Of a stretch of DNA of 64,000 nt, positions 1 through 64,000 are shown piece by piece (the first letter of the stretch is position 1; every line of letters starts with the position of its first letter). The notes beneath the pieces are model-generated. The model did no database searches. It worked only from the letters and a program-made list of their open reading frames with translations, and had not been told where the DNA came from. Made by a program: the position numbers and the translations under genes. This DNA is from Streptomyces antimycoticus (lineage in GTDB: Bacteria > Actinomycetota > Actinomycetes > Streptomycetales > Streptomycetaceae), in NCBI RefSeq assembly GCF_005405925.1, contig NZ_BJHV01000001.1:10602001-10666000 (forward strand). Reading direction: 5' to 3'.

Positions 1-2
1 AT

Positions 3-200
3 CTCGTCGCGGCGGGTCTCGGCGTCGCCCTGCTACCGAGGTTGTTGCTGCTGGACGCTCCGCCGAGCGTCGTGGTTCTGCCCATGCGGCAGCCGAGACT
101 CGTCCGTCGTCTCTACACCTGCCGGCTCGACACGAGAGGCGTGACCGCATCGGTCAGACGGCTGGAGATGTACCTGAGGGAAGCAGCGGCGGACCTCTGA
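3..200 (+). CDS. LysR-family regulator, C-terminal end (cut by window edge)
   Basis: The reading frame is open from the window edge to a TGA and encodes about 65 residues. They begin LVAAGLGVALLPRL, the typical segment of the LysR effector-binding domain in which a glycine-rich turn is followed by LP. The ending ASVRRLEMYLREAA fits the last helix of such proteins. Only this tail is visible, so effector and targets cannot be inferred. No partner gene is visible downstream, because an IS remnant follows within about 110 bases. Confidence 0.75.
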   Translation, partial: LVAAGLGVALLPRLLLLDAPPSVVVLPMRQPRLVRRLYTCRLDTRGVTASVRRLEMYLREAAADL

Positions 201-307
201 AACACCAGCATTTTCGGGTTCACATGCAACTGTGAACAACGCAAGCGCGCGTGCACATGCGAGCAGTCAGTCCAAATGGGCGCCCCAGGGACCCGGCAAA
301 GTCGTAT

Positions 308-988
308 TCATGCGGCTTGAAGTAGCTTGAGTGTCCGCTGCGGGTCGCGGGCATGGTGGCGGTTGGCGGCGGCGATGTCCGCGTGGCCGGCCAGGCGCAG
401 GATGCTGATGGCCAGGCTTCGCAACGATGCCATGAGCCGGGGCGCGTTTCCCGTTCTGACCAGAGATTTGTCCTCCTGGTAGGTGACGTCGCGGACCCAG
501 TGGAGCTTGTTCTCGGTGTGCCCGTGGCGGCGGACCCAGGCGGCCAGGGTCTCCGGGCTGGCGCTGCGGTCGCTGGTGATCAGGTGGACGACCTCGACGG
601 TCTTCTTGCCCTTCCTGACGACCGTGCGACGCAGCGCGACCTGGGCGGCGCCCTCGAACCCGATACGGGCTGGCGCGAGCGCCATCTTGATCGTGCGCCG
701 GGCGAGGGCGAATGCGCGGCGGAAGGTGGATTCCTCCGCCGGGCCGCGGGCCGGTCCCAGCACGGCCAGGACCTCCGGGCCGGCATCGGCGGCCCACTGG
801 CCGATCGCGGCGAACGACCTCGAGCCCGCGATCACCGCCGCGACCCCGGCGGGGAGCAGCCCGGCCAGCGAGTGCCGCCGCCCGCGCCCCTCGCGCGGGT
901 CCGGAGACCTGGGCAAGAAGATCGAGAAGATGCTGGCATCGCGCATCGGGCATCGGGCATAGGCGGAAATGACATGGGTGCAGCTCAC
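308..988 (-). pseudogene. ISAs1-family transposase, internally deleted
   Basis: The 226-residue frame joins the two ends of an ISAs1-type (H-repeat) transposase. The N-terminal part has DPREGRGRRHSLAGLL and AGSRSFAAIGQWAAD. The C-terminal part has LITSDRSASPETLAAWVR, the E-containing HTENKLHWVRDVTYQEDKS and RTGNAPRLMASLRSLAIS. The central part with the first two catalytic Asp residues is missing; the jump occurs near FRRAFALARR. Family members are roughly 370-400 residues, so about 150 are lost. It should be inactive. I saw no terminal repeats. Confidence 0.85.
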
Positions 989-1084
989 CTGAAGGGGCTT
1001 CCGGCCTGGGGCTTTACCTGATCTCGGGCGAACGGTGGCCTGGTCTTCTATCGTCGTGCTGGGGCTGTGGCTTAACGCTCGGAG

Positions 1085-1987
1085 TCAGTGGCGACGCTCC
1101 GTGGCAGAGGTATGTGCATCGATCGTGGACTGATGTGGCTGGTCGAGGACGGCGTCAGACTCGTCGGCGAGGCGGGTCAGGCGGGTTACCTCGGCCTCGG
1201 TCAGGTTCTCGGCGACTTCAGCCGCGGCGATGTTGGCGCGCAGGTGGCCCGGGTTCGCCGTGCCGGGGATGACGACCACGGCAGGGGAGCGGCGCAGCAG
1301 CCAGGCCAGCGCGACCTGGGCCGGTGCCGCGCCGAGGCGTTCCGCGGGAGCGGTCAGCTCCTCGTAGCTGGTGAGCCGTCCGGAGGCCAGCGGGAAGTAT
1401 GGGACGAACGTGATGCCCTGCGCTTCGCAGTCGGCGAGGACCCGGACGCCGCTGCGGTCGAGCAAGTTGAAACGGTTCTGCACGGCGGCGATCGGCGTGA
1501 TCCGCTGGGCACGGGCCAGCATCTCCGGGGATGCGCCGGACAGGCCGATGCGGCGGATCAGTCCCTGATCGCGCAGTTCGGCGAGCACGCCGAGCGAATC
1601 CTCCAAGGGCACCTGGCTCTGGGCTCCCGGGGTGTCGCCGTCGAGCCGCAGGTACGTTAGCTCGCTGGCTTCGGTTCCCACGTCGGTCAGCGCCTCGTGG
1701 ACCTGCCTGCGGACCGTGTCCGGATGGTCGGTGATGATCCAGGACCCGTCCGGTCCGCGTCCGGCGCCCACCTTGTTGCCGACGATCACCCCTTCGGGGA
1801 TCGGCCGCAGTGCCTCCCCGATCAGCTGGTTCACCGTACGCGGCCCGTAGGCGTTCGCGGTGTCGAAGAACGTCACTCCCAGCTCGACCGCCAGGCGGAG
1901 CACCTGCCGCGCACACTCGGGGTCGGCCGGTGGCCCCCACACATTCGGCCCGGCGAGCTGCATGGCGCCATATCCGACACGGTTCAC
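1085..1987 (-). CDS. Aldo/keto reductase
   Basis: Cytosolic NADPH-dependent oxidoreductase of the aldo/keto reductase superfamily, about 300 residues. Family signs are VTFFDTANAYG near the N-terminus (catalytic Asp/Tyr region), IRRIGLSGAS, IAAVQNRFNLLDR, ITFVPYFPLASG and the cofactor-binding VVVIPGTANPGHLRANIAA near the C-terminus. I chose the GTG at 1987 because GGGAG lies six bases upstream. The frame stays open much further upstream but would then run through the divergent regulator. It is divergent from a TetR gene at 2075 with two operator-like repeats between them, so it is probably repressed by that regulator. The substrate is unknown. Confidence 0.88.
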   Translation of the reverse strand: MNRVGYGAMQLAGPNVWGPPADPECARQVLRLAVELGVTFFDTANAYGPRTVNQLIGEALRPIPEGVIVGNKVGAGRGPDGSWIITDHPDTVRRQVHEALTDVGTEASELTYLRLDGDTPGAQSQVPLEDSLGVLAELRDQGLIRRIGLSGASPEMLARAQRITPIAAVQNRFNLLDRSGVRVLADCEAQGITFVPYFPLASGRLTSYEELTAPAERLGAAPAQVALAWLLRRSPAVVVIPGTANPGHLRANIAAAEVAENLTEAEVTRLTRLADESDAVLDQPHQSTIDAHTSATERRH

Positions 1988-2001
1988 TGGCTTCTCCCAA
2001 C

Positions 2002-2050
2002 GTATCACTGCTACGCGATTATGCGCATCGATGCTTCGTATCAGTGATAC
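2002..2050. promoter_or_regulatory. Paired TetR operator candidates
   Basis: Two related inverted repeats lie between the divergent genes: GTATCA-C-TGCTAC at 2002-2014 (one mismatch) and the perfect GTATCA-G-TGATAC at 2038-2050, 36 bp centre to centre. The arrangement fits autorepression of the TetR gene plus repression of the aldo/keto reductase. Function is inferred from position and symmetry only. Confidence 0.65.
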
Positions 2051-2074
2051 GCGATATGACGTAGCATTGCAAAT

Positions 2075-2782
2075 ATGGACGACGCGAAGACCCGTACCCG
2101 CCGGCGGATCCTTGAGGTGGCGACCGGCATCCTGGAGCGGGAAGGCGCTGAGGCGGTTTCCACCCGCTCGGTCGCCGCAGCGGCCGGGATCCGCGCCGCA
2201 TCCCTGTACCAGCTCTTCGGTGACAAGGACGGCCTTCTCGCCGCCCTGGCCATTCACGCCTTCGACATCTATCTGGCCGAGAAGCAGGCACTGGCGCACA
2301 CTGGTGACCCGGTCGGCGACATGCGCCATGCCTGGGACATGCACGTCGACTTCGGCCTGCGCCACCCCGCGCTCTACGTCCTGATGTACGGCACCGACCG
2401 CCCCGGTCGCCGCCCGCCCGCCGCCGACGAGGCCCACGAACTCCTGCTGAAATTCCTTGACCGCATGGCCGCTGCGGGGCGTCTCCGGCTCCCGCCCGCT
2501 TTGGCCGCCCGCCTGCTGCTGGCCTCCATCACGGGCGTCACCTTGTCGCTGATCGGCGTTCCTCCCGAGGACCGAGACCCAGAGGTCTCCGCGAGAATGC
2601 GCGATACCCTCATCGACTCTCTTGCCGCTGGCCGTCCGCAGCCCCCGGACGCGGATCCCGGTCTCGTGCCTCGGGCTCTCGCCCTCGATGCCGCTCTCGG
2701 CGCCGCGGACGAGGACGAGCTCCCGCTCCGTCCGGCCGAGACCGCCCTTCTCCGTGTCTGGCTCAACCAGCTCGCCTGCTGA
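2075..2782 (+). CDS. TetR/AcrR-family transcriptional regulator
   Basis: 235-residue DNA-binding repressor. The N-terminal HTH shows RRRILEVATGILEREGAEAV, then STRSVAAAAGIRAASLYQLF and GDKDGLLAALA, the classic TetR_N pattern. The C-terminal ligand domain is helical. A TAGCAT box at 2062-2067 lies seven bases before the ATG and no ribosome site is visible, so translation may be leaderless. Its own ATG lies just downstream of the GTATCA operators, so it likely controls itself and the divergent aldo/keto reductase. The inducer is unknown. Confidence 0.9.
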   Translation: MDDAKTRTRRRILEVATGILEREGAEAVSTRSVAAAAGIRAASLYQLFGDKDGLLAALAIHAFDIYLAEKQALAHTGDPVGDMRHAWDMHVDFGLRHPALYVLMYGTDRPGRRPPAADEAHELLLKFLDRMAAAGRLRLPPALAARLLLASITGVTLSLIGVPPEDRDPEVSARMRDTLIDSLAAGRPQPPDADPGLVPRALALDAALGAADEDELPLRPAETALLRVWLNQLAC

Positions 2783-3238
2783 GCCGGCCTGGGCATCGGA
2801 CAGCGAGGCGGGCGGGAGAGGCCAGGACTTCGACGACCCCGGCCACCTCGCCGGGCTCACCGATGCGGTGCCGCGAGCGGATGGTCGTTGCCCAGACCGC
2901 GGGCCACGCCGGTCAGCCCGAGATCTGGCAGAACCCCGAGGTCGGAAGTCCCATCAGGCGAGCTGCACCCAGATGACATCGGTGACGGAGTCCCTCGTGG
3001 CAGTCCCTCGTGGCAGACGACGATGAGCGTAGGAACTTCCACGGTTCCGCCCGGGCCCGCCCGCCGCTCGCGGACACGCCGGACGCATCCGCCGCCATCG
3101 CGACATCGCAGGTCAGGTCCTAGAACACGACTTTGCCGTGTCCCTGATGAGCGCCCGCATGAACCGAGTTCGACCTTCCTCTTGGCAAGGTGCTCCTCGA
3201 ACTTGTCAAAGTGCTCCTCGAAACCGACTCCCGCCGCG
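2783..3238. other. Region without a recognisable gene
   Basis: No frame here has convincing coding character on either strand. A 13-base direct repeat (AGTCCCTCGTGGC, twice) occurs around 2990-3013. On the minus strand a short stretch reading VGFEEHFDKFEEHLAKRK (about 3188-3240) looks protein-like and may be a frameshifted continuation of the gene that ends at 3239. Confidence 0.4.
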
Positions 3239-3778
3239 TCAGGAGTACGTTTCGGCGCCTCGTCGAGGATCCCTCCGGGCCAGGCCCCCGGAGACCGGCG
3301 TGGTGCCGAGGTCGCTGTCACCGTCCTCGTGGCGCAGGACCCAGTCGTCGAGATCGAGGGCCACCTCCAGCGGTTCCCTGGTCATGTAGGCGCGCAGCCG
3401 CTCCGCCTCACCCGCGGCCGGGCCCCTTTCGCGGGAGAGCAGTTCCCGGAAGGCGGCCTCGGCCATCGCGAAGCGCACCCACGCGGCACGCGGGGACACC
3501 TCCAGGACATCACCGATGAGCTGCCAGTCGGCACCGCCCATCCGCTCGAACACGGCCGCGGCCTCGAAGAACCGCTGCGCGACTGCGACTACTCGGATGG
3601 CATCGGCCAGCACGGTGCCCGGCGAACGGTTGGTACCGTCGGGGTTCAGCTCGTGCTCGCCGATCGGGACGAACGCACGGGCGAGGTCGGCGAGTTCGCA
3701 CGCCTCGTAGGCCATCACCAGCCTCGCCCGCGCAGCATCCGTGTACGGTGGACTGGCTCCCGTGTCGCCTTCGGTCAT
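3239..3778 (-). CDS. Conserved hypothetical protein with HTH-like segment
   Basis: 179-residue protein that resembles an uncharacterised Streptomyces family. It has an N-terminal YTDAARARLVMAYEACELAD, then LADAIRVVAVAQRFFEAAAVFER and DWQLIGDVLEVSPRAAWVRFA. The last looks like a degenerate helix-turn-helix of the form WQ-IGD-LGVSRQAA. It ends with LDLDDWVLRHEDGDSDLG. No membrane segments or signal peptide. The C-terminus (GGLARRDPRRGAETYS) looks like a change of frame rather than a natural end, so the gene may be truncated. Function unknown. Confidence 0.6.
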   Translation of the reverse strand: MTEGDTGASPPYTDAARARLVMAYEACELADLARAFVPIGEHELNPDGTNRSPGTVLADAIRVVAVAQRFFEAAAVFERMGGADWQLIGDVLEVSPRAAWVRFAMAEAAFRELLSRERGPAAGEAERLRAYMTREPLEVALDLDDWVLRHEDGDSDLGTTPVSGGLARRDPRRGAETYS

Positions 3779-3835
3779 GTCAGTCCGCCTTAGTTCTCGA
3801 CGATGGGGCTGGTCAAACGCGACTTCCCTGCGTGG

Positions 3836-4597
3836 TCAGCCGCGCAGGAAGTACAGGACGGTCGTCACCGTGGCGGTCGCCAGGAGGACGCCCCGCAGCA
3901 GCCGGGCGGGAAGGCGGCGGGCCAGGTGGGCGCCGGCGAAGCCCCCAGCGGTCGCGCCGACCAGCAGGGCGGCCAGGAGCAGGGGAGTGTGCAGTGCGTC
4001 CGAGGTGAACAGGAACAGCACTCCCGAGGTGAGGAAGACGGCCGCCAGTTGGGTGATCCGCATCGGGTTGCCGGCGGCGGTATCGAGGCCGAGGCCGATG
4101 CTCCACAGGGCCATCATCAGAATGCCTACGGCTCCGCCGAAGTATCCGCCGTACGCGGCGATGAGGAACTGGCCGATCAGGACGGCCCGCGGACTCATGC
4201 CGGCGGAGCGGGCCGACACCTGGCTCACCACGCGGGACAGGCGGCGGCCGAGGGCGAGGACCACGGTGGCGAAGGCGAGCAGCCACGGCGACGCGGACTC
4301 GAACGACGAGGCGGGCAGGACGAGCAGCAGGCAGGCGCCGACCCCGCTGCCGACCACACTGGTCGCGGTCAGCGCTATGGCGGACGCGGCCCCCACCGGG
4401 GCGATTTCGCGCCGGTACACCCAGGCACCGGTCACGGCGCCGGGTACGAGGGCGATCCGGGCGACCGCGTTCGCCGTCACCGGCGACAGACCGACGGCAA
4501 CGAGTGCGGGCAGCGCCACGAAGGTTCCTCCGCCTCCGACGGAGTTCAGGACTCCGGCGGCGACACCGGTCAGCAGGACAAGGGACAGCTCGATCAC
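3836..4597 (-). CDS. TauE/SafE-family membrane permease
   Basis: 253-residue integral membrane protein with about seven to eight hydrophobic helices. It carries the family signature LLTGVAAGVLNSVGGGGTFV at the N-terminus and the second-half repeat GQFLIAAYGGYFGGAVGILM. The two inverted halves with small-residue motifs identify the TauE/SafE (sulfite/organosulfonate exporter) family. The GTG start gives the full first helix. It is divergent from a LysR gene at 4681, a common pairing in which the regulator controls the permease. Substrate cannot be told from sequence. Confidence 0.9.
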   Translation of the reverse strand: MIELSLVLLTGVAAGVLNSVGGGGTFVALPALVAVGLSPVTANAVARIALVPGAVTGAWVYRREIAPVGAASAIALTATSVVGSGVGACLLLVLPASSFESASPWLLAFATVVLALGRRLSRVVSQVSARSAGMSPRAVLIGQFLIAAYGGYFGGAVGILMMALWSIGLGLDTAAGNPMRITQLAAVFLTSGVLFLFTSDALHTPLLLAALLVGATAGGFAGAHLARRLPARLLRGVLLATATVTTVLYFLRG

Positions 4598-4652
4598 ACG
4601 CCGAGCGTCACTCGCGGGAAGGTGTTTTCACAATGCGGAATCATCACACCCT

Positions 4653-4679
4653 GGCTCAGGCTGAGCCTTAGCCTGAGCC
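4653..4679. promoter_or_regulatory. LysR operator candidate abutting the start codon
   Basis: GGCTCAG-G-CTGAGCC (4653-4667) is a perfect 7-1-7 palindrome. GGCTCAGGCT and AGCCTGAGCC (4670-4679) form a second 10-base pairing. The last repeat ends one base before the ATG of the LysR gene, so a bound regulator would sit over the transcription start region of both divergent genes. Confidence 0.6.
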
Positions 4680-4680
4680 G

Positions 4681-5631
4681 ATGCGCTACGACCTGAACGA
4701 CCTACGGCTGTTCCTCCACATCGTCACGGAGGGATCGATCACCGCGGGCGCCCAACGCATGCACCTGAGCCTGCCCTCGGCCAGCGCCCGCGTGCGCGCG
4801 CTGGAACACCACGCCGGCGTGGCCCTGCTGATCCGCGGGCGCCGGGGCGTACGGCCCACCCCGGCGGGGGCGACCCTGGCCCGCCACGCGCGCGACGTCC
4901 TCGACCGGACCGCCCGACTCGAAAGCGCCGTCGCGAGCTACACCCGGCCCCCGTCCGCGCCGCTGATCCTGCTCGGCGGCGGCTCCGCGATGCACCGGCT
5001 CGTGCCGCGGGCCCTGATCTCATTCCTCCGCGCCCACCCAGACACCGACGTCACCGCGTCCGAGAGCCGCACCCCGCAGACCGAGCGGAAACTCGCCGAC
5101 GGCGAGGCGGACCTGGGTGTCGTCCTGGACGACGAGGCCGACGGCTGCGGACTGCGCACGGAGCCCCTCGGCGACGACTCCCTCGTCGTCATCGGGCAGG
5201 CCGGAGGAATCCTCGCCGGGCGGACCGCGCTCACCTACCGCGAGGCCGCCGAACACCCGCTCGTCGGTCTCGACGCCGACTCCTCGCTGCGCCGCTGGAT
5301 CGAAAAGCACCTGGGACCCCACGCCCCCGCGGTGCGCCACCGCACCACCGTCACCAACCTCGGCGTCCTCATCGCCCTGGCCGCCGCCGGCGCCGGACTC
5401 GCCGTCGTCCCGCGCCGGGCCATCGATCCCCGCCAGAGCCTGGAGGTATGCGAACTCCAGGAGCGCTGGGCCCGCCGCCACCACCTGCTGGCCTGGGGCG
5501 TCACAGACCGCGCCACCTCGACGGCAACCGCGACACTCGCCGAACACCTCCGCCAGGCGGCTCAGTCCGAGTTCCCCGACCGCAGCGCACACGGGGACAA
5601 CCTCGGTCGGCTGCCCTTCCAGGACTGCTGA
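4681..5631 (+). CDS. LysR-family transcriptional regulator
   Basis: 316 residues. N-terminal winged HTH: LNDLRLFLHIVTEGSITAGA, then LSLPSASARVRALEHHAGVALL and the usual RGVRPTPAGATL. The effector domain follows, with LADGEADLGVVLDD and LIALAAAGAGLAVVPRRAI. The ATG at 4681 directly follows the palindromes, leaving no room for a ribosome site, so translation is probably leaderless. It likely autoregulates and controls the divergent TauE/SafE permease. The last 25 residues (after RQAAQSEFPD) look non-conserved. Confidence 0.9.
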   Translation: MRYDLNDLRLFLHIVTEGSITAGAQRMHLSLPSASARVRALEHHAGVALLIRGRRGVRPTPAGATLARHARDVLDRTARLESAVASYTRPPSAPLILLGGGSAMHRLVPRALISFLRAHPDTDVTASESRTPQTERKLADGEADLGVVLDDEADGCGLRTEPLGDDSLVVIGQAGGILAGRTALTYREAAEHPLVGLDADSSLRRWIEKHLGPHAPAVRHRTTVTNLGVLIALAAAGAGLAVVPRRAIDPRQSLEVCELQERWARRHHLLAWGVTDRATSTATATLAEHLRQAAQSEFPDRSAHGDNLGRLPFQDC

Positions 5632-5883
5632 CCGACCGCCTTCGGCTGCCCCGCGGGCATGCCGATCGACCGGCCATGGCCCCGCCGGCCGAGCGCCCTG
5701 CGCTGACCCTGGTGCAGGGCTCCGTACGGGCTGGATGTGCTGGGGCATGGAGGTCTCGCTTCGCACGCCGGTGGTTGAGCCGTAGGCGATTTGGTCGCAC
5801 AGCTGCCCGCTCGATGATCTCGTCGTGCCGTACACCGTCACCCGGAGGCGTTCGCCGGGTTGGACGCGGGGTCGGGTTGGGCC

Positions 5884-6600
5884 CGGCGTTGGACGGCGGT
5901 GTGGAGGGCGTCCCAGGCGGAGGTGATCTGTCCGGTCCAGGACCTGTCCGGCTTCCCCATGCTGGCCTCGGCGCCGGTACGGGGCTTCACCTGGCGTGCT
6001 CGTCAGCGGCATCGCCCGGGTCTGCAGTACTTGCTGGCCACCGGCCGGATGCATGGGTTTGAGAGTCTGGGAAAGTGTCTGGGAAAGTCGGTTTCTGCTG
6101 GCCCTGGACTTCACCGGCGGTATCGAGGAGGTGCTGTCCCAGCCGTTCAGACTGAGGTTCACCACCGCCGGCGGGGCCGAGGACCACACGCCGGACTTCC
6201 TGGTGCTGCTGGACGGGGCGGCGGCGCTGATCGACGTGCGCCCCAGCCATCTGGTGCGAGACGAGACATGGCGAAGTTCGCCGCCGCCGAGCGGGCGGCG
6301 GCCGCGGCCGGGTGGCGCTATGTGGTGGTGACCGGCTGGTGCCGGCATGTGGCCGTCGGGCTGGATACGCTGTCCGCTCGGCGGCGGCCGGTGGTCGACC
6401 GCCTGGGGCTGCATGGAGAACTGCTGGAGCTGGCCGCTGAGCGTCCCCGGCGGTTCGGCGACCTGGTGGAGGCTACGTCGCTGCCCGCGGTCGCTCGCGC
6501 GCATGCGGTGCATCTGTTGTGACACCGGCGCCTGGCGGTGGACTTGGCCCAGCCGTTGGGCGATGCCGCGTGGATCTACCCGGTGGGCAGGCCGCGATGA
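5884..6600 (+). pseudogene. TnsA-like transposon endonuclease, frameshifted and with a nonsense codon
   Basis: Pieces in two frames match the TnsA-like endonuclease subunit of heteromeric (Tn7-like) transposons found in actinomycetes. Frame 1 has APVRGFTWRARQRHRPGLQY and TGRMHGFESL. Frame 2 has LLALDFTGGIEEVLSQPFRL and TPDFLVLLDGAAALIDVRP (the D...DVRP nuclease core). Frame 1 resumes with KFAAAERAAAAAGWRYVVVT and DTLSARRRPVVDRLG. A TGA at about 6520 replaces what should be Trp, after which HRRLAVDLAQPLGDAAWIYP continues to the true end. A 12-base tandem duplication (gtctgggaaagt) lies at the first frame change. The gene is dead. Confidence 0.75.
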
Positions 6601-6740
6601 CGACGGGGCTCCAGCGTCTGCGAAGCGAGGATCTGCCCGAGCACGACCTGGTCCGGGCACGGATCCGGACGGCGCATCTGCTGGAGGTGCAGACAGGTTT
6701 TCGCAGGGGAGTCGGCACTGGGCCCAGCCGGGGGAGCCGC
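6597..6740 (+). pseudogene. TnsB-like transposase, N-terminal remnant
   Basis: An ATG overlaps the ancestral TnsA stop in the ATGA arrangement, typical of the tnsA-tnsB pair. The frame reads RLRSEDLPEHDLVRARIRTA and HLLEVQTGFRRG, resembling the segment before the catalytic domain of the TnsB/Mu-like transposase of these elements. Sequence similarity ends soon after, and the rest (to about 6990) is unrecognisable except for a short MGRHKPSKPRWPRPP frame at 6916 that resembles the start of a small conserved Streptomyces protein. Confidence 0.45.
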
Positions 6741-6994
6741 CGACCTCAGCAGTCCCGGCGCGACGGACACGCCGGCACGCCGGGAGCTGAGGCCCATCTG
6801 AGCACCCCGACTTCCGGCTCCGGTCGCGCCGAAGGGCATCCAGTTGGCGGAACAACGGACGGTTGCGTTCCTCGTTGGGTCGGTAAGGACGGCCTGAGCG
6901 AAAGGGGCAATGCCGATGGGTCGGCACAAGCCCAGCAAGCCGCGATGGCCAAGGCCGCCGAGACAGGAGCGTTTCGTGGCTCTACCCACCCGGG

Positions 6995-7993
6995 TCAGCT
7001 CAGCTCCTCCAGTTGCCGCCGTACGTCGGCCGTCAGCGGGTCGTCCGGGCCCAGTGCCCGCTGGCACCGCTCCAGCGTGTCCTGAAGCAGCTCCACCGCC
7101 TTAGATTTGCGCCTGCGGGACGATGCGTAGAGCTGGGCCAGACCACGCATGGTCGTCAGCGTTTCCGGGGCGTCGGGACCGTGTACGCGTTCCCGGGCCC
7201 GCACCGCTGCCCGAACCTCGTCGGGCTTGCCGCGGTACTCCGCGTACTCGCAGACCCTGATCAGCTCCTCTTGTACGTGACGGGTGTCCGGGTGATCGGT
7301 ACCGAGCGCCCGCTCGGAACGGTCCAGCGTCTCTTGCAGCACCTTCAGTGCCTGTACCAAGGAGTTGAGCTGCAGCGCCGAGCTCAGTGCGCACGCCGTA
7401 CGCAGGGCCTTCGGGTGGTCCGGCCCCACGGTGCGTTCCAGCTCGGCCAGTTCTGCCGCGAGCGCTTTGGCTTCGTCGCGGGACAGTGGACCCAACTGAC
7501 TGCGCGCGTTGGTCATGTCGTCGCTCGCACGGCGAGTGTCCGGGTGTGTGGGACCCAGCACCCGGTCGAGATGGGCATGAGTCTGCGCCAGCAGCGCCAG
7601 CGCGGCCACCGGCTGTCCCACCGCCAGATACGCCTCCGCCACCCGCTGGCGCAATTGGAGTGTCGCAGTGTCATCGGCAGGCAGCACCGCCTCGTGCGCG
7701 GCGAGCACCTCCTCGTACACCGGCAGAGCACGGTCGGGGAAGTCGAACTCCCAGTAGTCCTCGGCCTCCTGGTAGCGCTCGCCGCGTAGTTCGGGATGGT
7801 CGGACAACCGAGACGGCGACGGTTCGGGCCAGGACTTCGCGGCTTCCTCCTGCCCGGCTTCTACCTGCGCCATGAGTGCGGCGGTCTTCTTGTCCAGGCC
7901 GTACGGGTTGTCAGCGCTTTTAGGGAACCGGCGTCCGACGTAACGCGAGCCGGTCAGCGAGCTGCTGAGGGTGATGATGCGGTAACGGCCCAT
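6995..7993 (-). CDS. Tetratricopeptide-repeat protein
   Basis: 332 residues, soluble, helical. After a variable N-terminus it has kinesin-light-chain-like TPR units, each about 42-45 residues and carrying the actinobacterial motif LGPTHPDTR, VGPDHPKALR, LGTDHPDTRH, HGPDAPETLTT and LGPDDPLTADVR. The repeats resemble the C-terminal TPR arrays of NB-ARC/STAND regulators, but no NTPase domain is attached here. It starts three bases after the stop of the small zinc-ribbon gene, so the two are probably cotranscribed. Likely a protein-interaction scaffold; partner unknown. Confidence 0.8.
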   Translation of the reverse strand: MGRYRIITLSSSLTGSRYVGRRFPKSADNPYGLDKKTAALMAQVEAGQEEAAKSWPEPSPSRLSDHPELRGERYQEAEDYWEFDFPDRALPVYEEVLAAHEAVLPADDTATLQLRQRVAEAYLAVGQPVAALALLAQTHAHLDRVLGPTHPDTRRASDDMTNARSQLGPLSRDEAKALAAELAELERTVGPDHPKALRTACALSSALQLNSLVQALKVLQETLDRSERALGTDHPDTRHVQEELIRVCEYAEYRGKPDEVRAAVRARERVHGPDAPETLTTMRGLAQLYASSRRRKSKAVELLQDTLERCQRALGPDDPLTADVRRQLEELS

Positions 7994-7996
7994 CGG

Positions 7997-8200
7997 CTAC
8001 AGAGGGATCCACAAGACGCAGAAATACTCCCGCTTGACGACTGAGCCGCACCGCGGGCAGGGGGCGGCCGCACCATAGAACATGGTGCCGATCCCGTTGA
8101 CCGTCGCTGTGTCCGGGGCCAGCGACGCGATGGTCTCATCCGTGCATGGCCCGCAGAATGGATAAACGCCTTGGCGGGAGCCTCGGCTGGTCGGCTCCAT
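7997..8200 (-). CDS. Small zinc-ribbon protein
   Basis: 67-residue protein. The ATG at 8200 is preceded by GGAGGT at six bases, so I prefer it over an upstream ATG at 8245. Two Cys pairs, CGPC near the N-terminus and CPRCG near the C-terminus, about 40 residues apart, suggest a single zinc ribbon; the end reads REYFCVLWIPL. It lies three bases upstream of the TPR gene, probably in one operon. Function unknown. Confidence 0.6.
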   Translation of the reverse strand: MEPTSRGSRQGVYPFCGPCTDETIASLAPDTATVNGIGTMFYGAAAPCPRCGSVVKREYFCVLWIPL

Positions 8201-8538
8201 CTCGCACCTCCGTCGCTCACTGCTCGACTCACTGGCACGGATCAACCTGGCGCACCGTCTGCACGCCGTGAAAGGGAGCCGTTACACCGAACGGTCCGCA
8301 ACGGGCTCCGAGCCTCGCCACCACGCCATACCCCAAGCGTATCCACGTCGCCGGGGACCGGTCCCGGCGTCCACAAACGGGCTCGCCGTAACGAGTCCTC
8401 CGCCCCCCTCCTCGCCCTCTCTCAGCGCCACGTTCCCGCCGTGCGTACGCAGCGGCGGGATACGACTGAAAATACCCCTCTTCGTGGCTGGAGCGTGCAG
8501 CAATCCCTGTACTCGTCGTCAGGGGGTTCCAGCCAGAG
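8201..8538. other. Intergenic region, nothing recognised
   Basis: Upstream region of the zinc-ribbon/TPR operon. No convincing frame, RNA gene or repeat was seen on either strand. Confidence 0.4.
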
Positions 8539-9204
8539 TCATATCCGGAAGACACCGGGGCCAACCTCGCGAGACAACGCGCGTACCCGTTGAGCCATGC
8601 CGGAGGGCCATACAGTGCCGGATGCCCAGATGGCGCTGATTCCGTATACCTCGCCGGGTTCAATGCCGGTGAGGTCGGCAGCGGTCAAGTCGAGGACAGT
8701 CGCGCGGAGTACGGCTTGAAGTGACTGGCCGATTTCGCCCATGTGGGTTGCGGTGTTCTGCCCGGAGCTGTCGCGTACCGACATGGAGGCGCCGGACCAG
8801 GGACCCGCCTTCCGCAACGCCCGGGAGATGTAAGCGACCTCTCGGGCGAGCGCCCCGAGACCACCATCATCGAGAGCATCGCGGTCATGGACGCTGACGA
8901 ATCTGCCAAGCCGACTGTGCCCTCGGACACGCCCGCACGGTCCTACGTACAGGCGGCGGCTGATGCGGCGCAACTGGCGCGCTACTATCTTCGCCTGGTC
9001 GCGGGCCGCGTCAGTCCGGCTGCCACTGAGGTACGTCCGGGGGTCCCCCAGGGCGCTGACGAGCTGATCCAGGTCTGTCGTGGCCGCCGCGAGGTCGCGT
9101 ACGAGCAGCCCGGGGTTGCGACGTGCTAGGACACAGCGCAGCGGATACACGGGATCGGACATGGCCGAGATGATATTCACGCCGTTGGGGACCGGTCCCG
9201 GCAT
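8539..9204 (-). CDS. Hypothetical protein
   Basis: A 221-residue frame from the ATG at 9204 (or 179... from the in-frame ATG at 9162, giving 207 residues). It is rich in Arg and Ala with predicted helices, for example DAARDQAKIVARQLRRISRR and GGLGALAREVAYISRALRKA. The end GEIGQSLQAVLRATVLDLTA is amphipathic. No signal peptide, membrane segment or catalytic motif was noticed. GAGGG lies only three bases before the first ATG, so the start is uncertain. I do not recognise the family. Confidence 0.5.
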   Translation of the reverse strand: MPGPVPNGVNIISAMSDPVYPLRCVLARRNPGLLVRDLAAATTDLDQLVSALGDPRTYLSGSRTDAARDQAKIVARQLRRISRRLYVGPCGRVRGHSRLGRFVSVHDRDALDDGGLGALAREVAYISRALRKAGPWSGASMSVRDSSGQNTATHMGEIGQSLQAVLRATVLDLTAADLTGIEPGEVYGISAIWASGTVWPSGMAQRVRALSREVGPGVFRI

Positions 9205-9351
9205 CGACCCTCTGAGCTTGTTTTTATGATCTGAGGTCGAAATGGGCCTCGAACTAGGCCGCTCACCTGGGCGTTCGCCGGACGCTGGGGCGGCCTTTGT
9301 CTGATCATGTGCTCCGGCCAAGGTGTACCGATCAAGACGAAGGCCGTGTAG

Positions 9352-10796
9352 ATGAGTCTGCTGCCTGATCCCGGTCCCGGGAAGCGTTCGCGAAGGCGTC
9401 ACGCTTTTGGGACGAATTACTCGACTGCCTGACCGCGCGTGGGGACGAACTGTTCGAGCTGGTGGTGGAGTTGCTGTGCGCGGACGGTCCGGTGATCTCA
9501 CCGGTGGACCTGACACTCGTGGCCGAGCACCGCCGTGGGCACGGTGCGATGTACGAGGCGCTGAACCGCGGGAACGTCGACGTGTCCCGACTGCGGCAGG
9601 TGCTGGCCGGTCTGCCGATACCGCAGGCCGCCGACGGGCGCCTGGTGCTCGCGGTGGACATCAGTCACGGGCTCCGCCCGAACGCTCTGACCAGTGCGGA
9701 CCGGCTGTTCTGTCACGTCTACGGCCGCAACGGCCGCTCCTCTGACCAGTTCACCCCCGGCTGGCCGTACTCGTTCGTCGCCGCCTTGGAAACGGGCCGG
9801 ACCTCCTGGTGCCAGCCCCTGGACGCTGTCCGCCTCGGGCCCGAGGGCGATGTCGTCGAGGCCACTGCCGCCCAGGTCCGCCGGGTGGTCGAGGACCCGA
9901 TCGAGATGGACCGCTGGCACCTCGGAGACCGCGACATCCTCATCGTCTTCGACGCCGGATACGGTGCCCCGCGCATGTCTCATCTCCTGCGCGGGTTGCC
10001 GGTTGAGGTCCTCGGGCGGATGCGCTCGGACCGGGTCATGCGCAAGCCCGTCCCAGTGCCATGGATCTCCCCGCCCCAGGGCGGGCGGCCGCCGAAGCAC
10101 AGGCAAGGAGTTCCGCTTCGCCAAGCCGGACACCTGGGGCGAGCCGGACGCGGCAACCGTACAGGTCGGCGACCGGTACGGCACCACCCGCGCGATGGCC
10201 TGGGACCGCATCCACCCCCTCCTGACCACCCGCTCCGCGTGGATCGGCCACACCGGTGAACTTCCCTCCATCGAGGGCACGTTGATCCGCCTGGAGGTAG
10301 ACCACCTGCCCGGCGGGAGCGACCCGCTCCCGGTCTGGCTGTGGTCGTCCGCCACCGGCCTGAGCGGCGCGGATGTCGATGTGCGCTGGCAGGCGTTCCT
10401 GAGGAGATTCGACCTGGAGCACACGTTGCGCATGATCAAGCAGACCCTGGGCTGGACCCGCCCGAAGCTCCGCACTCCCGACGCCGGCGACCGCTGGACC
10501 TGGCTGATCATCGCCGCCCACACCCAGCTGCGGCTCCTCCGCCAGGCCGCCGCCGACCTACGGCGCCCCTGGGAGAAACCCGCCGAGCCCGGCCGGCTTA
10601 CCCCTGCCCGGATTCGCCGCGGGTTCCGGAACGTCCGCCCGCACCTCGTTTGCCCCACCCGTGCACCCGACCCCTCATGCCCCGGGCCCGGACGGCCGCT
10701 CGGCTCAGAGAACCGGCGGCCAGCCACCCGCTATGACGTGGGCAAGACCGTGAAACGGCCCGAGAGCATCACCGAACGAAACCGGCTCAGACCATG
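9352..10796 (+). pseudogene. DDE-superfamily transposase (IS701-like), two frame changes
   Basis: The reading continues across three frames. It starts MSLLPDPGPG, continues EAFAKASRFWDELLDCLTAR and RLVLAVDISHG (first Asp), then DILIVFDAGYGAPRMSHLL (second Asp). After a one-base shift near 10103 (CACAGGCAAG) it continues EFRFAKPDTWGEPDAATVQV and RRFDLEHTLRMIKQTLGW (acidic third residue). Total about 480 residues, near full length. The first shift near 9375 would be cured by one extra C in GGTCCCGGG. The copy may be dead, or intact with sequence errors. I could not define terminal repeats. Confidence 0.75.
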
Positions 10797-11015
10797 AAGG
10801 ACAAGATCAGAAGCTGTTTCTGATCACCTGGCGTGGTTCCCGCAGGTCATGGATTCGTCGCTTCGGGCGGATCCGCCCAAAGCTGGCGGTGACGTGGAAC
10901 GGCCCGGCGGGGGCGGCTTCCGTGGCGCGTTCAGGCTTTGATCGGTCCTGTTCTCTGCTGGGTCGGCGTCTATTCCCGGTCGGTGGCGAGGGCTCTGACC
11001 GGCGGGCGCGTGGGG

Positions 11016-11261
11016 ACACCACCGCACCGTAAGTGGAAGAAGAACGCCCCGGACTGGTGCGAGGAGATGCATGAGCGGCAGCGCAAGGCACATTCCTCGC
11101 GACGTATCCGGGTCGAGCACGGCATCGCCCACCTGAAGAACTGGCGGGCCCTTGCCCGCCACCTCGGCCGCCGCGAACGCATGAGCGACACCGTTCAGGC
11201 GGTCGCCGGCCTGCTGTCGCATCAGCGGACCGCGGACCTGAACCCGACACGGCAGGTGTGA
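11016..11261 (+). pseudogene. IS5-type (DDE_Tnp_4) transposase, C-terminal fragment
   Basis: About 81 residues: HRKWKKNAPDWCEEMHERQR, then SRRIRVEHGIAHLKNWRALA and RHLGRRERMSDTVQAVAGLL. The VEHGIAHLKNWR segment contains the last catalytic Glu of this transposase group. The rest of the protein is missing and the upstream sequence (10797-11015) is unrelated apart from a GGGCG-GATC-CGCCC hairpin at 10865-10878. Confidence 0.75.
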
Positions 11262-11756
11262 ACACCGAGCCCTGCCGAAGGCCTCGACGTCTCACCACCA
11301 ACCATGCACGAGCTCGTTAGCGGAAGAGACTGTTCGCCACCTCCCGTGCGAGCAACGTGACTACGGCGGGCACGATCACCTTGACCGCTCGTAGCGCCCA
11401 CCTCCGCGGCACCCCCCGATCCTGGAGCTGCTGGATCCCCTGCTTCTCGTTGCTCGGGCTATCCGACATCAGTTCCTTCTGGTGTGACCCTTGTGGGCTG
11501 AGTGCCGGGAACGTCCAAGGTCGGCCGGGCCCTGACCGTCACCTTCGTCGCTGCGATCCTGGGCGCGGGCGGCGTTTTCTACAACCTGGCGGTCCTGCTG
11601 GACTTCCAGGAGATCGACAGCACAGCGAAGCTCGACGCCAAATGTCGTGGAGTCGGTGGACTACCTGACCGGGCTCGGCGTGCGTGGGATGACGCTGTGC
11701 CCGACGCGGGTCTGTACCCTGTCCGTAACGGAAAAGGATCTGAAAATCGGCAACAG
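11262..11756. other. Region with a possible membrane-protein remnant
   Basis: From 11502 a plus-strand frame reads KVGRALTVTFVAAILGAGG, then VFYNLAVLLDFQEIDSTAKL, which looks like a genuine transmembrane N-terminus. After about 11640 the plausible reading moves to another frame (ESVDYLTGLGVRGMTLCP). I do not recognise it; it may be a fragment. Confidence 0.3.
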
Positions 11757-11793
11757 AAAAGGCTCACCGAAAACCGGCGAGCCTTTCTCGTTT
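11757..11793 (-). terminator. Rho-independent terminator
   Basis: AAAGGCTC-a-CCG (11758-11769) pairs with CGG-c-GAGCCTTT (11775-11786) around a short A-rich loop, with runs of T on both sides. Read on the minus strand it follows the stop of the secreted-protein gene by a few bases and ends in TTTT. Confidence 0.85.
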
Positions 11794-11798
11794 CTGGG

Positions 11799-12212
11799 TC
11801 AGGCGTGGCCCTGCTTCGAGGCGCAGAATTTCGGCGTCCCATTGGCGCCATTACGCAGACACGCCGTCACCGTCACCGTCACCCCTTCGGGGAAGTTGAC
11901 GTCGTCGGTGATCGCACAGTTGCCGTTGTCGCCGTCGGCGTCCTGGATCTCCCACCTGGTCCCCGAGTAGGTGATGAACGTCACCGCCCGATAGCCGTCC
12001 GTATCGTGGTCGCACGCGTTCCAGACTTCGGCTGAGCTGCTGGAGCTCTTGTCCCCGTTCCAGTTGGACATGCCGCCGGGGTTGTCGTCGGTCGTGTAGA
12101 CACTGACCTCTTCCGGTGCGGCCACGGCGGGGCCCTGCGCGAGAACCACCCCGGCCACGGTGAGCATGGAGACCAGAGCGGTGCCGACCGTCCGGCGAGA
12201 GATTCGAATCAT
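11799..12212 (-). CDS. Small secreted protein with four cysteines
   Basis: 137 residues with a clear Sec signal peptide: basic MIRISRRT, hydrophobic core VGTALVSMLTVAGVVLA, and probable cleavage after AVAA. The mature domain of about 105 residues contains four Cys (NACDHD, NGNCAIT, TACLRN, KFCASK), enough for two disulfides, plus an Asp-rich DDNPGGMSNWNGDKS segment. GGAAAG lies upstream of the ATG, and a strong terminator follows. I do not recognise the family; an extracellular inhibitor or binding domain is possible but unproven. Confidence 0.7.
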   Translation of the reverse strand: MIRISRRTVGTALVSMLTVAGVVLAQGPAVAAPEEVSVYTTDDNPGGMSNWNGDKSSSSSAEVWNACDHDTDGYRAVTFITYSGTRWEIQDADGDNGNCAITDDVNFPEGVTVTVTACLRNGANGTPKFCASKQGHA

Positions 12213-12566
12213 ATTCTTCTTTCCTTCCCGTTTTTGAATCAGCCATAGGCGTCTGAGCAGGCCGTGGCCCGGGCGGGCGGCGGGTTACCGCCGCGGCATC
12301 CGGAGCGCGGCTTCGAGGTGAATCCGCTGCGCGTTCTGGAAGAAAGGCATCGCTGGCACGGGCCAGTGTTCCGGATGTGGTCGACGGCGTGGAGATGGTG
12401 CTGGTGGGCACCTGAGGGAGCTGGGCGAGCTGTTCGCGGCCGCCGGCCAGTCAATTATTTTTCCTGCTGTCGGATTCTTTACGGTACGACTCGGCGTCAC
12501 GGCTGGAGCGGTCGAGAGTCCGTATCTGAGTCACCTACAGGATGCCGGGCGATCAGCGGGGCGTCG
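12213..12566. other. Intergenic region, nothing definite
   Basis: The region separates two minus-strand genes. A plus-strand frame through about 12400-12560 (HLRELGELFAAAGQSIIF) looks weakly protein-like, but has no start signal and no recognised family. Confidence 0.3.
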
Positions 12567-13583
12567 TTAGCGCTGAGTCCTCGATTGGCTTGGAGATGCG
12601 TCTACTCGGACTGAAGCGTCTGCTTGGTTCCGGTAGGCGCTGGGTGGCATGCCGTAGGCGGCGCGGAAGGCTCGGGTGAAGTCGGCAGCGCGGGGGAAGC
12701 CCCAGCGGGCGGCGATGGAGTGGATGGGGGTGGTGCGCAGAGCCGGGTCGGCGAGGCCGCGGCGGGCGTGGTCCAGGCGCTGGTGGCGTATCCAGGCTGC
12801 GATCGTCTCCCCTTCGTACTGGAAGAGGCGGTGCAGGTAGCTGGTGGAGATGTGGTGCGCGGCGGCAATGCTGCGCGGGGTCAGTTGCGGGTCGTGCAGG
12901 TGTTGCTGGACGAAGGCACGGATGCGTAGGACGAGCGCCTGTCGGTGGGTGTCCGGTGGGAGCGCGTTGTCCGAGTCCAGGGTATGGGCAATCAGTGCGG
13001 ACAACAGGTCGACCACGACAGTCCCGAGCCGGGGTCCATCGGACGGTTGGTACGAATCCGTGCCTCTCGCCAGCTGGGTGAGCAGTTGTGCCAGCAGGGA
13101 GCCGAAACCGTCCCGCGCTGACAGCCGCAGCTGGGCCGCCTGGTCTAGCTGGTTCCGGGGCAGTGGCAGCAGTGCTTTGGGGACCTCCAGCCCAATTCCC
13201 GTGTGCAGGCTGGCGTCGTCACCCCCGTGGATGTCGACGGGCCGCGAGGTGTCGACGACGCACAGGTTGTCCGGGCCGTACACGGCCTCCTCCTTACCCC
13301 GGACGGCGCGCAGCGCCCCGCTCAAAGGCAGCGAGATGTGCAGCCCTTCGGGATCGGACTGCCGGATCAGTTTCGGCGTCCGCCGAAAGCACACTGGCTG
13401 GAAGGTCGTCGGCCACACCGATACAGCACCGAGGTCCAGCACGCGCTGTGAAGCCCGAAAATCCGCCCGGTGGTCACTGCGCAGCTCCAGTGGTGCATGC
13501 GTTTGACCGACCAGTTCACGCCAGCAGTCGAACCGGTCCACCGGGGCCAAGTCCGCACTGCGGAATACTCTTTCGATCAGCAT
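12567..13583 (-). CDS. AraC-family transcriptional regulator
   Basis: 338 residues. The N-terminal half is the AraC-binding-like (cupin-type) sensor typical of this actinobacterial group, starting with DLAPVDRFDCWRELVGQTHA and PLSGALRAVRGKEEAVYGPD. The C-terminal two-HTH domain has LTPRSIAAAHHISTSYLHRL, then IHSIAARWGFPRAADFTRAF and the YGMPPSAYR ending. A GGGAGGAC ribosome site lies five bases before the ATG. No obvious target gene is adjacent, as both sides hold remnants. Effector unknown. Confidence 0.88.
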   Translation of the reverse strand: MLIERVFRSADLAPVDRFDCWRELVGQTHAPLELRSDHRADFRASQRVLDLGAVSVWPTTFQPVCFRRTPKLIRQSDPEGLHISLPLSGALRAVRGKEEAVYGPDNLCVVDTSRPVDIHGGDDASLHTGIGLEVPKALLPLPRNQLDQAAQLRLSARDGFGSLLAQLLTQLARGTDSYQPSDGPRLGTVVVDLLSALIAHTLDSDNALPPDTHRQALVLRIRAFVQQHLHDPQLTPRSIAAAHHISTSYLHRLFQYEGETIAAWIRHQRLDHARRGLADPALRTTPIHSIAARWGFPRAADFTRAFRAAYGMPPSAYRNQADASVRVDASPSQSRTQR

Positions 13584-13826
13584 CTCGCGTCCTCCCCGTC
13601 TTGCGAGTCCCTGGACGATTTGCCTCTTGCCACTCGATGAGGGCTAGGCGGGAGTACACCACCCACAGATACACATCTGATGAATGCCCTGGCGGAGGCG
13701 GCTGCTGGTTTTGTTGATGAAACCTGAGTTCTGGCACAGATCTTGGGAAGTGGTCGCAGAGGGGTCACCGCGGTGTTCGATTACGGGACTCGGTTCGTGT
13801 GAGACCGCGACTTCTGAGAATCGTTT

Positions 13827-14060
13827 GTGACAGCATTCGTGGGCATGGCGGCCCCTCACGAGGCATTTCCGAGTGACGCCGACGTCGTCGAGACGGTGAA
13901 GGACACCTACCGGAGCACCAACCCGATGCAGCGGGTGGGGACGTCCGAGGAGGTGTCCGCCGCGGTGGCGTACTTGGCGTTCAGTACGACCTTCTCGACG
14001 GGAACCGAGTTCCCTGTCGACGGAGGGCTTCGCAACTCTAGGTGCCCTGACCGCACATAG
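13827..14060 (+). pseudogene. Short-chain dehydrogenase, C-terminal fragment
   Basis: Only the end of an SDR fold is present: DVVETVKDTYRSTNPMQRVG, TSEEVSAAVAYLAFS and the C-terminal cofactor-region motif GTEFPVDGG. The Rossmann glycine motif and the Tyr-Lys catalytic pair are absent, so it is a remnant. The adjacent sequence on the left (13584-13826) is unassigned. Confidence 0.7.
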
Positions 14061-14071
14061 TCGCCGGGTGT

Positions 14072-14690
14072 TCAGGCCGCGGTGGCGAGGGGGCGTCCAG
14101 CCCAGCGGATGCTCTTCTCGCTGCGGATGCGGGCGCGTTCCTTGCGTTCGGCGGTTCGGCGGCCAGGAGGTCCGGGTGGCGGGCGTTGGCGTTGCGCCAG
14201 CGCAGGTAGGTGTGCAGGGCCCGGGTCTGAGCCGTGTGATGGGGGTGGTTCGAGTTGGCGATGATGAATTGCCGCAGCGGTCCGAAGTGGGCCTCGATCC
14301 GGTTGGCCCCAGGAGGCATAGGTCGGGGTGAAGCACAGCCCGACCTTGTTCTTCTTCGCCCAGCGGCGGACGTCGGCGCCTTTGTGGGCGGACAGGTTGT
14401 CCGTGATCACGCAGAGGGGTGCGCCGTCGGGCCGTGCGGCGCGGATCGACTTCGGCGCGGCCGGCGTGTTCGCGGCACCTTTACGGCGGCGGTTGACGCC
14501 TCACAAGGTGTCATCGCCGATCGAGTAGCAGCCGTGAAAGTAGCGCACCCCGTGGGTGCGGTGGTTTGCCGCGGGTGGGCCGGATGCCGAGTGGCCCGAA
14601 CTCGTCGGACGCGAAATACACGGTCCGGGTAACGCTCCAGTACCTCCTCGATGCGGTCCAGCTTGGCATCCATTGTCTGGCGCGGGGAAT
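14072..14690 (-). pseudogene. IS630-family transposase, decayed
   Basis: The DDE part of an IS630 transposase can be read by switching frames: FDAKLDRIEEVLERYPDRVF-like start, then DEFGPLGIRPT (first Asp), ITDNLSAHKGADVRRWAKKN (second Asp), CFTPTYASWGQP, IEAHFGPLRQFIIANSNHPH (last Glu) and RALHTYLRWRNANARHPD, ending ERKERARIRSEKSIRW and GRPLATAA. At least three frame changes occur and the N-terminal HTH half is missing. Confidence 0.75.
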
Positions 14691-14709
14691 CCGACCTGAC
14701 GGAACGTCA

Positions 14710-14925
14710 GGATTCAACGAGGAACTCCGACGGCTTGGCCAACGGGTTGCCGCCGCCACGATCCCGCACGTTTTGTGCGGCCCCGGTCCACCGCGCACCG
14801 CAGCGAGCAAGCAGCAGACCTGGCGTTCCCTCCTCCGCTTCCAGGCCCACACGCTGCTCTCCTGCGATCGCATGCACATGGAGACCGTCTTCCTCAGACG
14901 TCTCCGCGGGGCTGGGGGTTTGGGC
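14710..14925 (+). pseudogene. Integrase-catalytic-domain transposase fragment (IS3/IS481 type)
   Basis: A short plus-strand stretch reads FNEELRRLGQRVAAATIPHV, then QTWRSLLRFQAHTLLSCDRM and HMETVFLRRL. It corresponds to the HTH-to-catalytic junction of rve-type transposases, with the first Asp (CD) of the DDE triad. Both ends are missing. It overlaps the region just upstream of the IS630 remnant on the other strand. Confidence 0.55.
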
Positions 14926-15114
14926 GCCCCGGCGAGGGTCCCTCATGACCTGACCCTCGCGGCGGACAGGGGCGGGCCTGACGCATCGAGGCCGTGACAT
15001 GGGATGTGTTCATTCGAGCGCAGTCGGATCACCAGCTATGGATCGGGCGGCAGGAACGCGCTTTCGCAGGTGACGGCCGAAGGGTGTGGCCATCGGCGGG
15101 ATGGATGCCCATGA

Positions 15115-15150
15115 AGGACTTCCCTTCCCTTTCGGAACATGGGAGGTCCT
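15115..15150. promoter_or_regulatory. Inverted repeat upstream of GntR gene
   Basis: AGGACTTCCC (15115-15124) and GGGAGGTCCT (15141-15150) pair with one mismatch across 16 bases, about 40 bases before the GntR start. It could be the regulator's own operator. Confidence 0.4.
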
Positions 15151-15191
15151 GTTAGCGTGACATGCGCGAGCAGGGAGTGTGGAGTCCGCCT

Positions 15192-15914
15192 ATGTCATTG
15201 ACCGACAAGGCAATCGCCCGCATCAGGGAGCTGATCCAGTCCGGCGAACTGCCGCCGGGCGCCAAGCTGCCGCCCGAGCAGCAGCTGGCCACGGAGCTCG
15301 GTCTGTCCAGGAACCTGATGCGTGAGGCGGTCAGAGCGCTTGTGGTCGCGCGGGTCCTGGATGTCAGGCGGGGCGACGGGACCTATGTGACGAGTCTGGA
15401 GCCCGCGCTGCTGCTCGAGGGGCTGGGCTCGGCGGTGGAATTGCTCCACGGGGACACCCTGCTGGAACTGACCGAAGTGCGCAGGCTCTTCGAGCCCATT
15501 GCCACAAGCCTTGCCGCCACCCGGATCTCCGACGACGACCTCGTCGGGGTCAGGCACCACCTTGACGCGATGAAGGCCGCCCGCGACGATGTCGAGCTGC
15601 TCAACGAGCACGACGCCGCCTTCCACAAGGCGGTGATCGCAGCCGCCGGGAACAGCACGCTGGCGACCCTGCTGGAGGGTATCTCCAGCCGCACTGTGCG
15701 CGGCCGGGTCTGGCGCGGCATGGTCGACGACCACGCCGGTGACCGGACCATCGCCGAGCACGAGGCGATCTACGCCGCACTGCTGCGCAGGGACTCCGCA
15801 CTGGCCGAGGCCGCGGCGCTGATGCATGTGAGCACGACGGAGCAGTGGCTGCGTCAGCACCTGGACCGCGACGAGACCGCAGGCCGACCGGGACCGGCCG
15901 GCGACGAGACCTAA
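15192..15914 (+). CDS. GntR/FadR-family transcriptional regulator
   Basis: About 240 residues. The winged HTH begins TDKAIARIRELIQSGELPPG, followed by KLPPEQQLATELGLSRNLMR and the wing DVRRGDGTYV. The FCD effector domain has ELTEVRRLFEPIATSLAA, then LNEHDAAFHKAVIAAAGNS (metal/ligand His) and HEAIYAALLRRDSALAEAAA. I chose the ATG at 15192, with GGAG seven bases upstream; an ATG at 15162 is also in frame. It faces the GH43/GH27/GH54 genes and could control sugar-acid or pectin/arabinan use, but that is only positional inference. Confidence 0.88.
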   Translation: MSLTDKAIARIRELIQSGELPPGAKLPPEQQLATELGLSRNLMREAVRALVVARVLDVRRGDGTYVTSLEPALLLEGLGSAVELLHGDTLLELTEVRRLFEPIATSLAATRISDDDLVGVRHHLDAMKAARDDVELLNEHDAAFHKAVIAAAGNSTLATLLEGISSRTVRGRVWRGMVDDHAGDRTIAEHEAIYAALLRRDSALAEAAALMHVSTTEQWLRQHLDRDETAGRPGPAGDET

Positions 15915-16043
15915 GGGCGGAGTGGCGCCGTACGAGAGTGACTGGACCGCTCCGACGCCACCGGATTGTCACGTCTCAGACGTGATGATGTGCCGGGGAA
16001 CATGCCTCGGTCATGCGGCGGAAGCGGTGAAGGAGCACGCCGC

Positions 16044-16160
16044 CATGTCCGGGCCATCCGGGAGGGCGACCCGGAGGCGGCGGCCGAGGCCGCCATGGTT
16101 CACCTGGACAACACGCTCGATGACTACCGCCGCGAGATCCAGCGCAGAGTATTCGGCTGA
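16044..16160 (+). pseudogene. GntR (FCD) regulator, C-terminal fragment
   Basis: RAIREGDPEAAAEAAMVHLD then NTLDDYRREIQRRVFG is the ending expected of a FadR/FCD-type regulator. Nothing of the HTH remains. It differs from the end of the intact GntR gene just upstream, so it comes from a second regulator. Confidence 0.6.
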
Positions 16161-16254
16161 TCCGCGGAAACCGGTGCCGTCCCGGCGGGGCCGACGCGCC
16201 CACCGCTACCACGACGAGGCAGTCGCGCGGCGGGGCCTGACGGCGCGTCAACCA

Positions 16255-17691
16255 TCACCCGCCTGGCCCTCCCGGCAGGGCAGTGGTGGCGCCGGCGGTG
16301 AACCGCCACCAGTCCGCGTTGACCAGGTAGCCGCTGCCGCCCGTGAACCGAAGATACAGGTCCTGCGTGCCTGTGGCGCCACTGACCGGGCAGGACACCG
16401 TCGTCCAGGTCTGCCAGCCGCCGGTGTTCGGCACGCCGCACCGGCCCACGACCGCTCCGTTGGGGCCGCCCAGACGCAGTTCGATGGTGCTGCCGCCGGT
16501 CGCCGAGGCCACGCGTGCGGTGAAGGAGGACGGACCCGCGCCGAAAGCGACCCCCTTGACCTTGATGTAGTCGCCGTTCTCGGTGTACCCGACGTTCATG
16601 CCCCCCTCGCTGGACGGCTCCGTCTCGATCCCGGATTCCCAGGCGATCGTTTCGGCCTCCTGGCGGATGTATGGGTCGAGCGTGCCGACCTGGGACGCCC
16701 CCGTACTGGTCATGTTGATCGTCGGGATGGTGCCGTCGGGGTTGTAGGAGAACTTCTCCACCCCGACCGAGCGGGTGTAGCCGCTCCCGCCCGGAAGCGC
16801 GCCGTTGTGGTAAAAGAAATATGAACCGCCCTTGAAGTCGACGATGCCCGGGTGGTTGGTGAAGCTGGAGCCCTGCGTGGGCATGATCGTTCCGCGGTAG
16901 GTCCACGGTCCGGTCGGGCCGGGGGCGGTGGAGTAGGCGATGAACTCCGAGCAGCACTTGGCGGCATACACGATGTAGTACAGGCCGCCTCGTTTGTAGA
17001 ACCAGGGCCCTTCCTCGAACAGTGTGGGCCGGTTGGGATCACCGGTGCGGGTGCCGAAGCCCGCCGTGGTGAGCGGGATCTTGGCCGGGCTGCCGGAGTA
17101 GGAAATCATGTCGGAGTTCAGCCTGACGTACCAGAGGTTCGGGTTGCCCCAGTACAGATACGCCTGTCCGTCGTCGTCGATGAAGACGGTCGGGTCGAAC
17201 TCGCCGTTCCCCACCAGCGGGTGGCCGAGGGCGTCGCGGAACGGTCCGGTCGGGCTGTCCGACACCGCCACGCCGATGGCCATGCGGCCGGTCGCGCGCT
17301 CCGTTGTCGGCACGTACCAGTAGAACTTTCCGTTGCGGTTGACGACCTGGCCCGCCCACGCGTTGGCGGACGCCCAGCTGAAGGAGGCCACACTGAGCGG
17401 GGAGCCGTGGTCGGTCCAGTTGACCATGTCGGCGGAGGACCACACCCGCCACTCTTTCATGGTGTAGTTGGTCGAGTTGTCCTCATCGTGCCCGGTGTAG
17501 AGGTAGACGCGGCCGTCATGGACCAAAGGCGCGGGGTCGGCGGTGTAGATGTGCTGAACGATCGGGTTGTCCGCCCTGGCCTCCGTGGGAGACACCGCGG
17601 CGGGCACGAGGACGACTGCCAGCAGGAGACTCGCCGCCCAGGCGACCGCTCGCGTGAGTCTGGTACGAGTGGGTTGTGGTCGTCTCCTCAT
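16255..17691 (-). CDS. Secreted GH43 glycosidase with C-terminal CBM6
   Basis: 478 residues. Signal peptide with basic start and core AVAWAASLLLAVVLVPAAV, cleaved near ARA. The GH43 five-bladed propeller shows the expected acids: base Asp in YTADPAPLV, the modulating Asp in GEFDPTVFIDDDGQAYLYWG, and the acid Glu in LFEEGPWFYKR. After about residue 340 a CBM6 follows (EAETIAWESG to LVNADWWRF). The probable activity is an exo-acting beta-xylosidase or alpha-L-arabinofuranosidase on hemicellulose; the subfamily cannot be fixed by eye. The ATG overlaps the GH27 stop (ATGA), with GAGGTGG upstream, so the two are translationally coupled. Confidence 0.88.
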   Translation of the reverse strand: MRRRPQPTRTRLTRAVAWAASLLLAVVLVPAAVSPTEARADNPIVQHIYTADPAPLVHDGRVYLYTGHDEDNSTNYTMKEWRVWSSADMVNWTDHGSPLSVASFSWASANAWAGQVVNRNGKFYWYVPTTERATGRMAIGVAVSDSPTGPFRDALGHPLVGNGEFDPTVFIDDDGQAYLYWGNPNLWYVRLNSDMISYSGSPAKIPLTTAGFGTRTGDPNRPTLFEEGPWFYKRGGLYYIVYAAKCCSEFIAYSTAPGPTGPWTYRGTIMPTQGSSFTNHPGIVDFKGGSYFFYHNGALPGGSGYTRSVGVEKFSYNPDGTIPTINMTSTGASQVGTLDPYIRQEAETIAWESGIETEPSSEGGMNVGYTENGDYIKVKGVAFGAGPSSFTARVASATGGSTIELRLGGPNGAVVGRCGVPNTGGWQTWTTVSCPVSGATGTQDLYLRFTGGSGYLVNADWWRFTAGATTALPGGPGG

Positions 17692-19331
17692 GTGCGGGTC
17701 CACCTCTGGTTGCCCTGACCGTTGCAGGTCCAAAGGATCAGCGGGGTTCCGTTGGCGGTGCCGGCTTGATCGACGTCCAGGCACAGGCCGGCGTGGACGT
17801 TGCGGATCGAACCGTTCGCGTCGAGTGTCCATTTCTGGTTGTCCTGTCCGTTACAGGGCCAGGTGATGATGCGTGTGCCGTTGGCGGTGCCCTGGTCGTA
17901 GGCGTCCAGGCACTTGTCTCCGAAGACGCGTATCTCGCCGCCGGCCCAGGTGGTCCACAGCTGGCCGGCGGCCGTGTGGCAGTCCCGGATCAGCACCCTC
18001 GTCCCGGCCGCGGTCGAGGCGTTCTCCACGTCCAGACAACGGCCGGACCCGTCACCGCGCAGCCGGGATGTGGTGGCGGCCAGCGGAGTGCCGCCGGTCA
18101 CCCGGAACGCGGCGACACCGTGTGCGGGCACACTCGCCGAGACCTGTCCGGTCGTGCTCGATGTGCCGCCGGTCCACAGGTCGGTGAGGGTGAACGACCC
18201 GCCGGACAGACCGACCTGTGCCGCCGTGGCGGTGACAGTCGTCGTGCTGGTCCCCCGGTTGAACAGGCCCACGGCGACCGAGCCGTCGGACAGGGGCTTG
18301 GCGAACACCTCGGTGTCTCCGTCGTCGCGCACCCTGCGCCCGCCCGCGCCCAGCGGGTCCTGGTTCACCGCCACCAGACGCGGGTTGCGCAGGACCGCGC
18401 TCACATCGGCCGACATGGTGCGGATGTCATTGCCCGCCATGAGCGGCGCGGCCATTAGCGCCCACAGGGCGAAGTGGGAGCGGGACTCGGTCAGCGACAG
18501 CCCGGGGCGGCCGACGACGAGCATGTCGGGGTCGTTCCAGTGGCCCGGACCCGACTGCGCGGCCAGCGGCGCGGTGACGTCCACGACGTTGCCCACGCCC
18601 ATCGGATAGCTGTTGGTGTTGCCGTTCTGCCAGATGTCGAGCAGGTCCTCGGTCGTCCGCCACAGGTCGGCGACCTCGCCCCAGTTGTATGTGTCGCCGG
18701 TGATGGCGTGGTAGCTGTTCGGGTTGATGCTGTAGACGATCGGGCGCCCGGTGGCGCGCAGCGCGTCGCGCATGAGCGTGAACCGCGCGACCTGCTCGTC
18801 CCGGGTGCCGGCGGAGGAACACCAGTCGTACTTGAGGTAGTCCACACCCCACGAGGCGAACGTGCGAGCGTCCTGGCTCTCATGACCCTTGCTGCCGGTG
18901 GACCCCGGGTAACTGCCGCCGCCCTGCGCGCACGTGCGCTCGTTGGGCACCTGATAGATGCCGAACTTCAAGCCCTTCCCGTGGATGTAGTCCCCGAGCG
19001 CCTTCATACCGCTCGGAAACTTTGTCGGGTTGGCCCGCAAGTTGCCCGCGGTGTCGCGTTGGGGGTCGAACCAGCAGTCGTCGACCACCACGTATCGGTA
19101 ACCGGCGTCCCGCATGCCCGAGGAGACCATGGCGTCGGCGGCTTGACGGACCTGCGCCTCGGTGACCCCGCACCCGAAGCTGTTCCAGCTGTTCCAGCCC
19201 AGGGGCGGGGTGAGCGCCGGACTGCCCGGGGCCGCCTGGGCGGTCGAGTGGACCGAGGCCGTGGTGAAGGCGGTGCCGATCAGCGCGGCAGCCGTGAGGA
19301 AGCGGAGTAATCGTCCGCGTGGTTTCGACAC
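17688..19331 (-). CDS. Secreted GH27 alpha-galactosidase with CBM13
   Basis: 547 residues. The GTG at 19331 starts VSKPRGRLLRF with a signal peptide cleaved near AQA; GGAAGG lies upstream. The GH27 barrel has PPLGWNSWNSFGCG, VVVDDCW, the nucleophile Asp in YLKYDWC and the acid Asp in GPGHWNDPDML. A beta-sandwich follows, then a ricin-type CBM13 with three repeats ending in QLW, NQKW and NQRW. Some GH27-CBM13 enzymes of Streptomyces are beta-L-arabinopyranosidases. From memory those carry Glu in place of the second Asp of the DD pair, so DD here favours alpha-galactosidase. It lies in a probable operon with GH54 and GH43. Confidence 0.9.
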   Translation of the reverse strand: MSKPRGRLLRFLTAAALIGTAFTTASVHSTAQAAPGSPALTPPLGWNSWNSFGCGVTEAQVRQAADAMVSSGMRDAGYRYVVVDDCWFDPQRDTAGNLRANPTKFPSGMKALGDYIHGKGLKFGIYQVPNERTCAQGGGSYPGSTGSKGHESQDARTFASWGVDYLKYDWCSSAGTRDEQVARFTLMRDALRATGRPIVYSINPNSYHAITGDTYNWGEVADLWRTTEDLLDIWQNGNTNSYPMGVGNVVDVTAPLAAQSGPGHWNDPDMLVVGRPGLSLTESRSHFALWALMAAPLMAGNDIRTMSADVSAVLRNPRLVAVNQDPLGAGGRRVRDDGDTEVFAKPLSDGSVAVGLFNRGTSTTTVTATAAQVGLSGGSFTLTDLWTGGTSSTTGQVSASVPAHGVAAFRVTGGTPLAATTSRLRGDGSGRCLDVENASTAAGTRVLIRDCHTAAGQLWTTWAGGEIRVFGDKCLDAYDQGTANGTRIITWPCNGQDNQKWTLDANGSIRNVHAGLCLDVDQAGTANGTPLILWTCNGQGNQRWTRT

Positions 19332-19521
19332 GAGATGGTTCCTTCCTGGAAGGATACGGCGAGGCGATCGCCCGCCGGTGCGCGCGATGCGGCGGCCAAT
19401 GGATGCCGGGGAGGCTGCCGGCCCGGCATGACAGCCGCCGCACCCGGTGGTGCGTGGTGACCTCCGGCCCGGATGGTCACAGAAGAGGGCGGCGGTCGTC
19501 GGGAACGGGAAGCGCCCCGGC

Positions 19522-20616
19522 TCAGCGGTAGCCGGCCGCGGTGATATTGGCCTGCACGGCGTTCTCCGTCTGGTCGGAGGGGTAGCCGGAGACCATGGCT
19601 CCCTCGTAGAACGTTCCGGCGCTGAGGTTGGTGTTGCCGTTGCAGCAGTCACCGCCGCTGCCCAGGATGATGGCCCCCTGCTTCTTCATGGGGTTGTAGC
19701 CGCCGGGGAGGGAGCCGGCGTACAGGGTGGTCAGGCTCCCGGACTGCGCGTTGCTGCCCTTGATCGCGAACCGGGTCGTCCCGTTGTTCTTCAGTGTGGC
19801 GGTGACGAACTTGCTGGTGAATGCCCTCTGGTTCGGGTTCCAGGACTGGCTGCCCCCGGAGTACAGGCCCCATTCGAGGTCTGCCTGGACCCATGGGCCG
19901 TTCCCGGAACATCCGCCGAACCAGCACTGCGTGCTGAAGTTGATGGCGTCCATGGCTCCGGGGCCGTCGGCCTTGCGGCTGGTCTCGCTGTTGCCGTAGT
20001 CGAAGCAGCAGCCGCTGTTGACGTGCGTGCCGCTGGTCACCATGTACATGCCCTCGGGTGCGCTGCCGGTGGGGACGCCCGTCGCGTGGCCGTCGCGCCA
20101 GTAGCTGTTCCTGGGGTTGATGTACAGCGAGTAGGCCCTGTTGCCTCCGACCGTCAGGGACTCACTCGTCGCGTTCGCGGCGGTGTCGGAGCCACCGACT
20201 CCGCCCGGCCCCTGGTACCCCAGGTTGTTGCCGTGCCCGGACTGGTCGTAGACCCAGGTGATGACGCATGAGGTACCCGCGCAGAACGAGTCCTGGGCGG
20301 CGGCGTCGGCGACGCCGCCTGCCGTCACGGCGCCGACGTCCCGGGTCGCGTTGTCGGACGAGCGCCTGACTTGGTACAGCTTGCCGGTGTACGAGCCATA
20401 GAGCGCCCGCACCGTGCTGTGCGCGGCTACACAAGGTGTGCCGCCCGACGCGTAGATGTCACAGGGGCCGGTGCCGGCGGCGGACGCCGGCCCTGGTCGG
20501 CCGAACACCGCCACCAGGACCGCAATCAACATCAGCGCCGAGCCGGTGGCCAAGGTGGCGGGCGAGCGCCGTCTGCGGGGCACACCGCCCGGCACGGAAA
20601 CCAATGAAGACTGCAC
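19522..20616 (-). CDS. Secreted GH54 alpha-L-arabinofuranosidase (catalytic domain only)
   Basis: 364 residues. The GTG at 20616 has AGGAGG five bases upstream, a better start than the two upstream ATGs. The signal peptide core is SALMLIAVLVAVF, cleaved near ASA. The mature part begins GPCDIYASGGTPCVAAHSTV, the AbfB catalytic-domain signature, and continues ITWVYDQSGHGNNL, SGCCFDYGNSET (adjacent Cys pair), WVQADLEWGLYSGG and AGTFYEGAMVSGYPSD. The C-terminal CBM42 common in fungal AbfB is absent; the protein stops at NITAAGYR. The role is release of arabinofuranose from arabinan or arabinoxylan. An operator candidate lies about 95 bases upstream. Confidence 0.9.
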   Translation of the reverse strand: MQSSLVSVPGGVPRRRRSPATLATGSALMLIAVLVAVFGRPGPASAAGTGPCDIYASGGTPCVAAHSTVRALYGSYTGKLYQVRRSSDNATRDVGAVTAGGVADAAAQDSFCAGTSCVITWVYDQSGHGNNLGYQGPGGVGGSDTAANATSESLTVGGNRAYSLYINPRNSYWRDGHATGVPTGSAPEGMYMVTSGTHVNSGCCFDYGNSETSRKADGPGAMDAINFSTQCWFGGCSGNGPWVQADLEWGLYSGGSQSWNPNQRAFTSKFVTATLKNNGTTRFAIKGSNAQSGSLTTLYAGSLPGGYNPMKKQGAIILGSGGDCCNGNTNLSAGTFYEGAMVSGYPSDQTENAVQANITAAGYR

Positions 20617-20652
20617 CGTCTCCTCCTGGAGGGTGGGCATCTGATCAGGGGC

Positions 20653-20664
20653 ATGACATGTCAT
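20653..20664. promoter_or_regulatory. Perfect 12-bp palindrome upstream of GH54
   Basis: ATGACATGTCAT, a perfect palindrome 37 bases before the GH54 start, between that start and the TCGA-type operator. It could be a second regulator site; no partner copy was noticed. Confidence 0.35.
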
Positions 20665-20708
20665 ACGTGCCGCAGGTCAACTGGATGGCGGGGGCGCAAG
20701 AAGTAGTG

Positions 20709-20724
20709 ATTCGATATTTCGAAC
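20709..20724. promoter_or_regulatory. Operator candidate ATTCGA-N4-TCGAAC
   Basis: An inverted repeat with a four-base centre (TATT). It matches the sites at 21278 and 30543, all beside hemicellulase genes or their remains. It lies about 95 bases upstream of the GH54 gene, a usual distance for a repressor site. Confidence 0.55.
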
Positions 20725-21071
20725 GCCTGCCGAAACACCGGACAGAGATGGATGATAGGGGAGCCCCGAAGGCTGTCAAGACCGCATGCGGGACCGGTGT
20801 GGAGGCCGCGATGAAAACCGCAGTCCGGCGGTGCTCCTGCGGGGTGGAATCGTCGGCGACATGTGATGTTTGGCCTCTCCCGTCGCCCATGCCACAGGGC
20901 GTTCGTCCCGACTTCCGCAGCAGGCCCCCGTATCGTTCGACGTCAAGTCTCTTGACAGTCCCAAAGATCCCATGGGACCCCTAGAGGGAGACATGGGATG
21001 TATCGGCGCGCCCTGCTGTCCGTCCCGTGCCCGCGCTCCCGCCTCCGCCCATGCCGCCGGAAGGTCATCTC

Positions 21072-21227
21072 ATGACGATCAACAGGCGCGTCTTCCTCAC
21101 CGTCTCGGGCGCGACAATGCCGGGTTGGCCACGCCACGACGGCCGTCACCACCCTGGACGGCGGCCACTTCGCCCTACCGCTGGCGTCGCGCCTCCGACG
21201 GTGGTGGTCGCGCCACCGCCGGACTGA
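21072..21227 (+). pseudogene. Tat signal-peptide remnant of a secreted protein
   Basis: MTINRRVFLTVSGATM is a typical twin-arginine leader start, but the frame then turns into low-complexity Pro/Arg sequence and stops. With the GH62 tail 240 bases further on, this suggests one or more secreted enzymes were deleted here. Confidence 0.45.
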
Positions 21228-21277
21228 CGCTCCTTTGGGGCATCTGCCACCGTTTCCTGTTCAGCTTGTCGATCGTT

Positions 21278-21293
21278 GCTCGACATTTCGAAC
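21278..21293. promoter_or_regulatory. Operator candidate GCTCGA-N4-TCGAAC
   Basis: The inverted repeat (centre CATT) has the same architecture as the sites at 20709 and 30543. It sits between secreted-enzyme remnants and 440 bases upstream of the alpha/beta hydrolase gene. Confidence 0.5.
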
Positions 21294-21470
21294 CCTTGGT
21301 GAACTGGACCCGCTCGCGATGTCCTTCCTCCGGATCGCCCACGGCCGTACTCGCACCACCCGTACCGGCAAGGCCCCCATGCGTCGCCGCCGTGCTGGGT
21401 TACCGAGGACACAGGCGACATTCGGGTGGCGGACCTCCGCCCGACCCCATGGAGCTGTCAAGGACATCAG

Positions 21471-21593
21471 ATGACCATCGACTCGTGCCGTCTGCAGCTC
21501 CTCTACCAGGGCAGGGCCCCGAACTCCGGCGGCGACCACTCCCAGCTTCCCGATCGCCTCGGCCTGCTCACTCGGACCGACAACGACTGTTGA
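21471..21593 (+). pseudogene. GH62 arabinofuranosidase, C-terminal tail
   Basis: Forty residues read MTIDSCRLQLLYQGRAPNSG then GDHSQLPDRLGLLTRTDNDC. This parallels the end of the GH62 protein at 28879 ([20 protein letters not shown] then [16 protein letters not shown]). Only the tail survives, so a second GH62 gene once lay here on the plus strand. Confidence 0.65.
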
Positions 21594-21733
21594 GCGCCCC
21601 GGCCCCTCTCCCATGGGGTCAGGGACCAAACAGAGGGCCCCGGCCCGCTGAGCAACCTCCGCGGGATCCCCTCTCACGCTGGTACACGGCGCCTGTGTAC
21701 CCCGCTCACCCCTACAACAACAAGGAGCCACCC

Positions 21734-22654
21734 ATGTCGATACGACGGCGTACCTTACTGGGCCTCGGCGTGGCCGCCGCCACGGGCGCGGGCATGTCCC
21801 TGCTCGGCAGCAGCGCGGCCGCCGGCACCCTGTCACCACGGATGGCCTCACCGCGGCAGGCACCCACCGCGCAGTTCGCCATCGGCGTGCGCCAGTTCTA
21901 CTGGTCGCGTGGCAACCGCCAACTGACCACGAAGATCTTCTACCCGGCCTCCGGCACCGCGGGCGGCAACCCCGTCCCGAACGCGCCCATCGCGAGCGGC
22001 GTCTTCCCCATCGCCGAATGGAGCCACGGAATGGGGTGCAACTCCGACTGCTACTCCTCCCAGACCCACGATCTGGCCGCCGCGGGCTTCATCTGCCCCG
22101 CCCCCTCGTTCTCCGACAACACCAACATCGGCAGTGTCTACAACGGCAACTGGTCGAAGGACGTCTCCGAGGTCCTCACCCGGACACTGGCGCTCAACAA
22201 CACCGCGGGCGACCCATTCGCCGGACACATCGACACCCGCGTCGGTGTCGGTGTGTCAGGTCACTCGATGGGCGGGATGACCACCCACGGCCTGCTCACC
22301 GCCTGGCCGGACAACCGCATCGTCGCCGCCGTCCCGGTCGCCTGCGTGGACATGGGCAACCCCGCCGGCCTCCACGCCAATGTCCTGTTCATCCACGGTG
22401 ACCACGACCCGACCTGCGACTACAACTCGGCGCGCGCCGCGTACGCGGAGCTTCCGTCGCCCAAGGCGTTCCTCACTCATGTCGGGGCGGACCACGGCCA
22501 GTACCTGACCCCGGACTACCGGTACTACGCCCAGACCAAGAACACCTTCCTGGACTGGTTCCGCTGGAGCCTGTACGGCGACACCGCCGCCCGCGACCGC
22601 CTGCGAAGCGACGCCACCAGCAACGGCACCTCCTGGCAAGCGACCCTCACCTAG
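21734..22654 (+). CDS. Tat-exported alpha/beta hydrolase
   Basis: 306 residues. AAGGAG lies six bases before the ATG. The leader MSIRRRTLLGLGVAAATGAG is of Tat type. The fold shows an oxyanion region HGMGCNSDC, nucleophile elbow GHSMGG, acid Asp in HGDHDPTCD and catalytic His in GADHGQYL, so the Ser-Asp-His triad is complete. It resembles the chlorophyllase/lipase-like or dienelactone-hydrolase-like secreted esterases of Streptomyces. In this setting it may deacylate hemicellulose, but that is inference. Its TAG stop lies inside the CTAG target of the IS701 element, so the IS begins right after the stop and has removed the gene from its native downstream sequence. Confidence 0.82.
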   Translation: MSIRRRTLLGLGVAAATGAGMSLLGSSAAAGTLSPRMASPRQAPTAQFAIGVRQFYWSRGNRQLTTKIFYPASGTAGGNPVPNAPIASGVFPIAEWSHGMGCNSDCYSSQTHDLAAAGFICPAPSFSDNTNIGSVYNGNWSKDVSEVLTRTLALNNTAGDPFAGHIDTRVGVGVSGHSMGGMTTHGLLTAWPDNRIVAAVPVACVDMGNPAGLHANVLFIHGDHDPTCDYNSARAAYAELPSPKAFLTHVGADHGQYLTPDYRYYAQTKNTFLDWFRWSLYGDTAARDRLRSDATSNGTSWQATLT

Positions 22655-24104
22655 TACTCCAGTCTGACTTCGCGATCTTGTGGCGAACCCGGCTGGGAAC
22701 GGGTACGGCCACCGCGTGATCATCGGTTGGTGTGTGGACAAACGAAGATCGTGCGGTGGCCGCGGACCATAGCGTAGACCCTGCCCGCTGGCGGGTGTTG
22801 TTCGACCAGGCCATGGCTCGTATCGCCGGGCGGTTCGGCCGAGTTGAGCCTCGGGCCACGGCCCGCGCCTACTTGCTCGGGCTGCTGTCGGCTACCGAGC
22901 GGAAGAACTGCTGGCAACTGGCTGAACAGGCCGGCCTGGCCCGGCCCGGGCCGATGCAGCGCCTGCTGCGCTATGCCCGCTGGGATGCCGACGCCCTCCG
23001 TGACGATGTCCGCGCCTACGTTGTCGACCACCTCGGCGACGACGGCGTTCTCATCGTGGACGAGACCGGCTTCGTGAAGAAAGGCAGCATGTCGGCGGGG
23101 GTGCAACGCCAGTACACCGGCACAGCTGGCCGGATCGAGAACTCCCAGGTCGGCGTGTTCCTCGCCTACGCCACTGAGCGGGGACGCGCGCTGATCGACC
23201 GACGGCTCTACCTGCCCGAGCGGTCCTGGTGCTCCGATCCCGAGCGCCGCCATGCTGCCGGGGTGCCCGAGGACCTACCCTTCGCGACCAAGCCCCGGCT
23301 GGCCGAGGAGATGATCGTCGCCGCGTTGGACGCCGGAGTGACTGCATCGTGGGTGACCGGCGACGAAGCCTACGGCCAGGACCCGCAGTTACGCGCACGC
23401 CTGGAGCGGATCGGCATCGGCTACGTGATGGCCGTCGCCTGCTCCACCCGGGTCCGGATCAACCAGGGCCGCACCCCTGTCCGCGCCGATGTCCTCGCCG
23501 ACCGCTTGCCCGCCTCTGCCTGGCAGCGGCACAGCGCCGGAGCCGGCGCGAAGGGCCCGCGCTACTACGACTGGGCCTGGATCCACATCGGCACCGGCGT
23601 CCATCGTCACCTGCTGATCCGCCGCAACCGGACCACCGGTGAACTCGCCTTCTACCTGTGCTGGTCACCCACCCAGATCACCCTGCACGAGCTCGTCCGC
23701 GTCGCCGGTGTCCGCTGGAGCGTCGAGGAGTGCTTCCAGGCCGCCAAGAGCCAGGTCGGCCTGGATCACTACCAGGTCAGGCACTGGACCTCATGGCACC
23801 GGCACATCACGCTCGCCATGCTGGCCCTGGCCTTCCTGACCGCTCTCGCCGCCGACGCGAACCCCGCCCGGCCTGCCGATCCGCAACATCCCGACCGCAG
23901 CCACGACCCGATCATCCTGACCGTCCCGGAGATCCGTCACCTGCTCGTCGCCGTCTTCGCCCCACCGGCCATGACTGCCGCCAGACTGCTGCACTGGTCC
24001 ACCTGGCGCAGACGCCACCAGGCCGCAGCCCGACGCAGCCACTACCAACGACGCTCCACCGACGGACCCGCTGGATAGATCACGAAACCGCACTGGAGTA
24101 CTAG
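22651..24104 (+). mobile_element. IS701-family insertion sequence, copy 1
   Basis: A 1446-bp element (22655-24100) with imperfect inverted ends TACTCCAGTCTGACTTCGC and TACTCCAGTGCGGTTTCG. It is flanked by a four-base duplication CTAG (22651-22654 and 24101-24104). It carries one transposase gene and is almost identical to copy 2 at 39863-41308, in the opposite orientation. The intact ends, target duplication and near identity indicate recent transposition. Confidence 0.93.
22732..24078 (+). CDS. IS701-family transposase
   Basis: 448 residues, full length. The DDE core has VLIVDETGFVKKG (first Asp), SWVTGDEAYGQDPQ (second Asp) and VAGVRWSVEECFQAAKSQVG (Glu) in an RNase-H fold with a long insertion, as in the family. 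The N-terminal part has ARAYLLGLLSATERKNCWQL and LRYARWDADALRDDV. The start is GTG at 22732. It differs from the copy 2 protein at one visible residue (Leu here, Pro there, in HITLAM-ALAFL). Confidence 0.93.
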   Translation: MWTNEDRAVAADHSVDPARWRVLFDQAMARIAGRFGRVEPRATARAYLLGLLSATERKNCWQLAEQAGLARPGPMQRLLRYARWDADALRDDVRAYVVDHLGDDGVLIVDETGFVKKGSMSAGVQRQYTGTAGRIENSQVGVFLAYATERGRALIDRRLYLPERSWCSDPERRHAAGVPEDLPFATKPRLAEEMIVAALDAGVTASWVTGDEAYGQDPQLRARLERIGIGYVMAVACSTRVRINQGRTPVRADVLADRLPASAWQRHSAGAGAKGPRYYDWAWIHIGTGVHRHLLIRRNRTTGELAFYLCWSPTQITLHELVRVAGVRWSVEECFQAAKSQVGLDHYQVRHWTSWHRHITLAMLALAFLTALAADANPARPADPQHPDRSHDPIILTVPEIRHLLVAVFAPPAMTAARLLHWSTWRRRHQAAARRSHYQRRSTDGPAG

Positions 24105-24249
24105 TGCGTCGGTCTTGAGTTTGCTCGTCGCCGCGTGAGTCGTGTTCCGTTACAGATCACGGCTCTCAGCAACACCGCGGTCGCCGCCCGGCCGGGCGTG
24201 GAGGAGAAGCCGCAGATCCAGGCGCTGGAACGCCACCGGGTCGGCGTCT

Positions 24250-24285
24250 GCCGCGCCCCGCCGAACAGCCTCGGCGGGGCGCGGC
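24250..24285. terminator. Strong GC hairpin between convergent genes
   Basis: GCCGCGCCCCGCCGA (24250-24264) pairs perfectly over 15 bases with 24271-24285 around a six-base loop. There is no T run. It lies between the convergent hydrolase and GH78 genes and is probably their shared terminator, now separated from the hydrolase stop by the IS. Confidence 0.6.
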
Positions 24286-24359
24286 ACCTCGCCCGGCCGT
24301 TCCAGCAGGCCCGGGAGAACCTCAGCATGGTCGGCCACTGAGGGCTGCCCCGTTCACCG

Positions 24360-27080
24360 TCAGTGGGCCCGGACGGTGAACGTCCAGGTTCCGGAGCCGA
24401 CTCGGTACGTGACCGCTTGGTCGGTGACCTGTGTCTTCCTGGCTTCGATGGGCGCTTGGACGCGGTGGTCCTCGTCGGTCAGAGGTACCCGTACCACCGC
24501 GCGGCTGTTGGCCGGGATGGTGACGGTCAGTCGCAAGGTGTCCCGTGTCTTCTTCCAGCTGCTGGCGACGTGGCCACGCACCGTCTCCTGCGCGGCGGAC
24601 ACCTGGTCGAGGGAGGCGGGGATCCGCGGCTCGACCGCGATGTCGCGATAGCCGGGCGTGGTGGGCCTGATCCCCGCGAGGACGGTGTACAGCGAGGTGT
24701 TGATACCGGCGAACATCGCGTGGTCGTGGGTTTCCATCGAGGAGCGGTAGAGCCACTGCTCCCAGGTGGTCGTTGCCCCGTTGGCGAGCTGGAAACCGAA
24801 GCCGGGGTAGGTGCGTTGGTGGAGCATGGTCATCGCCAGGTCGATCCTCCCGGTGCGGGCCAGCGCGTCGACCAGGTAGCGGGTGCCGAAGATGCCGGTG
24901 TCCAGGTGGCTGTCGTCGTGCTCGGCGATCGTGCGGGCGAGTTGGTCGCCGACGTCGGCGACCTTGTCGGCGGGCACCAGCCCGAACGCCAGCGGGAGGA
25001 CGCTGGACACCTGGCGTCCGCTGCCGTAGGTATCACCGGCTTCGTTGAGGAAACGCGCGTTGAACGCGTTCTTGATGCTGCCTGCCAGGGATTCGAATTG
25101 GCGCGCGTCCTGCCGGTGCCCGAGGACTGTCGCGGCCTTCGCCGCGGCCCGGGCCTGCTGGTAGGAGAGGGCGGTGTTGACCAGGGAGACCTCGCTGGTG
25201 CAGTCCCCGGCGGTGGGGCTGCCCATGCCGTCGTTGGCCTGCGGCCCGTGATCGGGCGGGCACCAGTCGCCGAAGCCCTTGTCCGCGGGCCAGATGAGCC
25301 CGGGGACCTCGGCGGCATTGCGGTCCACGAACCGTTTCATGTCCGGATAGGCCGTCTCCAGTGCGTTCCGGTCGCGGTACTGCTCGTACAGAGTCCAGGC
25401 CAAGGTGACCTGACCGCCGGCCATGTCGGGGTACTGTGCCTTGACGTCGTCGGAGGGCAGCGCCGTGCCCGGCGGCAGGTCGCGCAGATACTTCGCGTAG
25501 AAGCTCCCCATGCCGAATTCGCGCACCGCGGCGTCCCGGTAGGCCTGGACGTCCATGGCCGGAGGGGTGCGCTCGTCGCGTACCGGCGTATCGGTGGGCG
25601 TGCTCATGGAGTTGTTGAGGACGCTCCAGCGGTTGTTGTGCCAGATGCGGTTGAGAACCTCGCTGGAGGAGCTGAAGGTGCCGGTCGACGGCACATCCGC
25701 GTGGACGACCCGCGCCCGCACATTCCCCAGGCCTGGCGTCCCGGGGAAGCCGGTGACCTCCAGGTAGCGGAAGCCGTGGTAGGTGAAGCGCGGTTCATAG
25801 GTCTCGCGACGGCCCGTCCCCGCCAGGGTGAAGGTGTCGGTCGCCGCGGCATCCCGATTGGTGGCGGCGTCCAGCGTGCCGTCGGCGCTGAGCTCCTCGG
25901 CCGTACGCAGGGTGATGCGAGCGCCGGCCTCACCCTTGGCACTCAGGCGCGCCCAGCCGGCGATGTTCTGCCCGAAGTCGTAGACGTAGGTGCCCGGCCG
26001 GATCTCGGTCACCTTCCTCGCCCTCAGGGTGTCCGTCACCCGGACCGGCGGCATGGTATTCGATCGCAGAGTGCCCTGCGGCGCATGGACCATCGACACG
26101 ACGTCCCAGGAGCGGTCGTCGAAGCCGGACTCGTCCCAGCCGTCCTGTTCCTTCCGGGCGTCGTAGGACTCACCGTCGTACAGGCCATCCGCGGTGATCG
26201 GCCCGGTGGACCACTTCCAGGACGGGTCGGTGGTGAGGTGACGCCGGGTTCCGTCGGTGAAGGTGATGTCGAGCAGCGCGATCGCCTGCCGCTGACCCTT
26301 CCAACGGAAGCCGTACCGGCTGAAGTTGTCTCCGTAGCCATGGCCCAGCCACAGTCCCACGGCGTTGCCACCCTTGCGCAGCGCCTTTGTCACGTCGTAC
26401 GTGTCGTACAGCACCCGCCGGTCGTAGGGCGCGTTCGCGGGGGCGAGGACGCGGTCGCCGACCTTCGCGCCGTTCAGGCGCAACTCGTGGAAGCCGAGAC
26501 CGGCCACATAGGCCCGCGCCCCGGCCACCTCCTTGTCCAGGGAGAACTCCTTGCGCAGGAGGGGAGCCCCGGCCTGTGGATCAGACGGGCCGATCCACCG
26601 CGCACCCTCCCAGTCCTCGGGCGCGCTCAGCGCCGTCTCCCAGAAGGACGGGGCACTCCACGCCGACGCTCTGCCGTGCCCGTCCCAGACGCGAACCTTC
26701 CAGTAGTAGCGCACGCGTGGGCTGAGCTGCTGACCACCGTAGGGCACCCCCACGGATTCGTCGGAGCGTCGCTTGCCGCTGTCCCAGACGTTGCCCTGGT
26801 TGTGCGCCAACCGCTCCGCGGACGTGGCGACCAGAATCTGGTAGGCCGATTGCATGGAGTTGCGGGACTCGGCGTCGAGCTTCCAGCCCAGCAGAGGGCG
26901 GGCGGCGTCGACTCCGAGCGGTTCGGCCCGGCCGTCGACGGTGGCGCCACTGACATGGAGTCCGCTTTCCGCGGCGGCGGCCGTGGTACCGGTGACCAGC
27001 GCCGTGGCCAGGAGGAGCGCGGCGGCACCAAGCGATGCGAGCACACCTCGGGCAGATGCGAGTCTGCTGCGTCCGCGCAC
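24360..27080 (-). CDS. Secreted GH78 alpha-L-rhamnosidase
   Basis: 906 residues from the GTG at 27080, chosen because AAAGG lies eight bases upstream; another GTG at 27098 lacks a site. The signal peptide core ASLGAAALLLATALVTG is cleaved near AAA. Bac_rhamnosid order: N-terminal beta domain (DAARPLLGWKLDAESRNSMQ), RAYVAGLGFHELRLNGAKVG, concanavalin-like part, then the (alpha/alpha)6 barrel with PTDTPVRDERTPPAMDVQAY, where the general-acid region lies, and STTTWEQWLY-like GATTTWEQWLY. The C-terminal beta domain ends TWTFTVRAH. It removes terminal rhamnose from pectin or glycosides outside the cell. An IS5 element sits about 105 bases upstream of the start. Confidence 0.92.
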   Translation of the reverse strand: MRGRSRLASARGVLASLGAAALLLATALVTGTTAAAAESGLHVSGATVDGRAEPLGVDAARPLLGWKLDAESRNSMQSAYQILVATSAERLAHNQGNVWDSGKRRSDESVGVPYGGQQLSPRVRYYWKVRVWDGHGRASAWSAPSFWETALSAPEDWEGARWIGPSDPQAGAPLLRKEFSLDKEVAGARAYVAGLGFHELRLNGAKVGDRVLAPANAPYDRRVLYDTYDVTKALRKGGNAVGLWLGHGYGDNFSRYGFRWKGQRQAIALLDITFTDGTRRHLTTDPSWKWSTGPITADGLYDGESYDARKEQDGWDESGFDDRSWDVVSMVHAPQGTLRSNTMPPVRVTDTLRARKVTEIRPGTYVYDFGQNIAGWARLSAKGEAGARITLRTAEELSADGTLDAATNRDAAATDTFTLAGTGRRETYEPRFTYHGFRYLEVTGFPGTPGLGNVRARVVHADVPSTGTFSSSSEVLNRIWHNNRWSVLNNSMSTPTDTPVRDERTPPAMDVQAYRDAAVREFGMGSFYAKYLRDLPPGTALPSDDVKAQYPDMAGGQVTLAWTLYEQYRDRNALETAYPDMKRFVDRNAAEVPGLIWPADKGFGDWCPPDHGPQANDGMGSPTAGDCTSEVSLVNTALSYQQARAAAKAATVLGHRQDARQFESLAGSIKNAFNARFLNEAGDTYGSGRQVSSVLPLAFGLVPADKVADVGDQLARTIAEHDDSHLDTGIFGTRYLVDALARTGRIDLAMTMLHQRTYPGFGFQLANGATTTWEQWLYRSSMETHDHAMFAGINTSLYTVLAGIRPTTPGYRDIAVEPRIPASLDQVSAAQETVRGHVASSWKKTRDTLRLTVTIPANSRAVVRVPLTDEDHRVQAPIEARKTQVTDQAVTYRVGSGTWTFTVRAH

Positions 27081-27130
27081 GTTGAGAACCTTTCGCACGG
27101 GGAACGGCCAAGTGTCGCCGGCCGGGCGGT

Positions 27131-27142
27131 TAAAACGATTCA
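27131..27142. promoter_or_regulatory. LacI-type operator candidate upstream of GH78
   Basis: TAAAACGATTCA (minus strand TGAATCGTTTTA) resembles the TGAAACGTTTCA type of LacI-family operators, with a central CG. It lies about 50 bases before the GH78 start and differs from the TCGA-type sites of the arabinofuranosidase genes. Confidence 0.4.
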
Positions 27143-27200
27143 GCCAGTGTGTTGGTTATAGCAGTGCCCGTCAGGCGCGGCTAGGATCTGTCGTCAAATG

Positions 27201-28033
27201 TCACGCCCACATCAGCAGCGATGCGAGGGTGATGGCCGCTTGGTAGGACTCGGCGGTCTTGTCATAGCGGGTGGCGATGCCGCGCCACTGCTTGAGGCGG
27301 TTGAAGCACCGTTCGACGACGTTGCGCCGCTTGTAGACGTGCTTGTCGAAGGCCGGCGGACGTCCGCCACGGCTGCCGCGTCGGAGCCGGTTGCGGATCT
27401 GGTCGGACCGTTCCGGGATGGTGTGCCGGATGTTCCGTTGCCGCAGCCAGGTGCGTATGGCCTTGGAGCTGTAGCCCTTGTCGCCGATGACGTGGCCGGG
27501 GCGGACCCGGGGCCGCCCCGGTCCCAGCCGGGGCACCCGGATCGCCTTCATCACGGCGGTGAACTGGGTGCAGTCGTTGGTGTTCCCGCCGGTGACGGTG
27601 AAGGCGAGCGGTCGCCCCACAGCGTCGCAGGCCAGGTGGATCTTGCTGGTCAGGCCGCCTCTGGACCGGCCGAGTCCCGGGGCGCAAAGCCCCCTTTTCG
27701 CGCCCCGGCCGCGTGCTGGTGGGCCCGGACAATCGTGGAGTCGACCGACACCAGCCACTCGATGTCCCCGGCCGCGTCGGCCCTGGCCTGGGCGGCCCGG
27801 AGCATCCGCTCGAAGGTGCCGTCCTTGGCCCACCGGCGGAAGCGGGTGTGCAGCGTGGCCCAGGAACCGTACCGCTCGGGCACATCCCGCCAGGCCGTAC
27901 CGGTCCGGAACTTCCACACGATCCCGTTGAGGACCGTCCGGTCGTCCAGCCGCCTGCGGCCCCGCTCGGACCGGGGCAGCAACGGCTGCACGAAGGCCCA
28001 CTCGGCATCGGACAGTTCATGGCGACGTATCAC
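27201..28033 (-). CDS. IS5-family transposase, frameshift product
   Basis: The full transposase needs a -1 shift from the first frame (27650-28033) to the second, which ends at 27201. The switch point is the run CGA-AAA-GGG-GGC, after which the second frame gives the family linker LGRSRGGLTSKIHLACD. Catalytic residues are VSVDSTIVRAH (first frame), then VIGDKGYSSKAIRTWL and RRNVVERCFNRLKQWRGIA (second frame). About 277 residues in total. Programmed frameshifting is known in this IS group; use of this exact site is inferred. Confidence 0.85.
27650..28033 (-). CDS. IS5-family transposase, first open frame
   Basis: 127 residues starting MIRRHELSDAEWAFVQPLLP, then RTGTAWRDVPERYGSWATLH. This is the N-terminal DUF4096-like domain plus the first catalytic Asp (SVDSTIVRAHQHAAG). 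Without frameshifting it ends GFAPRDSAGPEAA and would act only as a short, possibly inhibitory protein. Confidence 0.85.
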   Translation of the reverse strand: MIRRHELSDAEWAFVQPLLPRSERGRRRLDDRTVLNGIVWKFRTGTAWRDVPERYGSWATLHTRFRRWAKDGTFERMLRAAQARADAAGDIEWLVSVDSTIVRAHQHAAGARKGGFAPRDSAGPEAA

Positions 28034-28078
28034 CCGACCATGATCCCCGACCGAAGATCATTTGACGACAGATCCTAG

Positions 28079-28289
28079 TACTCCGTCACGGCTCACCATC
28101 GCCACGGTAGGAGCCGGACTTTGGCGGGCTGGGCTGACTGGCCGTCACCTGAGGGGAAGTCCGTGACCGGCGGTGCATCGCATGTAGGGGGTAGTGCCTG
28201 GATCTCGCCGGGTGGCGATGGCGCGACCGGGGCTTCTCGGTGCCTGGTCAACGTGACGGTGGCGACTTCCAGTCCGGGGGGCGTGCGAG
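28079..28289. other. Upstream region of the GH12 remnant
   Basis: No gene seen. The region separates the IS5 element from the GH12 operator and probably holds the original GH12 promoter region. Confidence 0.3.
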
Positions 28290-28307
28290 TTCCGAAAAAT
28301 TTCGGAA
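28290..28307. promoter_or_regulatory. Perfect palindrome upstream of GH12
   Basis: TTCCGAAA-AA-TTTCGGAA, 8-2-8, about 86 bases before the GH12 start. It resembles the CGAAA/TTTCG motifs reported upstream of Streptomyces xylanase and xylosidase genes, so a xylose or beta-glucan regulator could bind here. Confidence 0.55.
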
Positions 28308-28392
28308 GGTGTTCGGCGCTGTTGGTGGCCAGCGCGTTCGGTGGTGGGCGGGCGCGCCTGTCGGGAAACCTCCGTCATCGTGGACCACTCCG

Positions 28393-28679
28393 GTGAGGTC
28401 GGTGACGCTGACACTGCTGACCGCACTGGCGTCCCTGTGTGGCCTGCTGACCTCGGCGTTACCCGCACACGCGGAGACCGTGCTGTGCGACCAGTACGCC
28501 AGCACCACCATCCAGGGCCGTTACGCGGTGCAGAACAACCCCTGGGGCAGAACAACCGGTGGTGCAGAACAACCGGTGGGGCACGAGCGTGGCCCGATGC
28601 GTCAACGCCACTGGCGGCGGTTTCACCATCACCCAGGCGGACGGCTCCGTGCCCACGAACGGGGCCCCGAAGTCCTGTC
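28393..28679 (+). pseudogene. GH12 endoglucanase, N-terminal remnant
   Basis: A GTG start gives a signal peptide (LTLLTALASLCGLLTSALPA, cleaved at AHA) and the GH12 beginning ETVLCDQYASTTIQGRY and VQNNRWGTSVARCVNATGGG, then FTITQADGSVPTNGAPKSC. Three tandem 17-base copies of cagaacaacc..tgg.. (28531-28581) add 34 bases and shift the frame. The gene is also cut after PKSC, before the catalytic Glu residues. It cannot be functional. Confidence 0.8.
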
Positions 28680-28878
28680 CGCCGGGCCGAGGGCGTGCCC
28701 CCCCCAAGGCCGTCGCCCTCGATACGGACACATGGGTATGACCCACGCTCGATCACCGGAGAAGCGCTTCTTTCCTCGCGCCCGACAGGACTCTCGATAA
28801 GCCTTACCGTTGCGGGCCAGAAGCACTTCTCGGGTGTGTGATCAAGCCTGGGACAGCCCACCCGATGAAAGCGCGGGG

Positions 28879-29897
28879 TCAGCGCCGCAGGGTAAGGACA
28901 CCCGGCCGCCAGGGCAGTTGGTCGTAGGGGCCGCCAGCGGAGGGGGACTTGCCCTGGTAGAGGAACTGCAGGTTGCAGGGGTCGACGGTCATGGTCTGGT
29001 CGGGGTTGTTGCGGACCAGGTCGCCGTGGCTGATGTCATTGGTCCAGGTGGCACCGCTGTTGGCCTTGCCCGCGAAGGGGTTGCTTTCGCTGCTGGCCTG
29101 CGGGGTCCACGAACCGCTCAGGCTGGAGGCCGTGAATGAGCGGAAGTAGCGCCCATTCGCACCGATCGCCTCAACGATCATGAGGTACTGGTTCTGGTCC
29201 TGAAGCTTGTAGACCTGCACCCCTCGAACAGGTTGTTCGTCGAGTCGCTCATGACCGTCGTGTACGACGAGCCGAAGCTGCCCGGGAAGTTCCCGATCGG
29301 CATGCTCGCTCGGTAGATCTTGCCGTTGTCACCGGCGAAGAACAGGTACATGTTCTGGCCGTCACCGATCAGGGTCTGGTCGATCGGACCGGTGCCGGAG
29401 CCGGAGATGCTACCGGTGAACAGCGGCTGCGGCGAGGACCAGCCGTTGGGGTTGGTGGGGTCGCTCGACGTCCGGTAGATGAAGGGCCACGCACCCCACT
29501 GGTACGCCAGCACCCAGATGTTCTTGGGCGCGAAGTAGAACAGCGTGGGGGCCACTGCGGCCTGGCCCATCCCGGTCTGGCCGGCCGACGCCATGTCCGA
29601 CCAGTTCGTGAAGGGACTGAACCTCATCGAGCCGTAGGACGACCCCGACACGTTCGACGCGTAGACCAGGTGCTTGCCGTTGTACACCACGTTGGTGAAG
29701 TCCTTCAGCGAGACCCACCCGTTCGCCGGCTGCGCCAACACACCCGTTGACGTCCACCGGTACGTCGACGGAAGAGAACACGCGCTGGTGGCCGCCTGAG
29801 CCTGGCCGGCGACTAGCGTCGCCGCCAACGAGGCCAGGGCCGCAACCGAGGCGCCGAACGTCACGGACAGTTTGCGGTTGAAACTTCCTCTGCGCAT
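28879..29897 (-). CDS. Secreted GH62 alpha-L-arabinofuranosidase with one frameshift
   Basis: The N-terminal frame (29897 down to about 29220) has a signal peptide ending QAQA, then [20 protein letters not shown] and [20 protein letters not shown], the GH62 start, with [20 protein letters not shown] and [20 protein letters not shown]. It reaches STNNLFEG, and the next frame continues [18 protein letters not shown] and [20 protein letters not shown] to the natural end. One extra G in GAGGGGTGC near 29222 restores a 340-residue enzyme, so this is either a sequence error or a fresh mutation. The role is removing arabinose side chains from arabinoxylan. AAGAGG lies five bases before the ATG. Confidence 0.85.
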
Positions 29898-30214
29898 GAG
29901 GACCTCTTGATTCTTGAGTAAGCGGTTCCGGTTGGCCCCGTCAGAGGCTGTCCGGACGGGATCGTGGTGGTGCAAACCCGCCGCGCGACGGCCCCCACGT
30001 ACTCCGCGAGCCGTTCGAGGTCTGATCGAGACCGGGGCTCGCGCGGGACGGTGCCGAGTGCGTTGTTCATGACGTTCCTCGGGTGAGACGGAACTGAGGA
30101 GCTGAAGCTCGACGGGGTACGAGAAAGTCCCGGCGTGCCGAGCCGTGGAGGATGTCCGGGCTCGCGAGCAGCCGGATGCGGCTGCCCGCAACGGGCCGCC
30201 CTCGCGAGTTCGTG
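29898..30214. other. GH62 upstream region
   Basis: No intact gene seen. It contains the promoter region of GH62 and the boundary of the GH43 remnant. No TCGA-type operator was found within 500 bases of the GH62 start. Confidence 0.3.
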
Positions 30215-30390
30215 GACGGTGCCCGTTGTTGTCCATGGTCAACCCGCTGACCCATACCACCCGCGTCGCTTCGCCCTCCCGCTCGACATCGATCCAGGCG
30301 GAGGGGCCACGCGGTAGCGCGAGTCCGGCCCGGGCGCCGTCCCGCATCGCGGAGTGGTCCAACTGGACCGTGGCGGTGGAGGTGGCGCCC
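30215..30390 (-). pseudogene. GH43 C-terminal-domain fragment
   Basis: [20 protein letters not shown], then [20 protein letters not shown], resembles the concanavalin-like C-terminal domain of GH43 beta-xylosidase/arabinofuranosidase proteins. No propeller domain or signal peptide remains. Two tandem TCGA-type operators lie just upstream, so they may have controlled the lost gene. Confidence 0.5.
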
Positions 30391-30542
30391 TGGACGCGCG
30401 GTGGCGGCCGCCGTCGCCTGACGACGGGAAGAGGGCTGGTGAATCCACGACATAGGCAAAGCGGCGTGCTCCTTGCGGCTCGGCCGTTCCGGTGGGCATG
30501 GCCCGGAGGTGTCCTGCTGTGCGAGTGGAGCAGCTGTATCGT

Positions 30543-30577
30543 GTTCGAGATATCGAACGAGGGTCGAAGTATCGAGC
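30543..30577. promoter_or_regulatory. Two tandem operators GTTCGA-N4-TCGAAC
   Basis: GTTCGA-GATA-TCGAAC (30543-30558) is perfect. GGTCGA-AGTA-TCGAGC (30562-30577) is a weaker copy. They are 19 bases apart centre to centre, so on the same side of the helix within two turns. They define the best version of the motif also seen at 20709 and 21278. Confidence 0.6.
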
Positions 30578-30699
30578 AACCTGGATGGTAGGGGACCGGG
30601 GAGCGGCGTCAATACCTCTCGCAGGATTCGCGGGGAGCGCCGGAATATCTCGCAGGGCTACATGGATGAAACGCCGCAGGCCAAGCCGATCGAATGGCC

Positions 30700-31140
30700 G
30701 GGCCGGGCGGATGGACAGCCTTTTGGTCCGGAGCGAATCCGGCTGCCGCACCCTCTTCTCGGTCGGGTACCTCGCCACCGAGCCGATCCGCCGCGCGAAC
30801 CGCGCCCTGCCCGAGCACATCTGGCACTCCGCGCTGGAACAGGGCGGCGACCTCCGCGCCGGTGCGCCGGTCGCCGAGCCGACCGCGTGATCGACCATAC
30901 GAACTGATCCGGACGGCGCACGGATCATCGTCCGCCGGGAACGCCCGTACCCCGGCGCCCAGTTGTCCTTGTCCGGCCTGGACGACGGCGTGCGCCACCA
31001 AGTCTTCCTCACCGACACCTCCTATGGTGAAGGCGCGTTGCAGCACCTGGAGGTCCGCCACCGCAACGTACGGGTCGAGGACCGCGCCCGCTGCGGCAAC
31101 ACCACCGGCTTCGGCCGCGATGCCACGCATCACTTCCCCA
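30700..31140 (+). pseudogene. IS1380-family transposase fragment
   Basis: Part of the C-terminal half can be read in two frames: FSVGYLATEPIRRANRALPE and HIWHSALEQGGDLRAGAPVA, then after a shift QLSLSGLDDGVRHQVFLTDT, YGEGALQHLEVRHRN and RVEDRARCGNTTGFGR. The RVEDRIRCGK-TG-GRFPS region is diagnostic of IS1380, here slightly diverged. Both ends are lost. Confidence 0.65.
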
Positions 31141-31388
31141 AGGACATGAGCGATCCGGGTCGCGCCACGGAGTTGCGGATCGCTGCCGTGCTCGCGAGCC
31201 AGGCTGAGGAGGCTGAGTGTTCGCCGGGCAACGTTGAGCAGGTGCCTGTCTTGTCCGAAAACGCCGCTCTGCCTGTAGGGCAGTCTTGCGCGGCCTGCGG
31301 GATGCCCACGAGCCTTGGGTGAGTCGACGGATCGGAGTCACCGCATGGAGCCTCCACCGGTCCCGGAGCGGTTCAGTGGCGGAGGGAG

Positions 31389-31430
31389 CCCGTGGTCCGG
31401 TCGCGGGGCAGGGATGAACCGGACCGCGGG
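31389..31430 (-). terminator. Terminator hairpin after GH6
   Basis: GGTCCGGT (31394-31401) pairs with ACCGGACC (31418-31425), extended by CCCG/CGGG after one mismatch. It lies about 10 bases after the GH6 stop. There is no T run, as usual in this GC range. Confidence 0.6.
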
Positions 31431-31439
31431 AGCCCTGGG

Positions 31440-32405
31440 TCAGTAGCCGAAGACCATCTTGTAGGCGGCCTCGGGGAGGAACTGTCCGGCCGAGGAGCCG
31501 GCTCCGACGCCGCAGTTGCCGTCGGACTCGCCCGGGGTCTTGATCCACAAGAGCATCTCGGCGCCTCCGCCCAGCTGGGTGGGGGCGCCGATACGGCGGC
31601 CTGAGGGGTTGCACCACTGGCCGTTGGAGCCGTTGCCGTTGCGGCTGGTGTCCACGACGAACGGCTTGGTGTAGCCGTAGCGTGCGTTGAGTTCACTGTT
31701 GACGGCGTTGCCGTAGGCGGTGTTCTCGATCGTGGTGAAGTAGTTGGAGACGTTGAGGGAGAAGCCGTGGGCCTGTGGGAGGCCGGCTTCGTGGAGGCGT
31801 CGGGCCATGGTCGCCGGGTCCGCCCAGCCCGGGTTGCCGGCGTCGAGATAGACCCAGGTGTTGGGGGCCTGGCGGCTGAACTGGGCGAGGGCGCCGGTGA
31901 GCATGCCCTCGCGTTCGTCGATCTGAGCCTGGGTCATGCAGCCGTAGTCCCCGAGAGAGTCCGGTTCGAGGATGACGACGGCCGGTCGGTTGGCGATCCC
32001 GCCGGCGAACTGGGCGATCCAGGTGGCGTAGGCGGACGGCGAAGCGGCCCCTCCGGCAGAGTGTCCGCCGCAGTAGTCGCGGTTGTATATGTTGTAGGCG
32101 ACGAGGATGGGTAGTTTGTCCCCATTGTCTGCGGCGCCCGCGTAGGCGCCGGTAGCGGTGCCGATGGTGCCGCTCCAGGAGCCGAACCAGCGGGCCATCG
32201 GGGTATTGGCGATGGAGGCGTCGATCGCGGGTGCCCGGCCGTCGCCGGGGTTGGCGGCGACCCACCTCTTCGCGCTGGAGTCGGGGTCCACATAGAACCC
32301 GTTGGTCATGGTGGTGGGGTCGGCCGCGTGGGCGGACGGTGCGATGGCGAGTGCCAGCGGCAGGGCGAAGAGCGCTGCCAGCAGGGCGCGGAGTCTGTGG
32401 CGCAT
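31440..32405 (-). CDS. Secreted GH6 endoglucanase
   Basis: 321 residues. Signal peptide RALLAALFALPLALAIAPSA, cleaved at AHA. GH6 features in order: FYVDPDSSAKRWVAANPGDG, YNIYNRDYCGGHSAGGA (Asp that tunes the acid), VVILEPDSLGDYGC (catalytic acid Asp region), YLDAGNPGWADP, PFVVDTSRNGNG (conserved Asp) and EMLLWIKTPGESDGNCG. It has the catalytic domain only, without cellulose-binding module or linker, like the short Streptomyces CelA-type enzymes. GAGGT lies six bases before the ATG. Three CebR-type boxes lie upstream, so cellobiose or cello-oligosaccharide induction is expected. Confidence 0.93.
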   Translation of the reverse strand: MRHRLRALLAALFALPLALAIAPSAHAADPTTMTNGFYVDPDSSAKRWVAANPGDGRAPAIDASIANTPMARWFGSWSGTIGTATGAYAGAADNGDKLPILVAYNIYNRDYCGGHSAGGAASPSAYATWIAQFAGGIANRPAVVILEPDSLGDYGCMTQAQIDEREGMLTGALAQFSRQAPNTWVYLDAGNPGWADPATMARRLHEAGLPQAHGFSLNVSNYFTTIENTAYGNAVNSELNARYGYTKPFVVDTSRNGNGSNGQWCNPSGRRIGAPTQLGGGAEMLLWIKTPGESDGNCGVGAGSSAGQFLPEAAYKMVFGY

Positions 32406-32550
32406 GACTGTACCTCGGGTTCCTGACAGGGGTGTGTCGCACGCTCCCGGTCACGAGCGAGCGACGCGCTGAGGAAGTGCGGTGGTACACGCCCCCTTGC
32501 GCCGGCGACTCTCCGGCGGGGACGGCAGGGCCGAAGTCGGCAATGAGTGT

Positions 32551-32579
32551 TGGGAGCGCTCCCATTGGGAGCGCTCCCA
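32551..32579. promoter_or_regulatory. Tandem CebR boxes
   Basis: Two perfect copies of TGGGAGCGCTCCCA at 32551-32564 and 32566-32579, one base apart. This is the known binding site of CebR, the cello-oligosaccharide-responsive repressor of Streptomyces cellulase genes. They lie about 150 bases upstream of the GH6 start. Confidence 0.9.
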
Positions 32580-32697
32580 AAGGCATTGAGATGCCTGGGG
32601 TGTGGTCCGTATCGTGTTGCGGGCTGGTCAAGTTGTCAAGGGCTGACGTGCAACTCGCCCTTCACGGGGCGAAAACGGGGCTCTACAGTCCCACAAT

Positions 32698-32711
32698 TGG
32701 AAGCGCTCCCA
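32698..32711. promoter_or_regulatory. Third CebR-like box
   Basis: TGGAAGCGCTCCCA, one mismatch from the consensus, just before the LacI-family remnant at 32735. It may be an upstream site for GH6 or the former operator of the plus-strand gene. Confidence 0.75.
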
Positions 32712-32734
32712 CGCTTCCGGTCCCTGAGAGCTCC

Positions 32735-33345
32735 GTGTCGGCCGCTCTGGAGGAGGCCGACCTGCATCTGATGCTGTGCCTGGCCGCTTCCGACCGGAGC
32801 CGCAAGCGGGTGGGGGAGCTCCTTCGGTCCAAGGGCGCCGACGGCGTCATGCTGATGGCGCTGCGCGAGGACGATCCCCTGGCCCGTATGGCCGAGGGGC
32901 GGAGATGCCCGTCGTGTCCGGTGGCCGCCCGGTCGGTACGGTTCCCCGGTGGTACGTGGACGTCGACAACGTCGGCGGAGCGCGCGAGGCGATCGAGTAC
33001 CTGGTCTCGCGCGGCCGGACTCGCGTAGCCACGATCTGCGGGCGTTTGGACACCGAGGCCGGACGCGTCCGGTACCGCGGCTACTGGGACGCCATGCCGG
33101 CAGCCGGCCTCGGTCCGTTCCCGCCGCAGGAGGGGGACTTCACCGAGCCCGGCGGAGCCGCCGCCATGGCCGCACTGCCGGCGAACCATCCCGACGCGGA
33201 CGGGGTGTTCGCCGTCAACGACAACATGGGCGCGGGAGCGCTGCGCGCGTTGCGCGAGCCCGGCCGACTGGTCCCCGCCGGCGTCGCGGTGGTCGGCTTC
33301 GGCGACCTGGCCGTCGCCCAGATCGCCGATCCGCCCTCACCACCG
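32735..33345 (+). pseudogene. LacI-family regulator, sensor-domain remnant
   Basis: A periplasmic-binding-like sensor domain is read in two frames: SVSAALEEADLHLMLCLAAS and GELLRSKGADGVMLMALRED, then after a shift near 32900 VDNVGGAREAIEYLVSRGRT, RVATICGRLDTEAGRVRYRG, HPDADGVFAVNDNMGAGALR and VAVVGFGDLAVAQIADPP. The N-terminal HTH is absent and the C-terminus is cut by a minus-strand fragment at about 33350. Its position behind CebR boxes suggests a former sugar-sensing repressor. Confidence 0.8.
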
Positions 33346-33351
33346 TCCATC

Positions 33352-33570
33352 GGTCCATGGCGGCTTCGGCCGGGAGACGGCGCGCATGCCGTCCGGCCGG
33401 CAGGCGAAGGCCATGCCACCCGAAGCCCTCGCCGTCGAACTGACCGGCGCGATCCCGTCCGCCTGCAGGGACATGTGCGAAGCCCGGCCGGTTTGCCAGA
33501 GCTGGGCGAAGGCGCGGCCTCCGCGGCTGCGGACGGCGTCGGTGACGCGCTGCCATCCGGCCATGTGCTC
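33352..33570 (-). pseudogene. Old-yellow-enzyme (alkene reductase) fragment
   Basis: AGWQRVTDAVRSRGGRAFAQ, then LWQTGRASHMSLQADGIAPV and SSTARA, matches the substrate/FMN region of NADH:flavin oxidoreductases (QLWHTGRVSHP in typical members), ending FACRPDGMRAVSRPK. About 70 residues remain. It is fused head-on to the end of the LacI remnant. Confidence 0.65.
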
Positions 33571-33746
33571 CGCGGTATGAAGGCATCTCGGACGCGTTCG
33601 TCACACCCAGGTAAGCCACTCGCGGGAGCACGATCGATCACATGGTGCCCTGATAGCGGCCGCGCGAGGGCGCCAGCTCGAGCTACTGCGGCCAAGGTTC
33701 CAGGAAACTCGAAGAACCGCCCCCCGCCAGGGCGCGCGCCGGGAGC

Positions 33747-33881
33747 GCGGTCGAGGAGACCCCGGGCCAGACCCCGGGCCCGCTCGGCGGTCGGAACCAG
33801 GATCGTCGTGATCACCTTCCTGCCGCGGACGGCGCCAGTGATACCGATCTCGTGCATGAGGCGATCGACGGTGCAGCGGGC
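33747..33881 (-). pseudogene. IS3-family OrfB fragment
   Basis: ARCTVDRLMHEIGITGAVRG, then RKVITTILVPTAERA, is the segment before the integrase core of IS3-type transposases (CTVDRLMRELGITG-VRG-K). No catalytic part remains. Confidence 0.6.
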
Positions 33882-33911
33882 GGCAGCCTGGATCGCGAGG
33901 AGAACGTTCGT

Positions 33912-33975
33912 CGTGGTCGACGTCACCGAGATCTACGTCCACTGGTACGCGGGCCGTCCGGAAGGCGAGCGGCAG
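33912..33975 (+). pseudogene. IS21-type IstA N-terminal fragment
   Basis: VDVTEIYVHWYAGRPEGE corresponds to the beginning of IstA-like transposases (EIYVHWYAGRS...). Only about 20 residues remain, directly beside the IS3 fragment. Confidence 0.45.
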
Positions 33976-34349
33976 CCTTCGATCCAGCGCAAGTCAACTC
34001 CGCGCTATCCGCCCGCGCGACTGTGCTGGTCAAGAACTGACCCTTCACTGCCCTGACGTCAGCGGCCCCGTCGGTTGTTGACAGCGGGATCACAGGGGCT
34101 TCGCGAGTGCTGGGCGGCGTGGGTCACCGTGGGTCAGAGCCGATGCCGCGCATGGGGGAGGCGGCCTGGAGCTGCTGGTGCGGCGCCTGAACGGGACGCG
34201 CGCAGGGGATCCGGGGTCGAGAGATCCGAAGCAGTCGGTGACGTCGCCCGCCAGCCTGGATCGCCGCGGTCCGCCATGGACGGTGACCTTGATCGTTCGA
34301 CCTCGTCGACCTGCTCAGCGCACCGCCGACTTACCGGTTCGATCCGTAG
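33976..34349. other. Region without a recognisable gene
   Basis: Nothing convincing on either strand. It separates the IS remnants from the three-gene cassette that starts at 34400. Confidence 0.35.
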
Positions 34350-34366
34350 TACCATTCCGATTGGTA
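34350..34366. promoter_or_regulatory. Inverted repeat upstream of the three-gene cassette
   Basis: TACCA-TTCCGAT-TGGTA, 5-7-5, about 34 bases before the first ATG of the cassette. A likely autoregulatory site if the first gene encodes a DNA-binding antitoxin-like protein. Confidence 0.45.
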
Positions 34367-34399
34367 GATCCGAGGGTGTCACGACAGGAGGGCCGTCGC

Positions 34400-34822
34400 A
34401 TGCCGGCAGCAGGCGAGACGGAGCGTGCCCCGAACATCGCCAAGAACGTATGGGACGCCGCAGGCCGCCGTGCTAAGAACGAAGGCCTTCCCCTCATCTG
34501 GGTGGCCTCCCGAGCCCTCACCGACTACGCGGCCGGGACTCTCGCGCTGCCGCGCACCTCTCCGAACCCTGAGGCGCGCGACCGGCGAGGCCGCACCATC
34601 TTCACCACTGATGCCGTATGGCACGCGGCCAACGAGCGCCGCACCAAGGACGAGGTCCGGTCCATGTCCGCCCTCGTCGAGATCCTGCTGGACGCCTACG
34701 CCCGGGGCGAGGTCCACACCCACGCCCGCATGGTCACCACCGGCCAGCGCGACGCCCTCGCCTTCGCCGGCGCCCCCGACGGCCCCACGGGCGCTACGCG
34801 CTCCACACTGTCCGTAGCCTGA
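34400..34822 (+). CDS. Small protein with duplicated RHH-like motif (antitoxin-like)
   Basis: 140 residues. AGGAGGG lies seven bases before the ATG. Two similar segments occur: NVWDAAGRRAKNEGLPLI then WVASRALTDYAAG (about 16-46), and AVWHAANERRTKDEVRSMSA then LVEILLDAYARG (about 74-105). Each has a V-W-AA-R-K helix followed by a second helix ending in Y-A-G, as expected for a tandem ribbon-helix-helix-like fold. A low-complexity tail follows. It is the first gene of a tight three-gene unit with the DUF6247-like and RelE-like genes. I infer a DNA-binding antitoxin or autoregulator; no named family was recognised. Confidence 0.6.
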   Translation: MPAAGETERAPNIAKNVWDAAGRRAKNEGLPLIWVASRALTDYAAGTLALPRTSPNPEARDRRGRTIFTTDAVWHAANERRTKDEVRSMSALVEILLDAYARGEVHTHARMVTTGQRDALAFAGAPDGPTGATRSTLSVA

Positions 34823-34848
34823 CCGCCACCACCGAAGGAATGCCGCTC

Positions 34849-35192
34849 ATGACCGCCGCGCCGCTCGGCTCAGGGGCCGTGCCCCCCATGCCGGACAGGA
34901 CGCCCAAAGCGCTCCGCGCCGCCATCGCCCAGCACGCGCCGCAACTCCTTGTGGACTTCGACCGGCATTGGCGTCGCGACATCGCCGATGCCTACGACCT
35001 CGCGCCGGTCCCCGCCTTCATGGCCCGCTGGTGGGGGAATACGCCGTCTCCCGCGACCCGCGCCTGGAGGCGAAAGTGCACGCCCTGGAGGACGAGGCCG
35101 ACCGGGAGACCGACTACAGCCGTGCCAAAGCCCTCATTGAGGAAGCCGGGAACCTGCGCCGTCAGGCGGCGAAGGCGGAGCCCGGCCAGTGA
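34849..35192 (+). CDS. DUF6247-like protein with one frameshift
   Basis: The first frame reads TPKALRAAIAQHAPQLLVDF, then DRHWRRDIADAYDLAPVPAF and MARWWG. After the G run at about 35033-35037 the sense continues in the next frame, EYAVSRDPRLEAKVHALEDE and RAKALIEEAGNLRRQAAKAE, to the stop at 35192. One added G (GGGGG to GGGGGG) restores a 114-residue protein like the small acidic DUF6247 family of actinomycetes. GAAGGA lies nine bases before the chosen ATG. The stop overlaps the GTG of the next gene, so the pair is translationally coupled and this protein may be the direct partner of the toxin-like protein. Confidence 0.65.
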
Positions 35193-35512
35193 CCGACGGT
35201 TTCATGGGGCCGCCCTGGCAAGCGGACTGGACCAAGAAGGCCGAGGAAGACCGCGACGCCCTCCCAGAAGTGGCCCGCACCCTGGTGTACGCCGCCCGCG
35301 CCGAACTCGTCACCGCCGCCGACCCTTACTTCCGGGGCATCGACACCGACCGGGACCTTCCAGCCGGGATGAGCGTGGAACCGGCCCAATCCACCCGCCC
35401 CGGCGGTCAGCACGTCCTCTACTTCGACCACGGACGTGGCTGGCTGCGGTACCAATTCACCAGGAGAACCACCGACCCTCAGCTCGTGATCGAAGAGTGC
35501 TTCTGGCAGTGA
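35189..35512 (+). CDS. RelE/ParE-like small protein (toxin candidate)
   Basis: 107 residues, GTG start overlapping the upstream stop (GTGA). Features: WQADWTKKAEEDRDALPEVA, a helical start; RTLVYAARAELVTAADPYF; then beta strands QHVLYFDHGRGWLRYQFTRR and TDPQLVIEECFWQ. This helix-helix-sheet order and size match RelE/ParE-type interferase or gyrase toxins, but I see no certain active-site pattern. Context (small basic protein behind two small partner genes) supports a type II toxin-antitoxin role. It could also be a non-toxic relative. Confidence 0.55.
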   Translation: MTDGFMGPPWQADWTKKAEEDRDALPEVARTLVYAARAELVTAADPYFRGIDTDRDLPAGMSVEPAQSTRPGGQHVLYFDHGRGWLRYQFTRRTTDPQLVIEECFWQ

Positions 35513-35738
35513 GCCGATCACACTACTCGCTCCTTGACGGCCGACCGACACTCGCCCGGTGTAGAGAGGCGCCGTCCCGTCGGACTCATCCCTGAGTCCG
35601 AGCTGCGCACGAGTAGCCGCGTGTGATCATTTCTCCGGCGGCACATCGACCCCCAACGCCCCCCTGCGGACATTCCGCAGCGGGCACCGGCGACCGGCGC
35701 GCCGACGCTTGTCGGGGCTGCGTAGCTGCCCCTGCTGG

Positions 35739-35895
35739 GGTGCGGGTGCTGCGCGTGAGCGACCACCGCACTCTGCTGTTCCACCGGGTCCGTCACATCG
35801 CCCTCGACGGGGCGGGCATGGCCCTGTTCGCCGAACGGGCCGCTGAGGTCTACAGCCATCTGTACGAGGGCAGGCCGGTGCCGACAAGCGGCTGG
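35739..35895 (+). pseudogene. NRPS condensation-domain fragment
   Basis: SDHRTLLFHRVRHIALDGAG, then MALFAERAAEVYSHLYEGRP and VPTSG, matches the region around the HHxxxDG active-site motif of condensation domains (here RHIALDG, first His replaced). Only about 50 residues are left. No other NRPS domain is nearby. Confidence 0.6.
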
Positions 35896-35939
35896 AGCGG
35901 GCTTCGGGCGCTGATCGACCGCACGCGACATCTGTTCGC

Positions 35940-36218
35940 GCATGCACCTGCACACCGGGCTGCGGTTCGTGCGGATGATGACCGGTTCGGACACCACGAT
36001 CCGCGTGTCCCGCCTGTCGCCGATCACCGTCCGCCCCCGGCGGGACGCTTCGCGCCGCTGTCATGTTTCGCCGACGACCTGCCCGGTACCCCCGACGGGG
36101 TGCTGCCGCGAGCGGCACAACGTGATCGTGCCGCCCAACTCCTGGGTGGACATGCAGATACCACGCGGAGTCTCACACCAGTTCAATGCGGTCGGTCCGC
36201 GCACCTGGACAGGCCTCG
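35940..36218 (+). pseudogene. Cupin-domain remnant
   Basis: MHLHTGLRFVRMMTGSDTTI and, further on in the same frame, NVIVPPNSWVDMQIPRGVSH then QFNAVGP look like the two strands of a cupin barrel (HxH-type first motif, PRGVSHQ second). The middle is corrupted. Confidence 0.4.
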
Positions 36219-36295
36219 CACCCGGGGGTCCGACCCGGCCCGCGGATCCGGCCACCGGCCGAGCCGACCGGCCGCCGCCCAGCACGTCGAGGGCC

Positions 36296-36530
36296 GCCCC
36301 AGCGCTTACGTCGACGACGTCGTCGGCACATCCAAGGCCACCCACCACCTGATCAACCTCGGGCACCGCCGGATCGCCTTCACACATACCATCAACCCCG
36401 CGGCTGCCGTTTCAGCTCACGCGAGCGCCTCCTCGGTTACCGGCAGGCGCTCACCGAGGCGGGCATCCCCTGGACGACGACCTGGTGGTTACCAACCCCG
36501 CCCCGCGACAAGCGCGGCACCACTTCAGGC
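36296..36530 (+). pseudogene. LacI-family regulator fragment
   Basis: YVDDVVGTSKATHHLINLGH, RRIAFTHTINP, then in another frame RFSSRERLLGYRQALTEAGI. This is the centre of a LacI sensor domain (LGHRRIA, RERLLGYRQAL). It is distinct from the LacI remnant at 32735. A frame change occurs near 36405. Confidence 0.65.
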
Positions 36531-36889
36531 CGTCGGGAAGCCGCTGAGCCTGCGCCGGGCAGCCGGATGGAACCGCTCGCCACGTCGTTCGATGACGACG
36601 TCGCGCCAGGGCCGCCGCGCTGTCGACGGCGGGGCCGTGGTCAGAGGCCGAACCGTGCGATGAGCTGCCTCTTGATGCGTTGGTGGGGAAAGATGGCCCG
36701 GCTTCATGGGCTCCGAGGCAGTGGAGGGGCGGATGTCGGTGTACGGCCGGGTCCGCCCTCCGGGCTCACCCGTGGCTCGCCGCGCCGGTCGGGTGCAAGC
36801 AACACCGCAGCTCCACGGTTTGTGCGATCTCGCCCTCGGTCTTCCCGAGGTTTCCCCGTCTCCGGCGGAGGGCCTGCCATAGTGAGCCC
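36531..36889. other. Intergenic region, nothing recognised
   Basis: No supported gene on either strand. The last bases carry the likely promoter of the methyltransferase (CATAGT at 36878-36883). Confidence 0.35.
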
Positions 36890-37714
36890 ATGACCGACGC
36901 GTACGAGCGGATGATGCGGGCCAACCAGTCGAACTGGGACGCCCGGACGCCGGTCCACCTCGCCAGCCGGTTCTACGGGATCGACGGGGAGCCCGACCCG
37001 TTTCGCTGGTTCGCCCCGTGGGAGTGGGAGGACCTCGGTGAGGTGGCCGGCCGCGACGTGCTGCACCTGCAGTGCCACCTCGGCACGGAGACGATTGCCT
37101 TCGCGCGGCGCGGGGCGCGGACCGTCGGCCTCGACTTCTCCGCGGCCTCTGTGACGGCGGCGAGAAGCGTCGCGGCGCGTGCCGGCTTCGACGTGAGGTA
37201 CGTACAGGCCAATGTGTACGACGCCGTAGAGGCCCTTGGCGGGCGGCGGTTCGACGTCGTCTACACCGGCAAGGGTGCCCTGTGCTATCTCCCCGACCTG
37301 AACCGCTGGGCCGGTGTCGTCGCCCAACTGCTGCGCCCCGGCGGCCGCTTGTACGTCGTGGAGTTCCACCCGCTCCTCAACTCGCTGGGCCCCAAACCCG
37401 CCCCTGGGGAGGGTCCCGAACTCCTGCTCAGGCATGACTACTTGGGTGGCAGCGGCCCCGTACACCGCGACGCGACACACACCTACACCGACGGCCCGGC
37501 GGTCGAGGGCGCCACCGACAGCTACGAGTGGATGCACGGGCTGGGCGAGGTCGTCAACGCCCTGATCGGAGCCGGTCTGGACATCCGACGGCTGCGCGAG
37601 AGCCCTGAACTGCCCTGGCCGCGCTGGCCCCATATGGTTCGTGGCTCATCCGGCTGGTGGCGGCTGCCGGAGCCGGGGATCCCTCTGCTGTACGGACTGT
37701 TGGCATCCCGCTGA
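36890..37714 (+). CDS. Class I SAM-dependent methyltransferase
   Basis: 274 residues, cytosolic. The Rossmann motifs are in order: DVLHLQCHLGTETIAFARRG (motif I, with Cys-His in place of Gly-Gly), RTVGLDFSAASVTAAR (motif II), FDVRYVQANVYDAV, FDVVYTGKGALCYLPDLNRW (motif IV) and LRPGGRLYVVEFHPLLNSLG. The C-terminal part EWMHGLGEVVNALIGAGLDI is usual for Methyltransf_11/25-type enzymes. The ATG directly follows a TAGTGAGCCC stretch without a clear ribosome site. It stands alone, so substrate is unknown. Confidence 0.88.
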   Translation: MTDAYERMMRANQSNWDARTPVHLASRFYGIDGEPDPFRWFAPWEWEDLGEVAGRDVLHLQCHLGTETIAFARRGARTVGLDFSAASVTAARSVAARAGFDVRYVQANVYDAVEALGGRRFDVVYTGKGALCYLPDLNRWAGVVAQLLRPGGRLYVVEFHPLLNSLGPKPAPGEGPELLLRHDYLGGSGPVHRDATHTYTDGPAVEGATDSYEWMHGLGEVVNALIGAGLDIRRLRESPELPWPRWPHMVRGSSGWWRLPEPGIPLLYGLLASR

Positions 37715-37794
37715 GCGAGCTGTGTCGGCTGGCCTGCGGTGCGCTGTGAGGGCCCGACCTCTGCCGTCGGGGTGGAGTTCGTGAGACCCCGTAT

Positions 37795-38256
37795 GTGACG
37801 GGGATCACGTTGGAGGGAAAACCTGGCGTCCGTGCTCGATGTCTTGCGGGTGTGAGATCAGTCAGGAAGACACCGGGCGAACTGGACGAGGAACATCTCG
37901 TCCGGCTGGTGGCCAGAGGCGACCGTGCCGCGTTCGAGGAGCTGTACCGGCGTACCTCGCCGTGGATGGCGGTGCGGCTGCGCCGCCGCTGTGCGGACGA
38001 GCAGATCGTCGCCGAGGTCATGCAGGAGACGTATCTGGCGGTATGGCGCGCGGCGGGTGCGTTCATCGGGGCCGCGGCTGGGGGAACCGCCGTCGGCTGG
38101 CTGTGGACGATCGCGGCGCGTCGGCTCGTCGACGCGTTCCGGCGCAGGGCCCACCACGCGGAGCCGCCGCCCGCGACTGCCCGCAGCCCATGGCGCGCCC
38201 GCCGCCGAGGAGGAGGCGCTCGCGGCGACCGTCGGTGGAGAGGTCGGGGAGCCTCC
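37795..38256 (+). pseudogene. ECF sigma factor, region 2 only
   Basis: ELDEEHLVRLVARGDRAAFE and ELYRRTSPWMAVRLRRRCAD are sigma region 2.1-2.2, followed by AEVMQETYLAVWRAAGAF and GTAVGWLWTIAARRLVDAFR (regions 2.3-2.4). After a frame change the linker APAAEEEALAATVGGEVGEP can be read, then the sequence jumps into an unrelated membrane protein. Region 4 (the -35 binding HTH) is missing. The probable cause is a deletion joining two genes of one operon. Confidence 0.75.
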
Positions 38257-38987
38257 GTGCACGTCGGGCAGACGATCTGGCTGCTCGGCCTGGCCGCGAC
38301 GGGCTTCGCGCTGCTGGTGCCGCGACCCCGCGCACCCGGCTGCTCGCCCTGACGCCCGTCCTGGCGGGCGCGGCCGTCGCCCTGCTCGTCCTCCCCTCCG
38401 ACCCGCGCCGGATATATGTCCTCGACAAGGCCGCCGCGGAGCTGGTGTGCGATGGCCCGGTTTGCGTGACCAGGACCCACCAGGCACGACTCACCGGCCT
38501 CGCGAGTCACGGCAAAAAGGCGCTGCGCCTGCTGCACGGCGTCCTGGGGCGCCGGGCGCCGGTCTCGGTCCGGGAGAACACCGCCGTACAGCCGGAGGGT
38601 TCCACGCCGCGGTGGTCCCGCAAGAGCGTGCTCATCGACTTCGACGACGACATCATCGCCGCCGCGAAGGGCGAGGAACTGACCTGGGCCGTGATCGCCA
38701 AAGGCATGGTGCCAGGGTGTTCCCCCGTCGGCTGGAGCGGCACGGGGGGAGAGGACATCGCGCGGACTGTCGCGGTGGACTGGGTCCTCGGCGACCTCAA
38801 TTCGATGCCCGGCCAGGAGTCACCGAACTTGCGGCGCGAGGTCGACACCCAGGCCCGCGCGGTGCGGAAGGAGCTCGAAGCGCTGCCACGGGCCAAGCAG
38901 CTCTCGCGGATCAACGCGATGCGCGCCGCCGCGCTCTCCTGCGAGGGAGACGCACTCGACGCGCTGACCGGCGGTGCGCACCGATGA
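38257..38987 (+). pseudogene. Membrane protein of an ABC-type exporter locus, C-terminal part
   Basis: HVGQTIWLLGLAATGFALLV continues, after a one-base shift near 38325, as RLLALTPVLAGAAVALLVLP and a long soluble tail: VLDKAAAELVCDGPVCVTRT, RWSRKSVLIDFDDDIIAAAK, GMVPGCSPVGWSGTGGEDIA and NAMRAAALSCEGDALDALTG. Two membrane helices and two Cys pairs are visible. The 5' part was lost in the deletion that also removed the end of the sigma gene. I recognise it only as part of actinobacterial membrane loci next to ABC transporters. Confidence 0.55.
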
Positions 38988-39559
38988 GATGGCTGACGCT
39001 GTACGCGCGCTCGCGTCAGGTACCCGCGTCACTGGCCGCGGTGGTGATCAGCACGGTGACGGTGTGGGCACTCGCCCGGGACGGCAGCGGGGTGCCGGGT
39101 GATCCGCGGTTGCCCGCGCTCGTCCTCGCCGCGGGAGCGATCGCGGTCTCGACCGGGCTCAGCGGGCAGGACCTCGCGCTGGACCGGACGGCCGCGATCC
39201 GCTGGGCACCCCGCAGGGCGGTGCATGTGCTGCTCGCCGACGCGGTCGTCGCCGTGGTGCTGCTGGCGGTGCAGGCGACGGGGAAGGACCTGGCCACCGC
39301 CGCGTTCGTCGTGCGGGACAGCGCGGGCCTGATGGGGCTCGCCGCAGTCGGGGCGGCGGTGTGCGGGGGGCAGTACGCGTGGACGCTGCCGTTCGCCTGG
39401 CTCTCGTTCTCGTTCGTCGCCCCGCCCCCGACGAGCGTGCCGACGCAGGTGGTGTCCTGGATACTGCTGCCCCCCGACACGGCGGCGGGCACGTGGACAG
39501 CCCTGGTCCTCACGATCGCCGGTACCACGGCCTACGCCGTCGCGGGACCGAGGCGGTAG
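38984..39559 (+). CDS. Polytopic membrane protein
   Basis: 191 residues with about five to six hydrophobic helices: SRQVPASLAAVVISTVTVWA, LPALVLAAGAIAVSTGLS, AVHVLLADAVVAVVLLAVQA, SAGLMGLAAVGAAVCGGQYA, LPFAWLSFSFVA and TWTALVLTIAGTTAYAVAG. The ATG overlaps the upstream stop (ATGA), so it was the last gene of the sigma/membrane operon. It appears intact while its upstream partners are broken. Probably a permease component; function unknown. Confidence 0.65.
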   Translation: MRWLTLYARSRQVPASLAAVVISTVTVWALARDGSGVPGDPRLPALVLAAGAIAVSTGLSGQDLALDRTAAIRWAPRRAVHVLLADAVVAVVLLAVQATGKDLATAAFVVRDSAGLMGLAAVGAAVCGGQYAWTLPFAWLSFSFVAPPPTSVPTQVVSWILLPPDTAAGTWTALVLTIAGTTAYAVAGPRR

Positions 39560-39675
39560 TCGGTCCGGACCACCGGGCCGGGGCGGGGCCATCGGGTGCG
39601 CCGCGGACTCGCCGCGGCGCCACGGGGCGATGGGCGGCCGCTGCGGGGCGGTGGCCGGCCGCTGCGGGCCACCAA

Positions 39676-39859
39676 TCAGTAGGTGTTGGCCAGGCCCAGC
39701 CGACGGGACAGCGGACCACCGCACCACCAGCCTGTCGCGAGCACAGCCCCGGCGATAAGCAGGGGCCCCGGCGAGCAGCGGGGCCTGCCAACGGCACGCC
39801 GGGCCAGTCTCGCCAGCTCGTTCTGCCACCGGGACCGGGCCCGGGACCGGCTGGCCGCC
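39676..39859 (-). pseudogene. Short C-terminal remnant next to IS copy 2
   Basis: A minus-strand frame reads RWQNELARLARRAVGRPRCS, then PGPLLIAGAVLATGWWCGGP and LSRRLGLANTY before a stop. One hydrophobic helix is present. It ends at the IS701 insertion, so the front of the gene is lost. Family not recognised. Confidence 0.3.
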
Positions 39860-41312
39860 TAATACTCCAGTGCGGTTTCGTGATCTATCCAGCGGGTCCG
39901 TCGGTGGAGCGTCGTTGGTAGTGGCTGCGTCGGGCTGCGGCCTGGTGGCGTCTGCGCCAGGTGGACCAGTGCAGCAGTCTGGCGGCAGTCATGGCCGGTG
40001 GGGCGAAGACGGCGACGAGCAGGTGACGGATCTCCGGGACGGTCAGGATGATCGGGTCGTGGCTGCGGTCGGGATGTTGCGGATCGGCAGGCCGGGCGGG
40101 GTTCGCGTCGGCGGCGAGAGCGGTCAGGAAGGCCAGGGCCGGCATGGCGAGCGTGATGTGCCGGTGCCATGAGGTCCAGTGCCTGACCTGGTAGTGATCC
40201 AGGCCGACCTGGCTCTTGGCGGCCTGGAAGCACTCCTCGACGCTCCAGCGGACACCGGCGACGCGGACGAGCTCGTGCAGGGTGATCTGGGTGGGTGACC
40301 AGCACAGGTAGAAGGCGAGTTCACCGGTGGTCCGGTTGCGGCGGATCAGCAGGTGACGATGGACGCCGGTGCCGATGTGGATCCAGGCCCAGTCGTAGTA
40401 GCGCGGGCCCTTCGCGCCGGCTCCGGCGCTGTGCCGCTGCCAGGCAGAGGCGGGCAAGCGGTCGGCGAGGACATCGGCGCGGACAGGGGTGCGGCCCTGG
40501 TTGATCCGGACCCGGGTGGAGCAGGCGACGGCCATCACGTAGCCGATGCCGATCCGCTCCAGGCGTGCGCGTAACTGCGGGTCCTGGCCGTAGGCTTCGT
40601 CGCCGGTCACCCACGATGCAGTCACTCCGGCGTCCAACGCGGCGACGATCATCTCCTCGGCCAGCCGGGGCTTGGTCGCGAAGGGTAGGTCCTCGGGCAC
40701 CCCGGCAGCATGGCGGCGCTCGGGATCGGAGCACCAGGACCGCTCGGGCAGGTAGAGCCGTCGGTCGATCAGCGCGCGTCCCCGCTCAGTGGCGTAGGCG
40801 AGGAACACGCCGACCTGGGAGTTCTCGATCCGGCCAGCTGTGCCGGTGTACTGGCGTTGCACCCCCGCCGACATGCTGCCTTTCTTCACGAAGCCGGTCT
40901 CGTCCACGATGAGAACGCCGTCGTCGCCGAGGTGGTCGACAACGTAGGCGCGGACATCGTCACGGAGGGCGTCGGCATCCCAGCGGGCATAGCGCAGCAG
41001 GCGCTGCATCGGCCCGGGCCGGGCCAGGCCGGCCTGTTCAGCCAGTTGCCAGCAGTTCTTCCGCTCGGTAGCCGACAGCAGCCCGAGCAAGTAGGCGCGG
41101 GCCGTGGCCCGAGGCTCAACTCGGCCGAACCGCCCGGCGATACGAGCCATGGCCTGGTCGAACAACACCCGCCAGCGGGCAGGGTCTACGCTATGGTCCG
41201 CGGCCACCGCACGATCTTCGTTTGTCCACACACCAACCGATGATCACGCGGTGGCCGTACCCGTTCCCAGCCGGGTTCGCCACAAGATCGCGAAGTCAGA
41301 CTGGAGTACTAA
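39859..41312 (-). mobile_element. IS701-family insertion sequence, copy 2
   Basis: 1446 bp (39863-41308), with the same ends as copy 1 and flanked by CTAA duplications (39859-39862, 41309-41312). The orientation is opposite to copy 1, so the 15.8 kb between them can invert by recombination. Confidence 0.93.
39885..41231 (-). CDS. IS701-family transposase
   Basis: 448 residues, identical to the protein of copy 1 except for one substitution (Pro for Leu in HITLAM-ALAFL). It keeps all three catalytic acids (VLIVDETGF, SWVTGDEAYG, SVEECFQAAK). Full length and probably active. Confidence 0.93.
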   Translation of the reverse strand: MWTNEDRAVAADHSVDPARWRVLFDQAMARIAGRFGRVEPRATARAYLLGLLSATERKNCWQLAEQAGLARPGPMQRLLRYARWDADALRDDVRAYVVDHLGDDGVLIVDETGFVKKGSMSAGVQRQYTGTAGRIENSQVGVFLAYATERGRALIDRRLYLPERSWCSDPERRHAAGVPEDLPFATKPRLAEEMIVAALDAGVTASWVTGDEAYGQDPQLRARLERIGIGYVMAVACSTRVRINQGRTPVRADVLADRLPASAWQRHSAGAGAKGPRYYDWAWIHIGTGVHRHLLIRRNRTTGELAFYLCWSPTQITLHELVRVAGVRWSVEECFQAAKSQVGLDHYQVRHWTSWHRHITLAMPALAFLTALAADANPARPADPQHPDRSHDPIILTVPEIRHLLVAVFAPPAMTAARLLHWSTWRRRHQAAARRSHYQRRSTDGPAG

Positions 41313-41557
41313 GCGCCAGATGCCCAACTGGACAAGGGCGCCGAGCCCCGCGGCCCGGCCTCGCACAGACGCGCCCCACATGACGTTGGCCGGGCCTACG
41401 AAGAGCAGATCCACCGGCCGGACAGCACATCTGACATGGAGGGTGTGCTGCCCGGGCATGTTGGTGACGGGCGATACGCCTGGCGTGGTGCTTGAACGGG
41501 GGCGAGGGCCTCTGGGTTCGGTGTGGATTGCGAGTCTGCACGATGCCGCGGGCTGTC
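41313..41557. other. Region right of IS copy 2
   Basis: A minus-strand frame (SPVTNMPGQHTLHVRCAVRP, then VDLLFVGPANVMWGASVRG) looks protein-like and runs into the IS, but I could not join it in frame to the fragment on the other side of the IS. No family recognised. Confidence 0.3.
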
Positions 41558-42238
41558 TCATCGGCTCCTGCGGACTGCTCCGTGTTCCCAGGCCCAGGCC
41601 GCTATCTCGACCCGGTTGCGGGCGTTGAGCTTGGCCTGGATGCGTGCCAGGTACGTCTTCACCGTCGACAGCGACAGGAATAACTCATCGCCGATCTCCT
41701 GGTTCGTGCGCCCTACGGCCACCAGCCGGACGATGTCCCGCTCCCGTTCGCTGAGGCCGGCGTCATCGGACGCCACGGCTGCCTGCGCCATCCCGTGTTC
41801 CGTCGCTTCCAGCCTCCGCAGAAGCCGCACGGTAACCGCGGGGGAGACGAGGGCGTCTCCCCGCGCCGCCGCCTGGACCGCCTCCACCAGAAGTTGGGGA
41901 GAGGCGTCCTTGAGCAGGAAACCGCATGCGCCGTTGCGCAGTGCGGTTCGCACGTAGTCGTCCTGGTCGAATGTGGTGATCACGACGACGTTCATCGGAT
42001 CGGCCACGCCGGGACCGGCCAGCTGTCGCACAACCTCCAGCCCGTCCAGCCGCGGCATACGAATGTCGACCAGCACGACCCGGGGACGCAGGCGACGCGC
42101 GAGTTCGATGCACTCCACACCGTCTGCCGCCTCACCGACCACCGTGATCCCTGGCTGCACACCAAGGATCAGGCTGAATCCCATCCGCACCAGTTGCTGG
42201 TCGTCGGCGATGACGACGTCAATCTGGGGTTCGTGCAC
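41558..42238 (-). CDS. NarL/LuxR-type response regulator
   Basis: 226 residues. Receiver domain: DVVIADDQQLVRMGFSLIL (acidic pocket), phosphoacceptor Asp in VVLVDIRMPRLDGLEV, VVVITTFDQDDYVRTAL with the switch Thr, and GFLLKDASPQ with the conserved Lys. The C-terminal LuxR HTH reads LSERERDIVRLVAVGRTNQE and LFLSLSTVKTYLARIQAKLN. The GTG start has AGGAA six bases upstream. It follows the histidine kinase by 15 bases, so the pair is one operon. Targets are unknown; the divergent MMPL transporter remnant is a candidate. Confidence 0.93.
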   Translation of the reverse strand: MHEPQIDVVIADDQQLVRMGFSLILGVQPGITVVGEAADGVECIELARRLRPRVVLVDIRMPRLDGLEVVRQLAGPGVADPMNVVVITTFDQDDYVRTALRNGACGFLLKDASPQLLVEAVQAAARGDALVSPAVTVRLLRRLEATEHGMAQAAVASDDAGLSERERDIVRLVAVGRTNQEIGDELFLSLSTVKTYLARIQAKLNARNRVEIAAWAWEHGAVRRSR

Positions 42239-42253
42239 TGACCGTTCCTATCA

Positions 42254-43512
42254 TCACGGGGCTGGGCTGCGTCGAGATGGCCCAGGTCGCTTCGTCAGAG
42301 CCCGGCTCGGTGAGGGCTCGGCCCGGGGCCATGACGGTGCGAGGGGGAGGGCGGCGGAGACTTCCCAGCCGCCGTCGGGCAGAGGCCCGGCGCGCAGGGT
42401 GCCGTCGAGGGCCTTGATGCGCTCTTGGAGCCCGAGCAGGCCGAAGCCGCCCCGGCCCCCGGCCGGCGTGAGCGCCCTGCGGTGCGGTGGAGTGTTGGTG
42501 ACGGTCACGCGCAGTCGCTCGGTGTCGGCGTCCAGGCGGACGATGGTGTGCGCGTCCGGTGCGTGGCGGCGTACGTTGGTCAGGGCTTCCTGGACCACGC
42601 GGTGGGCGGAGGTCTCCACTTCGGGGCGCAGTCGGGCCACCCGCGCTGCCGCTGTGGCTTCGAGGCGTGCCGTCTCGGCTTCGGTGGGCCCGGAGCCGGG
42701 CGACGCGGCGGCGCAGTGGGCGGACACGAGTTCACCGAGATCGGCGAGCAAGTCGCCGGGCCGCAATGGCGTGTTGCTTTCCTCGCGCAGGACGCGGACC
42801 AGACGGCGCGTGGATTCCAGGGTCTCGGCACCGGCCTGGGCGATGTTGCGCAGGATGGGCTCGATCTTGTCTGGTGCGGCGGCCTGGATGGACAAGGCGG
42901 CGTTGGCCTGCACGATGATGCCGGTCATGTGATGGGCGATGAGATCGTGCAGATCGCGGGCCAGGGCGAGGCGCTCCCCGTAGCGGACCTCGCGGGCCGT
43001 GCGCTCTCTCCGCGCTTCCAGGGCTCGGATGGTATAGCCGAGCGTGATGAAGATGGCGAGGGCGACGGTCAGCACATAGCCGCCGCCGGTGAACGCCTGC
43101 CACGACCCGGTCCGCAGGGGCAGCAGAAGTACGGTCACGCTGATCAGGACGGTTTCCGCCACCGCGGCGGTCGGCCGGCCGGGTTGGGCTGAGGTGCGCA
43201 GGGCCATGCACAGCAGGCCCAATGTCTCCAGTGCTCCCCACCACGCCATGGTGCTCTGCGTGATCAGGCTCCAAGCGGTCAGCGCCAAGGACGGTGAGAC
43301 CGCGGCGGCGACGCACTTGCCCAGCGATGGCGACCAGCGGGTCTCGGCGACAGCCAGGGCGATCAGGGGGCCGGTAGCCACGACGGGCAGCCAGGCGGTT
43401 CCGCACGTCGTGGAACGGCGATGTCCGCCAGCCAGGTAAGAGCGAACGCGAACAGGCCGCTGACGGTGATCAGCCGTCTGACGTGCGGAGTACGCGGAAG
43501 ATGTCGATCCAC
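42254..43512 (-). CDS. Histidine kinase (HisKA_3 type) with one frameshift
   Basis: The GTG at 43512 opens VDRHLPRTPHVRRLITVSGL and FAFALTWLADIAVP (first membrane helix). Near 43400 the sense moves to the next frame, TAWLPVVATGPLIALAVAET. Further membrane helices follow, then the dimerisation motif RDLHDLIAHHMTGIIVQANA (phospho-His) and the ATPase signs VVQEALTNVRRHAPDA and GGFGLLGLQERIKALDG. One inserted base restores about 419 residues. The first frame alone gives only the N-terminus, so the kinase is dead if the shift is real. It is cognate to the response regulator downstream. Confidence 0.82.
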
Positions 43513-43531
43513 GATGCTCAGCGTAGGAGGG

Positions 43532-43583
43532 CGGGTGGGCGCGCGGCTGTCGGCCGAACGACCGACAGCCGCGCGCCCACCCG
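43532..43583 (-). promoter_or_regulatory. Perfect 22-bp hairpin in the kinase leader
   Basis: 43532-43553 pairs perfectly with 43562-43583 around an eight-base loop (CCGAACGA). The stem is nearly all GC. It lies 20 bases upstream of the kinase start and about 180 bases upstream of the divergent MMPL start. Possible roles are an attenuator, an mRNA-protecting structure or a regulator site. Confidence 0.55.
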
Positions 43584-43766
43584 GTACGTAGGGCTGACGT
43601 GCGGTCCCGTGCGCCGGGCCGATGATGGTGATCGCGGGCGGTCGGCGACATTCACCAAGAATCGGCCTGTGACCAGCGCACCGTCCAAGGAAGCGGCGTG
43701 TGCGGCACTTCCCTGTCCCAACCTCCCATCCCAACATCGCATAAGCAGAAGGTTTTCCGCACCCTC

Positions 43767-44730
43767 ATGGCCACCTTCTTGCACTGGATCGGTCGGACCG
43801 CTTTCAAGCGGCGCTGGCTGGTGCTTCTGTTCTGGGGCATCGTCGTTGCCGCTGTGGGCGCCGCCGCCGCGCAGACCACCAGCGGTTCGACGTCCGCCAT
43901 CACCCTGCCCGGCACCGAGTCACAACGCGCGAACGACCTGCTGGGCGACAAATTCCCCGCGGCCAACGCGAGCGGCGCCACCGCCCGCGTGGTGCTGCGG
44001 GCCCTGCACGGGGAAAAGATCACGAATAAGGGCCACCATGCCTCGGTGGCCACGGCCCTGAAGAACCTGGTGGCCTCCTCTTCCCGGGTCAGTACCGTCA
44101 GTGACCCCTTCAAGAGCGGAACCATCAGCAAGGACGGTGCGACCGCCTACACCACGGTCACGTACCGGATCACGGCCGCGGAGCTCACCGATCGTGACCA
44201 TGAGCGATTCGACGACGCTCTGAGCGAGGGCAGGAAGACCGGGCTGACGGTCGAAGCCTCCGGCAACGCGGTCGCCACGGAGGAGGAAGGCGCCTCGGCC
44301 GAGGCCATCGGCTTCGCTCTGGCGGCGGTCATCCTCCTCATCACCCTCGGCTCATTGATCGCCGCAGGTCTTCCGCTGCTGACGGCCGTGGTCGGAGTGG
44401 GCATCAGCCTCTCCGCGATCACAGCGCTGAGCTCAGTCTTCGATCTGAACAGCAGCACGTCGGCACTCGCCACGATGCTGGGCATCGCGGTCGGGATCGA
44501 CTACGCGCTGTTCATCGTCGCCCGCTACCGCTCCGATGTGCCGCGGGCCACGATGCCCGCGAGGCAGCGGGCCGGGCGAACGGCACCGCGGGGTCGGCCG
44601 TCGTCTTCGCCGGCCTCACCGTCATGATCGCCCTCGTCGGCCTGGCCGTGGTCAACCTCCCGGTGCTGACCGCCATGGGCATCGCCGCCGCCGTTTCCTC
44701 CGCCGTTTCCTCCGCGGTGAGCACGCGGTG
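43767..44730 (+). pseudogene. MMPL-family transporter, first half, frameshifted
   Basis: MATFLHWIGRTAFKRRWLVL with the first membrane helix, then the periplasmic loop (SAITLPGTESQRANDLLGDK, typical of MMPL) and helices AEAIGFALAAVILLITLGSL and SALATMLGIAVGIDYALFIV. A one-base loss near 44550 (GGGCCAC) shifts the frame; EAAGRANGTAGSAVVFAGLT continues in the next frame until about 44725. The second half of the transporter is absent, replaced by unrelated sequence. It cannot export. Confidence 0.82.
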
Positions 44731-44754
44731 TTGGGGATGCCGGAGCCAGGCCGC

Positions 44755-44901
44755 TCACGATGGGTCTTGTTCTCGCACGTACGGCTTGGTGCGGGCCTCC
44801 TCCAGGGTCTTCAGGTTCTCCCGCACGTCGACCGCCCAGCGTCGGGTGTGGTCGATAAAGGACTCCAGCTTGCTGATGGGGTGCCAGGTCCGCTCGGGCA
44901 T
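44755..44901 (-). CDS. Short unrecognised frame (possible gene tail)
   Basis: 48 residues reading MPERTWHPISKLESFIDHTR, then RWAVDVRENLKTLEEARTKP. It looks like a helical C-terminus, perhaps of a regulator. There is no ribosome site. It lies where the MMPL gene is cut, so it is probably a fragment brought in by the rearrangement. Confidence 0.3.
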   Translation of the reverse strand: MPERTWHPISKLESFIDHTRRWAVDVRENLKTLEEARTKPYVREQDPS

Positions 44902-44978
44902 CGTGCACCGATACTGGCTGCATGCCCCCGGCGCGTTTCCGGGCCGGGAGCCTCGGTGTGCAGGTGGGCGTCCGACAA

Positions 44979-45812
44979 TCAGCGTGCGACGCTGCGCATC
45001 AGTCCCTCGAGCTCGCGTTCGCCGGCCGGTGTTTGCGCCCCGTTCTGTAGGCCCCCGCTGATCAACTGCTGAGCGGCCGGCAGACTGAACTGAGAAGCCC
45101 AAGCGTCGTTCTCACGGAGGAGTCCTTCCTCGAAGTCATCGGCGGGCAGCGAGCGCTTGGCTGCTTCGATGACACCGTCGGGCAGCGCGGCGATATTGCG
45201 AGCGACACGGTCGACGTACTCGTCAAGCTCGTCGCCCGGCAGGGCCCGATTGATCCAGCCGTAGGATGCTGCGGTCTCGGCATCGAACAGGTCGGCAGTG
45301 AGGATCACCTCCAGCGCCCGGTTGCGACCCACGCGGTCCCGGAGGTACTGCGTTCCGCCTCCGCCGGGGATGATGCCCATGAGCGCTTCGATCTGACCGA
45401 TTCCGGCGGTCTCGGTGGCGGCGAATGCCATGTCCGCTGCCGCTACGAATTCCGCCCCGCCTCCGCGGGCCTTCCCGGCAAGTTTGACGATGGTTACCTG
45501 GGGCTGGTGGCGGATGAGCTCGCCGACTGCCTGGAATACATTGACGTCCGCCGGTGTCGACGCAGCGAGCTCCTGGAGAACATCCATCTTCTCCCCGATC
45601 CGCATGTCCACGTGGGCGAGGAAGAATTCCGGGTCGGCGCTCGAGAAGACGATCACCCGGACCGTTGAGTCGTCCGCGAGCGTGGTCAACAGGGTGCGGA
45701 GCTCGCGCATCATCGTCGCGCCGAGCACGTTCACCGGGGGATTGTCGAGGATGATCCGTGCGACGCCGTGTTCGTTGCTCACGCGCAGGGTCGAGTAGGC
45801 ATCGTTCGTCAT
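44979..45812 (-). CDS. Enoyl-CoA hydratase/isomerase-family protein
   Basis: 277 residues, cytosolic crotonase fold. Signs: ARIILDNPPVNVLGATMMRE, VIVFSSADPEFFLAHVDMRI (first oxyanion-hole region), KLAGKARGGGAEFVAAADMA, IGQIEALMGIIPGGGGTQYL (second oxyanion region) and EVILTADLFDAETAASYGWI. The two Glu residues of typical hydratases are only partly conserved (Glu in GQIEALMG), so hydratase, isomerase or hydrolase activity is possible. GGAG lies six bases before the ATG. Divergent from an HxlR regulator that probably controls it. Confidence 0.88.
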   Translation of the reverse strand: MTNDAYSTLRVSNEHGVARIILDNPPVNVLGATMMRELRTLLTTLADDSTVRVIVFSSADPEFFLAHVDMRIGEKMDVLQELAASTPADVNVFQAVGELIRHQPQVTIVKLAGKARGGGAEFVAAADMAFAATETAGIGQIEALMGIIPGGGGTQYLRDRVGRNRALEVILTADLFDAETAASYGWINRALPGDELDEYVDRVARNIAALPDGVIEAAKRSLPADDFEEGLLRENDAWASQFSLPAAQQLISGGLQNGAQTPAGERELEGLMRSVAR

Positions 45813-45918
45813 GAAGGTCTCCGTCGGTTACTGCGAGGCATGTAAGTTTGCAATGCATACCTACCGTCGGCGGCGCCGCTCGGATCGTCAAGAACGCACT
45901 TTGGGAGCACCAAGGATC

Positions 45919-46311
45919 ATGAAGGACACCGACCCGCACGGTGTTGACACCGAAACACGTACCGTCTTCCGGGCGGACTGCCCCAGCCGGCCAATCCTCG
46001 ACCAGATCGCGGACAAGTGGTCGATGATGGTCATGGCGCTGCTTGAGCGGCCCACCCGGTTCAATGAGCTGAAGCGCGGTCTGGAGGGTGTGACGCAGCG
46101 CGTGCTTACCCAGACACTGCGTCGCCTTGAGCGGAACGGCATGATTCAACGCAAAGTACTGCCGACCTCACCCGTCGGCGTCGAGTACTCCCTCACACCG
46201 CTGGGCGAGTCCCTGCGCGAGCCGTTCGGGCATCTCTACGACTGGACCGTCAAGCACAGCGAAGAGATCCAGAACTCCCAGCGGGCGTACGACAGCAGGG
46301 CTGGCGCTTAG
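45919..46311 (+). CDS. HxlR-family transcriptional regulator
   Basis: 130 residues from the ATG at 45919 (AAGGAT upstream). The HxlR winged helix: ADCPSRPILDQIADKWSMMV with the conserved N-terminal Cys, then RFNELKRGLEGVTQRVLTQT and LRRLERNGMIQRKVLPTSPV, ending EYSLTPLGESLREPFGHLYD. The Cys could sense oxidants or electrophiles, as in related regulators. It is divergent from the crotonase-family gene. The 106-base spacer holds TGCAATGCA within GTAAG...ATAC, a possible operator. Confidence 0.9.
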   Translation: MKDTDPHGVDTETRTVFRADCPSRPILDQIADKWSMMVMALLERPTRFNELKRGLEGVTQRVLTQTLRRLERNGMIQRKVLPTSPVGVEYSLTPLGESLREPFGHLYDWTVKHSEEIQNSQRAYDSRAGA

Positions 46312-46455
46312 CAGGACTCCGTGAGGTCTGTCTTGATCTTAGTGGTCGGCTCCGGAAGTCCTTCGGGGGTTGACCCCGGGACGGCACGTCTGTCGGGTGT
46401 CGCCGAACTCCTGGCCGGCACAGCCGTTGACGAGGGCTGCTACCGCCAATCCGGA

Positions 46456-46560
46456 TGGCCACAGCCATCACCGACCGCCTGGCCGGCCGCGGGCTCGACG
46501 TCATCACTCCCGCGCCAGCGGACCGCGCGTTCGTCCACCAGGTCATCTTCAACGGACACA
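46456..46560 (+). pseudogene. Asp/Glu racemase-family fragment
   Basis: MATAITDRLAGRGLDVITPA then PADRAFVHQVIFN is the usual segment after the first active-site region in aspartate-racemase-like proteins (RL...GLDV..P...DRA-VH-IIF). Nothing else of the gene remains. Confidence 0.5.
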
Positions 46561-46578
46561 CCCGGAGATGTGCGTCAG

Positions 46579-46593
46579 ACCAAACGGTTTGGG
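46579..46593. promoter_or_regulatory. Third TetR-site-like repeat after the TetR gene
   Basis: ACCAAAC-G-GTTTGGG, almost a palindrome and related to the two operators at 47248-47310. It lies just beyond the TetR stop, next to the racemase fragment, so it may be the operator of a lost gene. Confidence 0.45.
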
Positions 46594-46601
46594 CGTTGTT
46601 C

Positions 46602-47231
46602 TCAGTCCGAGTGAGGGAACATGCGCTCGACGGCGGCCACCAGTGCGGCGCGGCGGGCGGCGATGGAGGGGTCCACGGCCTGGTCTGCGGCAGCGGCGGC
46701 GATTTCGGGCTGACCTGCCCAGGTCATGGCGATCTGGTTGATCAGGGCGAGGACGTCGACCGGGTCCCAGGCCGGGTCGAGCAGCCCGATGCGCTGTGCG
46801 TCGCGGAGTTGGTCGAGCTTGCCGGCGATCGTGGCCTGGAGGGGGCTGGTGGCGTTGTCTGCGGGCTCGGCCAGCTCCAGGCGGCCCCACATGATCAGGC
46901 GGTAGTGGTCCGGACGTGCCGTGAAGTGGTCGAAGAGGATGCCGGCATAACCGGGCAGGTCGGCCGGGTCCAGCTGAGTGGCCTCGACGAGTGCGGTCGT
47001 CTCGCGTTCGGCCACGTGCGCGTAAAGGGCTTCCTTGCTGCGGAAGTAGGCGTAGACACGTTCCTTGCTCGTCCTGGCCTGCTTGGCGATGCGGTCCACG
47101 CGGGCGCCGGCGATCCCGTGCCGGGCGAACTCCTCCTTGGCTGCGGCGACGATCCGCTGGCGCGTGGAGTCGGCGGACTCGCCCGCGATGGCGGCGTCCG
47201 AGGTCTGGCCAGGGTTGGTGGAGCGAGGCAT
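46602..47231 (-). CDS. TetR/AcrR-family transcriptional regulator
   Basis: 209 residues. HTH: TRQRIVAAAKEEFARHGIAG, ARVDRIAKQARTSKERVYAY and FRSKEALYAHVAERE. The C-terminal domain is of the common TetR_C type (YAGILFDHFTARPDHYRLIM). It is divergent from the aldo/keto reductase at 47354 with two operator-like repeats between, the same layout as the pair near 2 kb. Probably a repressor of the reductase, responding to a substrate carbonyl compound. Confidence 0.92.
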   Translation of the reverse strand: MPRSTNPGQTSDAAIAGESADSTRQRIVAAAKEEFARHGIAGARVDRIAKQARTSKERVYAYFRSKEALYAHVAERETTALVEATQLDPADLPGYAGILFDHFTARPDHYRLIMWGRLELAEPADNATSPLQATIAGKLDQLRDAQRIGLLDPAWDPVDVLALINQIAMTWAGQPEIAAAAADQAVDPSIAARRAALVAAVERMFPHSD

Positions 47232-47233
47232 GA

Positions 47234-48346
<1,113 letters not shown>

Positions 48347-48514
48347 CAGCCCGTACACCAAGTTCGGCGGTCCCGGGCATGCGGCGGCGAGCAGCGGCGG
48401 CATGTCCTCCCAGGCGGGGCTGTGACCGGGGTCTGTGCCCACGTGCGCACCGGCCACGGCGCGCCCTGCTCCTCCTGATCAACCTCGAGGTCAACCGCTG
48501 ACGGACGATCCGGC
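48347..48514. other. Short intergenic region
   Basis: No gene seen between the reductase stop and the 9-bp repeat. Confidence 0.3.
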
Positions 48515-48559
48515 GGGGTGCCGGGGGTGCCGGGGGTGCCGGGGGTGCCGGGGGTGCGA
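48515..48559. repeat. Five tandem copies of GGGGTGCCG
   Basis: A 9-base unit is repeated five times head to tail, the last copy ending GCGA. A plus-strand reading would give PGVPGV-type repeats, but no gene uses it. It lies just before the IS630 remnant. Confidence 0.85.
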
Positions 48560-48640
48560 CAGGCAGGGCTTCCCAGAATGCGGGCGGCAAAAAACCACTT
48601 CTACAGATTGGCCTTGCCTGTCTTGTCTGTTGCCCCGGCC

Positions 48641-49012
48641 CCTGCGATAGCCCCGACCCCCGCCGAGCGCGAGCGGCTGAAGAGGATGGCCTACGGTCAA
48701 AAGACCGAGCACCGGCTGCGTATGCGGGCTCAGGTGGTCCTGCACGCGGCGCATGGGCGCTCCAACGCGCGCATCGCCCGTGAGACCGGATTACACCTGG
48801 ACACCGTGCGGACCTGGCGGAACCGATTCGCTGCGCTGGGACTCACTGGGCTGGCCGACCGCAAGCGCTCCGGCCGTCCGCCCCGCTTCACCGCCTTGCA
48901 GGTCGCCCAGGTCAAGGCCCTGGCCTGTCGGCTTCCCTTCGACGCCGGCGCGCCACTGTCGCATTGGTCGTGCCCGGAGCCGGCCCGCGAGGCCATGGCG
49001 CGAGACCCCTGA
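48641..49012 (+). pseudogene. IS630-type transposase, N-terminal HTH fragment
   Basis: TPAERERLKRMAYGQKTEHR, LRMRAQVVLHAAHGRSNARI, ARETGLHLDTVRTWRNRFAA and LADRKRSGRPPRFTALQVAQ form the winged HTH part, followed by VKALACRLPFDAGAPLSHWS. The DDE domain is absent; the frame ends after AREAMARDP. It is a different copy from the remnant at 14072, which holds the other half of such a protein. Confidence 0.75.
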
Positions 49013-49144
49013 AGGACTTCCGGAGCCGACCACTTAGGCCACGCAAATAGGCGTGTGTTTCTCGCTCGCGTGCGCGACGTGGCCACACATCGCAGGCTGC
49101 TCTGAGCAAGGCGCAGTCTGATGGTTCGGCTAGCCTCGCGGGCC

Positions 49145-49921
49145 ATGGCAATCACCGATGAGACGATCAAGAGGCTGCGGGCCGCAGCGGCCGCTGGGGG
49201 TCCTGACGCCGCTCGTGAGCTGGGGCGTTTGTTGTGCATGCTCAGGAGTGACTCCCTGGAGCATCTCAGGAACCCCGACTTCCTCCTCACGTGGCCGGAG
49301 GAACAGTGGCTCCGTGCCGCCCTGCGAACCCGCCCGGACGATCGCCTCGCCGCCGTGCTGCTTGCCGGGCGACTCGTCCAGCAGATCAACTACTGGAAGA
49401 TCGATGACGACAATGCGAACGCGCACGGCGAGGACGAGCGCACCCTCGTCCGTCGGCGGGATGAGGCGCACGCCCTCTACACGCAAACACTGCAAGCCGC
49501 CCCCGATGACCCTGCCGCCCGCGCTGGGATCGCAACATTGAACGCATGGGCCGACGACGCCGACATGCCGGAAGACCTTCCCTTTTCGTACTACGAGCTC
49601 ACTCTCGACATGGGATCAGGCTCGTTCAGTCATTCCGAGAGTGTCATTACCTCTCATCCGGACGAGGTGCGCTGGGCCTGCTCCTGGCTCCTGGCTCCGG
49701 TGGCGGCGGAGGTGAAGGAGCCTCCCTTCGGTGTCGACCTGACCCTGTTCACCTACTCAGACGGGCAGTGCGACAACGTCATCCGCCTCGACGAGCATCT
49801 CACCGCAGACGGCATGCCCGGATGGGACGTCATCGAGATCCCGCCGCTGAACGGTGAGCCGCTCCCAGCGGGCCACCCGGTCGGCACGCGCCACTACGGC
49901 TACTCCTGCGACTGGGGATAA
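49145..49921 (+). CDS. Hypothetical protein with helical-repeat N-terminus
   Basis: 258 residues. The ATG at 49145 follows a TAGCCT box by about 10 bases and lacks a ribosome site, so it may be leaderless. The first half resembles a TPR-type solenoid (AAAAGGPDAARELGRLLCML, RRRDEAHALYTQTLQAAPDD and AARAGIATLNAWADD). The second half is a beta-rich domain (FSYYELTLDMGSGSFSHSES, GVDLTLFTYSDGQCDNVIRL, RHYGYSCDWG). No signal peptide. I do not recognise the family. It stands alone between IS remnants and looks intact. Confidence 0.65.
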   Translation: MAITDETIKRLRAAAAAGGPDAARELGRLLCMLRSDSLEHLRNPDFLLTWPEEQWLRAALRTRPDDRLAAVLLAGRLVQQINYWKIDDDNANAHGEDERTLVRRRDEAHALYTQTLQAAPDDPAARAGIATLNAWADDADMPEDLPFSYYELTLDMGSGSFSHSESVITSHPDEVRWACSWLLAPVAAEVKEPPFGVDLTLFTYSDGQCDNVIRLDEHLTADGMPGWDVIEIPPLNGEPLPAGHPVGTRHYGYSCDWG

Positions 49922-49977
49922 ATCAGGGGGACAGGCGGAAAGGCGAAGGGTCATGGCCGGCGGATCGGGCGTCCGTC

Positions 49978-50700
49978 TCAGCGGTGGGTTGTCCATGATC
50001 GTCGGATCAGGCTGCGGACGGTGATGATGGTGTCAGCGAGGTCGAAGAAGGCGTCGATGACGGTGGCGCTGCGTTCGTAGCAGCGGGCGAGTCGCTGGAA
50101 GGCGTTCTGCCGGGGGTGCGTGTGCTCGACGTGCCAACGTCGGCTGGCCTGGATCGGTGCTTTCTCGCCTTTGTGTGCGATGCGGCCGTGAAGGCCACGT
50201 CCGCTGAGCAGCGCGCGGGTTTTGGCCGAGTCGTAGCCGGCGTCCAGGTGCACGGTGACGTCGTCGGGTAACGGCCCGAAGTCGTCGAGGCGGTCCAGGG
50301 TCGGGGCGAGTAGTGGGGGAGTCGTGGTGGTTCGCTCCGGCCAGAACCCTGCCGAGCGGAATTCCGTATCCATCCGTCATCCCCGAGCGCTTCAAGCCTT
50401 GTTTGCGGCGGTCGACCGGTGAGCGCCCGGCGATCCCGCCGCCACCGGGAGCCTTGGTGATGGCGCCGTCGACTGCGATCTGGTCGAGGACGAGGCCAAC
50501 GATCCGGTCGTAGGAATCCCACGTGATCTGCTTGACGATGGCAAAGACATCGAGCCGGATCCACTCGTCATGGCGGTTGCGGATCGTGGTGGCCGAGCAC
50601 GTCGTGTCGGCGATCGCCTCGTAAGAACAGCCGAAACGCAGCAGTTGCAGAAGTTTGTCGAAGATGATCCGGTCGCTGATCCGCCGACGGTGGCAGCCCG
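49978..50700 (-). pseudogene. IS5-family transposase, frameshifted and 5' truncated
   Basis: RRRISDRIIFDKLLQLLRFG, then CSYEAIADTTCSATTIRNRH and LVLDQIAVDGAITKAPGGGG (first Asp) in one frame. After a shift near 50340 the rest is LLAPTLDRLDDFGPLPDDVT, VHLDAGYDSAKTRALLSGRG (second Asp) and RRWHVEHTHPRQNAFQRLAR (Glu), ending ITVRSLIRRSWTTHR. The first residues are missing at the junction with an SDR fragment. Confidence 0.82.
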
Positions 50701-50850
50701 GCGGATGGTCCGGGCGAGGACGTTGATGTCGAACATGCGCATCCACTGGGTGTCGTCGGCGTCCAGGAAGCCGAGGGCGGCCTCGTCGCCGCCTCCCACG
50801 TTGTTGACCAGCGGGTCGATCCCGCCCAGCTCGGCCAGCGCTCCGTCGAT
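50701..50850 (-). pseudogene. Short-chain dehydrogenase fragment
   Basis: GALAELGGIDPLVNNVGGGD, then EAALGFLDADDTQWMRMFDI and NVLA, is the NNAG-type region of an SDR (here NNVGG). About 50 residues remain, fused directly to the IS5 remnant. Confidence 0.65.
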
Positions 50851-51010
50851 GAGGTACCGGGAGGTCGCCGGCGCCGTCACCGGCGGACTGACCCCGCTCA
50901 TCGCCGTGGCCCTCGTCGCCGCGACGGGAGGCCGCTCCCGGGGCGTCGCGTTGTTCGTCATCGCCTCCTGCGTCATCGGCGGCCTCGCGGTGGAGCTCGG
51001 CCCGAGACCC
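50850..51010 (+). pseudogene. MFS transporter C-terminal fragment
   Basis: YREVAGAVTGGLTPLIAVAL, then VAATGGRSRGVALFVIASCV and IGGLAVELG, resembles the last two helices of metabolite:H+ symporter-type MFS proteins (GGLAPLIATALLA). The rest is missing. Confidence 0.45.
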
Positions 51011-51139
51011 GCGGCCGCGACCTCACCGCCACGACCGTCGACGCCCTCCGGGACTCGACCGGAACCTACCGCTGACCCCGTACCACCGAACGCACCGCTC
51101 AACCCTGAACGGCCCCTGCGGACGGCGAAATGGAGAAGG

Positions 51140-51334
51140 GGCCAGTGTGCGCGTCGTCCGGCCGGACAGCCAGGACAGGCACTACCGGTCGTCTTCGACG
51201 GCGACCGCGTCCTCGACGTGCGGGACGTCACCACACTACGGACGGGACCCCGAGTTCTCGAGCACCAGCTGCCCGTACTCGATCCGAGCACCGTCCTGGC
51301 ACTGACCCGTGCGACGGCGGCCGACCACCTATGA
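51140..51334 (+). pseudogene. Possible fumarylacetoacetate-hydrolase-family N-terminal fragment
   Basis: QPGQALPVVFDGDRVLDVRD, then VTTLRTGPRVLEHQLPVLDP, resembles the small N-terminal domain of FAH-family proteins, with a frame change near 51170. Weak assignment. Confidence 0.25.
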
Positions 51335-51600
51335 GAGGGCATTCACGTCCTGCGTGAACCCCGGCACGGCGGACGCGCCTGGGTGGGCCGTCTCCCCCTG
51401 GGTGGGTCGTCTCCCGTCAGCCGCCGACGACCCCGACGCTCGAGTGCGCCGCCCTGGCGGCCCGCCGGCCGAGCGGACGACTGGTGAACGCCGAGGAAGT
51501 CGCCCACGCGCCGCCTGCGACTGCCCCCGATTCCCAACTGCCGTCGCGGTGCCGGATTTCCGCCTAAGGTAGACCGGGAGCCGGAACGACGGGGGTGACG
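51335..51600. other. Intergenic region before the EACC1/caspase pair
   Basis: Contains an 18-base imperfect tandem repeat (TGGGTGGGCCGTCTCCCC / TGGGTGGGTCGTCTCCCG) around 51380-51415. No gene seen. It probably holds the promoter of the conflict-type pair. Confidence 0.35.
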
Positions 51601-51969
51601 ATGCTGGTCCGGATCAGTGCCACGGTGAACGGCGATGACGCGCTGCACGACCTGTACCGCTGGCTGCGCCAGGACGAGGACGTCAAGGGCGTGGCCGAAG
51701 TGCGGGCCGGCTCAGCCGAGCCGGGCAGCGGCGCCATGGGGGGCGTCGAGTACATCAATGTCACGTGCTCGGTTCTCGGCGTGGTGATCTCCGCCTACGC
51801 CGCCTGGCGCTCCGCCCGGCCCTCGGCCCCGCCGGTCCACCTGACGGTCAACGCCACGACGGTCGTCCTCGGGGACGCCTCCCCGGAGACCCTGCGCAGG
51901 GCCGTGGCGCGGCTGGAAGAGGGCGCGGGGGAGGCGGAGCCGGCACAGCGGCGGGCGGATGACGGGTGA
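51601..51969 (+). CDS. EACC1-like small protein
   Basis: 122 residues. Features: LVRISATVNGDDALHDLYRW, LRQDEDVKGVAEVRAGSAEP, GAMGGVEYINVTCSVLGVVI (a hydrophobic helix that could be a membrane segment), SAYAAWRSARP, then VHLTVNATTVVLGDASPETL and RAVARLEEG. This order (ferredoxin-like strands, hydrophobic helix, short strands with a V-LG-ASPE motif) matches my knowledge of EACC1 (effector-associated constant component 1), a small partner that accompanies caspase and other effectors in actinobacterial conflict systems. GGGGGTG precedes the ATG. The stop overlaps the caspase GTG (GTGA), showing coupled translation. Confidence 0.75.
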   Translation: MLVRISATVNGDDALHDLYRWLRQDEDVKGVAEVRAGSAEPGSGAMGGVEYINVTCSVLGVVISAYAAWRSARPSAPPVHLTVNATTVVLGDASPETLRRAVARLEEGAGEAEPAQRRADDG

Positions 51970-54459
51970 GTCCCGTGGCGGGTCTCCCCGACCCGGCCGC
52001 ATCGCGCGCGGTACTCATCGGCGTGAGCAGCTACCAGAAGATGGAGCCGTTGCCCGCCGTGGCGGGCAACCTGCGGCGGCTGAGGACACTGCTCACCGAG
52101 CCCGACCTGTGGGGTCTGAGTCCCCGGCACTGCACGGTGCTGTCCAACCCCCGCTCCACCGAGACGGTGCTCGACGCCGTGCACGCCGCAGCGGCCGAGG
52201 CCGAGGACGCCCTGTTGGTGTACTTCGCCGGGCACGGCCTGGTCTCGCTCAAGGGTGATCTGTATCTGGCGCTGCCCTCCTCGCACGCGGAGCGCATCTA
52301 CAGGGGTGTCTCGTATGATCTGCTGCGCTCTCAGCTGGTCGACGAGGCCACCGCCCGCAGCCGGGTCGTCATCCTGGACTGCTGCTACGGCGGCCGTGCG
52401 CTGGACGGTTACATGGGCTCGGGCGCCAGGGCCGCAGCGACAACCGGGTCCGCTGGATCCGTCGACGTCGCCGACTCGGTCGCGGTCGAGGGGACGTATG
52501 TCATGACCGCCGCCGCCGCGACCAAGCAGGCCCTCGCCCCGCCCGGCGAGAAGTACACGGCCTTCACGGGCGAACTGCTCCAGGCCCTGGAAAGGGGAGT
52601 CCCCAACGGGCCCGACCCGTTGAGCATGGACGCGATCTTCCAGCATCTGCGGCGCGAGCTTGCCGCCAAGGATCGCCCCAGGCCGCAGCAGCGGGCCCGC
52701 AACGGCGGCACCAGCATCGCGCTGGTGCGTAACCGGTGGGCCGTCGCGGAGGCGCGCCGGCGGGCGGAGGAGGCACGGCGGGCCGCGGAAGACGCACGGC
52801 GGGCGGCGGCGGAGGAGGTGCGGCGGGCGGCCGAGGAGGAGGCGCGGTCCGGACGGGCCACCGAGGCACGGGCCCGATCGCTCCTTGCCGCGCCGGAACC
52901 CACCCCCGGCGGGGGCAAGCGGGCGCGGTGGCAGTGGAATGCGCCGCGACCGCTGCGGCTGCGGCGGCCGGGCCGGGTGGTCCTCGCGCTGTCCCTGGTC
53001 GCCGGCTTGCTCGGTGGCGGCACCTATCTGTACGTGCGGGACACGGAAGAGTGCGCGACGGGGGGGCGTGGCCAAGGTGGACAGCGAGTGCGTCGGGGTC
53101 ACCGACGGCCGGTACGTGTTCACCGAGGGGACCTCCGAGGTCTCGAGACGGATCAAGAACGAGAACGACAGGGTCCTGCACAGCGGCGCTCCCTCGGTCG
53201 CCATCGCCCTGATGACCTCGATGACCGCGTCCGACTCGGAGGAGCAACGGCGGATCCAGCACAAACTGGACGGGGCCCTCCTGGCCCAGCAGCGCGTCAA
53301 CGGCGCGGCAGGCAAGGGGCCGAAGGTCCGCCTCCTGCTGGCCAACCACGGTCGCGAAGGCGCCCACTGGGCGAGGGTCGCCACGCAACTGGAGGACCTG
53401 ACCAAGGTCTCGTCCCCGCTGCGCGCCGTCATCGGTCTCGACGCGGACACCGCGCGGACCAACAAGGTGATCTCGCGCCTCGCCGCACGCGGCATTCCCG
53501 TGGTCAGCGCGTCGACCGCACCGGGCCCGGCAGTCACCGGGGACAACGCCCCCACCGGGGTCGCCCGGGTGATGGCCGACCTCGACGACCAGCAGCGCGC
53601 TCTGGTCGACACGTTCGCAGACCTCGACCCGCAGCGGTCGGTCCTCGTCAGCGAGGACAACCCGAGCGACCTGTACGTGAAGAGTCTGCGCTCAGGATTC
53701 CAGCAGATCGTGAAGGCGTCGCCGTTCCCTCCGCAGACCTACCCGCCCTCGGAGAATGGGGAGCAGGACCGTACGAGGGAGGAGGTGATCGCGGACATCT
53801 CCGGCGAGGTCTGCCGGCAGACGCCGGAGATCGAGACGGTCCTCTTCGCGGGCCGCGCGGAGTCACTGCGACACTTCCTCAACTCGCTGGTGCGAAGCCT
53901 GAGTTGCGCCAGGAAGGACCTGACCGTCATCAGTGGCTCGGACGCGGGCCGCCTCACCGTGGACCCACGGCTCGACCGGGAGGGACTGCGGGGCCCGGTC
54001 AAGGTTCGTATGCAGTACGCCACCGCGTTCCACCCCGATGCCTGGCAGGGCCCCTCCGCCCCGAAGACGGGCGGGTCGAGGGAGGCTCTGGAAGCCCTGC
54101 TCCATACGGCGGAGAACAGGGACGGGATGTCCCTGAGCGACGACGACATCATGGACGGCACGCTCGTCGCGACGTACGACGCGGGCCTCACCGCCGTCGC
54201 CGGTATCCAGGGCGCGTACAGGGAGGGGCAGAAGCTGCCCGACCTCGCCGAGGTCGCCGCCAACTGGTCCCGTTTGACCGGCGGACGGAAGGTGGAAGGG
54301 GCCAGCGGCTGGATCTGCCTCGACCTGTCCGGCCACCCCTACAACAAGGCGGTCGCCGTGGCCCAGCTCGACTTCGTAGGCCGGCACCCCAAACTCCTCA
54401 CCGTCGCCTGGCCCGAGGGACGGCCCCCCTCGAAGAGCTGCGCCACGCCTGGAGCCTGA
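51966..54459 (+). CDS. Caspase-like protease fused to a membrane-anchored sensor, one frame change
   Basis: Frame 1 (51966 to about 53055): caspase fold with RAVLIGVSSYQKMEPLPAVA, catalytic His90 in LVYFAGHG and Cys140 in VVILDCCYGG, then TYVMTAAAATKQALA and FTGELLQALERG. An Ala/Arg/Glu coiled coil follows (about 258-300), then a basic stretch and one membrane helix (VVLALSLVAGLLGGGTYLYV, about 338-357). At the G7 run at 53050-53056 the sense changes frame; removing one G gives TGGVAKVDSECVGVTDG and a domain of about 465 residues like a type 1 periplasmic-binding fold (VRLLLANHGREGAHWARVAT, LRAVIGLDADTARTNKVISR, RGIPVVSASTAPGPA). So protease inside, sensor outside, about 830 residues. NCBI-type 'caspase, EACC1-associated' proteins are known; a sensor tail of this kind is the notable point. 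Confidence 0.8.
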
Positions 54460-54596
54460 CGGACAGGGCGGTTGTTCATCGAGTGGCCGAACAGCGAACC
54501 CCCTCGGCTCCGCCCGCTGCCGTTCCCGTATCGCTGCCAGGTGCCGTCGCCGTTCCCCGCGGCAGGTGCCGGCGCCTCGTTGTGGCCGCCGTCTGG
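54460..54596. other. Intergenic region between convergent genes
   Basis: No gene or clear terminator hairpin was recognised between the caspase-sensor stop and the convergent GH13 stop. Confidence 0.3.
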
Positions 54597-56246
54597 TCAG
54601 CCGGCGCCGGAACCAGGGCGGTGGGCGTACCAGACGGCCGTGTCCGGCGGTAGTGCGCCGGCGGTCGATGGTAGCGGGCTGCTCACCAGGAGGGGAGCGG
54701 CCGCCTCGGGCAGGGGGACCGGTTCGTGGCCGGGGTTGAGCACACAGCGCAATGGGCCCACCGTGAAATCCAGGGTGCCCGTACCGGAGTTCCACAGGAG
54801 TTCGGTGTCGGCCGGAACGGTGCGGCGGATACGCAGGGCCGTGCGGTAGAGGTTGAGGACGCTGTCCCGGTCGGCTCGCTGGGCCGCGGCGGACAGCGCG
54901 CCGAACGAGCCCGGTTGGGGCAGCCACGGTTCGGCCGTCCCGAAGCCGTACGAGGGGGCTTCCGTGCTCCAGGGAAGCGGCACCCTGCACCCGTCGCGGC
55001 CCTTGCGCCTTCCCCCGGAGCGGCGGCGCACCGGGTCGCACAGCACATCGTCGGGCAGGTCCGCCACCTCGGGCAGGCCCAGTTCCTCACCTTGGTAGAG
55101 GTAGGCGGCGCCCGGCAGGGCGAGCAGCAGGAGCGCGGCGGCGCGGGCCCGGCGCAGGGCCGCCCCGGCGTCGACGACCGGCTCGGCGCCCCCGGAGAGC
55201 AGCCAGGCTTCCGGGTCGGTGCCCGGGGGGAGCTGGAGCCGGGAGGCGTGCCGGATCACATCGTGGTTGGACAGGACCCAGGTGGGTGCGGCGCCCGTGC
55301 TCCGGGCGAGCGCCAGCGACCGGTCGATGGTCGCGCGCAGCGCTGCCGGGTCCCACGCGGCGGTGAGGAAGTCGAAGTTGAACGCCTGGTGGAGTTCGTC
55401 CGGGCGCGTGTAGAGGGATCGCCGCTCCAGCGCCGCCCAGGATTCGGCGACGGTGACCCGTGCCGGGGCGTAGGCATCGACCGTCTCACGGAAGCCCCGC
55501 AGCAGGCCATGTACCTCCTCGCGGTCCCAGAAGGGGTGCCCGCCCTCCCAGCCGTCCCCGACGATGGAGTGGTGTACCTGGTGCGGCCCGAGATCCCGCA
55601 GGGGCTCGGTGAGGTCCTTGGCCATGCCGTGGGCAACGTCGAAGCGGAAGCCGTCCACGCCGCGGTCGAGCCAGAAGCGCAGCGTGTCGTGGAACTCGGC
55701 GGCGACCTCGGGGTGGGACCAGTCGAGGTCGGGCTGTTCGGGAGCGAACAGGTGGAGGTACCACTGGCCGTCCGGGACGCGTTCCCAGGCCGGGCCGCCG
55801 AAGACCGACTGCCAGTCGGTGGGCGGCAGGGCGCCGCCGTCCCGGCCGTCGCGGAAGACGTACCGTGCGCGGGCCGGGCTGCCGGGCGGCGCGGCCAGCG
55901 CCTCCTGGAACCACCGGTGCTGGGCGGAGGTGTGGTTGGGGACCATGTCGATGATCACCCGCAGGCCGAGGTCGTGGGCGCGGGCGAGCAGGGCGTCGAA
56001 GTCGGCGAGGGTGCCGAAGAGCGGGTCGACGTCGCGGGGGTCGGCGACGTCGTACCCCGCGTCGGCCATGGGCGAGCGGTAGAACGGGGTCAGCCACACG
56101 GCGTCCGCTCCGAGGTCGGCGATGTGGTCCAGCCGCGCGGTGACACCGGGCAGGTCGCCCACGCCGTCGCCGTTGCCGTCGGCGAAGCTGCGTACGTAGA
56201 TCTCGTAGACGACGGCGTTGCGCCACCATGTGGACGGTGTGGGCAT
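54597..56246 (-). CDS. GH13 alpha-glucosidase
   Basis: 549 residues, no signal peptide, so cytosolic. GH13 signs in order: WWRNAVVYEIYVRSFADGNG, DLGADAVWLTPFYRSPMADA, GLRVIIDMVPNHTSAQHRWF (region I), GVDGFRFDVAHGMAKDL (nucleophile Asp), ARVTVAESWAALERR (acid Glu) and PTWVLSNHDVIRHASRL (transition-state Asp). The QPDLDW segment and the C-terminal beta domain fit the oligo-1,6-/alpha-glucosidase subfamilies common in actinomycetes. AGGAGA lies six bases before the ATG. It is last in the minus-strand sugar cluster but separated from the racemase-like gene by 549 bases, so it may have its own promoter. Confidence 0.9.
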   Translation of the reverse strand: MPTPSTWWRNAVVYEIYVRSFADGNGDGVGDLPGVTARLDHIADLGADAVWLTPFYRSPMADAGYDVADPRDVDPLFGTLADFDALLARAHDLGLRVIIDMVPNHTSAQHRWFQEALAAPPGSPARARYVFRDGRDGGALPPTDWQSVFGGPAWERVPDGQWYLHLFAPEQPDLDWSHPEVAAEFHDTLRFWLDRGVDGFRFDVAHGMAKDLTEPLRDLGPHQVHHSIVGDGWEGGHPFWDREEVHGLLRGFRETVDAYAPARVTVAESWAALERRSLYTRPDELHQAFNFDFLTAAWDPAALRATIDRSLALARSTGAAPTWVLSNHDVIRHASRLQLPPGTDPEAWLLSGGAEPVVDAGAALRRARAAALLLLALPGAAYLYQGEELGLPEVADLPDDVLCDPVRRRSGGRRKGRDGCRVPLPWSTEAPSYGFGTAEPWLPQPGSFGALSAAAQRADRDSVLNLYRTALRIRRTVPADTELLWNSGTGTLDFTVGPLRCVLNPGHEPVPLPEAAAPLLVSSPLPSTAGALPPDTAVWYAHRPGSGAG

Positions 56247-56795
56247 GGCAGGTCTCCTGGAACGGGCCCGTGGGCCGGTCGCGATCGGTGGGTCGACGCG
56301 GTGCGGGACGGGCGTGGTGTGTCGGGCGGGAGGGGCCGGTCGGCCGTGTCACGTGGTGGTCACGGGCGCGGTTCGGCGGAGGCGTCGTGGCCAAAAGTGC
56401 GGACGGTGCGGTGCGGGGCCCGGCGGCCGGCCACGACGCCGTGGGCCGCGTGGGCCGCGCGCACCGGGGAGCGGTCGTCGGCCCGGTGGCCTCCGGGAGG
56501 GCGTCGGTGACGGGGCCTGCGTTGCCGCGCCCCGTGGAGGCGGAGGTGGAACGGTACGTGGACGATGCGCGGTCGAAACCGGCGCGTACCGGCGTCCGGT
56601 GGTAGCCCAGGGGGGCCGCGACGGAGTCCTCGGGCGGCGCGCTGGGGGTTTCGAGGGCGACGACCGCGGCATCGGTGCCCACCGGGATCCGGTGGGAGGG
56701 GCTGATGCTGACGGTGACCCGGCGGCCGGTCGCCGCTGGGTCACCGCGCGGGGCGGTCGCCCCGGTGAAGCCGTCCGCCACCCGGCCGGATCGGC
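56247..56795. other. Long gap upstream of GH13
   Basis: A minus-strand stretch (VSISPSHRIPVGTDAAVVAL, then APLGYHRTPVRAGFDRASST) has some coding character but no start, no stop-bounded gene of sensible composition and no recognised family. It could be a decayed gene end or a long promoter region. Confidence 0.3.
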
Positions 56796-57476
56796 TCACG
56801 TACGCTCCGCACGCGCCGTCACGGCGGCGAGTTGAGCGGTCCCGGTGCGCGGGGAGGAGAGAACCGGCACGGTGATCGGCCCGTCCGCCAGGTGGTCGAG
56901 GGCGGCGGCCATCGACGCCTGGGCGAGGACCAGCACGTCGTGGTCTGCGGCCAGGCGGCGCGCCTCCGCCGCGATCAGGTCGTCGTGGCGGGCCGTGTCG
57001 CCCGAGACGCGCGCCTGGTGGGCGCCCGGACAGGTGGTGGTGGTCACGGTCACGTCCGCTCGGCGTGTCGCCGCCTGGCGGCGGACGAGGTCCGTGGTGG
57101 GGCGCAGCGTGGAGTCGAGCGTGGCGAGTACGGCGATGCGCGTTCCGTGTGCCACCGCCTGTTCGGTCATGGGCTCGTCGACCCGGAACACGGGGATGTC
57201 GACGAGCGGCCGGGCCGCTTCCGCGAAGGGCCCGACCGAGGAGCAGGTGACGAGTACGGCGTCGGCGCCCGCGTGCCGGGCCGAGGTCACGTAGCCGGCG
57301 AGGCGGGCGGCCGTGCGCGGCAGGGGTCCGAGGGCCACGGTGTCGGCGAGCAGGCTCTCGTCGACGACGTGGTAGGCGTCCACACCGGGCGCGAGTTCCC
57401 GTACGAGTGGGTCGAAGACCGACGGCAGGGCGGCGACGGTGTGCAGGACGCAGACCCGGGGTCGGGTGGCGGGCAT
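56796..57476 (-). CDS. Asp/Glu racemase-family protein
   Basis: 226 residues. Two pseudo-symmetric halves of the racemase fold: RVCVLHTVAALPSVFDPLVR, GADAVLVTCSSVGPFAEAAR with the first active-site Cys, VDIPVFRVDEPMTEQAVAHG, TRIAVLATLDSTLRPTTDLV and, in the second half, HDVLVLAQASMAAALDHLAD. The second Cys expected of true racemases is not where I expect it (LAQASM), so it may be a one-Cys decarboxylase/isomerase-type relative. The ATG shares its A with the stop of the aldolase gene, so the two are translationally coupled. Its place in a sugar operon suggests isomerisation of a sugar-derived acid, unproven. Confidence 0.72.
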   Translation of the reverse strand: MPATRPRVCVLHTVAALPSVFDPLVRELAPGVDAYHVVDESLLADTVALGPLPRTAARLAGYVTSARHAGADAVLVTCSSVGPFAEAARPLVDIPVFRVDEPMTEQAVAHGTRIAVLATLDSTLRPTTDLVRRQAATRRADVTVTTTTCPGAHQARVSGDTARHDDLIAAEARRLAADHDVLVLAQASMAAALDHLADGPITVPVLSSPRTGTAQLAAVTARAERT

Positions 57477-58432
57477 CAGGCGGTGACCTCCTTGACGGCG
57501 GCGGCGGTCCACCAGGGACGGCCGTGCGTGTCGACGACGTCGGCGAGCCGGCGCAACCGGTCGGCGCTGGGGCCGCGGAGGGCGGCGGTGGGTTCGGGGG
57601 CGTCCAGGGCGTTGGTCCACAGGGCGCGTCCGGCGAGGAAACCGGAGGCGCCGGCGCGGCAGGCGGCCTCGACTGAGCGGGGGAAGTCGTCGGCGGAGAC
57701 ACCCTGGGAGAGGACGACCCAGGGCACGTCGACGGCCGCGTCGATGCGCTCCGCCTGGGCTGCGATCTCCGCGACGGTCCCCCTGCCGCCGTTCGGGACC
57801 TGGCACTTGTAGACGGACGGCCCGGAGGGGGCGAGTTCGCGGGCGGCCTCCACGATGGAGTCGTTGAGACGGAAGGTGCCCGCCGCCTCCTCCTCCGGGG
57901 TGGGCCGGGCGACGGGCTCGAGGACGGAGGCGAGACCGGCGTCGCGGCACAGCTGTACGAATCGGTGGGCCAGGGCGACGCGCCGGTCGCGCTGGTCGTC
58001 CCGGCGCCAGATGACGAGGAGTTTCAGTCCGCGGCAGCCCTCGGCGGCAGCGGCCTTCAGATCGGCCTCCTCGTCGAGGGACGTGTCGTGGACGGCGCCG
58101 CCGGGGGGTTGGTCGAGGACGTCGACGGCGAGGATGGGCGCGCAGCCGTCCGGCAGGGCGCCCTCGGCCGTCACCTGGTGGTAGCCGTAGTCCCGGTCGA
58201 GGAGCAGCGCGGAGGCGAAGGGGCCGAGCTCGCGCGCGACGGCGAGCTTGAAATCGGTGAGCCGGTCGTCGGGCACGGCGTCGCCGGGCAGCCCGGCGCG
58301 CTGGGCCAGCATCGTGCGCAGCGAGTCCCGCTGGTCGGCGGCGACCATGGCGAAGGTGCCCGACGGACGGGCGAGGGCGGCCGGTGCTACGGAGCCTCCG
58401 GCCAGGGTGCCGGGGTGGCGGGGGGCGGTCAT
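57476..58432 (-). CDS. LacD-like class I aldolase
   Basis: 318 residues. GAGGAGA lies six bases before the ATG. TIM-barrel aldolase of the tagatose-bisphosphate/LacD (DeoC-like) type: GTFAMVAADQRDSLRTMLAQ, LTDFKLAVARELGPFASALL (Lys), LDRDYGYHQV, RGLKLLVIWRRDD (second Lys), LEPVARPTPEEEA and the Schiff-base region PSVYKCQVPNGGRG, then WVVLSQGVSADDFPRSVEAA and GFLAGRALW. It would cleave a ketose phosphate or bisphosphate to triose units. It starts inside the end of the FGGY kinase gene (ATGA overlap), so the kinase probably makes its substrate. Confidence 0.8.
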   Translation of the reverse strand: MTAPRHPGTLAGGSVAPAALARPSGTFAMVAADQRDSLRTMLAQRAGLPGDAVPDDRLTDFKLAVARELGPFASALLLDRDYGYHQVTAEGALPDGCAPILAVDVLDQPPGGAVHDTSLDEEADLKAAAAEGCRGLKLLVIWRRDDQRDRRVALAHRFVQLCRDAGLASVLEPVARPTPEEEAAGTFRLNDSIVEAARELAPSGPSVYKCQVPNGGRGTVAEIAAQAERIDAAVDVPWVVLSQGVSADDFPRSVEAACRAGASGFLAGRALWTNALDAPEPTAALRGPSADRLRRLADVVDTHGRPWWTAAAVKEVTA

Positions 58433-60009
58433 GAACGGTCTCCTCGGTGGTGGGGTCCGGCGTCGGTCGCGCACGGGCGCGGTGCCGTCTCCGGCAGGTC
58501 CGGCCCGGTGGACGGCCCGGTGGACGGCTCGGTGGATCGGGTGACGTGGGGCAGGAACCGGTGCCGGTGCTCGGTGCGGTAGGCACGGGCGGTGTCCGGG
58601 TCCGGGACGAGTTCGGTGGCGGTGGCCCGCAGGGCTGCGGGATCGTGGCCGAGGGCGGCGCCGGACCAGGCGGCGGCGCCGAGCGCGGGCGCCTCGGGTT
58701 CGTGACACAGGCGGACGGGCCAGGGACTGACGGCCGCCTTGACCGCCGTCCAGGTGTGCTGCCGCGTGGAGCCTCCGAGGAGGGTCACGGACGCCGGGGG
58801 GCGGGCGGTGAGGGCGGCCTGGGTGTCGGTCATCCACCGCACGTGGTGCGCGGCCCCTTCGAGCAGGGCTCGGGCCAGGTCGGCGAGGCCGTGGCGGGGG
58901 CTCATGCCGAGGATGTCGCAGCGGGCGTCCGGGGCGGGCTCGGGGCAGGCCCGCCCCTCGGGGTAGGGCGCGAGGAGCAGACCCGTCGGGGCTTGCGGGG
59001 CCGTCTCGACGAGGCGGGCGAACGCGTCGTACCGTTCGGCGCCCCGAGTGGCCGCCATCCCCATGAAGCGGTCGCAGAACCACTCGACGAGCGCCCCGGA
59101 ACTGCGCATCCCGGCCAGCACGATCCAGTGGGTGCCGTCGACGTGGCGGCCGTAGGACATACCCTGCCGGGCCGCGGCGGTCGTGTCCGGCACCTCGGCG
59201 GTGACGGTGAGGACCGCCTCGGCCGTTCCCATCGAGTCGGCGACCTGTCCCACCGCGCGTACGCCCGCCGCCCAGGCTCCGACCAGGTGGTCGTGGCCGG
59301 CGACGACGACCGGGGTGCCGGCGGTCAGTCCGGTGGCGGCGGCCGCCCCGGTGGTGACGCGGCCGACCGGGTGGCCCGGCGGACGCACGGGCGGCATGTG
59401 GTCCTCGGTCAGTCCCGACTCGGCCAGCAGCCCCGGGTCCCAGGAGCCGGTGTGCGGACTCCAGGCCAGTGTGCGCTGGGCGAAGGTGGCGTCCGTGCCG
59501 AGCCTGCCGGTGAGGGTGTGGGCCACGAGGTCCGCGGCGCCCGCCCAGGCCCTGGCCCGGGACGGCAGGTCGGGGTTTTCGGCGACCAGGGCGCACCACT
59601 TGGCCAGCGGGACCTTCGCGCTGGGCAGGACCCCGGTGCGGGCGTGCAGGGCGAGGGCCCCATAGGCGGTGCGCAGCCGGTCGGCGTGGGGGGCCGGCCC
59701 CGGGTCGGACCAGGCGAGCACGGGGGTGAGCGTGCCCCCGTCCGGCGCGAGCAGGGCACCGGCCTCGGCCATTCCGGTCAGCCCCACGGCGGCGGGCGCG
59801 CGTCCCGCCCGCCGTACGCAGCTGCGCAGCGCGTCCAGGGCGGCGTCGACGATTTCGCCCGCCGGGTGGGTGTGACCGTCCCGGTCGCGTGGGGTGCCGC
59901 GTTGGGCGCGGGCCACCACGTTCCCGGCGAGGTCGGTGAGCAGCGCCTTGCAGTGGGTGCTGCCGATGTCGAGGCCGGCGAGCAGCGTGGTGTCGGGGTG
60001 CGGGTTCAT
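58429..60009 (-). CDS. FGGY-family carbohydrate kinase
   Basis: 526 residues. Two actin-like domains: TTLLAGLDIGSTHCKALLTD (phosphate-1 loop), AAVGLTGMAEAGALLAPDGG, LTPVLAWSDPGPAPHADRLR, then TPVVVAGHDHLVGAWAAGVR (catalytic Asp region), GQVADSMGTAEAVLTVTAEV and SVTLLGGSTRQHTWTAVKAA with PEAPALGAAAWSGAALG (adenosine motif). It phosphorylates a pentose, hexose or polyol. The last 40 residues are low-complexity Pro/Thr/Ser and not conserved. The stop overlaps the aldolase start, implying a fixed kinase-aldolase pathway step. AGAGG lies four bases before the ATG. Confidence 0.9.
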   Translation of the reverse strand: MNPHPDTTLLAGLDIGSTHCKALLTDLAGNVVARAQRGTPRDRDGHTHPAGEIVDAALDALRSCVRRAGRAPAAVGLTGMAEAGALLAPDGGTLTPVLAWSDPGPAPHADRLRTAYGALALHARTGVLPSAKVPLAKWCALVAENPDLPSRARAWAGAADLVAHTLTGRLGTDATFAQRTLAWSPHTGSWDPGLLAESGLTEDHMPPVRPPGHPVGRVTTGAAAATGLTAGTPVVVAGHDHLVGAWAAGVRAVGQVADSMGTAEAVLTVTAEVPDTTAAARQGMSYGRHVDGTHWIVLAGMRSSGALVEWFCDRFMGMAATRGAERYDAFARLVETAPQAPTGLLLAPYPEGRACPEPAPDARCDILGMSPRHGLADLARALLEGAAHHVRWMTDTQAALTARPPASVTLLGGSTRQHTWTAVKAAVSPWPVRLCHEPEAPALGAAAWSGAALGHDPAALRATATELVPDPDTARAYRTEHRHRFLPHVTRSTEPSTGPSTGPDLPETAPRPCATDAGPHHRGDRS

Positions 60010-60277
60010 ACCGCCTCTTGTACGGGCCGGACGGTCGGCGTGGACAGGGGCGCGACCGGGGGACGGCGTCCCGGCGTGCTTTCGACGGTCCCGCGGGGCG
60101 CGCGGCTGGCGGCGTTCCGGCGCACTGCGCCGGATTCGTCCGGCGGCCTCGTCGCCGTACGGTGCCCTCCGGTCCCGTACGGGCCGGGGCACGCGGGCGC
60201 GGGCGGTGTCCCCGGGGGCGGGACCCGCCGGTGTCCGGACGGGGGGCCTTCGGTCGGTACCGGCTCCCGGACGGGGT
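60010..60277. other. Gap between GH1 and the kinase
   Basis: 268 bases without a gene. It may hold a promoter for the kinase-aldolase-racemase unit; no operator repeat was recognised. Confidence 0.3.
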
Positions 60278-61690
60278 TCACCGGCCCGCCCCCGTGGGCG
60301 AGAGGACAGCGGGGATGGCGCCTTCCGCGGCCGCCCGCGCGTACCAGTGGCCGCTGTCCTTGATCGTGCGGCGCCGCGTCTCCCGGTCGACGTGGACGAG
60401 CCCGAAGCGGGGCCAATAGCCCATCGCCCACTCGAAGTTGTCCATCAGCGACCAGTGGTAGTAGCCCTCCACTGGCGCGCCGAGGGCGAGCGCCTCGTGG
60501 ACGGCCTTGAGGTGGCCGTGGAGGAAGTCGATGCGGCGTTCGTCGTGCACGGCGCCGTCGGCGGCGGGCTCGTCGCGGTAGATGGCGCCGTTCTCCGTCA
60601 CCAGCAGCGGTACGCCGGGGTAGTCGGCGTGCAGTCTCAGCAGCAGCTCCCGCAGGTCGCCCGGGACGATTTCCCAGCCGAGGTCGGTGCGCGGCACACC
60701 GGGGCGGCCCTCGACGACCTTCCAGGGCCAGGGACCGTCGCCGTGGTCGGCGCGGACGATGCGGCGGGTGTAGTAGTTGACGCCGATGAAGTCGCTGCCG
60801 GCGGCGATGGTGGCGAGGTCGCCGTCCCGGACGAAGTCGAGGTCGCCGATGGCTCGTTCCCAGTGCCGGCGCATGTCCGCGGGGTAGCCGCGTCCGTGGA
60901 CGGGGTCGAGGAACCAGCGGTTGACGTATCCGTCGGAGTGCCGGGACGCCTCCCGGTCGGCGGGGTCGGCGGCGTCGTCGGGAGTGTGCGGGAAGAGGCT
61001 GTAGGCGATGCCGGCCCTGGTGCCGGCGCGTGCGCCGGTCCGCAGTTCGGCGGCCGCCAGGCCGTGGGCCAGGAGCAGGTGGTGCATGACGGTGACCGAG
61101 CCCTTGAGGTCCTTCTCCCCGGGCGCGTGCAGGCCGAGCTGGTGGCCGAGGAGGCCGACGATCCACGGCTCGTTGACGGTCACCCAGTCGCGCACCCGGT
61201 CGCCGAAGGCATCCCGGCAGACGGCCGCGTACCGGGCGAAGTGCTCGGCGGTGTCCCGGATGCGCCAGCCTCCGGCGTCCTGCAGCGGCTGGGGCAGGTC
61301 CCAGTGGTAGAGCGTGACCAGGGGTTCGATGCCCCGTTCCAGCAGGGAGTCGATGAAGCGGTCGTAGTGGGCGAGCCCGCGCTTCTCCACCCGGCCGCGT
61401 CCGTCGGGGAGTATCCGGGGCCATGCCAGGGAGAAGCGGTGGGCGTTGGTGTTGAGGCGGGCCATGAGGGCGACGTCCTCGTGGTGACGCCGGTAGTGGT
61501 CGCAGGCGACGTCGCCGGTGTCCCCGTTGTCGACGGCACCGGGCACGCGGCTGAAGCGGTCCCAGATGGACTCGCCCCGCCCGTCGGCGTCGACCGCGCC
61601 CTCGACCTGGTACGCCGAGGTCGAGGTGCCCCAGCGGAATCCGGGTGGGAAGCGCAGTACGGCAGCGTGTCCGGGACGGTCGGTGGTCAC
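60278..61690 (-). CDS. GH1 beta-glucosidase
   Basis: 470 residues, no signal peptide, so it acts on imported oligosaccharides. Family signs: FPPGFRWGTSTSAYQVEGAV, ARLNTNAHRFSLAWPRILPD, LVTLYHWDLPQPLQDAGGW, the acid/base Glu in VRDWVTVNEPW, SDFIGVNYYTRR, the nucleophile Glu in VPLLVTENGAIYRD, and YYHWSLMDNFEWAMGYWPRF. GTG start with AGGAGG four bases upstream, overlapping the preceding stop (GTGA). Beta-glucosidase, beta-galactosidase or beta-fucosidase activity is possible. Part of the minus-strand sugar operon. Confidence 0.95.
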   Translation of the reverse strand: MTTDRPGHAAVLRFPPGFRWGTSTSAYQVEGAVDADGRGESIWDRFSRVPGAVDNGDTGDVACDHYRRHHEDVALMARLNTNAHRFSLAWPRILPDGRGRVEKRGLAHYDRFIDSLLERGIEPLVTLYHWDLPQPLQDAGGWRIRDTAEHFARYAAVCRDAFGDRVRDWVTVNEPWIVGLLGHQLGLHAPGEKDLKGSVTVMHHLLLAHGLAAAELRTGARAGTRAGIAYSLFPHTPDDAADPADREASRHSDGYVNRWFLDPVHGRGYPADMRRHWERAIGDLDFVRDGDLATIAAGSDFIGVNYYTRRIVRADHGDGPWPWKVVEGRPGVPRTDLGWEIVPGDLRELLLRLHADYPGVPLLVTENGAIYRDEPAADGAVHDERRIDFLHGHLKAVHEALALGAPVEGYYHWSLMDNFEWAMGYWPRFGLVHVDRETRRRTIKDSGHWYARAAAEGAIPAVLSPTGAGR

Positions 61691-63719
61691 AGGTCCTCCT
61701 GGAATTCCGGCAGGTCGAGGGCGTGTTCGCAGGCGTACAGCAGGACGCCCGCGGACCAGGCGTGGGAGAGGGTGAGCAGCATGCCCTTGGCCTGGAAGCA
61801 GTCGGTCTGGTAGAAGCGTTCGCTGACCATGCCGCGGTAGGCGTTGAAGTCGCCGTCGGCGCGGGCGACGAACTGCCGGAAGCAGTCGAGGTTCTCGCGC
61901 GCCGAGCGCAGGTAGTACGGATCACCGAGGTGCCGTGCGAGGCGGACGGTCTCGGGCAGGCAGATCAGCCCGAAGGCGTGCAGGTGCTGGTTGGAGGGGG
62001 ACGCCTGGTCCGCGCCGCGGGTGCGGAATCCGTAGCGGCCGAGCAGGGTGTGCGGGGGGAAGCGGACGTCGTAGGTGTAGCGGAAGGTCAGAGTCCAGTC
62101 GGCGGCCCGCCGGGCGAGGTCGAGCCACCGGCCGTCCTCGTCGTCCGCCTCGTGCAGGAGGGTGTAGGCGATGACGGCGTTGTAGCCGTCCTCGGACGTG
62201 GGGGCGAGCGAGACGTCCTCCGGCGCTCCGCACAGGAACTCGGAGGTGACGTCGGCCGCGAACGCCGCTCCCGCGCGCCGGGCGGCCTCCAGGTGGTCGG
62301 GATCGCCGAACAGGTCGGCGGCCTCGACGAGCGCGCCGACGAACGCGAGCCCGGCCGAGCCGCGGTGGTCGACGGCGGCGCCGGTTTCGCGGTGGTGGGC
62401 CGCGGCGAGTCGTCCGGTGGTGGCGTCCTGGCCCTCCAGGGCGGCCGCCAGGTTGGACCGTACCGCCTGTTCCCACAGCGGGTGGTCGACGCCTCGGGCG
62501 CGTTCGGCGCGCAGGGCGCGCAGCGTGAAGAGGGTGGCATCGCCGAGGGTGCGGGCGTGCAGCCGGTCGCGGTGGCCCGTCCAGCCGGCGGACCAGCCGC
62601 CGTCGCGGGTCCACTGGCCCAGAAGGTCCCGCCGGGAGTGAGGTGGGCGCAGATGTGGTCCAGTACGCCGATCGCGGCTTCGGCCCGGGGCGTGTCGCCG
62701 GTGCGGCGGGCGTGGAGCAGCAGGGCGTGCGCGTACGGTGCGCCGCTGATCCACGAGACGTGCATGGCCTGCCGGTCGCCGCGGGCGCCGAGCGCCTCCC
62801 GGTCGAAGGCGGCGGTCTCCAGCAGGACGGGCGGGTCGGGGCGGTAGTGCCAGCGGTGCAGGCCCTCCGCGCTCAGGGCGGCCGCCTCGCGGACGCCGAC
62901 CCACGCGGCGGGCTCCGGCGGCGTACCGGTGGCCGTGTGCAGGGCGCGGAGCACGGGCGCGTAGGCGTGCGGGTCGGCGTCGAGTAGGTGCACGGTGAAG
63001 TGCAGGATGTGCCGCTCGCCCGGCTGCCACAGGTGCTCCGGGAGGTCCGCGGGGCGGGGCTTTTCCGAGCCGTAGTACGACACCGGCTCCTCGCGGTAGG
63101 GGGCGTGCAGCCGCAGGACCGGACGGTCCCCCTCGGCCAGGGCGAAGCCGACGCCCTGCTGGCCCAGGCTGCCGTGTTCCGCGACGGCGAGCGCGGCGCC
63201 CCCGCGCCGGTCGCGGGCGAACACGGCGGGCGTGGCGCACCGGTCGGCCCGGAAGGACCAGGCGAGGGCGGTGAGGCCCGTCGGGTCCCCCTCCGGGGCC
63301 GCGAAACGCGGGAAGGGGCGCGTGGAGCCGGGCAGCCGGTTCTGCCCGTAGAACACGCCGGGGACCAGCCAGCCGGGGTCGTCGCCGGGGCCGAGCCGCA
63401 GCTCGACCCGGAGTCCGGCGACGGCGGCGTCGGGGGCGGTGCGGGTGACGGTCAGGGTCGCCGCGCGCATACCGGGGCCGGCGGGTTCCAGGCGCAGCTC
63501 GGCGTGGAAGCCGGCGGCGGTGCCCGTCGCGTCCACCACACCCGTGGCGTCGCGCACTACCGCGTCCGGCAGCACGGGGAGGCAGGCCCCGTCAGGGGCC
63601 AGGAGGCCGACCAGGTAGGGGAACTGCGCCAGGCCGTCGGCCTCCTCGCGCAGGACGAGCTCCGGCGGCAGGGGTATGCCAAGGGCCGGCGGGGTCGGGT
63701 CAGTCGAGGACGCGGGCAC
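61687..63719 (-). CDS. Six-hairpin glycosidase-like protein with one frameshift
   Basis: The front half (63719 to about 62625) is beta-rich: LPPELVLREEADGLAQFPYL, DPGWLVPGVFYGQNRLPGST and GALAWSFRADRCATPAVFAR-like text, then a helical part (DRQAMHVSWISGAPYAHALL). Near 62625 the sense continues in the next frame, WTRDGGWSAGWTGHRDRLHA, with an alpha/alpha-toroid ending SEDGYNAVIAYTLLHEADDE, SPSNQHLHAFGLICLPETVR and CFQAKGMLLTLSHAWSAGVL. One added C in GGGCCAG restores about 677 residues. The toroid suggests a glycoside hydrolase or lyase of the six-hairpin superfamily (GH127/GH154-like folds), exact family unknown. No signal peptide. Confidence 0.65.
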
Positions 63720-64000
63720 GGATGTTCCAGCCTTCGAGAAGCAGGGCGCGGCCTTCGGTCGGGGCGTCGCGCCAGGTGACGGGGATGCGGATGCTCTCTC
63801 CCGGCAGCAGGTCGAGCATCGAGTCGTCGGGTGTGCCCCATCCGGGGGCCGTGATGGGCCGGGCGTCGGACAGGCACAGCCCGAGTGCCGCCGGGCCGCC
63901 GGTGTGGGTCAGGCGTACGGCGGTGAGCCCGGGTTCGGTCGCGGCCTCGATCCCGGCCGGTGCGAGGTCGAACAGCGGTCCCAGGTCGCCGGTCGTGCTG
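63700..64000 (-). CDS. GH2-like glycosidase, C-terminal end (cut by window edge)
   Basis: About 99 residues to the stop: GLTAVRLTHTGGPAALGLCL, SMLDLLPGESIRIPVTWRDA and LLLEGWNIRARVLD. This Ig-like ending (LLPGES...V.W......EGWN) is typical of GH2 beta-mannosidases and exo-glucosaminidases. The stop lies 20 bases inside the next gene. The catalytic domain is outside the window, so substrate is uncertain. Confidence 0.5.
   Translation of the reverse strand, partial: STTGDLGPLFDLAPAGIEAATEPGLTAVRLTHTGGPAALGLCLSDARPITAPGWGTPDDSMLDLLPGESIRIPVTWRDAPTEGRALLLEGWNIRARVLD

What the first reader, a model, noticed from the sequence alone, without database searches (positions are those of the whole stretch)
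51601..54459. EACC1 plus caspase with an extracytoplasmic sensor: candidate self-killing or surveillance system
Seen: a 122-residue EACC1-like protein overlaps (GTGA) a caspase-like protease with the His (YFAGHG) and Cys (DCCYGG) of the dyad. After a coiled coil and one membrane helix a periplasmic-binding-protein-like domain follows. Known: EACC1 and caspase modules are counted among actinobacterial conflict systems. Inference: a signal bound outside would trigger a protease inside, giving programmed death or developmental cleavage. A sensor of this class on the same chain is, to my knowledge, not experimentally described.
Basis: partly seen in the sequence, partly recalled or inferred. Interest (0 to 1): 0.78.

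Follow-up and report, generated by a model that had tools for sequence, protein, structure and literature searches.

The report
Frame-broken EACC1–caspase gene with receptor
A soil bacterium carries a known kind of two-gene system in which a caspase-like protease inside the cell is tied through the membrane to an amino-acid-receptor-like sensor outside; in this sequence the second gene is split by a frame change, while close relatives keep it whole.

Summary
The parts are real: EACC1 (51601-51969), overlapped by GTGA by an EACC1-type caspase with His90 and Cys140, a long charged helix, one hydrophobic helix, then a class I periplasmic-binding-like domain. Relatives of 820-851 aa carry the chain whole, one 99% identical over the caspase part, so the break is private to this copy (mutation or sequencing error, undecided).

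The system is not new. It is the EACC1-caspase two-gene system of Kaur et al. 2020, which lists a membrane helix plus extracellular PBP domain at this position. I add that the modelled sensor of the intact relative matches leucine-binding proteins and receptor ectodomains; that this genome has three EACC1-caspase pairs with three different C-termini, two of them unrelated solute-binding domains; and that the same sensor family otherwise sits beside an ATPase-like gene (29 of 32 loci examined). Most likely mechanism: a ligand outside gates a protease inside (inferred). No function, substrate or toxicity has been shown.

The parts
51601..51969 (+). EACC1 (effector-associated constant component 1), 122 aa
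   Evidence: PF19953 E 3.6e-19; best hydrophobic stretch residues 45-63, hydropathy 1.53, just under the 1.6 used
51966..52754 (+). Caspase domain, EACC1-associated type, His90 and Cys140
52734..52883 (+). Long charged helix (possible coiled coil) between caspase and membrane
   Evidence: Helix 254-303 of the P0004 model; coiled-coil formation itself not tested
52980..53036 (+). Single hydrophobic (membrane) helix VLALSLVAGLLGGGTYLYV
   Evidence: Hydropathy 1.75 over 19 residues; helix 333-354 in the P0004 model, low confidence
53060..53066 (+). Run of seven G where the coding frame changes
   Evidence: intact relatives; no run of six or more at this place in S. antioxidans L039
53071..54459 (+). 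Class I periplasmic-binding (Venus flytrap) domain, in another frame than the caspase
51506..54472 (.). Whole two-gene cassette as shared with S. antioxidans
   Evidence: blastn: 81.9% identity over 2997 columns with L039; no match beside it on either flank; one other match of 239 columns lies elsewhere in the window

Best explanation
It is a member of the EACC1-caspase two-gene system. Shown: EACC1, an overlapping caspase gene with both catalytic residues, and in intact relatives one chain of caspase, long helix, one hydrophobic helix and a class I binding domain. Inferred: the caspase is inside and the binding domain outside; the outer domain closes on a small molecule (amino acid or similar), the change passes through the helices to the caspase, with EACC1 as membrane partner or brake, and the active caspase cuts itself and/or cytoplasmic targets. 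The outcome (cell death, shut-down or developmental cleavage) is not known. Inferred: in the window's strain, if the frame change is real, the product would be a membrane-tied caspase whose sensor is replaced by an out-of-frame tail, probably without function or no longer gated.
Against: No ligand, protease substrate, expression or phenotype is known. The membrane helix has low model confidence and was not flagged in 3 of the 21 relatives (P0006, P0069, P0076). P0112, with SBP_bac_3, has no membrane helix flagged, so its domain is not shown to be outside. In the window the chain is broken. Kaur et al. read the C-terminal domains as effectors and EACC1 as the sensor. One origin of the sensor fusion is not rejected on the sensor tree (AU p 0.223), so repeated recruitment of this one domain is not shown.
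Confidence: 0.5

Rival explanations
1. Release model (Kaur et al. 2020): EACC1 senses the membrane state, switches on the caspase, and self-cleavage frees the C-terminal part; the binding domain is then a passenger or effector rather than the trigger.
For: Kaur et al. propose this for the family from the conserved small-residue TM of EACC1 and up to 50 different C-terminal domains. Own pair L044 carries nSTAND1 and WD40, with no solute-binding domain among the 25 of 38 families shown.
Against: A binding domain beyond the membrane helix cannot be freed into the cytoplasm, and SBP_bac_5 recurs behind a hydrophobic segment in L045, P0102 and P0105.
Confidence: 0.25
2. The frame change is a sequencing or assembly error in a G run, and the strain has the whole gene.
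For: It lies in one of only two runs of 7 or more in the window; a relative 99% identical over the caspase part and 97.8% over the sensor is whole; the scan finds 2 frame-change candidates in 42,890 coding bases of the window and 3 in 165,408 of ten other stretches of this genome, against 0 in 164,806 of another Streptomyces.
Against: None of the 10 other candidates of that scan lies at a run of seven and only one near a run of six; that one (L044 near 6285) is the ordinary EACC1-caspase junction, so the scan is not clean. No reads were available.
Confidence: 0.5
3. The frame change is a real, private mutation: a decaying gene near a chromosome end.
For: The cassette ends about 261 kb from the end of the 10.9 Mb contig, near a transposase split over two frames; a second gene near 62620 also appears split.
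Against: Both halves keep a clean codon-position signal and open frames, so decay, if any, is recent.
Confidence: 0.4
4. Programmed frameshift or a phase-variable G run that switches the sensor on and off.
For: A G run exactly between membrane helix and sensor.
Against: S. antioxidans has no run of six or more there and reads in one frame; P0005 and P0006 protein sequences differ at this spot.
Confidence: 0.05

Closest known systems
EACC1-caspase membrane-associated two-gene system ('System 4', Kaur et al. 2020, PMC7159879; NCBIfam NF047832)
   Same: Gene order, EACC1, caspase at the N-terminus, variable C-terminus, and TM helix plus extracellular PBP as a named variant
   Different: The window's copy is split by a frame change
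Metacaspase with ANF_receptor or CHASE2 ectodomain in cyanobacteria (Asplund-Samuelsson et al. 2012, PMC3501461, passages)
   Same: Caspase-like protease joined to a ligand-binding domain held to be extracellular; ANF_receptor is the same fold class (recalled)
   Different: EACC1 is not mentioned in the passages seen; another phylum
Stand-alone relatives of the sensor beside an ATPase-like gene in Streptomyces (39 taken for the tree: 493-540 aa, one 699)
   Same: Sensor 37-41% identical in L004-L032, with a short hydrophobic N-terminal stretch seen by eye
   Different: No caspase; upstream partner is a divergent AAA/STAND-like protein

Membership tests
EACC1-caspase two-gene system | 5' gene encodes EACC1 | tested here: met
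   PF19953 69.2 bits, cut-off 23.6
EACC1-caspase two-gene system | 3' gene adjacent, caspase of the EACC1-associated type at its N-terminus | tested here: met
   GTGA overlap; NF047832 245.6 bits, cut-off 140
EACC1-caspase two-gene system | EACC1 holds a single membrane helix | tested here: inconclusive
   Best 19-residue hydropathy 1.53, just under the 1.6 used; no dedicated predictor
EACC1-caspase two-gene system | C-terminal variable domain on the caspase chain (here TM plus PBP), intact relatives | tested here: met
   Sensor on 21 of 120 listed relatives, helix flagged in 18 of the 21
EACC1-caspase two-gene system | The same in one open frame in the window itself (a state of this copy, not a defining feature of the family) | tested here: not met
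   Frame change at 53060-53066
EACC1-caspase two-gene system | Protease activity and self-cleavage | not testable with these tools
   Needs protein
Caspase superfamily (Peptidase_C14) | His-Cys dyad and fold | tested here: met
Class I periplasmic-binding proteins | Sequence over the Pfam cut-off | tested here: not met
   Peripla_BP_6 21.6 against 31.7; so called class I-like by fold, not filed under that Pfam family
Class I periplasmic-binding proteins | Fold | tested here: met
Class I periplasmic-binding proteins | Binds a small ligand | not testable with these tools
   Pocket residues were not compared

The most novel reading that the evidence does not exclude
Streptomyces keep a small repertoire of ligand-gated transmembrane caspases, a bacterial counterpart of receptor-triggered proteases: a constant EACC1-caspase pair is combined with unrelated solute-binding ectodomains (class I, SBP_bac_5, perhaps SBP_bac_3), and the class I sensor is shared with a parallel ATPase-receptor pair, so that one kind of outside signal can be wired to two different internal machines.
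Probability: 0.3. Interest if true: 0.7.

Novelty: new member of a known kind. Interest (0 to 1): 0.3.

Why it matters
If the receptor reading holds, intact relatives would give a simple way to ask whether bacteria switch on a caspase by an outside molecule, as animals do with death receptors. The window's own copy mainly warns that a chain read by eye can cross a frame change.

Tried and rejected
Separate sensor gene with its own export: rejected; the 149 residues open upstream in the sensor frame hold no hydrophobic stretch (best 0.55). Conserved programmed frameshift: disfavoured. Repeated capture of this sensor by caspases: caspase tree (quick) 3 changes, at least 2 forced; sensor tree 3 changes, falling to 2 when P0124, a truncated record, is left out, 2 forced by well-supported branches but one clade not rejected by the AU test (p 0.223). 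Not shown. EAD2 (PF19956) was searched by a mistaken accession: two hits elsewhere in the genome, none in the window. A profile of A1 and the window's caspase found no solved structure by sequence (E <= 0.001; E <= 0.01). PADLOC: its caspase model matched at 7.8e-11; nothing at E <= 1 for EACC1 or sensor. A regular expression for the dyad missed several relatives; aligned columns gave 120 of 120. Papers: seven searches listed no experimental study of an EACC1-caspase that I recognised; apart from PMC7159879, PMC8195603 and PMC3501461 the listed papers were seen as listing only, and many subscription papers are not held.

Full report
Observation. EACC1 is at 51601-51969 (PF19953, 3.6e-19). The next gene starts at GTG 51966, overlapping by GTGA, with an EACC1-associated caspase (NF047832, 245.6 bits), His90 and Cys140. 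A long charged helix (model of P0004) and one hydrophobic helix (52980-53036) follow. The binding-protein-like part, 53071-54459, is in another frame. G+C by codon position switches frame at the run of seven G at 53060-53066, and a coding-frame Viterbi scan places the change at 53049-53065. So the pieces are right, but the single 830-residue chain is not in this sequence.

Is the break general? Not in the relatives seen. Among 120 listed relatives of the caspase part (of 146 at E <= 1e-10; only 7,992 candidates scored, and length-limited, so no frequency can be read from them), P0004 from S. antimycoticus is 99% identical over that part and 827 aa long; P0005-P0008 are 820-851 aa. All five carry the sensor, and the hydropathy scan flags the membrane helix before it in four, not in P0006. 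S. antioxidans DNA (L039) reads through in one frame and has no run of six or more G at that place. Whether the window's change is real or a sequencing error is open: the scan gave 3 candidates in 165,408 coding bases of ten stretches of this genome, 0 in 164,806 of ten stretches of one other genome, 2 in 42,890 of the window, and 6 in five further own loci; at least one of these is an ordinary gene junction, and none of the 10 besides ours lies at a run of seven.

Relatives. The same sensor is on 21 of the 120 listed caspase proteins, with a hydrophobic helix flagged before it in 18 of the 21. His and Cys columns are kept in 120 of 120. In the genus, 75 of 101 genomes have the caspase family at E <= 1e-20, 59 over the cut-off, while 179 of 295 have a match to the sensor part at E <= 1e-10 (where five candidates a genome were scored, so a lower bound). 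The 29 best sensor loci from other genomes (L004-L032) hold no caspase match in the stretch fetched. Of 32 loci without the caspase (L004-L035), 29 have an upstream gene that matches one of five divergent ATPase-like partners; five of the 29 are those query loci themselves, and three loci (L023, L030, L034) had no such upstream frame. The five full-length partners show AAA matches below the curated cut-off in 3 of 5 and a Walker A motif in 3 of 5.

Own genome. Three EACC1 hits, each next to a caspase hit: the window; L045 with SBP_bac_5 behind a hydrophobic segment seen by eye; L044 with nSTAND1 and WD40, and a hydrophobic stretch between them seen by eye. The window cassette matches S. antioxidans over exactly 51506-54472 at 81.9% with no match on the flanks beside it, so it behaves as a self-contained unit.

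What is known. Kaur et al. 2020 (section 33 read, other passages seen) define this system and list TM plus extracellular PBP among its C-termini; they favour EACC1 as sensor and self-cleavage that deploys the C-terminal domain. Kaur et al. 2021 (passages) describe a parallel EACC2-caspase system with CHASE2. Asplund-Samuelsson et al. 2012 (passages) name an ANF_receptor metacaspase and propose receptor outside, protease in the cytoplasm for a CHASE2 one. So architecture and idea are in print; experiments were not found in seven searches.

Verdict. A member of a known kind, with the window's copy split. The receptor reading is favoured over the release model because a second, unrelated solute-binding family (SBP_bac_5) occupies the same place behind a hydrophobic segment; against that, the SBP_bac_3 case P0112 has no membrane helix flagged, and every functional step is inference.

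Noticed in passing
L004-L035 (upstream of the sensor match); full partners in L041, L043, L046, L047, L048: Stand-alone relatives of the sensor lie directly behind a divergent AAA/STAND-like gene in 29 of 32 loci (five of them the query loci): a possible ATPase-receptor pair. I did not search papers for it.
   Followed up: partly
L045:3504-6296 (-): Second EACC1-caspase of this genome, with a Pro-rich linker, a hydrophobic segment (by eye) and SBP_bac_5 (8.1e-71).
   Followed up: partly
L044:1824-6272 (-): Third EACC1-caspase of this genome, fused to nSTAND1 (8.9e-109) and WD40 repeats.
   Followed up: no
window 62088-63719 and 61687-63240 (-): A second gene in the window appears split by a frame change near 62620.
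   Followed up: partly
L043:6463-8054: Another sensor relative in this genome also changes frame near 6910, close to a NACHT gene with an NNH1 domain and weak leucine-rich-repeat matches.
   Followed up: no
window 49978-50746 (-): IS4/5-type transposase pieces in two frames, upstream of the cassette (matches below the Pfam cut-offs).
   Followed up: no
window 14101-14339: Stretch 78.7% identical to a transposase-like piece (name from recall) about 700 bases upstream of the S. antioxidans cassette in L039.
   Followed up: no
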